Positions 1 to 33,760 of a DNA stretch of 33,760 nt are shown here, one piece after another; the stretch's first letter is position 1, and every line of letters starts with the position of its first letter. Under the pieces are notes generated by a model that had not been told where the DNA came from, did no database searches, and saw only the letters and a program-made list of their open reading frames with translations. The stretch is taken from positions 1 through 33,760 of the forward strand of contig JAGLEV010000086.1 of NCBI GenBank assembly GCA_023144895.1, in the 5' to 3' direction. This DNA is from Thiotrichaceae bacterium (GTDB taxonomy: Bacteria; Pseudomonadota; Gammaproteobacteria; Thiotrichales; Thiotrichaceae). The position numbers and the translations under genes were made by a program.

Positions 1-80
1 CCCACAACAGCAGTCGATGCAGCCAAAGCAAAGGCGACCCAGCGAGCTAAAGGCTTACGCTTAAGTGAAGTATTGTTCAT
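1..80 (-). CDS. N-terminus of an exported protein, cut by the window edge
   Basis: Only the first 26 codons are present, starting at the ATG at 80. They read as a short polar, positively charged start (MNNTSLKRKPLAR) followed by a hydrophobic alanine/valine-rich stretch (WVAFALAASTAVV), which is what the n- and h-regions of a Sec signal peptide look like. The protein is therefore probably exported; nothing more can be said about its function. It lies 106 bp downstream of the small secreted DUF11-like gene on the same strand, so the two may form a surface-protein pair. A TATAAT-like hexamer on this strand (96-101) is very close to the start codon. Confidence 0.6.
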   Translation of the reverse strand, partial: MNNTSLKRKPLARWVAFALAASTAVV

Positions 81-107
81 TTTTTATCCATTTTTATTAT
101 ATAGACT

Positions 108-155
108 AATGGAGGCTGTTATCATCAATGATAATTTTACCCAGCAAGCTCCATT
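108..155 (-). other. Nested inverted repeat between two secreted-protein genes
   Basis: Outer arms AATGGAG (108-114) and CTCCATT (149-155) enclose a perfect inner hairpin, TTATCAT (119-125) and ATGATAA (128-134) with a 2-nt loop. It sits in the gap between the DUF11-like gene and the partial gene downstream. No T-run follows it on either strand, so it is not a canonical terminator. An mRNA-stability or processing hairpin or an operator are the options. The structure is seen in the sequence; its role is inferred. Confidence 0.4.
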
Positions 156-186
156 GTTTTAGAATTTTTATTATTAACGACTACGT

Positions 187-684
187 TTAGTTAACTCTAA
201 CGCGATAGTTGAAAGTTTGTTTCTTCCCTGCACTTAATTCACTATTTGCCTTCCATCGAACATGCGTATATTTTTCTGCAGGAATGATAACCATCTTCTC
301 TTTACCATTAGGCATTTTACGAAGACGCTTAACAGGCTCTTGTTCAAACTTACCACCACCATCAATACTAACAAGTAAGCTAGCATTAACGCGTGTATGT
401 GTTGACTTACCAATGAAGTGAGTATTTGCTGGAATAGGCCCTGTAACAATAAGCCCTGTTAGTGACTGCTTACTATTATTTTTATATGTCAATTGATATT
501 GAAGTGTCTCACCAGGTTCAGCTGTTTTTACTGCACTCAGACGTTCCTGACCTTTTGCATTGGTGTGAACAACAAATGCTTTCATATCGCTCGTTAATGG
601 CGCGCTAGTTTTCTTCGCCGCAACGGTTGCAACCGTACCAATAGCACCAGCAAAAGCCATAGCAATGGCAATTTTCTTAATCAT
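187..684 (-). CDS. Small secreted protein with a DUF11-like beta domain
   Basis: The 165-residue product begins with a signal peptide (MIKKIAIAMAFAGAIGTVATVAA, residues 1-23, likely cleaved near VAA-KK). The mature part resembles a single DUF11-type (conserved repeat / Ig-like) module: GETLQYQLTYKNNS (about 59-72), then LTGLIVTGPIPANTHFI, a pattern typical of cell-surface and periplasmic beta-sandwich repeats. There is no membrane anchor or sorting tail, so it is probably periplasmic or secreted. The start at 684 is supported by a purine-rich AGGGGTT five bases upstream. It is followed on the same strand by the partial exported gene. No enzymatic motif is visible and its function is unknown. 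The DUF11 assignment is from pattern memory. Confidence 0.7.
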   Translation of the reverse strand: MIKKIAIAMAFAGAIGTVATVAAKKTSAPLTSDMKAFVVHTNAKGQERLSAVKTAEPGETLQYQLTYKNNSKQSLTGLIVTGPIPANTHFIGKSTHTRVNASLLVSIDGGGKFEQEPVKRLRKMPNGKEKMVIIPAEKYTHVRWKANSELSAGKKQTFNYRVRVN

Positions 685-688
685 AATA

Positions 689-999
689 ACCCCTATTATG
701 TTATTTTTATTAAAATTTTATTTATAAACAGATCTAAAAGGAAATTCTTAGTATCCATACCACCTAAGTAGTAACTCGTTAAAACGTGTATAACAAACCC
801 CTATCTGTTACTTTATTAGAATTAACCCCTAACATCTTACTCATAAGAAAATGGAGGTGCAGAATATAATGACTAATGGTAGAAAATCGGGCAGAAAGAT
901 AAATACCTTAATTTTTTCACCACACAATGAACGCTATAATTAGATTTTTTGGCATTCTTAATAAAATTTTTAACCATTAGACGAAGCCTCTCACCCCTA
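689..999 (-). repeat. Four copies of TAGGGGT upstream of the DUF11-like gene
   Basis: The heptamer TAGGGGT (ACCCCTA on the plus strand) occurs at 689-695, 797-803, 825-831 and 993-999, in the 384-bp gene-free stretch between the DUF11-like gene and tRNA-Met. The context is AT-rich, so a G4 core repeated four times stands out. Three copies share the longer form TAGGGGTT. The first overlaps the ribosome-binding site of the gene at 684. They could be regulator sites, but spacing is irregular and the role is unproven. Apart from these and the tRNA promoter I see nothing else in 685-1068. Confidence 0.4.
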
Positions 1000-1027
1000 T
1001 TTCTAACACAGCGACTAAAAATTTCTA

Positions 1028-1055
1028 TTGACTCTATTGCTCACTGCTTTATAAT
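1028..1055 (+). promoter_or_regulatory. Sigma-70 promoter of tRNA-Met
   Basis: TTGACT (1028-1033) and a perfect TATAAT (1050-1055) are separated by 16 bp, 13 bp ahead of the mature tRNA 5' end. The bases after the -10 box (CTCGCCTCCC) are GC/C-rich in an otherwise AT-rich region, as in discriminators of stringently controlled stable-RNA promoters; that regulation is inferred. This may also be the main promoter for argG downstream. Confidence 0.75.
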
Positions 1056-1068
1056 CTCGCCTCCCAAT

Positions 1069-1145
1069 GGCTATGTAGCTCAGCTGGTTAGAGCACATCA
1101 CTCATAATGATGGGGTCCCAAGTTCGAATCTCGGCATAGCCACCA
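1069..1145 (+). tRNA. tRNA-Met (CAT), elongator
   Basis: The 77-nt gene folds as a full cloverleaf with encoded CCA (1143-1145). The acceptor stem is GGCTATG (1069-1075) with CATAGCC (1135-1141). The anticodon stem is CATCA/TGATG around the loop CTCATAA, giving anticodon CAT. The T-arm contains GTTCGAATC. The G1-C72 pair and the body closely match the E. coli elongator tRNA-Met rather than initiator tRNA, which has an unpaired first base, or the lysidine-modified Ile tRNA. It has its own promoter and is followed by a terminator-like hairpin. Confidence 0.95.
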
Positions 1146-1152
1146 TCTTTCT

Positions 1153-1186
1153 AAAAAGGCTTACAATGATTTGTAAGCCTTTTTTA
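1153..1186 (+). terminator. Rho-independent terminator after tRNA-Met / possible argG attenuator
   Basis: A 14-bp perfect stem, AAAAAGGCTTACAA (1153-1166) with TTGTAAGCCTTTTT (1171-1184), has a 4-nt loop TGAT and ends in six T. The A-run on the left arm makes it usable on both strands. The argG start codon is only 20 bp after its end, leaving no space for a separate promoter, so some read-through or a promoter inside the tRNA gene would be needed. Confidence 0.85.
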
Positions 1187-1206
1187 ATTCAGGGCTTAAT
1201 ACTATT

Positions 1207-2421
1207 ATGTCTCAGTCTATCAATAAAGTTGTTCTCGCCTACTCTGGCGGTCTTGATACTTCCATTATCGTTAAATGGTTACAAGATGTTTATCAATGTG
1301 AAATCGTTGCTTTTACAGCAGATATCGGTCAAGGCGAAGAAGTAGAGCCCGCCCGAGCGAAAGCCGAGGCAATGGGTCTCACTGAAATCTATATTGAAGA
1401 TCTTCGTGAGGAATTTGTACGTGATTATGTTTATCCGATGTTTCGTGCTAATGCGATTTATGAGGGTGAATATTTACTAGGTACATCTATTGCTCGCCCA
1501 TTAATTGCAAAACGCTTAATTGAAATTGCTAAAGAGACGGGTGCCGCCGCTATTTCTCATGGTGCAACGGGTAAAGGTAATGATCAGATACGTTTTGAAC
1601 TAGGTGCTTATGCCTTGATGCCAGGCATTAAAATTATTGCTCCTTGGCGTGAATGGGATCTTAGTTCACGTGAGTCTTTAATGGCTTATGCTGAAAAACA
1701 TGGTATTCCTGTTGAATTAAAGCGAGGTAAGAAATCACCTTATTCAATGGATGCTAATTTATTGCATATCTCTTATGAAGGTGGCCCTTTAGAAGATCCT
1801 TGGACTGAAGCAGAAGATGAGATGTGGCGTTGGTCTGTTTCTCCTGAGCAAGCCCCTGATCAGGCAACCTATATTGAAATTGGCTACAAAAAAGGTGACC
1901 CCTTTACATTGGATGGTAAAGAGCTTTCCCCTGCAACCATGTTAGAGACTTTAAATAAGCTGGGTGGTGATAATGGTATTGGACGTTTAGATATTGTTGA
2001 AAATCGCTATGTTGGTATGAAGTCACGAGGCTGTTATGAAACCCCTGGTGGTACGATTATGTTAGTGGCTCATCGTGGTATTGAGTCTTTAACGATGGAT
2101 CGTGAAGCAGCCCACCTTAAAGACGAGCTGATGCCACGTTATGCTGAGCTAGTGTATAACGGTTATTGGTGGAGCCCTGAACGTGAAATGTTGCAAAGCA
2201 TGATCGATTTATCACAGGAACATGTCAATGGTACGGTACGTGTTAAATTATATAAAGGCAGTGCTACCGTTGTGGGACGAAAGTCAGATGCAGACTCATT
2301 GTTTGATGAGGATATTGCAACCTTTGAAGATGATGCAGGGGCTTATGATCAAAAGGATGCCGAAGGTTTTATTAAACTCAATGCATTACGTTTGAAAATT
2401 GCAGCAAAGCGCGGTCGATAG
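1207..2421 (+). CDS. argG: Argininosuccinate synthase
   Basis: Cytoplasmic enzyme of arginine biosynthesis that joins citrulline and aspartate, with ATP hydrolysed to AMP and pyrophosphate, to make argininosuccinate. The 404-residue length fits the common ~400-residue class rather than the longer E. coli-type enzyme. The N-terminal ATP-pyrophosphatase P-loop is clear (YSGGLDTS, residues 12-19). Further hallmarks are [17 protein letters not shown] in the first third and the C-terminal region with YGYWW-like and GRKS motifs ([14 protein letters not shown]). It is the first gene of a compact plus-strand group with slyX, rsmJ and a MOSC gene. A weak AGGG lies about 12 bases before the ATG. It begins 20 bp after the tRNA-Met terminator, suggesting transcription from the tRNA promoter or from within the tRNA gene. 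Confidence 0.97.
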
Positions 2422-2427
2422 ATATTT

Positions 2428-2634
2428 ATGCTGATTAAAAGAATTGAGGAGCTAGAGATTTTGCTGATGCAACAAGAAAATAGTACCGAATCTCTTAGCT
2501 CCACACTCCATCGTCAGCAACTGGAAATAGAACGACTGAGCAAGTTAGTTGCGGCAATGAGTGAGCGTTTTAAAGCAATGCAAAGCTCTGAACTCAAAGC
2601 TGAGCAGGATGAAGTACCACCACCGCATTATTGA
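2428..2634 (+). CDS. slyX: SlyX family protein
   Basis: A 68-residue, mostly alpha-helical coiled-coil protein. The heptad-like central part (about residues 5-55, rich in Leu, Glu and Gln) and the C-terminal PPPHY ending match E. coli SlyX, which is similar in length. The biochemical role of SlyX is not established. It starts 6 bp after argG and ends 11 bp before the preferred rsmJ start, so it is almost certainly cotranscribed. No strong Shine-Dalgarno sequence is visible; translation may be coupled to argG. Confidence 0.88.
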   Translation: MLIKRIEELEILLMQQENSTESLSSTLHRQQLEIERLSKLVAAMSERFKAMQSSELKAEQDEVPPPHY

Positions 2635-2645
2635 ATCCACTCCAT

Positions 2646-3425
2646 ATGAATACTCCTTTGATTGCAATCAGTGCGACTCCTCAATATGAGGAAGCTGCCA
2701 TTGCACTGGCTAAGCAATCAAATATTTCACTGGCAAATCAACTGACTCATCAAGCTCACTTTGAGCTTCATCTTGATGATGATTATGTGCTCTCATTGCA
2801 CGATAATAATAATCCAAAAATTAAACCGTTAATCATTGATTTTATTGGTGGAAAAAACAGGCACCGTCGCCTTTATGGCGGTGGTAAGGGTCAGCAATTA
2901 GCAAAAGCCCTTGGATTCAATAAATTTTCTCATCCCACGATTATTGATGCAACGGCTGGATTAGGACGCGATGCTTTTGTTATTGCAAGCCTTGGAGGAA
3001 CGGTAACTTTATTAGAACGTCAGCCTGCTGTCGCTTTATTGCTAAAAAATGCACTATTACGAGGACTGCAATCAAAAGAACCTGAGCTCTTAACCATTCT
3101 GCAAAGAATGACATTCTATACTGAAAATAGCACTGATTATATTGAGGCACTGGATCCAAAAGATTATCCTGATGTGATTTATATTGACCCAATGTTTCCA
3201 GAACGCCGCAAAAAGGCTAAGGTAAAAAAGGATATGCAGTTTTTTCACTCCTTAGTAGGACAAGATCATGATGCTGAAAAATTATTACAGATTGCATTAC
3301 AGTGTGCTAAAAAAAGAATTGTTGTTAAACGCCCTCGAACAGCGGATAGTTTAGCTCAGCTCTCCCCTGCATTTGTATTTAAAGGTCAATCTACACGTTA
3401 TGATATTTATTTACCTAAATTCTGA
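2646..3425 (+). CDS. rsmJ: 16S rRNA (guanine-1516-N2) methyltransferase
   Basis: SAM-dependent methyltransferase that modifies G1516 of small-subunit rRNA. The glycine-rich SAM-binding motif is DATAGLGRDAF, roughly 100 residues in, followed by an acidic strand end (LLERQPAVALLL). The catalytic-region motif YIDPMFPERRKK matches the DPMFP signature of the RsmJ/YhiQ family, and the C-terminal VVKRPR also fits. I chose the ATG at 2646 (259 residues) because it aligns with the E. coli N-terminus. An in-frame TTG at 2631 overlaps the slyX stop codon and would add five residues; neither site has a good Shine-Dalgarno sequence. It lies third in the argG-slyX-rsmJ-MOSC run. Confidence 0.93.
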   Translation: MNTPLIAISATPQYEEAAIALAKQSNISLANQLTHQAHFELHLDDDYVLSLHDNNNPKIKPLIIDFIGGKNRHRRLYGGGKGQQLAKALGFNKFSHPTIIDATAGLGRDAFVIASLGGTVTLLERQPAVALLLKNALLRGLQSKEPELLTILQRMTFYTENSTDYIEALDPKDYPDVIYIDPMFPERRKKAKVKKDMQFFHSLVGQDHDAEKLLQIALQCAKKRIVVKRPRTADSLAQLSPAFVFKGQSTRYDIYLPKF

Positions 3426-3440
3426 GTTAAACACTAATTT

Positions 3441-4244
3441 ATGAATTCACCAACAATTTCTGAACTCACTATTTATCCTGTTAAATCAGCAGCAGGTATT
3501 CGTTTAAAATCCAGCCCACTGGATAAAATAGGCTTACGCTATGATCGTCGCTGGATGTTGATTGATAAAAAAGGTCATTTTTTATCACAGCGCCAACTCC
3601 CTAAAATGGCTTTAATTATCCCTACACTTGATAAAAAGGGTCAATTAAGCTTAAAAACTAAGACGATGCCATTAATCAAAGTCCCGCTGATTAAGCAAAG
3701 TATTAACACCGTATTAGTCACTATTTGGGATACTGAATTAGAAGCACAGCATTTAAGTCATGATGTTGATCAATGGTTGAGTCAATTTTTAGAGACTGAT
3801 TGCCGGCTTGTTACTTTAGCGGATGATGTGATTCGACACTGTGATTCAAAATATGCTCAAGACAATGACCATACTAGTTTTACGGATGGTTTTCCCTTAT
3901 TACTCTGCACTCAAGCATCATTAGATGACTTAAATAACCGCTTAAAAATCTCCGTTATGATGACCCATTTTCGCCCTAATATTGTTATTAGTAAAACTAT
4001 CCCTTATGAGGAAGATCTTTGGGAAAAAATAGTCATAGGTGATTTAAGCCTACGTGTTGTTAAGCCCTGTTCACGTTGTGTGATTACGACTATTGATCCT
4101 CATACTGGCATAAAAACAGGGACTGAACCCTTAGCAACACTAGCAACCTATAGAAAAAAGGCAAATAAAGTCTATTTTGGACAAAATATTATTCCTAATC
4201 AACTGGGTGTGCTTAATTGTGGTGATAAAGTTTCTATTATTTAA
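3441..4244 (+). CDS. MOSC domain protein, YcbX/mARC-like without ferredoxin domain
   Basis: 267 residues with the N-terminal MOSC beta-barrel (IYPVKSAAG, residues 11-19; YDRRWMLID, 34-42) and the MOSC domain proper (THFRPNIVI, 175-183; KPCSRCVITTIDPHTG, 208-223). One of Cys210/Cys213 is the conserved cysteine that ligates molybdenum in MOSC enzymes. The family reduces N-hydroxylated compounds using molybdenum cofactor. E. coli YcbX has an extra C-terminal 2Fe-2S ferredoxin domain of about 100 residues that is absent here, so electrons must come from a separate partner, as for mitochondrial mARC. It starts 15 bp after rsmJ. Its stop codon overlaps the end of the opposite-strand wzz-like gene by 4 bp. 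Substrate is unknown. Confidence 0.88.
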   Translation: MNSPTISELTIYPVKSAAGIRLKSSPLDKIGLRYDRRWMLIDKKGHFLSQRQLPKMALIIPTLDKKGQLSLKTKTMPLIKVPLIKQSINTVLVTIWDTELEAQHLSHDVDQWLSQFLETDCRLVTLADDVIRHCDSKYAQDNDHTSFTDGFPLLLCTQASLDDLNNRLKISVMMTHFRPNIVISKTIPYEEDLWEKIVIGDLSLRVVKPCSRCVITTIDPHTGIKTGTEPLATLATYRKKANKVYFGQNIIPNQLGVLNCGDKVSII

Positions 4245-5350
4245 GGCATTGTTGCATGTCGTGCTTTTGCCTCAATGAAAAACTTTCTAAAAAAAACAAA
4301 ACCAATACCTAGCACTAAACCAAAAAATAAGCTAATCACTAGAATCATTTGCTTTTTAGGCTTAATAGGATGTAACGGTTCTTGTGGAGCTTCATCAACA
4401 CGGGAAACAACTAAGCTAGATGTATCTATTGGTTGCCTTAACAGATCAATCTCTCCTCTAATTTTAATTAACTCAGAAATAAATGGAGCATCATCTTTAC
4501 GAGACTTCAGCCTTGCGATTTGCTCATCAAGCACTCTATACCCACGCCTATATTCTTCATTAACACCAAAACCACTATTGACATCAAGGCTATCCTCCAT
4601 TTTTAGCGCATGTGCTAATTCTGAAGCCTCACTTAAACGAAGTATTTCTGCCTCTCTTCTTTCTTTTTCGGACTTTAAAGCGATAGAAACCCGATGCTCT
4701 CGCTCGGTTATTTTATTTTTAATAGTACTATCTAAGTTTGTTAATAATTGTTGTTCTGTTAACTTATTGACCTGAGATAACATCTCTACTAATAAGCTAA
4801 CACCTTCAGCTTTATCTTGCAGTGTTAGCTTTATATTAATAGCTTCTATTGATGTCATTCCTTTTTTTATTTTTGGCTCACTAATACTTATATTTGTTTT
4901 AATAAAGTCATCTATAAATTCTTCAAGCTGCATTCCAGACAAACCTATTTTATCTTTAAGATAAGGTCGAAAAACTCTTTTTCTTATTTTATTAGAATAC
5001 AAAGTTTGTTTAAAAAGGTGATAAGCATTTTCTCTTGTATCAACAGCCTGCCTCTTGCCTTCTTTATTAACCTCTGGAAAACGCCTATTAATGACATCTA
5101 AAACCATCACATCTGCTTGGCTAGGGGGAGTATAACGTGCAATAATTTCATAGGTAGGTGTAGTAAGGTAAGCATAAGACCCGCCAATTGCTACCGAAAG
5201 AAAAGCAATCACTAAAATAGTTAATTTATTCGCCGCAATGGTGAGCCAAAGTTCATATAAATCAATCTCATCATCGTTGTCATTTGTAGCATGATGAGAA
5301 AAATAAGCACGTACTGCTTCATCAGGAAGTTGTTTTATCATATAAGCCAT
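4241..5350 (-). CDS. Wzz-family polysaccharide chain-length determinant
   Basis: Inner-membrane polysaccharide co-polymerase type protein that would set the chain length of O-antigen or a related surface polysaccharide. It has the expected layout: a cytoplasmic N-terminal tail with an IDLYELW box, TM1 (about residues 43-62, LTILVIAFLSVAIGGSYAYL), a long charged periplasmic helical region, a proline-rich PLHPIKPKK segment, and C-terminal TM2 (ILVISLFFGLVLGIGFVFF). I chose the ATG at 5350 (369 residues; 5341 is also possible). The reading frame stays open to a TTG at 5404, but that extension crosses a 20-bp palindrome and has no ribosome-binding site. No glycosyltransferase, Wzx or Wzy gene is nearby, so its polysaccharide partner is encoded elsewhere. 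Confidence 0.85.
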   Translation of the reverse strand: MAYMIKQLPDEAVRAYFSHHATNDNDDEIDLYELWLTIAANKLTILVIAFLSVAIGGSYAYLTTPTYEIIARYTPPSQADVMVLDVINRRFPEVNKEGKRQAVDTRENAYHLFKQTLYSNKIRKRVFRPYLKDKIGLSGMQLEEFIDDFIKTNISISEPKIKKGMTSIEAINIKLTLQDKAEGVSLLVEMLSQVNKLTEQQLLTNLDSTIKNKITEREHRVSIALKSEKERREAEILRLSEASELAHALKMEDSLDVNSGFGVNEEYRRGYRVLDEQIARLKSRKDDAPFISELIKIRGEIDLLRQPIDTSSLVVSRVDEAPQEPLHPIKPKKQMILVISLFFGLVLGIGFVFFRKFFIEAKARHATMP

Positions 5351-5376
5351 ATACTGTGGTGTATAAACACCGATGT

Positions 5377-5396
5377 GTCTATTATAGATAATAGAC
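5377..5396. promoter_or_regulatory. 20-bp palindrome in the leader of the wzz-like gene
   Basis: GTCTATTAT (5377-5385) and ATAATAGAC (5388-5396) form a perfect 9-bp inverted repeat with a 2-bp centre. Another half-site, GTCTATT, lies at 5422-5428. The site is 26 bp upstream of the wzz-like ATG and 64 bp downstream of the Cas6-like stop codon. Size, symmetry and position fit an operator for a dimeric regulator of wzz; the protein that binds it is unknown. Confidence 0.5.
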
Positions 5397-5459
5397 CTAT
5401 GCAACCATATATCACTATATAGTCTATTTTCAGATCAATCTTTATAAAAAATCAAATAA

Positions 5460-6155
5460 TCACTCAGTGCTATTCAAAGACTTAATCCCCTTATGTGGTA
5501 AAAATATACCACAGCCTAATAAACCTTTTCCACCTAAGCCTATTTGCTGAATTTTAATGGAAGGAATACTTTCTAAATCAGCAATCATTAAATGTCTTGT
5601 GGTAATTATTTCATCTATTGTTTTAATTTTATGACTCATCCCACAGATCATCTTTCTAACTCTCACTTCAGTTAAGTCAAAAATTTCTTCATGCATACGT
5701 TGTAAAAAAGTATTCTCATCTTCATCCTCACTTGATAATACTTGTCGAGCAAAGATAACGGAAGCATTACTTAATTTTTTGGTACGATAACCTGATTTTA
5801 TTGTTAATTGATCCCCTGCAACCTCAATAGTTTGCCCCTCTAAAATATTACAATCATCAACCCTAGCCTGTGGAACTCGCAAACTCATTCGTGTACGACG
5901 AGAAGGCCAAAGGTAAGCACCTTCTCTGTCCTCAGGGCGTTGCCAGCCATTACCTGTTTCAGCCACATGAATGGGATGAATAGCAAAGCCACGCTCAGAG
6001 CAACACCAAGGCAGAAGCACTTGAATACTTTCAGAAAGTGAGGCAATGTGATCTATCGATAACTTCTTGCACTTTATAGGAAAGCTGATATCAACAATAT
6101 CATCAGGTATCTCATAAGGTATACTTTTATCTTCATCTTCTTCCCAAAACATCAT
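5460..6155 (-). CDS. Orphan Cas6/Cmx6-like (type I-MYXAN family) protein
   Basis: The 231-residue product resembles, from memory, the Cas6/Cmx6 branch of CRISPR RNA-processing endoribonucleases (RAMP fold). Features seen are the opening VDISFPI (21-27), His36 in SIDHIASL, the IHPIH box (59-63), the basic strand SRRTRMSLRVP (85-95), and the C-terminal glycine-rich loop GLGGKGLLGCG (206-216) followed by FLPHK. Such a G-rich loop near the C-terminus is a Cas6 hallmark. His36 is a candidate catalytic residue by position only. There is no CRISPR array, no Cascade gene and no cas1/cas2 in the window. It begins one base after the stop of the 65-residue gene, with AGCGAGG just upstream, so the two are translationally coupled. 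A second in-frame ATG follows directly. Its RNA target, if any, is unknown. Confidence 0.7.
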   Translation of the reverse strand: MMFWEEDEDKSIPYEIPDDIVDISFPIKCKKLSIDHIASLSESIQVLLPWCCSERGFAIHPIHVAETGNGWQRPEDREGAYLWPSRRTRMSLRVPQARVDDCNILEGQTIEVAGDQLTIKSGYRTKKLSNASVIFARQVLSSEDEDENTFLQRMHEEIFDLTEVRVRKMICGMSHKIKTIDEIITTRHLMIADLESIPSIKIQQIGLGGKGLLGCGIFLPHKGIKSLNSTE

Positions 6156-6156
6156 G

Positions 6157-6354
6157 CTACCTCGCTGAAGAAAAGGTCATTTCAAGCTCATCATACCAAG
6201 TCGTTGGTCGATCTTTATAAGCAGGCGGTTCTATATCGAGATTAAAAAACATCTCTCCTTTTGCTAATGCTTCACGTACAATAACCTCTTTTAGCTCTTC
6301 AAAAGAGCTAATTTGATCACCATGTTTCAATAGAATTTCACTAAGACTCAGCAT
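6157..6354 (-). CDS. 65-residue unknown protein coupled to the Cas6-like gene
   Basis: A short, soluble, rather acidic protein: a predicted helical N-terminal half (LSEILLKHGDQISSFEELK, then VIVREALAKGEMFF) and a proline/aromatic C-terminal half (LDIEPPAYKDRPTTWYDEL). It has no signal peptide, membrane segment or cysteine. AAGG lies upstream of the ATG at 6354. Its TAG stop is separated by a single base from the ATG of the Cas6-like gene, and the ribosome-binding sequence of that gene lies inside it, so the two proteins are probably made together and may interact. I do not recognise a family. Its coding status rests on the coupling and the plausible composition. Confidence 0.65.
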   Translation of the reverse strand: MLSLSEILLKHGDQISSFEELKEVIVREALAKGEMFFNLDIEPPAYKDRPTTWYDELEMTFSSAR

Positions 6355-6702
6355 CTTTATAACACCTTAATATAAAGCCGTAGGCTAGCACACATATCTC
6401 GATAAATGGACTGTTTTATCATGTAGAATTTGAGTTCAAAGTATTAGTATAAAGGAATCACCTGCATTATTATTTTCACTCTAAAAGCTTGTGATCTTTG
6501 CCTTTTTTTAGAAGAATGGCGTAGTATCAATAACCCGCTAAAACCCAATGAAACTGTTGTAAAAATGCCTAATAGCCAACAACTCTAAAGATATGACTAA
6601 AATCCGACCAACAGCATCCTTATCCTTAAATTAGCTCCTTCATAATAAAAAGCTTTCAAAACGATGACTTCTAAAATTATGAAGAATGCTCATTCATAGC
6701 GC
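6355..6702. other. Gene-free stretch upstream of the Cas6-like operon
   Basis: I find no convincing ORF or RNA gene in these 348 bp. A weak inverted repeat CTTCATAAT (6638-6646) and ATTATGAAG (6676-6684) lies downstream of the minus-strand DUF302 gene; it could aid termination but has no T-run. The promoter for the 65-residue / Cas6-like pair should lie here; no match close to the sigma-70 consensus was found by eye. Confidence 0.4.
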
Positions 6703-7311
6703 TTAAAAATCCCCCGCAGCACCACCTTCCATAATCTTAATCATCACTTCTTTTACACGAATTGCTTCTTTACGTAAGTCATCTGGTAACGTTTTACCAC
6801 CATAAATCATCATATCCATATTCAATGCATAAAGGTTTATTTTACCTTCCTTATCTTCAACCATTGCAATTCGGCAGGGTAAATAAGCAGCAAAGGCATC
6901 ACTATGATCAACCATCTTCTTAGCCGTTAAAGGATCGCAGTATTGATATATTTTTAATAAGCGTTGTTTATTACCCGTCATTGCTTCCACTTGATCCGAC
7001 AGTGGTAACTCACCTACACCCTTAATATTTTCATCATTAGCAATAGATGCCATTGCTTCTTCAGCATCTGCGGCACTAACACCTTCTTCCAATGGGTACT
7101 TCCAAACTGTTGCTTCAGCAGTGTTACCCGTTTCTTTTAGCTTTGTCCACATTTCCATATAGACATCTTTTGCTTTAGGATCAAGCTGGTTAAAAGCAGC
7201 CATCTCACCTTTGAACCCCATGATTTTGCTACCAAACTGAGAGTAAGCATAGCCTCCTGCTAAAAGTGCAATTAAACCAATAATGGCCAAAATATTCTTA
7301 ATAAAATTCAT
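6703..7311 (-). CDS. Membrane-anchored DUF302 protein
   Basis: The 202-residue protein starts with an uncleaved-looking TM anchor (ILAIIGLIALLAGGYAYSQF, about residues 7-26) and carries a DUF302 (TT1751-like) domain. The signature region runs from YQYCDPLTAKKM (122-133) through AFAAYLPCRIAMVED (139-153) to LNMDMMIYGG (163-172), ending in AAGDF. Cys125 and Cys146 are the conserved pair of this subgroup and could bind metal or form a disulfide; the domain would be periplasmic. DUF302 function is unknown; such genes are common in sulfur-oxidising proteobacteria (recalled, not checked). AAGGAAA precedes the ATG. It follows the universal stress protein gene by 39 bp on the same strand, so both are likely cotranscribed. 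A second, unrelated-looking DUF302 gene is at 21754. Confidence 0.85.
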   Translation of the reverse strand: MNFIKNILAIIGLIALLAGGYAYSQFGSKIMGFKGEMAAFNQLDPKAKDVYMEMWTKLKETGNTAEATVWKYPLEEGVSAADAEEAMASIANDENIKGVGELPLSDQVEAMTGNKQRLLKIYQYCDPLTAKKMVDHSDAFAAYLPCRIAMVEDKEGKINLYALNMDMMIYGGKTLPDDLRKEAIRVKEVMIKIMEGGAAGDF

Positions 7312-7350
7312 TCTGTTTCCTTAACCTAGCGTGGTAATCTAAAACAACAA

Positions 7351-8235
7351 TTAAACCTTAATCGGCGATACAAACGCCTCTGGTTTAATTGCTAATATAG
7401 AGCACTCAACATCATCTAATACTTTTTCGACAGTATTTCCAATAAAAAAGCCCCTAATACCTGTTCTAGATAACATGCCCATCACTAATAAGTCAATATC
7501 ATGTTTTTTAGACCCATCAGTAATCGCAGTCTCCGTTGCACCAGTAACCAAATGAATATTATCTTTTTTCACTTCCACATCAACAGATTGCAAACATTTT
7601 GTTATTTTTTCTAAATGCTCACTCCTAGCATTTTCAGTAGGTAAAATGTTTAACATTAACATTTCACTCCCCTCTGCCTCTGCTATAGTATTAGCCATAG
7701 ACACAATCGCTCTATTTAAACCTTGATTATCGACTTCTTCATCTTCACGCACATCAATGGTTGCCATGATCTTACTATAATCACCTGGATGATTAGGATG
7801 TACTGCCAGTACAGGACAAGGACATTTACGCAAAATTTGTCGAGCTGTGCTACCAATTAATTTACTTTTAATTGCTGAGCTTTTTTCACGCTCGCTAATC
7901 ATTAACAGATCATGATGGCCTCGCATTACCTGTCGAATAATTTCATCACAGGGCTTTCCTGAAATAGAGACGGTATCCACTTCAATATTGTGTGATGTAA
8001 TACATTCAGCAACAGAAATCAGCTCATTTTTACGTCTCGTCACTGCAAGCTTTATACGTTCCTCAGGAGACATTGCTGATATCTCCATCTGAGCATTTTT
8101 GGGTAAATCAGGTATAACGGATATGAACGTCACTTTAGACCGATGAAGTTTAGCTAAATTTAAAGCGTGATCAACCTCTGCCTGCTCTGCCTCATTAAAA
8201 TCCAATGCAACTAAAATATTTTGAAAGAATGCCAT
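7351..8235 (-). CDS. Tandem universal stress protein (UspE-like)
   Basis: 294 residues made of two UspA domains (about 3-146 and 153-284). Domain 1 opens with ILVALDFNEAEQAE and ends with LIGSTARQILRKCPCPVLAV. Domain 2 has VMGMLSRTGIRGFFIGNT (251-268) followed by VEKVLDDVECSILAI. The GS/GN-T/S part of the ATP-binding signature G-2x-G-9x-G(S/T) is kept, but the second glycine is replaced by Ser in domain 2 and the early part is diverged in domain 1 (SEREKS), so nucleotide binding may be altered. It is a cytoplasmic stress-response protein. A strong AAGGAGA ribosome-binding site precedes the ATG. It is first in a pair with the anchored DUF302 gene. Confidence 0.9.
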   Translation of the reverse strand: MAFFQNILVALDFNEAEQAEVDHALNLAKLHRSKVTFISVIPDLPKNAQMEISAMSPEERIKLAVTRRKNELISVAECITSHNIEVDTVSISGKPCDEIIRQVMRGHHDLLMISEREKSSAIKSKLIGSTARQILRKCPCPVLAVHPNHPGDYSKIMATIDVREDEEVDNQGLNRAIVSMANTIAEAEGSEMLMLNILPTENARSEHLEKITKCLQSVDVEVKKDNIHLVTGATETAITDGSKKHDIDLLVMGMLSRTGIRGFFIGNTVEKVLDDVECSILAIKPEAFVSPIKV

Positions 8236-8298
8236 AAGTTATCTCCTTAATGTCTATGAGATTCGGCGACCTACCGTAATTAACACAGGTCACATGAG

Positions 8299-8313
8299 GG
8301 TGATAGAATCACC
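8299..8313. promoter_or_regulatory. 15-bp palindrome in the usp / pcm-like divergent region
   Basis: GGTGAT (8299-8304) and ATCACC (8308-8313) form a perfect 6-bp inverted repeat with a 3-bp centre, 64 bp upstream of the universal stress protein start in the 280-bp divergent intergenic region. A second looser repeat, GGTC/GACC, is near 8357-8370. An operator role is inferred from position only. Confidence 0.3.
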
Positions 8314-8515
8314 TATATTAATAATAGCCTATAGACTCTATTCTAATCACAATAAGGTCATGGAAGACCATGAAGCTATAAACTATATACTACCTAGCGA
8401 TACAAAATCGTGCAAGTTAGCGCAACATAAAGCATGACCCAATTGATCTACAACAACAATGCAGTTACTATGTGAGCATAAATAATTATGCGCGATTTTA
8501 ATCAAGGACACCTGT

Positions 8516-9196
8516 ATGGATATGGATCAAGCCCGCCTCAATATGATTGAACAACAAATTCGTCCTTGGGATGTTCTTGACCCAACGGTATTAGGTATTA
8601 TGCGCTCGATCCCTAGGGAAAACTTTGTTACACCAGAGTACCAACGTCTAGCATATGCCGATATAGAAATTCCATTAGCTCATGGTGAGTTCATGTTACA
8701 CCCTCGGGTTGAAGGTCGATTACTCCAAGAAATAGCCATTAATCCAGAAGATACCTGCTTGGAAATTGGTACGGGCTCTGGTTACTTAACCGCTTGTATG
8801 GCACAACTATCAACACATGTTGATAGTATTGATATTCATAGTGATTTTATAGAAATTGCACAACAACGTCTCGCTGATAATGCCATTGCAAATATTAGCC
8901 TCAGTCAGAAAAATGCACTCACTGATTTAGAAAGCAAGCAACAGTATGATGCTATTTTAGTTAGTGCTGCGGTAACAGAGGCTAATACTGAACATTTTAA
9001 AAGTATGCTCAATGTGGGGGGGCGCTTAATCATGGTAGTTGGCACACCGCAACAACCCATTATGCAGGCAACACTGATCACTCATCGCGAGACGAATAAA
9101 TATGATCGGGTTGATCTTTTTGAAACAGTATTGAAGCCACTTCATGGGCAATCTACGATCCAGTCAACAAGCTCGAATATTACTTTTCAGTTATAA
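8516..9196 (+). CDS. PCMT-family (protein-L-isoaspartate methyltransferase-like) protein
   Basis: 226-residue SAM-dependent methyltransferase fold. The N-terminal ARLNMIEQQIRPWDVLD (6-22) is the signature of the PCMT-like proteins often found next to tolC in gammaproteobacteria. SAM motif I is CLEIGTGSGYLT (81-92), followed by the acidic IDIHSDFIEIA. The usual PCMT active-site stretch before motif I (the GxTISxP region) is replaced by HGEFMLHPRVEGRLL, so true isoaspartyl repair activity is uncertain. AAGGA sits seven bases before the first ATG, which decides that start over the ATG two codons later. The tolC-type gene lies 484 bp downstream, with a MITE-like insertion between. Confidence 0.88.
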   Translation: MDMDQARLNMIEQQIRPWDVLDPTVLGIMRSIPRENFVTPEYQRLAYADIEIPLAHGEFMLHPRVEGRLLQEIAINPEDTCLEIGTGSGYLTACMAQLSTHVDSIDIHSDFIEIAQQRLADNAIANISLSQKNALTDLESKQQYDAILVSAAVTEANTEHFKSMLNVGGRLIMVVGTPQQPIMQATLITHRETNKYDRVDLFETVLKPLHGQSTIQSTSSNITFQL

Positions 9197-9230
9197 ATAT
9201 CAAGTATCCTCAAAATAAATTGTTAATATG

Positions 9231-9249
9231 AGAATACGTTCTGTATTCT
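9231..9249. other. Small hairpin after the PCMT-like gene
   Basis: AGAATAC (9231-9237) and GTATTCT (9243-9249) form a perfect 7-bp stem with a 5-nt loop, 34 bp after the stop codon. There is no T-run, so if it ends transcription it is not a typical intrinsic terminator. Confidence 0.3.
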
Positions 9250-9269
9250 AAGTTGCAGGTCAGACTTTA

Positions 9270-9430
9270 GGAACGTGTACGGAATAACTTCTCGAAGTTC
9301 TAACACAGAATTTTTATTTCAAATTGGATGAACTCATGAGGCGCATAGTCACTTTACACAACAAATGAGATCATTCAAGCTGGGATAAAAAAGCAAGTTA
9401 GAGATCGGAAAGTTGTTTCGTACACATTCC
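9270..9430. mobile_element. MITE-like imperfect palindrome, 161 bp
   Basis: Almost the whole segment is a long inverted repeat. The left arm (9270-9337) starts GGAACGTGTACGGAATAACT and the right arm (9365-9430), read on the other strand, starts GGAATGTGTACGAAACAACT. The outer 22 bases differ at three positions, all transitions. Similarity continues inward through CTAAC, TTTTTAT and ATGA.CTCAT to a 27-bp centre. The trinucleotide TTA flanks both ends (9267-9269 and 9431-9433) as a possible target duplication. There is no coding capacity. This is what a miniature inverted-repeat element mobilised by a transposase in trans looks like. Alternatives are a structured RNA or a large regulatory hairpin in the tolC leader. 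Confidence 0.6.
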
Positions 9431-9546
9431 TTAGTCTGCTAAATGACTCAAGCCCAACCTACAGCTAAATAGAGAGTTCCAATGCAAGAATAAGATACAA
9501 AAAACAACCCCTTTTAAACCATAGCTTTAAATTTCACACCAACATA

Positions 9547-9575
9547 TTGACCTCACTCAAGGCGCTAATATTAAT
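9547..9575 (+). promoter_or_regulatory. Candidate sigma-70 promoter for the tolC-type gene
   Basis: TTGACC (9547-9552, five of six consensus bases) and ATTAAT (9570-9575, four of six) are 17 bp apart, about 105 bp before the ATG. It lies 116 bp downstream of the MITE-like element. The rest of 9197-9680 contains only the small hairpin at 9231, the MITE-like element and, at 9451-9461, an 11-base sequence AGCCCAACCTA that recurs at 25910. Confidence 0.45.
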
Positions 9576-9680
9576 TAAAAAATATTCTAGGAGCGCACAA
9601 AGAAAGACCCTCTTAAGGAATTGCTAGCTTGGCAAAGATTCTATTGTGGATCCAATACCCCCAAAAAAGGAGTCATTCCT

Positions 9681-11000
9681 ATGATTACTTATAAAAAACT
9701 ATTTTTACCCATACTCATCCTCTTATCCATCAGTCTCAGCCCCCAACTAGTCGCAGAAAACCTCGTACAAGTGTATCAAGATGCCTTACAAAATGACCCT
9801 GTACTAGAAGCCAGCGAAATGAATTACCAAGCAATATTAGAAAGTCGTCCACAGGCATTAGCAGCACTCAAACCACAAGTAAACCTATCGGGTACAACCA
9901 GCTATAACATTGCGAACAACGCTAAGGTTTTACAAAATGGCTTTAGCAATTTTTATAATGCAGGTTATACCCTATCGGTTAAAAAACCTCTCTATCGAAG
10001 AGACTTAAATGCCAATATCAATAAAGCGGATGCTATGATTCATCAAAGCGCAGCAGCCTTAGAGGTTGATCGGCAGCAGCTCTTTATTCGGGTAGCGGAT
10101 GCTTACTTTGCACAGCTCATTGCAAAAGAAAACAGGATTTTTACTCAGTTAGAAAAAAAAGCGATGGGTCGCCAGCTATCACAAGTAGAAGCTTTTTTTG
10201 AAGTTGGAAAATCTCCCATTACGGATGTAAAAGAAGCACAGGCTCGCTACGACTCAGCCATCTCTCAATATATCGCTTCTCAACAGCAAGTCGATGTCAC
10301 TAAAGAACAATTGCGTGCTATTACCAATCGTTATTATCAGCGACTTTCTGCGGCACCTTTTAATGCTAGCCTAATACCTCCCCAACCTAATAATGCCATC
10401 GGTTGGGAAAAAATTGCACTTAGAGACAACTTAGAAATTAAAACCCTACAATATGCCGTTCACGTAGCGCAACATGAAGTTGAGAAACAACGCATGACAA
10501 AAAAAGCAACGGTTGATGCCTTTATTCAACAACGAGGTAACGTTAATCGGCTGGATACCATCAGTGACACCTTCGATGCGGCTATTGGTCTGCAATTAAA
10601 TATCCCATTATCTACAGGTGGGGCAACTAAATCACGAGTACGCCAAGCACGAATATCACTACGTCAAGCCCGCTTAAATTTAGAAGCAAAGAAGCGTCAA
10701 GTTGTCCAACAAGTGCGTTCTGCCTACCTCACTGTAAATTCTGGAATAGCTCAAGCTAAGGCATTAAAACAGGCTCACCACTCAACAGAAACTGCAGCTA
10801 AGGCGACAAAAGTTGGCTTTGAAGTGGGCACGCGAACAGCGGTTGATGTATTGCTCTCTCTGCGTGAAACCTATCGTGCTAAACGTGATTACACGACAGC
10901 ACGTTATGAATTCCTCTTAAATACACTGAAATTAAAACAAGCAGCAGGAACACTGTCGATTAGAGATTTTCAACACATGTCACGTTCATTAACACGATAG
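9681..11000 (+). CDS. tolC: TolC family outer-membrane efflux channel
   Basis: Outer-membrane trimeric channel subunit used by type I secretion and multidrug efflux. From the ATG at 9681 the product is 439 residues with a signal peptide (MITYKKLFLPILILLSISLS, cleavage likely after QLVA, residue 25), then the characteristic start of the mature protein, ENLVQVYQDALQNDPVLEAS. Two repeated coiled-coil halves follow, with the typical GKSPITDVKEAQARYD (first half) and GTRTAVDVLLSLRETYRAK (second half) segments, plus GLQLNIPLSTGG. The frame is open to 9621, but AAAAAAGGAG at 9664-9672 fixes the start at 9681. The PCMT-like gene upstream is a common neighbour of tolC in this class. No inner-membrane or adaptor efflux gene is adjacent. 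Confidence 0.92.
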   Translation: MITYKKLFLPILILLSISLSPQLVAENLVQVYQDALQNDPVLEASEMNYQAILESRPQALAALKPQVNLSGTTSYNIANNAKVLQNGFSNFYNAGYTLSVKKPLYRRDLNANINKADAMIHQSAAALEVDRQQLFIRVADAYFAQLIAKENRIFTQLEKKAMGRQLSQVEAFFEVGKSPITDVKEAQARYDSAISQYIASQQQVDVTKEQLRAITNRYYQRLSAAPFNASLIPPQPNNAIGWEKIALRDNLEIKTLQYAVHVAQHEVEKQRMTKKATVDAFIQQRGNVNRLDTISDTFDAAIGLQLNIPLSTGGATKSRVRQARISLRQARLNLEAKKRQVVQQVRSAYLTVNSGIAQAKALKQAHHSTETAAKATKVGFEVGTRTAVDVLLSLRETYRAKRDYTTARYEFLLNTLKLKQAAGTLSIRDFQHMSRSLTR

Positions 11001-11219
11001 CAATAAATATTATTTTCAACAGACTCAAGCCTTTATTTTAAAACAATAATTACCACTAATCAACCGAATGACCCTGCTTTTATTTAAGTGGTCATAAATA
11101 ATACACTAGTGGAATTTAGCCAGTTCAATCTGAGTATCATAACGCTTAATCCTTGCCCTATTCTCGTTGTGGTGGCATAAAAATACACAATACACCCATT
11201 ATTTCAGCATGGGTTTATT

Positions 11220-13238
11220 ATGATGTTCAGACTTATATTTTTATTGATTTTGTTTTGTTTCAACCTCCCCCTACAGGCTAATCCAGCCAATAAGACCTTA
11301 TTTACATTAGATATCATCCAATTGAAAAATAGCTTAGACTCAGCACCTGAATTATCGGCGAAAGAGTCTGATACATTACCCACGATTCAACTCCCTCTTC
11401 CTAATGGTGAATTTATCACCTTCTTAGTAGAAGAAACTCATATCCTAGCCCCTTTGCTTGCTCAAAAATATCCAGAAATACAGACATATAAAATCAAACA
11501 AAAAGGAAATACGGGTGTGATAGGACGGCTAAGCCTTTCAACACGAGGGCTACTTGCAATATTTCACTCCAAAGAAGCTCGCAAAATTTCAATTACTCCC
11601 ATCAATAAAGACAATATCAATAATCAGCAATATATTAGTGAATGGAGCAATGAAGTTTCTGGAAAGCTTCAACACAAGCGCAGCAATGACCAACTGCCCC
11701 AAGCCATTGAAGAAACATTTTATCATTTAGCACAGAAGCAGAAGGGCAGCACTTCATTAACACAGTATCGTGTTGCTATTGCGGCAAATTCGGGCTTTGT
11801 TGCTGCTCAAGGTGGCACAGTATCCAGTGCATTAGCTGACATTGCACACATTATCAATAGTGTTAATGCCGTATTTGAACGTGATTTGGGTATACAGCTC
11901 ACACTGATTAAAGATAACGATAAGATTATATTTGATCGAGCCAATAATGACCCCTACTCTGGTGAACTGAGCGATATGGCTTACAAAAACCAAGAGGTCA
12001 TTGATGATGTGATTGGTGCTGAAAACTATGATATTGGTCATCTTTTTGTGGCACGGGGTGGCGGAGTTGCCCATGTGCAATCAAGCTGTAAAAATGGCTC
12101 AAAAGCAACGGCTGTTTCAGGTAAAAATAAATTAAGTTTAGAAAACTTTGCGACAGAATATGTGGCTCATGAAATGGGGCATCAATTTGGAGCAACTCAT
12201 ACTTTTAGCAGCAATAAAGGTCTCTGTACTAATGATGCTTTTACAGCGGGTTCGGCTTACGAGCCTGGCAGTGGTGCTAGCATTATGTCTTATGCGGGTC
12301 TTTGTGGTAGTGACAACTTACAATCACATTCTGATAAAATGTTTCACATTGGCTCTATTGAACAAATAAGACAATTCAAACAAAAAATCAGTACTTGTGG
12401 CATCGACATCAGTCATAAAAATGCCAATACAGCGGTGATTGATGCAGGTTATGATTATACCATTCCAATCAATACTGCCTTTGAACTCAAAGCAGAGATT
12501 AGCTCAAAAAATGATTTTACTAGCTATAATTGGCAACAACTTGATACCAATAGTACGGTCACTACACTAGGAAGCGATATGGGTAATAATGCGCTCTTTA
12601 GAAGCTTCCTTCCACAACAATCAACCACTCAATCTTTCCCGAAAATCACTCGATTCCTTGCAGGAAAAACAACCTTGGCAGAGCAGCTACCTAAAAAGCA
12701 AAGAGAAATGAATTTTCGCTTTATTGCTAATTTAAAATACGGCGGTTCACTCATCGATCATATCAAATTAAATATTAGTGATACGGGAGCCGCTTTTAAA
12801 ATAAAAACAGTTTCAACCAACTATCAAGCAGGTAATGATTTAGATATTACATGGGAGGTTGCTGATACTGACCTCAGCCCAATCAACTGTTCAACGATTG
12901 ATATTAGCCTTACTGAGTCACGTAGTCAGCCTATTTTTAAAACCCTAGCGAATAATATAACGAATAACGGAAGTGCCCGTATCACACTCAACCAATCTTA
13001 TCATTCCAACTCAGTGGTTAAAATAAAATGCAGTGATAATATTTTCTATGCTCTTTCCTATCAGCCAAAAAATATTCCTCAAGCAGCCACGAGTAATACG
13101 GTAAATACTCAAAATAACATGAATGATACTAAGAGCAATGGAGAAGAAGAAGCTGGTGGTGCTGGAGGTGTATTACCACCCTATTTATTGCTACTCTTTG
13201 GCTTACTCTTTTTCCCTTGTATTAAGAGCGAAAGGTAA
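11220..13238 (+). CDS. Secreted zinc metalloprotease with GlyGly-CTERM-like tail
   Basis: 672-residue reprolysin-like (metzincin) protease. Domains in order: signal peptide (1-20, cleavage near LQA-NP); propeptide-like region to about 180; catalytic domain with the extended zinc motif HEMGHQFGATH (317-327) and a metzincin Met-turn SIMSYAG (354-360), with cysteines at 290, 336 and 362; a beta-rich region; and a C-terminal tail with GGAGG (646-650), a hydrophobic segment (about 653-666) and a short charged end (KSER). That tripartite tail resembles GlyGly-CTERM signals processed by rhombosortase. His317, His321 and His327 would bind zinc, with Glu318 as the catalytic base. The mature protein is predicted to be at the cell surface or released. 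The last 17 bp overlap the opposite-strand oxygenase gene. Substrate unknown. Confidence 0.88.
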   Translation: MMFRLIFLLILFCFNLPLQANPANKTLFTLDIIQLKNSLDSAPELSAKESDTLPTIQLPLPNGEFITFLVEETHILAPLLAQKYPEIQTYKIKQKGNTGVIGRLSLSTRGLLAIFHSKEARKISITPINKDNINNQQYISEWSNEVSGKLQHKRSNDQLPQAIEETFYHLAQKQKGSTSLTQYRVAIAANSGFVAAQGGTVSSALADIAHIINSVNAVFERDLGIQLTLIKDNDKIIFDRANNDPYSGELSDMAYKNQEVIDDVIGAENYDIGHLFVARGGGVAHVQSSCKNGSKATAVSGKNKLSLENFATEYVAHEMGHQFGATHTFSSNKGLCTNDAFTAGSAYEPGSGASIMSYAGLCGSDNLQSHSDKMFHIGSIEQIRQFKQKISTCGIDISHKNANTAVIDAGYDYTIPINTAFELKAEISSKNDFTSYNWQQLDTNSTVTTLGSDMGNNALFRSFLPQQSTTQSFPKITRFLAGKTTLAEQLPKKQREMNFRFIANLKYGGSLIDHIKLNISDTGAAFKIKTVSTNYQAGNDLDITWEVADTDLSPINCSTIDISLTESRSQPIFKTLANNITNNGSARITLNQSYHSNSVVKIKCSDNIFYALSYQPKNIPQAATSNTVNTQNNMNDTKSNGEEEAGGAGGVLPPYLLLLFGLLFFPCIKSER

Positions 13239-13806
13239 GCCAAGTGGTCGCAATATACTTAACTCCTTTTTGGATCGTACATGCACGATGCTCATGTGTC
13301 CAAAAGGGAGGAAACAAAACCAGCTTTCCTTCCTGTGGGGTAACTTTTGCACCCTGATGCATAAATTCTGTTTCTCCCCCACTAGCATCCACATCGTTCA
13401 AATACCACAAGGCAACTAGCTGACGTGATGCCAAGCCAGAACTATCACTATCCACATGCCAATGATAATACTCGCCTTCTTGATAACGCTGTAAATTATA
13501 ACCCATATCCTGAAAACGGCTAATATCACCAAAATAAGGATAAAGTGCTTGAAACTCTTTTAATGCCAGAGCAAAAGAACGAAAGAGGTTATTATCGACA
13601 TCCTTCCAATGCTCTTTATTACTAATATAAATATCAGTGGTCTTTTTGAGCTGAGTATTCTCAGCCATTCCTGACCCAACATGACCATAATTTTGATCTG
13701 TAGCATTCGCCTCAAAGCGCTCAATCATATCGCGACATAAAAAATCAGGCAGTGCATTGGGTTTCTCAAAAATAAAACTCCCCTTTTTAATTTCACGCAG
13801 GCTCAT
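13222..13806 (-). CDS. 2-oxoglutarate/Fe(II)-dependent oxygenase (PKHD/prolyl-hydroxylase type)
   Basis: 194-residue double-stranded beta-helix oxygenase. The iron-binding facial triad is visible as HWHVD (His117 and Asp119) and the distal WTHEHRA (His171 most likely). Lys183 in GVKYIATTW takes the place of the usual Arg or Lys that holds the 2-oxoglutarate carboxylate. GGETEF (143-148) and GKLVLFPP (160-167) are further family landmarks. Family members hydroxylate prolyl or other residues in proteins, or small molecules; the substrate here is not predictable. The start codon lies inside the end of the upstream conserved unknown gene (14-bp overlap), a sign of translational coupling. Its own 3' end overlaps the convergent metalloprotease gene by 17 bp. 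Confidence 0.88.
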   Translation of the reverse strand: MSLREIKKGSFIFEKPNALPDFLCRDMIERFEANATDQNYGHVGSGMAENTQLKKTTDIYISNKEHWKDVDNNLFRSFALALKEFQALYPYFGDISRFQDMGYNLQRYQEGEYYHWHVDSDSSGLASRQLVALWYLNDVDASGGETEFMHQGAKVTPQEGKLVLFPPFWTHEHRACTIQKGVKYIATTWLTFRS

Positions 13807-14854
13807 AACTTGTTTTCTCTATAATCAAAGATTCTATTGCTGACCCCATTGAATTATCATTTTTTGACTCATTAAAGATAACTAAACATTGCTCAGCAAG
13901 GACTAGCCAATAATCGTACTGCAAAGCGAACACTTGTTGCAAGTGATCAAGACTGCCCTTTTTATGCCATTGTTCATAGCCATGATATAAATCAGCCGCC
14001 ATTTTTTTACGCAAATCGGTCATATTGCCAAAATAAAAATGTAAACAAGCAGGATTAGCCTCACTTAATAACAAGGGCAAAGTCACCAGTGCATCAGCCA
14101 AATGATCACGCACTGCTCGCAACATAAACTCAGCATGACCATGAGGTAAGGCATTCAACATATCCAGCCATTCGCTACCCAGTAATTTTCCAACCGCTAA
14201 CTCACCTTTTTCATGAGCAATGATTGTCTTAATTTCAATATCCGCCATAACATCCAATGCCGATTCAACATCGGTATCAAAATTATAATATACTGCTGCT
14301 CGACCGATGGGGTTATCCAAACCCGACATGCGCCATTCTTCAACTTTCTCCCATAACATGCGTCGAATGGACTCACGACGAATAAAAATAGTATTGCCCT
14401 GTGCCATTGCGGGAGGCGCGACCATATCACGAGCATATTCTTTGCCTGCAATATAAATTGTCAATTCCCCCTCTTGCTCAGTTGATAATAGTTCTGCTAA
14501 AAAAAAGTGTGGACGGCAACGAATACCTAAGCCTGCGTTATAGACTAAACCTTTTTTATTCAGTATTTTAGTTAATTCAGCATGATCAAAAGGCTTATAG
14601 ACCTGCCCCTTAAGAGAGTAAGATTGATAATCTTGCTCTTCAAGATCATCCCAAAGCCCTTCTCGTTCAGTCAACCAATCACCCACATCATCAATCGACA
14701 AAGCCACATTAAAGCTCTGCCCCTGTTCCCAGCGACACATCTCACGCATTTTTAACAAATAAACACACAAGGTATAGTCAGTCGCATGACGTGCATCAGC
14801 AATATGGCAATTCGTTTGAATCACCTTGCTTAATTGTTGAATTTCTTTATCCAT
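13793..14854 (-). CDS. Conserved protein of unknown function (Sfum_1244-like)
   Basis: 353-residue cytoplasmic protein without signal peptide or membrane segments. The N-terminal stretch (ATDYTLCVYLLKMREMCRWE, 24-43) and MSGLDNPIGRAAVYYNFD in the middle resemble a conserved family I know as Sfum_1244 from automatic annotation; this is a memory match, not a search result. It is helical and rich in Trp, Tyr and Glu, with no recognisable catalytic motif. It reads through 14 bp into the 2-oxoglutarate oxygenase gene, so both are likely made together. The protein could be a partner or substrate of the oxygenase (inference). It is divergent from the 205-residue unknown gene at 15027. Confidence 0.75.
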   Translation of the reverse strand: MDKEIQQLSKVIQTNCHIADARHATDYTLCVYLLKMREMCRWEQGQSFNVALSIDDVGDWLTEREGLWDDLEEQDYQSYSLKGQVYKPFDHAELTKILNKKGLVYNAGLGIRCRPHFFLAELLSTEQEGELTIYIAGKEYARDMVAPPAMAQGNTIFIRRESIRRMLWEKVEEWRMSGLDNPIGRAAVYYNFDTDVESALDVMADIEIKTIIAHEKGELAVGKLLGSEWLDMLNALPHGHAEFMLRAVRDHLADALVTLPLLLSEANPACLHFYFGNMTDLRKKMAADLYHGYEQWHKKGSLDHLQQVFALQYDYWLVLAEQCLVIFNESKNDNSMGSAIESLIIEKTSYEPA

Positions 14855-14984
14855 TTGAATAATCTCTTCTTATTCCAAAGGTTTAAGTAGATCCATTAAC
14901 TCAGGTCTAATCAATTTATTTTTTGTATAGATGCTGAGATCACCTATCTAAAGAGTTATTATTCGCTATTATTAACCTGCACCG

Positions 14985-14990
14985 TATAAT
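14985..14990 (+). promoter_or_regulatory. Candidate -10 box for the 205-residue gene
   Basis: A perfect TATAAT lies 36 bp before the GTG start. The matching -35 position 17 bp upstream (TTCGCT) is poor, so this is a likely but incomplete promoter match. Confidence 0.4.
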
Positions 14991-15026
14991 GCCATATTAC
15001 TGATATTACAGACAGGAGAAATTACG

Positions 15027-15644
15027 GTGCGTATACGAATCAAAACCAAGTGGAGCAAGGAAGAACGAGAAGTCTCTGTTGAGGATTCAGTGGGTGTACT
15101 TGCTTTTAATGCGTGGAAAATTGGTATGCAGGTATTACTCGAAATTGAAAATGAGAACTTCCAAACCGATACCCAAATGCAACGTATTGCCATTATGGAA
15201 GAAGTCATGGCATTGATGATTCATAGTCTTGATCGAATGGTTTATCACACAGTTGATGATGACGATCGGGCACACCTCATTACAATGTACGCAAAGAAAA
15301 TTGCTGATCATATTCAAGATAATGCCCGTGATTTTGATGGGCCTGGTGACTACCGTTCTCCTTTTATTACTAAGCTCAATGAACGCATGGCAGATTATGC
15401 AGAAACTTCATGGAATGATGAAAAAATTGAGCCTAATTTTAATATGAGTCGTCTATTTGCAGGTCATATTGCTGAAACACTAGGTCCTCGTGACCGTAAA
15501 TGGGTCATGGATTATATTCAACAAGTACTGACACCTGACTTTATGACATTGTATAAAAAAGCCATTCGCTCTATTGGTTTGATTGAAACTGACCCTGATG
15601 AAGAGCTATCAAATCTTTCAAAACATCATATGCTGAAGTCTTAA
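15027..15644 (+). CDS. Conserved-looking hypothetical protein, 205 residues
   Basis: Soluble, acidic, mostly helical protein without signal peptide, membrane segment or cysteine. It opens with a basic beta-like segment (MRIRIKTKWSKEEREVSVED) followed by long helices with several Met and His residues (MQRIAIMEEVMALMIHSLDR). I do not recognise the family. The start is GTG at 15027, decided by an AGGAG (15014-15018) eight bases upstream; no ATG is better placed. It is divergent from the Sfum_1244-like gene and followed after 49 bp by the GST-like gene on the same strand. Length, a good ribosome-binding site and a coding-like composition support a real gene. Confidence 0.75.
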   Translation: MRIRIKTKWSKEEREVSVEDSVGVLAFNAWKIGMQVLLEIENENFQTDTQMQRIAIMEEVMALMIHSLDRMVYHTVDDDDRAHLITMYAKKIADHIQDNARDFDGPGDYRSPFITKLNERMADYAETSWNDEKIEPNFNMSRLFAGHIAETLGPRDRKWVMDYIQQVLTPDFMTLYKKAIRSIGLIETDPDEELSNLSKHHMLKS

Positions 15645-15693
15645 TTGATTATTATTAATGTGTCATAGAGAAATTGATAATAAAGTTTAGTTT

Positions 15694-16407
15694 ATGACTA
15701 AACTTTATCAATTTCGTCCCTTTTGGGGGCTGCCTAATGCCAGTCCATTTTGCATGAAAGCGGAGACTTATCTACGTTATCGAAAGATAAGCTTTGAAGC
15801 GGTTGCTAGCAATCCTCGACAATCCCCCAGCAAGCAAATTCCTTTTGTAATCACAGATGATGGTGTGACGATTAGCGATTCTGAACAAATCATTAGCCAC
15901 TTTGAAGCATTACAGACAGAGGCGATGGATGCTGATTTAAGCAATGAACAAAAGGCAATAGCCTACCTCATTCGTCATAAAGTTGAAGAAGAGCTTTATT
16001 GGCAAATTACCTATATGCGTTGGGGAGACCCGCAAGGCTGGGCTGTATTTCTACCAGACTTAAAGCAACACATGGCAGGCATAAAAGGAAAATTCCTACC
16101 ATGGCTTATACGTCGTATGCTGCTCAAACAGATGTCTCAACGTGGCATGAAGCCCGACAATACTGCGACGAGTTATGCCGCTGGGCTTGAGCTAATCAAT
16201 GTGCTTTCTCACTTACTTGATGATAAACCTTATTTTTTAGATCATAAAATTCATACTGTCGATATGTCAATCTATGCCTTTCTTGCTAATATTATTGATC
16301 AGCCTCATACTAATACACTACAAAACCATGCAAAAAGTAAAGCGAATCTCGTTGCTTATTGTCAACGAATCAAAACATTAATATGGAAGGACTGGCAAGC
16401 GCCATGA
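15694..16407 (+). CDS. Glutathione S-transferase-like protein
   Basis: 237 residues with a thioredoxin-fold N-terminal domain (LYQFRPFWGLPNASPFCMKA, then QIPFVITDDGVTISDSEQII, the cis-Pro and Ser-Glu/Asp glutathione-binding region) and an all-helical C-terminal domain. The sequence PNASPFCMKAE in place of a classic Ser or Tyr catalytic site, and the YLRYRKISFE continuation, recall the FAXC/metaxin-like GST branch (GST_N_4 type). Activity on glutathione is not assured. Its stop codon overlaps an ATG in another frame (ATGA at 16404-16407). The DUF454 gene follows at once, so the two are probably cotranscribed. Confidence 0.82.
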   Translation: MTKLYQFRPFWGLPNASPFCMKAETYLRYRKISFEAVASNPRQSPSKQIPFVITDDGVTISDSEQIISHFEALQTEAMDADLSNEQKAIAYLIRHKVEEELYWQITYMRWGDPQGWAVFLPDLKQHMAGIKGKFLPWLIRRMLLKQMSQRGMKPDNTATSYAAGLELINVLSHLLDDKPYFLDHKIHTVDMSIYAFLANIIDQPHTNTLQNHAKSKANLVAYCQRIKTLIWKDWQAP

Positions 16408-16414
16408 GGTAATT

Positions 16415-16771
16415 ATTAAAAAAAATCTGTTAATTGCCCTTGGCTGGTTTTTTATTTTACTGGGTGCTATTGGTGTTGTATTGCCCATTTTACCCACCAC
16501 TCCCTTTCTCATAGTAGCACTCACTTTATTTGCTAATAGCTCTCCTTTATTTCACCAAATGCTATTAAATAATCGCTACTTTGGGAGTAGTTTAAAACAA
16601 TGGGATGAGAGTAAAACAGTGCCTCGTCGCATTAAATATCGAGCCTCGTTACTTCTATTAGTCAGCTTTTCAATCTCGATTGCTTTTTTACAAGGAAGTG
16701 CTGTATTACAGGCAATATTACTTGCCATTGCTGTTATTTTGCTTATTTTTATTTGGCAGTTAAAGGAATAA
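16415..16771 (+). CDS. YbaN/DUF454 inner-membrane protein with non-standard start
   Basis: The frame encodes a small membrane protein with the DUF454 signature LGAIGVVLPILPTTPFL, a first TM segment before it and two further hydrophobic segments at the end (LLLLVSFSISIAFL and AILLAIAVILLIFIW). Family function is unknown. The full N-terminus (KKNLLIALGW) is encoded, but the frame has no ATG, GTG or TTG before a TTG at 16481, which would remove most of TM1. An ATT at 16415 lies five bases after a good GAGG (16406-16409), so AUU initiation giving 118 residues is my preferred start. The nearby ATG at 16404 runs into TAA after two codons. A small indel there could have displaced the original start (MRIIKKNLL...). 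dapB converges 22 bp downstream. Confidence 0.7.
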   Translation: MKKNLLIALGWFFILLGAIGVVLPILPTTPFLIVALTLFANSSPLFHQMLLNNRYFGSSLKQWDESKTVPRRIKYRASLLLLVSFSISIAFLQGSAVLQAILLAIAVILLIFIWQLKE

Positions 16772-16793
16772 AAAATGGCTTGATGCACTCACC

Positions 16794-17606
<813 letters not shown>

Positions 17607-17618
17607 TTAATATAAAGC

Positions 17619-18779
17619 CTACTTACTATCGGTATCAAACCAGCCTTTTATATCTTCGAAAAAGGTCTTACCCTTATCAGTCCAGCTATGCTCCCTAGGA
17701 TTATGGCGATTACCGCCTTTAGCCATGGTCTTTTCAAGTTGCTCTAATAAATCTTTTTGTTCTTTTGTTAGATTCACTGGAGTTTCTACGGTCGCATGAC
17801 AATACAAATGTCCAATAGAAGCTGTACGCACTGATTTCACACCCTTGCCTGGAAGACGGAATGTTTTACCCGTTTGCGATTCAGCAGGAACTTTTAACTT
17901 AACCTTGCCTTTAAGAGTAGGAATTTGTATTTCACCACCCAATGCGGCGGTAGTAAAACTAATAGGCACTTCACAATGTAGATCATTACCATCACGGGTA
18001 AATAAATTATGTGCTTTAATCTTGACTTCAACATACAAATCACCTGAAACACCACCATTTGCACCCGCTTCACCTTCACCTGATAAACGAATACGATCTC
18101 CCGTATCCACTCCTGCAGGGATCTTTACTGATAAAGTTTTACTCTTCTTAACACGCCCTTGACCATGACATTCATGACAAGGGTCTTTAATCATTTTGCC
18201 TGTACCATGACATTGTGGACAAGGTTGTTCAACTGAGAAAAAGCCTTGCTGCATACGCACTTGACCTTGCCCATGACAGGTTGAACAACTCTCTGGATGT
18301 GATCCTGATCTAGCACCGCTTCCACCACAAGGTGAACATTTATTCATGGCAGGAATACGGACATCAACACTGGTACCAAAAACAGCTTCTTCTAAGGTGA
18401 GTGATAGATTGTATTGTAAGTCACTGCCACGATGCACACGACTTCCTCCACCACCTTGACGACGACCTCCAAAGATATCATCAAAGATATCACCAAAGCC
18501 TCCCCCACCTCCACCAAAACCACCACCTGCTCCACCACCAAATCCTGCTGAACCATCGACACCTTCATGACCAAACTGATCATAAGCTGCTCGTTTTTTC
18601 TCATCACTAAGAACGTCATACGCCTTTTGAATATTTTTGAATTTCTTTTCAGCAGATTTATCATCAGGGTTTCTATCAGGATGCAACTTCATTGCCAAAC
18701 GGCGGTAAGCTTTTTTTAGCTCAGCCTTACTAGCATTTTTCTGTATCCCAAGGGTTTCATAGTAATCAGCTTTTGACAT
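17619..18779 (-). CDS. dnaJ: Chaperone protein DnaJ
   Basis: Type I Hsp40 co-chaperone that delivers substrates to DnaK and stimulates its ATPase. All domains are present in 386 residues: the J domain with HPD (33-35); a Gly/Phe-rich linker (about 76-110); four zinc-binding CxxCxGxG repeats ([32 protein letters not shown]) forming two zinc centres; and the C-terminal substrate-binding domains. AGGAAA precedes the ATG by a few bases. It lies downstream of dnaK, but a terminator-like hairpin separates the two genes, so DnaJ is probably made at a lower level than DnaK. dapB follows. Confidence 0.98.
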
Positions 18780-18811
18780 GGTATTTTCCTAAACAGTTGT
18801 TAAGCCAAACG

Positions 18812-18857
18812 AAAAAAGGCAAGGGGCTAATCCCTACGAGAGAGATAGCCCCATGCC
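18812..18857 (-). terminator. Terminator-like hairpin between dnaK and dnaJ
   Basis: On the minus strand the arm GGCATGGGGCTA pairs with TAGCCCCTTGCC (plus-strand positions 18846-18857 and 18818-18829, one mismatch in 12), with a 16-nt loop, followed at once by six T (18817-18812). This is a good intrinsic terminator in the gap between dnaK and dnaJ. Partial read-through would set a DnaK-over-DnaJ ratio; a separate dnaJ promoter is not obvious in the 32 bp after it. Confidence 0.75.
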
Positions 18858-18890
18858 TATGGTTTTCATTTGCGAATGTAGTCGCTAGAC

Positions 18891-20825
18891 TTAAACCTTC
18901 TTACTTTTTTTATCGTCTTTATCGTCTTTAACTTCTTCAAACTCAGCATCAACAATATCATCATCTTTGCTGTTAGCAGATGGCTCTGGAGCACCATCTT
19001 CAGGAGCGCCTTCCGCCGCTGCTGCCATTTGAGCTAATGCACCACTGGCTTCTGCTAGTGCTTGTGATGTGGTATCGATACGTTCTTTATCATCACTAGC
19101 AACGGCACCTTTGACTTCTTTAATTAATGCCGTTACTTTCGTCTTCTCATCTTCAGGGACTTTATCACCTAAATCTTTCAATGACTTTTCAACACTATGA
19201 ATAAGTCCATCAGCCTGATTACGTGCATCCACTAGCTCACGCATTTTCTTATCATCTTCTGCATGTGCTTCAGCATCTTTTACCATCTTCTCAACTTCGT
19301 CATCTGACAAGCCACTAGATGCTTTAATTTCAATCGATTGCTCTTTACCCGTTGCTTTATCTTTCGCCGATACGTTCAAAATACCATTAGCATCAAGATC
19401 AAATGACACTTCAACTTGAGGTGTTCCACGAGGTGCTGCTGGGATGTCTTTTAGATCAAACTGACCTAATGACTTATTGCCTGTCGCCATTTCACGCTCA
19501 CCTTGTAATACGTGAACGGTTACTGCGGTTTGATTGTCTTCTGCTGTTGAAAATACCTGTGCAGCGTGTGTTGGTATCGTTGTATTTTTATCAATAAGCT
19601 TAGTCATTACACCGCCCATTGTTTCGATACCGAGTGATAAAGGTGTGACATCAAGAAGAAGAATATCCTTAACTGATCCACCTAAGACACCCCCTTGAAT
19701 CGCCGCACCAAGAGCAACTGCTTCATCAGGGTTTACATCTTTACGTGGCTCTTTGTCAAAGAAGTCTCGAACCACTTCCTGTACTTTCGGCATACGACTC
19801 TGACCACCCACAAGGATGATGTCATTAATCTCTGAGTTGCTTAAACCTGCATCAGACATTGCAATCTTACAAGGCCCCATTGTACGTTGGACAAGACCTT
19901 CAACCAAAGACTCAAGCTTAGCGCGAGTGACTTTAATATTTAAGTGCTTAGGTCCTGATGCATCTGCTGTCACATACGGTAGGTTAATTTCTGTTTGCTG
20001 TGTGGATGAAAGTTCAATTTTCGCTTTTTCAGCCGCTTCTTTAAGACGCTGTAGTGCTAAAGGATCGTTATGTAAGTCAACGCCATTTTCTTTCTTAAAC
20101 TCATCAGCAAGATAGTTAATCAATGCCATATCAAAGTCTTCACCACCAAGGAATGTGTCACCATTAGTCGCTAATACTTCAAACGTATATTCACCATCAA
20201 CCTCAGCAATCTCAATCACTGATACGTCAAAAGTACCACCACCCAAGTCATACACAACGATGGTTGAGTCGCCTTTGTCGGCTTTGTCCATACCAAACGC
20301 AAGTGCAGCGGCAGTTGGCTCATTGATAATACGCTTAACATCTAAACCTGCAATCTTACCCGCATCTTTTGTTGCTTGACGCTGTGAGTCATTAAAGTAT
20401 GCAGGCACGGTAATAACCGCTTCTGTTACCTCTTCACCAAGATAAGCTTCAGCATCTTTTTTCATCTTTTTAAGAATCTGTGCAGAAACTTCTGGTGGTG
20501 CCATTTTCTCACCATTAGCTTCAACCCATGCATCACCATTATCCGCTTTAACAATTTTATAAGGCACAAGCTTAATATCTTTTTGCACTGCCTCTCCATC
20601 GTATTGACGACCAATAAGACGCTTTACTGCATAAATTGTATTTTCAGGGTTGGTAACCGCTTGACGCTTTGCAGGCTGACCCACTAAGATTTCATCACCA
20701 TAGGCAACAATCGATGGTGTCGTGCGATCACCCTCTGCATTTTCAATAACTTTTGGGCTACCACCTTCCATTACTGCTACACATGAATTAGTGGTTCCTA
20801 AATCAATGCCTATAATATGTCCCAT
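18891..20825 (-). CDS. dnaK: Chaperone protein DnaK (Hsp70)
   Basis: 644-residue ATP-dependent Hsp70. The N-terminal ATPase domain begins [17 protein letters not shown], followed by [12 protein letters not shown] and [10 protein letters not shown], the adenine- and phosphate-binding loops. The substrate-binding domain starts after the linker [15 protein letters not shown], and the helical lid ends in an acidic/lysine C-terminal tail containing VDAEFEEV, close to the EEVKD-type ends of bacterial DnaK. The frame extends 13 codons further to a TTG, but GGAGA seven bases before the ATG at 20825 and the match to E. coli ([15 protein letters not shown]) fix the start. It lies between grpE and dnaJ in the heat-shock cluster. 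Confidence 0.98.
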
Positions 20826-20914
20826 TGTTTTCTCCGTATTCTCTATATTCTTTAAGTTACCCAATAAGTAAGGGTTATTAATTTTTTTTCAAGCAGTAAT
20901 CTAGATTCTTTTTC

Positions 20915-21505
20915 CTACTTTTTACAAACCACAACCATTGCTGGACGAATCAAGCGACCATTTAAGGTATAGCCTTTTTGCATGATAGAAACAACGGTAT
21001 TATTCTCGTGCTCTTCGCTCGCAAACATCGATACAGCTTGATGCAATTCTGGGTTAAACACCTCACCTTCTGGGTTGACCGTTTTTACTTGATTTTTATT
21101 CATTGCATCTTGGAAAACTTTTAATGTTAGTGCCATACCTTCACGGACTGCATCAAGATCGCCTTCTGCCGTCAAGCCCATTTCTATGCTATCGATGACT
21201 GGCAACATGCTCTCAGCAAAGCTTCTAGCACCAAACTTATGTGCATCTTCAAGTTGCTTTACATTACGACGACGCACATTATCTAGCTCTGCTTGCAGAC
21301 GTACATATTTATCCCAGTTTTCATCCGCTTTCGCTTGTGCTCTTGCCAACTGTTCTTGTAATTCATTGGCTGGATCTGCATCAATCGTTTCAGGCTTTTT
21401 TGTTTCAAAACCGTCTACCGCTTCGATGATTGCCTCCACTTGATCGGCTACCTCAGAAGATGCTTGTGGATCAACAGATTCTTGTTCTTTGGAGTTATTG
21501 CTCAT
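20915..21505 (-). CDS. grpE: Nucleotide exchange factor GrpE
   Basis: 196-residue DnaK co-chaperone that releases ADP. An acidic, disordered N-terminus (about 1-45) precedes a long helix with YVRLQAELDNVRRRN, then the C-terminal beta domain with NPELHQAVSM and the ending LNGRLIRPAMVVVCKK, all family signatures. AGAGG lies about ten bases before the ATG. It is the first gene of grpE-dnaK-dnaJ-dapB, with a sigma-32-like promoter 65 bp upstream. This placement makes GrpE and DnaK the primary heat-shock products of the cluster. Confidence 0.97.
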   Translation of the reverse strand: MSNNSKEQESVDPQASSEVADQVEAIIEAVDGFETKKPETIDADPANELQEQLARAQAKADENWDKYVRLQAELDNVRRRNVKQLEDAHKFGARSFAESMLPVIDSIEMGLTAEGDLDAVREGMALTLKVFQDAMNKNQVKTVNPEGEVFNPELHQAVSMFASEEHENNTVVSIMQKGYTLNGRLIRPAMVVVCKK

Positions 21506-21569
21506 TAAGGAAAACCTCTATATATATCGATAGACTTCATTTTTAATCAGTCATTAGGTGTGCAAATAA

Positions 21570-21595
21570 ATAAGGGGAAATTTGAATTTTTCAAG
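21570..21595 (-). promoter_or_regulatory. Sigma-32 (heat-shock) promoter of the grpE-dnaK cluster
   Basis: Read on the minus strand, CTTGAA (21595-21590) and CCCCTTAT (21577-21570) are 12 bp apart, against the sigma-32 consensus CTTGAA and CCCCATNT with an 11-16 bp spacer. Only one core -10 base differs. The transcription start would be near 21563, leaving a leader of about 58 nt. This agrees with the heat-shock nature of the genes it precedes. Confidence 0.75.
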
Positions 21596-21753
21596 AGCAG
21601 AAATATGAATATTTAAATTCATCTGAGATTTAATGACTTAGGGTTAATAGTTTTAACCTGAAAACACCTTAGGTTATTTCAGATAGGTTCTTTAATATAG
21701 TATTCTAAATTCAAGCGATTCCTATCATCTCCAACTCACTGGAAACCCATATT

Positions 21754-22263
21754 ATGAGAAACACATTCAGCCTACTTCTCTTGCCTCTATTATTGACTAT
21801 CAGTCTTAATGCTTCAGGAAAAGATGGAACACTTAAAATAACAGCAACACCGACTACCGAAAAAGCGACACCCATCACTTACACCCAAAGTACAGATGAT
21901 GATGATTTTAACAGTGTAAAAGAAACAATTGAAATGGCCATTGCGGATCAAGGTTTAATTGTTAGTGGCACTTTGCACATTAGTGAAATGCTAAATCGTA
22001 CGGGAAAAGACTTAGGGTTTAAGCCTATTTATAAGGTTGCTGAAGGCGTAGAGTTTTGTAGTTCAAAGATATCGCATTTAATGGCTCAAGTAGATCCTAG
22101 CAATATATCAATGTGTCCATTTACGGTAACAATTTATCAACTGACTGAAGACCCTTCTAAAACCTATTTAAGCTTCCGTCATGTATCGCTTAAGGGTGAT
22201 GGTGTGAAGGTTGAGGAGAAAATAACGGCATTACTACAGACTATTGTGGATGAGGCTTTATAG
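21754..22263 (+). CDS. Periplasmic DUF302 protein
   Basis: 169 residues with a signal peptide (MRNTFSLLLLPLLLTISLNA, cleavage near residue 20) and a DUF302 domain. Landmarks are DFNSVKETIEMAIADQGLIV (51-70), His75, SEMLNRTGKDLG, FCSSKISHLMAQVDPSNI (101-118) and MCPFTVTIYQL (120-130). Cys102 and Cys121 are spaced like the conserved pair in the anchored DUF302 protein at 6703, yet overall the two differ and belong to separate subgroups. Function is unknown; a periplasmic binding or redox role is a guess. It is a single gene whose 3' end faces the Crp/Fnr gene across a hairpin. GGAAA lies about eight bases before the ATG. Confidence 0.82.
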   Translation: MRNTFSLLLLPLLLTISLNASGKDGTLKITATPTTEKATPITYTQSTDDDDFNSVKETIEMAIADQGLIVSGTLHISEMLNRTGKDLGFKPIYKVAEGVEFCSSKISHLMAQVDPSNISMCPFTVTIYQLTEDPSKTYLSFRHVSLKGDGVKVEEKITALLQTIVDEAL

Positions 22264-22275
22264 CTTTATAAACTA

Positions 22276-22304
22276 AGGAATGAGGTTATCAATTCCTCAT
22301 TCCT
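22276..22304. terminator. Hairpin between convergent DUF302 and Crp/Fnr genes
   Basis: AGGAATGAGG (22276-22285) and CCTCATTCCT (22295-22304) form a perfect 10-bp stem with a 9-nt loop between two convergent stop codons. Neither side has a clean T-run, so termination may be partial or Rho-assisted. Position suggests a shared bidirectional terminator. Confidence 0.55.
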
Positions 22305-22319
22305 AAAGAACGTAAAAAA

Positions 22320-23033
22320 CTAAACTAAAGCCTCTAGACCTGCAATATCAACCACATTAAGAAAGCCATGTCGGCAAACAACAATATTTTCATTACTTAG
22401 CTCAACACTCACTCGCCCTAAATGTACAGGGGTAATTCCAACGGCATCAGCAATATCAATACGTGATAAGGGAAAGATAATCGGCTTACTCGTATCAACA
22501 CCACGTTCTGTAAGGCGCTTGATGATTTCTAATAAAAAATAAGCCACTTTATGTTTTGCTTGTGACTGCCCTACATACGATAATGCGGTACGACAAGCTT
22601 GATTCTGACTATTTTGAATTTGGATCAAACGATGTATAAGCTGAACATCTTTAAGTAATAATTTATTAAGATCAGGTGCAGAAAAATAACACAAGCGACA
22701 ATCGGTTAAGGCGGTACAAGAATAATCAATGGTATTCCCTTTCTCTGGGATATAACCAATAAAATCACCTGGTAAAGCAACATGTATAATTTGTCTGCGA
22801 CCATCTTTAAGCTGCTTAAAACAAACCATCCAGCCTTCTTTTAGTGTATAAGCACCTTGATAAGGATCGCCTTCCATAAATAAATAATCATTTGCCTCCA
22901 GTATAACTTGAGAGGTTCTATGCTCTTGTCGTTCTAGTAACTGTTTATCTGTACCCTTTTCAAACCAAGCAAATTCTCTGGCATCGCACCCCAAACAAGA
23001 GTGTTGGTTAGCTATTGGGATTTTTTTTCTCAT
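22320..23033 (-). CDS. Crp/Fnr family transcriptional regulator
   Basis: 237-residue one-component regulator. An N-terminal CxxC (Cys13, Cys16 in HSCLGCDARE) precedes a cyclic-nucleotide-type beta-roll (VILEANDYLFMEGDPYQGAY, LPGDFIGYIPEKG), a dimerisation helix and a winged helix-turn-helix (PLSRIDIADAVGITPVHLGRVSVEL region, about 188-212). The FNR recognition pattern E--SR is replaced by V--GR, so the DNA site should differ from the FNR and CRP boxes. Cysteines at 106, 112 and 115 could complete a redox or Fe-S site, but the spacing is not that of E. coli FNR. I chose the ATG at 23033 because TGAGGA lies eight bases upstream; the GTG at 23048 has no such site. Ligand and regulon are unknown. 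Confidence 0.88.
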   Translation of the reverse strand: MRKKIPIANQHSCLGCDAREFAWFEKGTDKQLLERQEHRTSQVILEANDYLFMEGDPYQGAYTLKEGWMVCFKQLKDGRRQIIHVALPGDFIGYIPEKGNTIDYSCTALTDCRLCYFSAPDLNKLLLKDVQLIHRLIQIQNSQNQACRTALSYVGQSQAKHKVAYFLLEIIKRLTERGVDTSKPIIFPLSRIDIADAVGITPVHLGRVSVELSNENIVVCRHGFLNVVDIAGLEALV

Positions 23034-23713
23034 TAAATAATTCCTCACTCTACGGTTTATTTAGCTTTTACTCTTTTATCTTAAGTCTGAGTGGAATGTG
23101 TTGATTATGTTCCATACAGGAGTTTACAAGAGTGTATTGCCATAGACTGTGAATTACTATAACCCTCAATCTATTAATTCCATAATTATTTAAATTAAAT
23201 AAGATAAAGCAACGGTATTGCCATACCAACAAGACTACTTAAATACATTAAAATCAATAGGATATAACTATAAGTGTTTTCTTATACTTCTATAAAATCA
23301 CGTGTTTCATACTTAACAAAATCACTTAAAACATTGAAATATAATTACTTTATTTATAAAGCAGTAGCTATGGCTATAGTTTAAGCGGATACCGACAGGT
23401 ATTCATTTTATTTATCAAGCACTTATTATTTCATATAAATTAATACTTTATCGTTACAAGAAAATAAATAAAGTTATATTTTACACAGACTGTCCCATGT
23501 TTAATTCTTCCCAATTACATCCTTATTACTAGGGAATAACAACGACTTGATAATATAAAAAATTGATATGAGGTATTTTTATTATTTATAAGCAAAGAGA
23601 ATCTCTCGATAAATCGATAGAAAAATAGTGAGTACCTATTGCCTTCAACATAAAATATCGCTACCATTCACTCACTACAAAAATAAAGCAATATTCTCTT
23701 GCGATACTTCTGT
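23034..23713. other. AT-rich gene-free stretch before tRNA-Val
   Basis: I find no credible ORF in these 680 bp. The sequence is very AT-rich. A 20-bp near-palindrome at 23602-23621 (TCTcTCGATaaATCGAtAGA) is the only compact symmetric site. The Crp/Fnr promoter (minus) and tRNA-Val promoter (plus) must lie here; a weak TATTCT at 23692-23697 could be the tRNA -10 box. The length leaves room for a small RNA, but I see no terminator to support one. Confidence 0.4.
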
Positions 23714-23790
23714 AGACGCGTAGCTCAGTTGGTTAGAGTACCACCTTGACATGGTGGGGGTCGGTGGTTCGAATCCACTCGCGTCTACCA
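23714..23790 (+). tRNA. tRNA-Val (GAC)
   Basis: The 77-nt cloverleaf has acceptor stem AGACGCG (23714-23720) with CGCGTCT (23780-23786), discriminator A and encoded CCA (23788-23790). The anticodon stem CCACC/GGTGG encloses the loop TTGACAT, giving anticodon GAC for valine. The T-arm has GGTTCGAATCC. The A1-U72 pair is less common than G1-C72. No clear terminator follows. Confidence 0.95.
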
Positions 23791-24119
23791 TAATGATTAA
23801 AAAGCATTCGACAAAGACTAATACCCTTTTAAAACAGGTTGTTATAAATAACTTTATTCAAGAGGTTTTAATAAAAAATAGTGATAACCCTGTCAATATA
23901 GTCGGCTCTTTATGAAGGTACTCATGCCGAATAGAATGATACTAGTCGCTGTCGTGGCACTTAAGCTATCTCAGGATCATCACTAAAAATCTATTGAAAA
24001 AATAAAACCCTATTATTCGATCTATAGCGAATAAAAATAGATAAAATACCTTGGTATTAACATAGTGAATGCTTATAATCTTTCTAATAAACTCAATAGA
24101 ATAGGGCATAAATCAAGCG
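23791..24119. other. Gene-free stretch between tRNA-Val and the DciA-like gene
   Basis: These 329 bp hold no credible ORF. The inverted repeat TATTCG (24014-24019) and CGAATA (24028-24033), with an 8-bp centre, lies 17 bp ahead of the -35 box of the next gene and could be a regulator site. The promoter at 24051-24079 is listed separately. Confidence 0.4.
24051..24079 (+). promoter_or_regulatory. Sigma-70 promoter of the DciA-like gene
   Basis: TTGGTA (24051-24056) and a perfect TATAAT (24074-24079) have the ideal 17-bp spacing, 40 bp before the ATG at 24120. Confidence 0.65.
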
Positions 24120-24536
24120 ATGAAAAATCTGTATAGCTTAATGGATAAAAACTTAGTCAGAAAAATGAATCGCCTTGATGGTCTGACAGATATTGTATTT
24201 AATGCACTGAGTCTATCCCCTAAAACTCATAGCATCTGGGTTACTCAAGAGGGTCATTGTTTACATATTATTACTAGTGATTCAATACTTGCGACTAAAA
24301 TTCGTATGGGTAGTAGCAATATAATAAAATATGTTAATAATAATAGCTGTTTAATCATTCGTACGATTAAAGTTAAGCTAAGTCACCTTAGTCAAGCAAG
24401 AGCACCTGTGGAAAATAAACCCTTACCTATTTCAGCAGTAGCTGCACAGAGTATTACCCTTATCGCCAATACGATTGAAGACAAGGGTTTAAGAGAAAGT
24501 TTACTAAGTATTGCTAATACTAAAACGAATACTTAG
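24120..24536 (+). CDS. DUF721 / DciA-like protein
   Basis: 138 residues. The middle part (HCLHIITSDSILATKIRMGSSNIIKYVNN pattern, roughly 46-74, with LIIRTIKVKL after it) fits the KH-like fold of DUF721, where HLVVHADSPAWATRLRF-type sequences are usual. DciA is the ancestral loader or operator of the replicative helicase DnaB in bacteria lacking DnaC. In many gammaproteobacteria the DUF721 gene lies in the lpxC-secA interval, exactly as here, which supports the call. The sequence is diverged from textbook members. Its stop codon overlaps the end of lpxC on the other strand by 4 bp. Confidence 0.68.
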   Translation: MKNLYSLMDKNLVRKMNRLDGLTDIVFNALSLSPKTHSIWVTQEGHCLHIITSDSILATKIRMGSSNIIKYVNNNSCLIIRTIKVKLSHLSQARAPVENKPLPISAVAAQSITLIANTIEDKGLRESLLSIANTKTNT

Positions 24537-25444
24537 TTAAAAACAAGAGCGGTTTGATAACTAATCGGTGGTTCTTTTTGTGTTTCTGCTGAGACTAACT
24601 CCCATGCATCTTGCTCTCTAAGTACTTGCCTGACTAATAAATTATTGACAGCATGACCCGACTTATAGCCATAGAATCGTCCCATAATACCATGCCCCAA
24701 GGTGTACAAATCACCCACAGCATCAAGTATTTTATGAGTAACAAATTCATCATCATAGCGAAGATTATCATTTAAGACTCGATAGTCATCCAAAACGACA
24801 GCATTACCTAAGTTACCACCCAGCCCTAAATTTTTTGAACGCATCATTTCAACGTCTTTCATAAAACCAAAGGTTCTTGCTCTTGCAATCGTTGAACTAT
24901 AAGACTCTTGTGATAAATCAACTTCCATCACTTGCTGAGTATCGATCACCGCAGGATGTTGAAAATCAATCTCAAATGCTACCTTGAACCCATCAGAAGG
25001 CTCTAAAAAGGCATAAATATCACCTTTACGCACTTCTATTTTACGTTTAATTTTAATAAACTTTTTATAAGAGTTTTGTTCTTCAATGCCTGCAGACTGA
25101 ATAAGATAAAGAAATGGAGAAGCACTACCATCCATAATGGGTACTTCTTCAGCCGTCAAACTAACAAATAAATTATCAACCCCCATCCCTGCTAAAGCAG
25201 ACATAAGATGTTCTATTGTCGATACTTTTACACCATCACTATTAATCAGTGTTGTATTTAATACCGCATCACCAACATTGGTGGGAGTTGCTTTAACAGA
25301 AGGTGAGCCAGCAAGGTCCGATCGAACGAAAATAATTCCTGTGTCTGCGGGTGCTGGTGTTAAAATGAGTTCGACTTTTTTACCTGAATGTAAGCCTATT
25401 CCAGTAGTTCTAATGCTACTTTTTAGTGTGCGTTGAGCTTGCAT
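24533..25444 (-). CDS. lpxC: UDP-3-O-acyl-N-acetylglucosamine deacetylase
   Basis: Zinc-dependent cytoplasmic enzyme that catalyses the committed step of lipid A synthesis. The 303-residue length matches the family. Zinc ligands are visible as His79 (TIEHLMSAL), His237 and Asp241 (THKILDAVGDL). Glu78 is the general base and His264 (KSGHAVNN) the acid, as in E. coli LpxC. Its presence shows a lipopolysaccharide-bearing outer membrane. AAGGGG lies six to eleven bases before the ATG. It is transcribed toward the DciA-like gene, sharing 4 bp with it at the stops, and away from the secA terminus. Confidence 0.97.
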   Translation of the reverse strand: MQAQRTLKSSIRTTGIGLHSGKKVELILTPAPADTGIIFVRSDLAGSPSVKATPTNVGDAVLNTTLINSDGVKVSTIEHLMSALAGMGVDNLFVSLTAEEVPIMDGSASPFLYLIQSAGIEEQNSYKKFIKIKRKIEVRKGDIYAFLEPSDGFKVAFEIDFQHPAVIDTQQVMEVDLSQESYSSTIARARTFGFMKDVEMMRSKNLGLGGNLGNAVVLDDYRVLNDNLRYDDEFVTHKILDAVGDLYTLGHGIMGRFYGYKSGHAVNNLLVRQVLREQDAWELVSAETQKEPPISYQTALVFN

Positions 25445-25943
25445 AGTTGCCCCTTTGGGAAGCTCTTGAATAATTTTTAGGCAAGTACTGTTACGACCTC
25501 AAACAGAAGAGCACTGTTGAGTGATTACATTATTTTTATAGATAGTATACAAGCCACCAAAGACATTATAAGTGACTGTTATTTAACTGATACTGAACAC
25601 TACATAAGAAACAAAAAATAATTATAATACTTGCGAATACTTTTATAAAAATTTATTACATCAGAGTGATTTTTTGTAAGAACAAGGTAAAATTAGCGAA
25701 TATACCATTTGCTTTACTAATATCAATAAGCATTTTTAAGTACAATGATTATAAATTCAACGCTGGTAATAATCTTATCTGATCTCCCTGTGGATCTTTC
25801 CCTTGATACACTCAGTTTATACAGTCTACCTAGAGAATGTCTAAAAATAAAGTGTTAAAAAACAACCATACTACTCTACAAGCCCATTAACCCGACGGGC
25901 TGGGCAGAAAGCCCAACCTAATAAAGCGTCTACTAATAAAGTA
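25445..25943. other. Gene-free stretch between secA and lpxC, with a repeat remnant
   Basis: No ORF is credible here. A GC-rich island at about 25890-25920 stands out in AT-rich surroundings: TGGGC and GCCCA (25901-25905, 25911-25915) form a hairpin, and on the minus strand it reads TAGGTTGGGCTTTCTGCCCA, similar to the TAGGTTGGGC repeats scattered in many gammaproteobacterial genomes (recalled). The 11-mer AGCCCAACCTA at 25910-25920 also occurs at 9451-9461. The lpxC promoter must lie in 25445-25600 but no strong match was found. Confidence 0.4.
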
Positions 25944-28667
25944 TTAGCTCAAACGACCATGACACTGTTTATACTTTTTACCCGAACCACATGGGCAAGG
26001 TTGATTTCTACCGACTTTCTCACCTTCACGAGCATAAGTTTCAATATCTTCATTACTTTCTTTTGAGAAACTTTCAACCATTTGAGGATTGAGTTCTAAT
26101 TCCCCACCATGATTAAACTCCATTTCTTGGTCTTGATGTTCAGCATACTGTTCTAGTTCATCAGGTTGTTGAATTTCCAAACGTAATAAAAATCCAATCA
26201 CATCTTCTTTGATTTTATCCAACAAGACTTGGAACATTTCAAAGCTTTCACGCTTATATTCCTGCTTTGGATTTTTCTGTGCATAACCACGCAAACTCAC
26301 ACTTTGACGCAGGTGATCCATCATGGCTAAATGTTCTTTCCAATGCTGATCTAAGAAATGCAACATAATATTGCCTTCCAATTCACGCATTTTTTCAGAA
26401 CTAATTAACTCTTCATTACGCTCTAAAATAATACGAGATTCTTCTAATATATGTTCACGAAGATCATCTTCATGCCACTCTTCATTCGTATCCAATAATT
26501 TCTGAAGATCCAAGTGGATACCCAGTTTTTCTTTTAGCGTCGTTGTCAGTGTAGGAATATCCCACTGCTCATCCATACTATTAGGGGGAACATAGAGACT
26601 GATCATATCATTCACTACATCAACCCGAATCATCTGAATCATTTCTTGATTATCATCATCTTCAAGCAGTTCAGAACGTTGTTCATAAATCACTTTTCGC
26701 TGATCATTAGCAACATCATCATATTCTAATAAATGCTTACGAATATCAAAGTTATGTGCCTCAACCTTACGTTGTGCATTTTCGATAGAGCGGTTCACTA
26801 AACCTGCTTCAATCGCCTGCCCTTTTTCCATTCCCAATCTTTTCATCATGGCTTTAACACGATCAGATGCAAAGATTCTCATTAAGTTATCTTCTAATGA
26901 CAAGAAGAAACGAGAAGACCCTGGATCACCCTGACGACCTGAACGCCCTCTAAGCTGGTTGTCAATTCGACGAGATTCATGTCGCTCTGTACCAACGATA
27001 TGTAGCCCTCCAGCAGCAATAACCTCATCATGTCGCTTCTGCCAGTCAGCAGTCACCGCTTTTACTTTATTAGGGTTTACCTTATTACCTAATGCTTTAA
27101 TCTCTGCCCCTAAGTTTCCACCTAGAACAATATCAGTACCACGACCCGCCATATTAGTCGCAATAGTAATCGCTCCAGTACGACCAGCATTCTCGACAAT
27201 ATGTGCTTCACGTTCATGCTGCTTAGCATTAAGCACTTCATGTTTAATTTTAGCTTTAATTAATAGTGAAGAAAGTAATTCTGACGTTTCAATAGAAGCT
27301 GTACCCACCAGCACAGGCTGTCCCTTTTTCACCGCATCATTAATATTTTCAACAATGGCATCAAATTTTTCAGCAATGCTCATGTAAATCAGGTCATTTT
27401 CATCTTTACGAATCATCGGACGATGCGTAGGAATAACAACAACTTCTAGACCATAGATTTCTTGTAACTCATAAGCCTCTGTATCTGCTGTTCCCGTCAT
27501 TCCAGAGAGTTTGCCATACAACCTAAAATAGTTCTGGAAGGTAATAGAAGCCAGTGTTTGGTTCTCTGCTTGAATTGGCACACCTTCTTTGGCTTCAACC
27601 GCTTGATGTAAGCCTTCTGACCAACGTCTTCCTGGCATGGTACGACCAGTAAACTCATCAACAATGATAACTTCCTGATCAGCAACGATGTAATCAACAT
27701 TGGATTCAAAAATAATATGCGCGCGCATTGCTGCATTTAAGTGATGTAAGGCAATCACATTATCAGTATCGTAAAGGCTAGTACCTTCAGGAATAATGCC
27801 TGCTTCCATTAAATAAGTCTCAGCATTCTCCATGCCTTCTTCACTTAAATTGACCTGTTTACCTTTTTCATCAACACTATAATCCCCTTCACCAAATTCA
27901 TCGGGTTCATCAAGAGGCTTTTGTTTTGTAAATTTAGGTACTATCTTATTGATTAGACCATATAGCTCTGTAGAGTCTTCTGTGGGGCCAGAAATAATAA
28001 GTGGTGTTCTCGCCTCATCAATCAGTATTGAGTCAACCTCATCAATAATGGCATAGTTCAAATCACGCTGAACACGCTCTGCTGGCGTAAATGCCATATT
28101 GTCACGCAAGTAATCAAAACCAAATTCATTATTGGTACCATAAGTGATATCCGCAGCATAAGCTGCTACACGCCCCTCATGAGATAAACCATTAATAATA
28201 ACGCCCGTTGTCATTCCTAAAAATTCATATAAGGAAGATAGGTGTTCCGCATCACGCTGGGCAAGGTAATCATTCACAGTAATAACATGAACGCCTTTGC
28301 TAGGTAAGGCATTAAGGTAAACAGCCAAGGTTGCAACCAGTGTTTTACCCTCACCTGTTTTCATTTCTGCGATATTGCCATCATTTAAGACCATCGCACC
28401 AACATGCTGTACATCGTAATGACGCATACCTAATACACGCTGGCTCGCCTCACGAACAACAGCAAAAGCTTCAGATAATAAAGCCTCTAGTTCCTCACCT
28501 GCCTTTAGTCGTTCACGAAATTCTTGTGTTTTAGCCTTTATTTCATCATCACTCAGTGCTGAAAACTTATCTTCGAACTCAGTGATATTTTCGACTACTT
28601 TTAAGTATTTTTTTACTAAACGGTCATTGCGACTTCCGAATATTTTCTTTGCAACACTAGCTAACAT
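25944..28667 (-). CDS. secA: Protein translocase subunit SecA
   Basis: ATPase motor that drives preproteins through SecYEG. The 907-residue length is close to E. coli (901). Landmarks are the N-terminal KIFGSRNDR, Walker A MKTGEGKT (102-109), [16 protein letters not shown], the helicase-like motifs [12 protein letters not shown] and [13 protein letters not shown], and the C-terminal zinc-binding [14 protein letters not shown] that recruits SecB and lipids. The frame extends 11 codons further to 28700. The ATG at 28667 ([16 protein letters not shown]) aligns with E. coli and has GGAG nine bases upstream. There is no secM gene; the usual secM slot between lpxC and secA is a non-coding 499 bp. 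Confidence 0.98.
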
Positions 28668-29051
28668 GCGGCTTAACTCCATTATCGTGCGTATAAGCAC
28701 AGAATATATGAATCACTCTTCTATGATTGCACGCTTACAATCAAGAAATTCACTAAATTATTATTATCCTAAAATAGACCAATAGGCGAGTATTCTAGGT
28801 TCGATTAGGCCAATAGGCACACGAAGTATGATAAATATAGGGCATTAAAATAAAAATACAATAGAATTATGCCAGTATATTACACACTAGCATTAAGAAA
28901 ATAGCCGCCCCATTTAATTCACTTCATATTATAGACAATTTTAGCCAATATTTACCTTAATGCTAGTCAAACGGTTATTATAAGTTAGCATTTGTATTTC
29001 AAAGAAGATCCGTCATAATTGCATTTATTTTAGACAATGACAGGTGACCGC
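28668..29051. other. Divergent intergenic region between secA and the yhfA-like gene
   Basis: No credible ORF. The 9-mer CCAATAGGC is directly repeated at 28779-28787 and 28810-28818 (period 31 bp), which could be a pair of regulator sites upstream of secA. Promoters for both divergent genes should lie here; none matches consensus closely enough to call. Confidence 0.35.
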
Positions 29052-29462
29052 ATGAAAACACGAGTAAAATGGCTAGATAATATGAGCTTTGTTGGTGAAT
29101 CTGCTAGCGGGCATTCTGTGGTTATGGATGGACCACCAGAGGCTGGAGGACGTAATCTAGGAGTACGTCCTATGGAGATGTTGCTTTTAGGTATGGGTGG
29201 TTGTTCATCATTTGATGTGGTTTCAATACTAAAAAAATCACGCCAAGCGATTGAGGGCTGTGAAGTCACAATAGATGCAGAAAGAGCCGATACTGAGCCT
29301 AAAGTTTTTACTAAAATACATTTACACTTTATTGTCAGTGGTACAGACCTTGATAATAAACGTGTTGCTAAGGCTGTCAGCTTATCTGCTGACAAATACT
29401 GCTCTGCCTCAATTATGCTGGGTAAAACAGCTGAAATCACTCATAGTTTTGAAATGAGATAA
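29052..29462 (+). CDS. yhfA: OsmC family protein, YhfA-like
   Basis: 136-residue member of the OsmC/Ohr fold family. It matches E. coli YhfA well from memory: RVKWLDNMSFVGESASGH at the start, PMEMLLLGMGGCSSFDVVSI with the first conserved Cys, HLHFIVSGTDL, and LSADKYCSASIML with the second. The Cys pair is the peroxidatic/resolving pair in active family members, so a role in hydroperoxide removal is possible; YhfA's own substrate is not established. AGGTGA four bases before the ATG at 29052 favours this start over the ATG at 29037. It converges on nhaB across a hairpin. Confidence 0.9.
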   Translation: MKTRVKWLDNMSFVGESASGHSVVMDGPPEAGGRNLGVRPMEMLLLGMGGCSSFDVVSILKKSRQAIEGCEVTIDAERADTEPKVFTKIHLHFIVSGTDLDNKRVAKAVSLSADKYCSASIMLGKTAEITHSFEMR

Positions 29463-29471
29463 GTTATTATC

Positions 29472-29505
29472 CAGCAGTTCCTAGAATCTAATAGGAACGA
29501 CTGGT
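29472..29505. terminator. Hairpin after the yhfA-like gene
   Basis: GTTCCTA (29478-29484) and TAGGAAC (29493-29499) form the core stem, extended by CCAG (29472-29475) with CTGG (29502-29505) across a 2-nt internal loop. It lies ten bases after the stop and is followed by TTATTATC, a weak U-tract. It probably terminates the yhfA-like transcript; nhaB converges from the other side 190 bp away. Confidence 0.55.
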
Positions 29506-29693
29506 TATTATCACACTACTCAGTATTAGCCACTAGCTTATTAATACCTTTACAAAAACAAAAATATCCCATTTTTTAAGAGCTTTCATGCTTGTCATTG
29601 ATTTATTTATAGGAGCCAAAAAATACTATTTTTAGCTCAAATCAACATTGGCAAATAGGATTATTAAAGAGACTAACAGATAAGCAAGCCTAT

Positions 29694-31166
29694 TTATTGA
29701 AAGTAATAACCAACAATAGTTAATACAAAAGTGTACGGCAATGCCATAAATACCATTCGCATATAACCCAACCGTATTGCGGGTGCTAAAGCCGAAGTCA
29801 GTAAGAATAAGAAGGCAGCCTGCCCATTAGGAGTCGCGACACTGGGTAAGTTTGTCCCTGTATTAATAGCGACCGCTAAAACCTCAAAATGCTCTCTATC
29901 AATTTTACCTGCTTTGAAAGCTGTTTCTACTTCATTGATATAAACCGTGGCAACAAAAACATTATCTGAAATAGCAGATAATATACCATTCGCTAAGAAA
30001 AAAGCACCAGGCTGTTGCTCTCTTGGCAAGGCAAGCACCCACTCCACAACAGGAGTAAAGAGATGAAGATCATGAATCATCGCCACAATAACAAAGAAGA
30101 TCACTAGTAAAGAGACAAAGGGCAAAGATTCTTCAAAAGCATGACCAATACGTGCTTCTTCCGTAATTCCTGTGAAGGCAGTGACGACAACCAACAACAT
30201 AAGACCAATCAGCCCGACTTCCATAATGTGGAAAGCTAAGCCAAAGATAAGTAATAAAGCACAAACGGCTTGTACAATGAGTGCATAATTATCTTTGGCA
30301 CTACGTTTTTCATCCTCTTCTTTGATATAACCTTTTAATATTTCTCTCACATGAGGTTCTAGTTTTCCACCATAACCAAATAGACCAAACCACTCAACAA
30401 CAACAACAACAAATAAACCTGAGATAAAGACAGGAATGGTGACATGTGACATTGCTGAGATAAAAGCAATGAAGTCCCAATCCAGCTTTTCAGCAATCAG
30501 TAAATTTTGTGGCTCCCCTACTTTTGTCGCTACACCACCTAATGCTGTTCCAACTGCACTGTGCATGACTAAAGAGCGTAAGAATGAACGAAAATTTACT
30601 AGTGACTCTCCTCCCAATTCTTTACGATCAAAGGTTTTATTGTGATTAAAATCAATACCCATTGTTGAATGCACTTTCTCGTAGACACCATAAAGTGCAA
30701 CAAAAACAGTAATGAGAACTGCCGTTACTGTTAAGGCATCGAGAAAGGCTGATAAGAAGGCGGCTACAAAAGAAAACAACAAGGAAAGAATAATCTTATT
30801 TTTTACTTTAATCAGTATCTTACCAAAAATAAAAATTAATAATGGCTGCATAAAATAGATAAAGCTAACCATGAAAACAAGCAACATGATGACGCTAAGA
30901 TTTTCTTTGATTTCATGCCAAACAGCTTCTGGTGTTGTCAGCTGTAATAATAAAACGGCTATAGCTAATAAGCCACCTGACTGTAACGGATAGCACTTTA
31001 AAGCCATCGCTAATGTCATAATGAACATTGCAATAAATGCCCATCCTAGTAGGGTCGTCATACCCATTAGTTGTATAGGGTACGCTACCGCAAGAAAAAT
31101 TAGGATAGAAAGCTTGAACCACTTAGGGCTATTGCCTAGGAAGCTACTAAAAATTGTATTTATCAT
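29694..31166 (-). CDS. nhaB: Na+/H+ antiporter NhaB
   Basis: 490-residue polytopic inner-membrane protein with about 12 hydrophobic segments. It matches E. coli NhaB across the N-terminal half (LGNSPKWFKLSILIFL, FTLAMALKCYPL-like segment, SAFLDALTVTAVLI), which identifies it as NhaB rather than NhaA or NhaD. It expels Na+ in exchange for protons, useful in sodium-rich habitats. No Shine-Dalgarno sequence is seen before the ATG at 31166. moaE ends 131 bp upstream on the same strand; the gap contains a 10-bp palindrome CCTAATTAGG (31204-31213). It may have its own promoter there. Confidence 0.95.
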   Translation of the reverse strand: MINTIFSSFLGNSPKWFKLSILIFLAVAYPIQLMGMTTLLGWAFIAMFIMTLAMALKCYPLQSGGLLAIAVLLLQLTTPEAVWHEIKENLSVIMLLVFMVSFIYFMQPLLIFIFGKILIKVKNKIILSLLFSFVAAFLSAFLDALTVTAVLITVFVALYGVYEKVHSTMGIDFNHNKTFDRKELGGESLVNFRSFLRSLVMHSAVGTALGGVATKVGEPQNLLIAEKLDWDFIAFISAMSHVTIPVFISGLFVVVVVEWFGLFGYGGKLEPHVREILKGYIKEEDEKRSAKDNYALIVQAVCALLLIFGLAFHIMEVGLIGLMLLVVVTAFTGITEEARIGHAFEESLPFVSLLVIFFVIVAMIHDLHLFTPVVEWVLALPREQQPGAFFLANGILSAISDNVFVATVYINEVETAFKAGKIDREHFEVLAVAINTGTNLPSVATPNGQAAFLFLLTSALAPAIRLGYMRMVFMALPYTFVLTIVGYYFQ

Positions 31167-31297
31167 AAAGGTATATCATTCAAACCATAAAATGCAGATA
31201 AGACCTAATTAGGCTCTGCAAGGAAATCTTAAAAATATAAAAATAGGTATCATAATAGGATTTAGGCAGTACTATTAATAAAATTATAAGCCAACCC

Positions 31298-31741
31298 CTA
31301 GCCTAGTGTGTTTTTTTCTACCCAGCGTTCAGACCCATCAACCAAGTACTCTTTTTTCCAAAAAGGAACGGTACTTTTCAATGTTTCCATTAGAAAGCGA
31401 CAAGCATCAAAAGCCGCTGCTCGATGTGCTGACCACACAGCAACAAGTACAATAGGGTCAGCAGGTTCTACTTTTCCAATACGATGAATAATTAAACTAT
31501 GCAAAATTCCCCATTGTTTATGCATATCATCCTGCAATGACTGAAGCTTAGCATCCGTCATTTGTGGATAATGCTCTAGCTCCATTGCTAACACATCATC
31601 CCCTTCATTAAAGTCACGCATTGTTCCAACAAAGGTTGCTGTCGCACCAAAATCAGTATGATTCTGCATATACTGATTTTGAAAGGACTCAAGCTCAGCC
31701 CATGGGCTAAAAGCTGAATCTTTTAATACAATAACATCCAT
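31298..31741 (-). CDS. moaE: Molybdopterin synthase catalytic subunit MoaE
   Basis: 147-residue large subunit of molybdopterin synthase, which adds sulfur from MoaD thiocarboxylate to precursor Z (cPMP). Active-site residues are visible: Arg42 in GTMRDF, AHRAAAF (His106, Arg107), Lys122 in ETLKSTVPFWKKE and Lys129/130, with VDGSERWVE at the end. AGGTAGGA precedes the ATG. It starts 14 bp after the SulP permease gene, so the two are cotranscribed. No moaD or other moa gene is nearby. The MOSC protein at 3441 would be one user of the cofactor it helps make. Confidence 0.95.
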   Translation of the reverse strand: MDVIVLKDSAFSPWAELESFQNQYMQNHTDFGATATFVGTMRDFNEGDDVLAMELEHYPQMTDAKLQSLQDDMHKQWGILHSLIIHRIGKVEPADPIVLVAVWSAHRAAAFDACRFLMETLKSTVPFWKKEYLVDGSERWVEKNTLG

Positions 31742-31755
31742 TAGTTAGTCCTACC

Positions 31756-33567
31756 TTAACCATTATGAATTGGCTTAAGATAACTTGAGATATCGATCGC
31801 ATCACCAAGATCTTCTTTGGCAGCTTTTACGGCATCCGTTCTTTGTCTAAAAAAGTATTTATCACCAATATGTGCATAAAGACCAGAGCGAATAAAGGCA
31901 TCAATAATCTGCTTCTTTGCTCGCGCAAAATAAAGCTCAATACCAACTGTTTGTAATCGATCATATAACTGCTTAAGCATTTCTTCACCAGAAGAATCCA
32001 GTTGATCAACGGCTTCAATATCCAATACGATAACTTTCAACTTAGGTTTACTTGCTACAAGGTTAAGCAATTTACCTTCAAGATAACCCGCATTAGCAAA
32101 GTATAAATCACCGTCATAACGCATGACTGATACTGTATCACTCGTTTTTAAACCAAAGCGTTTTGCATCACGTAATGTTGTATCTTCATGGCGTGCCACT
32201 TCAAGTAGACGTGGGCTCATGGTGCGATACAGGAATAGACCCAGTGATAATACAACACCAACTAGTACTCCTTGCTCTAGATGAGGCGCGGCAACTAATG
32301 TCGCAATAAAGACAATCACTGAAATAATTCCATCGTGACGATGAACTTTCCATGCATGTTTAATCGGCTCAATCTTAATCAATCCAGCGACTGCAACAAT
32401 AATAACTGCTGCCAATGTTGCCTGAGGCAAGTTTTTTAAATAAGAGGTTAAGAATAGAATAGTTATCGCAACTAATATGCCTGTCACAATCGCTGATAAT
32501 GCTGTTTTAGCACCTGCTGTAAAGTTAACTGCTGAACGTGAGAACGAGCCTGAAACAGGGTAGGCTTGGAATAAACCTGCAGCTATGTTTGCTAAGCCTT
32601 GCCCTACTAATTCTTGATTAGCCGATAGGCGCTGACGTGTTTGTGATGCAATTGCTTTAGCAACTGAAATCGCTTCAACAAAACCAATTAAAGCAATCAT
32701 AAAGGCGATCATTACTAATTCACCAATACGAGCATAATCAATCTGTGGAATACTAAAGGAAGGTAGTTCAGAATCAAATAATCCAATGACAGCCCCCCCT
32801 TTTGCAGCATAACCTGTAAAGTGGGAGATTAAGGTACAAATTACAACAGCAATTAAAACATTCGGTAGCCTAGGATTTATTTTTTTAACATAAACTAAAA
32901 TAAAGATAGATAAAGCACCCATCGCTAGAGTCACTATATGAGTCTCTGGTATTGCTTGTACTATTGCCCAGACCTTTTCATAATGATGTTCAAATGTACC
33001 TTCAATGGTTAAGCCAAAAAGTTTACTTATTTGTGAGCTAGCAATAATTAGTGCGGCTGCATTGGTAAATCCAATGATGACGGGATGTGATAAAAAATCA
33101 ACTAAAACACCTAGCCTAAATAAACCAAGAGAGAGTTGAATAGCACCTACCATAATCGCTAAGAAAGCTGCATAGAACATTGCTTGTTCTGGGTTGTCAC
33201 TAAACCCTAACATACCAATAGCTCCAGCTGTCATTAACGATACCATGGCTACAGGTCCAGTTGCGAGCTGACGAGAAGAGCCAAATAAGGAGGCAATGAT
33301 AACGGGAATAAAGGAGGCATAAAGCCCCACATAAGGAGGCAGTTTAGCAAGATCAGCATAGGCCATTGACTGTGGTACTAGGACAAGTGCGACGGTAAGA
33401 CCTGCCATTAAATCAGCCTTAATCACTGACTTATCCTTTAGAACATGAATCCACTCCATGAAAGGGATAAATCGATTTTTCCACTCTGCTAATAACGATA
33501 ACATTGCACTACCCATAATCAGTACCAAAAGTAAAATGATAATTTTGGAGCGACTATACCACTCCAT
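31756..33567 (-). CDS. SulP family anion permease with STAS domain
   Basis: 603-residue inner-membrane transporter of the SLC26/SulP family (sulfate, bicarbonate or other anions). The transmembrane part begins with ADLMAGLTVALVLVPQSMAY, the family signature, and carries VAMVSLMTAGAIG and PVSGSFSRSAVN. The C-terminal cytoplasmic STAS domain contains IVLDIEAVDQLDSSGEEM (DSSG at 524-527). The start is uncertain: the ATG at 33567 adds a hydrophobic leader (SKIIILLLVLIMGS), while ATGs at 33516 and 33504 give the more usual family N-terminus; none has a strong ribosome-binding site. Substrate cannot be told from sequence. It is followed after 14 bp by moaE. Confidence 0.92.
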   Translation of the reverse strand: MEWYSRSKIIILLLVLIMGSAMLSLLAEWKNRFIPFMEWIHVLKDKSVIKADLMAGLTVALVLVPQSMAYADLAKLPPYVGLYASFIPVIIASLFGSSRQLATGPVAMVSLMTAGAIGMLGFSDNPEQAMFYAAFLAIMVGAIQLSLGLFRLGVLVDFLSHPVIIGFTNAAALIIASSQISKLFGLTIEGTFEHHYEKVWAIVQAIPETHIVTLAMGALSIFILVYVKKINPRLPNVLIAVVICTLISHFTGYAAKGGAVIGLFDSELPSFSIPQIDYARIGELVMIAFMIALIGFVEAISVAKAIASQTRQRLSANQELVGQGLANIAAGLFQAYPVSGSFSRSAVNFTAGAKTALSAIVTGILVAITILFLTSYLKNLPQATLAAVIIVAVAGLIKIEPIKHAWKVHRHDGIISVIVFIATLVAAPHLEQGVLVGVVLSLGLFLYRTMSPRLLEVARHEDTTLRDAKRFGLKTSDTVSVMRYDGDLYFANAGYLEGKLLNLVASKPKLKVIVLDIEAVDQLDSSGEEMLKQLYDRLQTVGIELYFARAKKQIIDAFIRSGLYAHIGDKYFFRQRTDAVKAAKEDLGDAIDISSYLKPIHNG

Positions 33568-33748
33568 AGCAAGATTTAAAGGACTTGGGGGAAATAAACG
33601 AGATAATAGCGATAATTGTCATTAATTTTGTATGTCTTTATTGAAAGTCATTTTATTTTAGATTATTTCGCAGTAATTTGCTGTAAAAACAATCATTATT
33701 GATTCAATATAAACCACACTACCCAGAAAATTAATAAATAATAGGCAC

Positions 33749-33760
33749 AAAAAAAAGCCC
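33749..33760. other. Possible first half of a terminator at the window edge
   Basis: Eight A followed by GCCC end the window. This is how the left arm of a bidirectional intrinsic terminator often starts; the right arm would lie outside. The rest of 33568-33760 holds no visible gene. Confidence 0.25.

Follow-up and report, generated by a model that had tools for sequence, protein, structure and literature searches.

A Cas6-like gene and a small partner gene associated with dsr sulfur-oxidation loci in Gammaproteobacteria

Introduction

To our knowledge, Cas6 proteins are known only as crRNA-processing enzymes. Three described forms lie closest to the gene reported here. The Cas6/Cmx6 protein of type I-MYXAN (I-B) systems (TIGR02807/PF09559) belongs to the same family by HMM and shares with it the residue His36 and a glycine-rich loop. 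Our dsr-linked gene differs from it in having neither cas3, cas8/cmx8, cas7, cas5 nor an array beside it, as far as the neighbours were read, and in a GNGWxRPED segment and a PHKGI tail, which belong to the main clade of its homologs and not to type I-MYXAN-type relatives. The Cas6 of the type I-B CAST (8fcj) is the nearest solved structure both by sequence (E = 1.1e-22) and by fold; it is a subunit of Cascade, whereas no Cascade or array was seen beside the dsr-linked gene. The third, a type III Cas6-RT-Cas1 protein encoded in the same genome (contig C64), also has a Cas6-type domain, but one of the PF10040 family, fused to RT and Cas1 and encoded beside Cas10 and Csm3/Cas7-like genes.

On the side of sulfur metabolism, dsrA is a marker of Dsr-type sulfur oxidation. 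Cys-less members of the DsrC family, which we take to be the proteins called RspA in the literature, resemble the DsrC paralog encoded beside the Cas6-like gene, 90 of 95 copies of which have no C-terminal Cys (some of these loci repeat a genome). We know of no link between this Cys-less group and a Cas6-type protein. Within the open-access literature, most subscription papers being outside the scope of the search, we found no report linking a Cas6-type protein with dsr; the passages found in PMC10952691, PMC5728499, PMC5944118, PMC11267869 and PMC3368242 are ordinary descriptions of CRISPR or of dsr, and PMC11406059 yielded no relevant passage.

Results

The window, by which we mean the whole stretch of DNA analysed, comprises 33,760 nucleotides of a Thiotrichaceae genome (G000). 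An earlier note on this DNA had proposed an orphan Cas6-like gene at positions 5460..6155. Exactly this open reading frame (ORF) is real; it encodes 231 amino acids on the minus strand, and the plus-strand reading of the same interval contains 16 stops. It is the second gene of a pair, the first being a 65-amino-acid partner gene at 6157..6354 on the same strand, whose stop codon is separated by one base from the first ATG of the Cas6-like gene. The neighbours had been named correctly as well: the 65-amino-acid ORF has no known family, and a Wzz-type chain-length gene lies downstream. The remaining ORFs of the window read as ordinary chromosomal genes. No cas genes were recognized on reading of its ORFs, a simple array scan found no CRISPR array in it, and an Rfam search returned two tRNAs and nothing else. 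Within the window, the statement that there is no CRISPR context stands; elsewhere in the genome, on contig C64, there is one type III locus.

The 231-amino-acid protein belongs to the Cas6 superfamily. It matched the Pfam Cas6 model PF09559 with 164.3 bits (E = 4.1e-48; cut-off 26.7), which rules out a chance ORF, and PADLOC Cas6 models at E = 7.1e-47. The HMM check that had been proposed was thus passed for PF09559, far above the cut-off, but not for TIGR02807 (cas6_cmx6), which gave 81.8 bits (E = 6e-23), under its own cut-off of 98.85; at E ≤ 0.001, an E threshold and not the model cut-off, TIGR02807 matched 45 of 45 homologs. An AlphaFold model computed from these 45 homologs reached a pLDDT of 89.5 and a pTM of 0.85. 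Foldseek ranked 8fcj_B, the CAST Cas6, at the top (E = 1.5e-14, TM 0.73), and the 38 hits at E ≤ 0.001 bore the titles of Cas6, Cse3 and other CRISPR-associated or Cascade chains, with Pyrococcus Cas6, with and without RNA, among the lower ranks. The confident model and its matches to solved Cas6 structures support the Cas6/RAMP fold that the earlier note had predicted.

Residues invariant in all 45 homologs include His36, Trp71, Ser85, Arg87, Arg93, Arg137, Lys168 and Gln203. The IHPIH box singled out in the earlier note accounts for only part of the conservation, with its first histidine, His60 (codon 5976..5978, minus strand), in 44 of 45, L080 being the sole exception, and His63 in 42 of 45; His36 (codon 6048..6050, minus strand), on the first helix and unmentioned there, is nevertheless better kept. 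Lys222 is found in 44 of 45. In a wider comparison, His36 is present in six of seven rows and absent from the CAST Cas6, whereas His60 occurs in one of the seven, namely the CAST Cas6. Four remote rows of a beta type have His36 in three and His60 in two cases, and one of them, L162, has neither. From these alignments, His36 appears to be the best candidate for a general catalytic residue, a role assigned by analogy, and likelier than His60. The C-terminal loop GLGGKGLLGCG (residues 206–216; 5508..5540, minus strand), a hallmark of Cas6, is conserved across homologs as GLGxxxxLGCG, with G208, G214 and G216 in 45 of 45. A G-N-G-W-x-R-P-E-D segment (residues 68–76; 5928..5954, minus strand) is a signature of the main clade: N69, G70, W71, R73 and P74 are found in 45 of 45 homologs, and the position of W71 is a gap in the seven comparison rows and the four beta-type rows.

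The 65-amino-acid protein had no NCBIfam or PADLOC match and no Pfam match over the cut-off. Members of its family have 62–65 residues; the predicted structure has three helices (pLDDT 84.6) and found no fold match in the PDB. We detected the family in 106 of 369 evenly drawn genomes of the class, in single copy nearly everywhere. In 75 of the 80 named loci (the best 80 of at least 547), its gene precedes Cas6 by no more than 2.5 kb and in the same orientation. In a shared sample of one genome per family, all 20 genomes positive for the small protein also had Cas6, and four of the 24 Cas6-positive families had no detected small protein. Of 12 loci retrieved for the small gene, 11 have Cas6 nearby and the remaining one lies at a contig end; in one genome (G104) the two genes are on separate contigs. 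No small protein was detected in the beta-type loci of four remote members of the class. Conservation of the pair in related genomes, on which the earlier note had made its proposal depend, was thus found: both genes are kept across many families.

A scan of GTDB with the Cas6 alignment gave at least 547 relatives, of which we kept the best 80; 42 of their loci have room around the gene, meaning no less than 4.5 kb before it and 2 kb after it. Among these 42 (from the best 80 of at least 547), dsrA is found upstream in the opposite orientation, within 10 kb or less, in 36 and the small gene lies upstream in 37; tauD accompanies them in 32, a DsrC paralog in 31, a 67-amino-acid protein in 26, a PiuC-like gene in 25 and a TPR-like gene in 7. 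The usual order is dsrA, then, divergent from it, tauD, the small gene, cas6 and the Cys-less dsrC. In its fuller form, a divergent dsrA is followed by the gene for a TauD-type dioxygenase, the small gene, sometimes the TPR-like gene, Cas6 and the DsrC paralog, and beyond these by the 67-amino-acid protein and a divergent PiuC-like gene. Across the loci compared, the other DsrC copies have two Cys in 54 of 61 cases, some loci again repeating a genome. In four remote class members from the phylum sample described below, dsrA and Cas6 are divergently oriented, Cas6 is followed by the DsrC paralog, and tauD is on the same strand about 0.6–1.6 kb beyond that paralog.

We also opened 19 stretches containing Cas6, 17 from other families and two from the family of the window. 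By similarity, they contain the small gene in 15 cases, DsrC in 14, dsrA in 13, tauD in 13, a PiuC-like hydroxylase in 12, the 67-amino-acid protein in 10 and a TPR-like protein of about 240 residues in 7; no dsrA lies nearby in six of the 19. Neighbours were called from their similarity to selected proteins of the dsr locus and from a reading of some ORF lists; Pfam matches confirm the assignments of TauD, DsrC and the sulfite-reductase domain, and TPR-like and PiuC-like are names from reading. We conclude that the adjacency to wzz is incidental and that the dsr sulfur-oxidation locus is the home of the pair in most of the relatives opened.

Several further observations concern these neighbourhoods. 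The TPR-like family (L049 7061–7774, minus strand; L120 9259–9984) has no Pfam match over the cut-off, and its gene separates the small gene from cas6 in purple sulfur bacteria as well as in some further lineages. In Allochromatium palmeri, for instance, the order is small gene, TPR-like gene, cas6, and dsrA is on the opposite strand. The conserved 67-amino-acid protein (L039 4938–5141, minus strand, and equivalents) follows the Cys-less DsrC paralog in many dsr loci. Two other ORFs of the window recall genes of these loci by eye: 15027..15644 is like the gene just after cas6 in G076 (L153) and also like one about 1.1 kb after cas6 in G123 (L151), and 13222..13806 (minus strand) is like an oxygenase-like gene that follows the 67-amino-acid protein in G101 (L150). 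Three Cas6 copies lie away from dsr genes (L051 3182–3856; L052 6434–7129, minus strand; L053 5939–6655) and have none of the partner genes beside them, such a copy being the only one found in G094 and G104. By eye, the genes around them include one RlmB-like and one Trm112-like gene as well as an RNase III/Era pair; His36, His60 and Trp71 are present in each of the three copies.

The distribution of the gene was compared with those of dsrA and cas1 in 144 genomes, the genome of the window included, 81 of which represent one genome for each other family. The Cas6-like protein is present in 75 of the 144, nearly always as one copy; named carriers include Thiothrix species, Cocleimonas flava, Allochromatium palmeri and Halochromatium glycolicum. 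With dsrA called at E ≤ 1e-80, 65 genomes have both genes, 10 Cas6 only, 5 dsrA only and 64 neither. The five dsrA-only genomes are 78–87% complete; six of the ten Cas6-only genomes are less than 90% complete, and among the other four is G033, with a DsrB-like hit. In the 81 one-per-family genomes, the corresponding counts are 23, 1, 2 and 55 (Fisher test, p = 7e-17), the two dsrA-only genomes being 78 and 81% complete. For cas1 in the same 81 genomes, 9 have both, 15 Cas6 only, 16 cas1 only and 41 neither (p = 0.44). Over all 144 genomes, Cas6 and cas1 are positively associated (46, 29, 22 and 47 in the same order; p = 0.0005), so the absence of a link to cas1 rests on the one-per-family set. 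Within the family of the window, 37 of 51 Cas6 carriers also have cas1.

Across the phylum, we found Cas6 in 5 of 398 evenly drawn genomes, the genome of the window included, and dsrA (here at E ≤ 1e-50) in 53. The five Cas6 genomes coincide exactly with those of the window's class that have dsrA, also five; in four of them, the genome of the window aside, Cas6 is divergent from dsrA. None of the 48 dsrA-positive genomes of other classes in this sample has the Cas6. The link between the two genes thus characterizes this class rather than Dsr in general, and Dsr as such can do without the module.

The genome of the window comprises 2.64 Mb in 103 contigs and is listed as 100% complete. Genome-wide searches, with the cas1 model as the only profile used for cas genes, found one Cas6 of the PF09559-type family and one cas1. 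The latter lies within a 977-amino-acid Cas6-RT-Cas1 fusion on contig C64, in a type III CRISPR locus (L034 9899–19653) with Cas10, Csm3/Cas7-like genes, the fusion and Cas2. The Cas6 domain of the fusion is of PF10040 and weak (26.3 bits; cut-off 25). No array was found in the stretch examined beside this locus, where only about 0.3 kb of contig follows cas2. Because the fusion includes a Cas6 domain, the CRISPR locus of this genome appears to bring its own Cas6. The earlier note had named two results that would count against co-option, the lack of a significant Cas6 match, or a complete type I CRISPR locus with a matching repeat elsewhere in the genome but without its own Cas6; PF09559 is matched strongly, and the single cas1 locus detected has a Cas6 domain, weak as that is at 26.3 bits. 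The dsrA–tauD genes are on contig C75 and the Cas6 pair is elsewhere, absent from its usual site. A three-copy repeat beside this tauD was considered as a mini-array and rejected, being a coding repeat of a lysine- and cysteine-rich protein. The repeat (L134 2738–2927) consists of EGKCG units, rich in Lys, Cys and Gly, within a gene for a small protein located downstream of tauD, near the place where relatives have the Cas6 pair; we take the units to resemble copper-binding EGKCG peptides.

A Cas6 of type I-MYXAN would be expected only in CRISPR–Cas genomes, and 29 of the 75 carriers of the present gene gave no cas1 match; five of these genomes are single contigs (G081, G096, G106, G141 and G143) and several are incomplete. 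Together with the conservation across families, this gives good support to the earlier guess of a co-opted Cas6 that is independent of CRISPR. We searched 22 carriers, 18 of them cas1-negative and four from the phylum sample, for Cas3 and Cas10. None had Cas3 over the cut-off (best 74.4 versus 102.45 bits). The Cas10 palm domain exceeded its cut-off in seven of the 22 and was strong only in G409 (95 bits), with no strong match in the 18 cas1-negative carriers; the other six matches (28–32 bits; cut-off 27) are probably GGDEF proteins. A scan for arrays in 168 loci and the window (1.77 Mb), which found a synthetic control array, detected arrays only in a CRISPR-bearing plasmid (L164), in addition to the coding repeat in L134, and none in the dsr-linked loci scanned.

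Six relatives of the family on cyanobacterial plasmids were opened, and in five of them cas3 and a cas8-type gene follow immediately; the sixth, from Gloeobacter, has no other cas gene within 4 kb. This Gloeobacter plasmid gene (L167 3971–4762), annotated as Cas6/Cmx6 and with a PAPS-reductase-family gene nearby, is possibly another non-CRISPR use. In a tree of 59 rows, the six plasmid relatives and the CAST Cas6 are split from the other 52 rows with support of 100/98; long branches and a bootstrap that had not settled make the inner order unsure, and with it the position of the four beta-type rows.

We looked for a candidate RNA substrate in three spacers of the dsr loci. Over-represented words in the dsrA–tauD spacer resolved into two conserved palindromes, TATCCC-N3..5-GGGATA and, about 30 nt from it towards dsrA, ACACCCCATGGGTGAGA (for example in L015 83–405). 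Among 56 non-redundant dsrA–tauD spacers, 16 have the first palindrome perfect; we counted ten one-sided mismatches (six GAGATA, four TATCTC) and no compensatory pairs. The second palindrome is still found at dsrA–tauD in five genomes with the pair elsewhere (L136, L137, L140, L141 and L143), and its stem is broken in the genome of the window (L134). The one-sided mismatches without compensation and the persistence of the second palindrome away from Cas6 led us to reject both as Cas6 RNA hairpins; the sequences favour DNA operators over RNA stems. The perfect first palindrome occurs once, at dsrA–tauD, in six of eight Thiothrix genomes (the genus being assigned by inference), twice in G039 and not at all in G034, both of the Thiothrix set, nor in the genome of the window. 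It marks the dsr promoter, and the palindromes are candidate operators of some dsr regulator; a word shared by the cas6–dsrC spacers of Thiothrix, before the DsrC paralog, looks like a related operator. No shared hairpin was seen by eye in 55 dsrH–dsrC spacers, and no candidate RNA substrate was left after the dsrA–tauD, cas6–dsrC and dsrH–dsrC spacers.

Discussion

The Cas6 fold, the conservation, the dsr linkage and the missing CRISPR genes in many carriers were all obtained by computation. The gene lies outside CRISPR loci and mostly beside sulfur-oxidation genes, a setting that points to the reuse of part of the CRISPR machinery in sulfur metabolism. On balance we favour the explanation that the pair is a domesticated, CRISPR-independent Cas6 module of the gammaproteobacterial Dsr system, probably one that cuts or binds cellular RNA. 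Weighing against it are the negative substrate search in the spacers, the 48 dsrA genomes of other classes without Cas6, the ten carriers in which dsrA was not called, the six of 19 stretches with no dsrA nearby, the row L162 without either histidine and the association with cas1 over all 144 genomes; an association, moreover, does not amount to activity. The mechanism that we infer extends to partner binding, cleavage, substrate and regulatory effect. The Cas6-like protein, probably complexed with the small helical protein, would recognize a particular structural element of a cellular RNA, for which a dsr-regulon transcript is the likeliest candidate. It would cleave this RNA, as the conserved residues suggest, or only bind it; either event would adjust expression of the dsr pathway. 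Since dsrA–tauD and the pair are on different contigs in the genome of the window, we propose that the pair acts in trans there. Chances seem about even for the more specific view that nuclease and 62–65-residue subunit form an RNA-processing complex that is a standard accessory of gammaproteobacterial Dsr for post-transcriptional control of a central energy pathway; the gene is co-inherited with dsrA and mostly located in the dsr locus, though not in the genome of the window.

The main rival is a regulator that binds RNA or DNA without cleaving it and acts, with the Cys-less DsrC, on dsr transcription or translation. The Cys-less DsrC does adjoin it, operator-like palindromes are present at dsrA–tauD with a similar site before the Thiothrix DsrC paralog, and the remote row L162 is devoid of both histidines. 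However, the main clade keeps H36 in 45 of 45 and H60 in 44 of 45 homologs, more than binding seems to need, and the second palindrome persists in the five genomes with the pair elsewhere, which fits another regulator; we therefore regard a binding-only protein as unlikely. That the gene tracks dsrA and not cas1 across families argues against a different alternative, a trans-acting crRNA processor that matures the repeats of arrays elsewhere and is near dsr by accident. So do the 29 of 75 carriers without a cas1 match, five single-contig genomes among them, the 18 cas1-negative carriers without Cas3 over the cut-off or strong Cas10, the lack of arrays in the dsr-linked loci scanned and the Cas6 domain, though weak, of the one cas1 locus in the genome of the window. 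Such a processor would agree with the Cas6 family of the protein, with cas1 in 37 of 51 carriers of the window's family and the association over the 144 genomes (p = 0.0005), and with the presence of a type III locus in the genome of the window, but we hold it to be distinctly improbable.

A toxin–antitoxin pair, in which the small protein would be the antitoxin and the Cas6-type RNase after it the toxin, would explain the small ORF directly upstream, the single base between the genes and the RNase fold. A mobile, patchy, multi-copy distribution would then be expected; the family is instead nearly always in single copy and in a recurring metabolic neighbourhood across many families, and the window protein had no match (tblastn, E 1e-5) in 72,556 plasmid or 50,697 phage records. 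Among the 24 sampled families with Cas6, moreover, four had no detected small protein, nor had the four beta-type loci, and we give a toxin–antitoxin function very little credence.

Under the favoured explanation, a domesticated Cas6 module of the Dsr system, the Cas6 fold and family are already known; a cellular substrate, if demonstrated, would make the module a new kind of system. Family models would label the module as CRISPR Cas6/Cmx6, and surveys of CRISPR in sulfur bacteria can be led astray by TIGR02807, a model named for CRISPR that at E ≤ 0.001 takes in all 45 homologs. Named carriers such as Thiothrix allow a look-out for the RNA substrate. If true, the module would be a clear case of CRISPR machinery domesticated for metabolism, in a major biogeochemical pathway.
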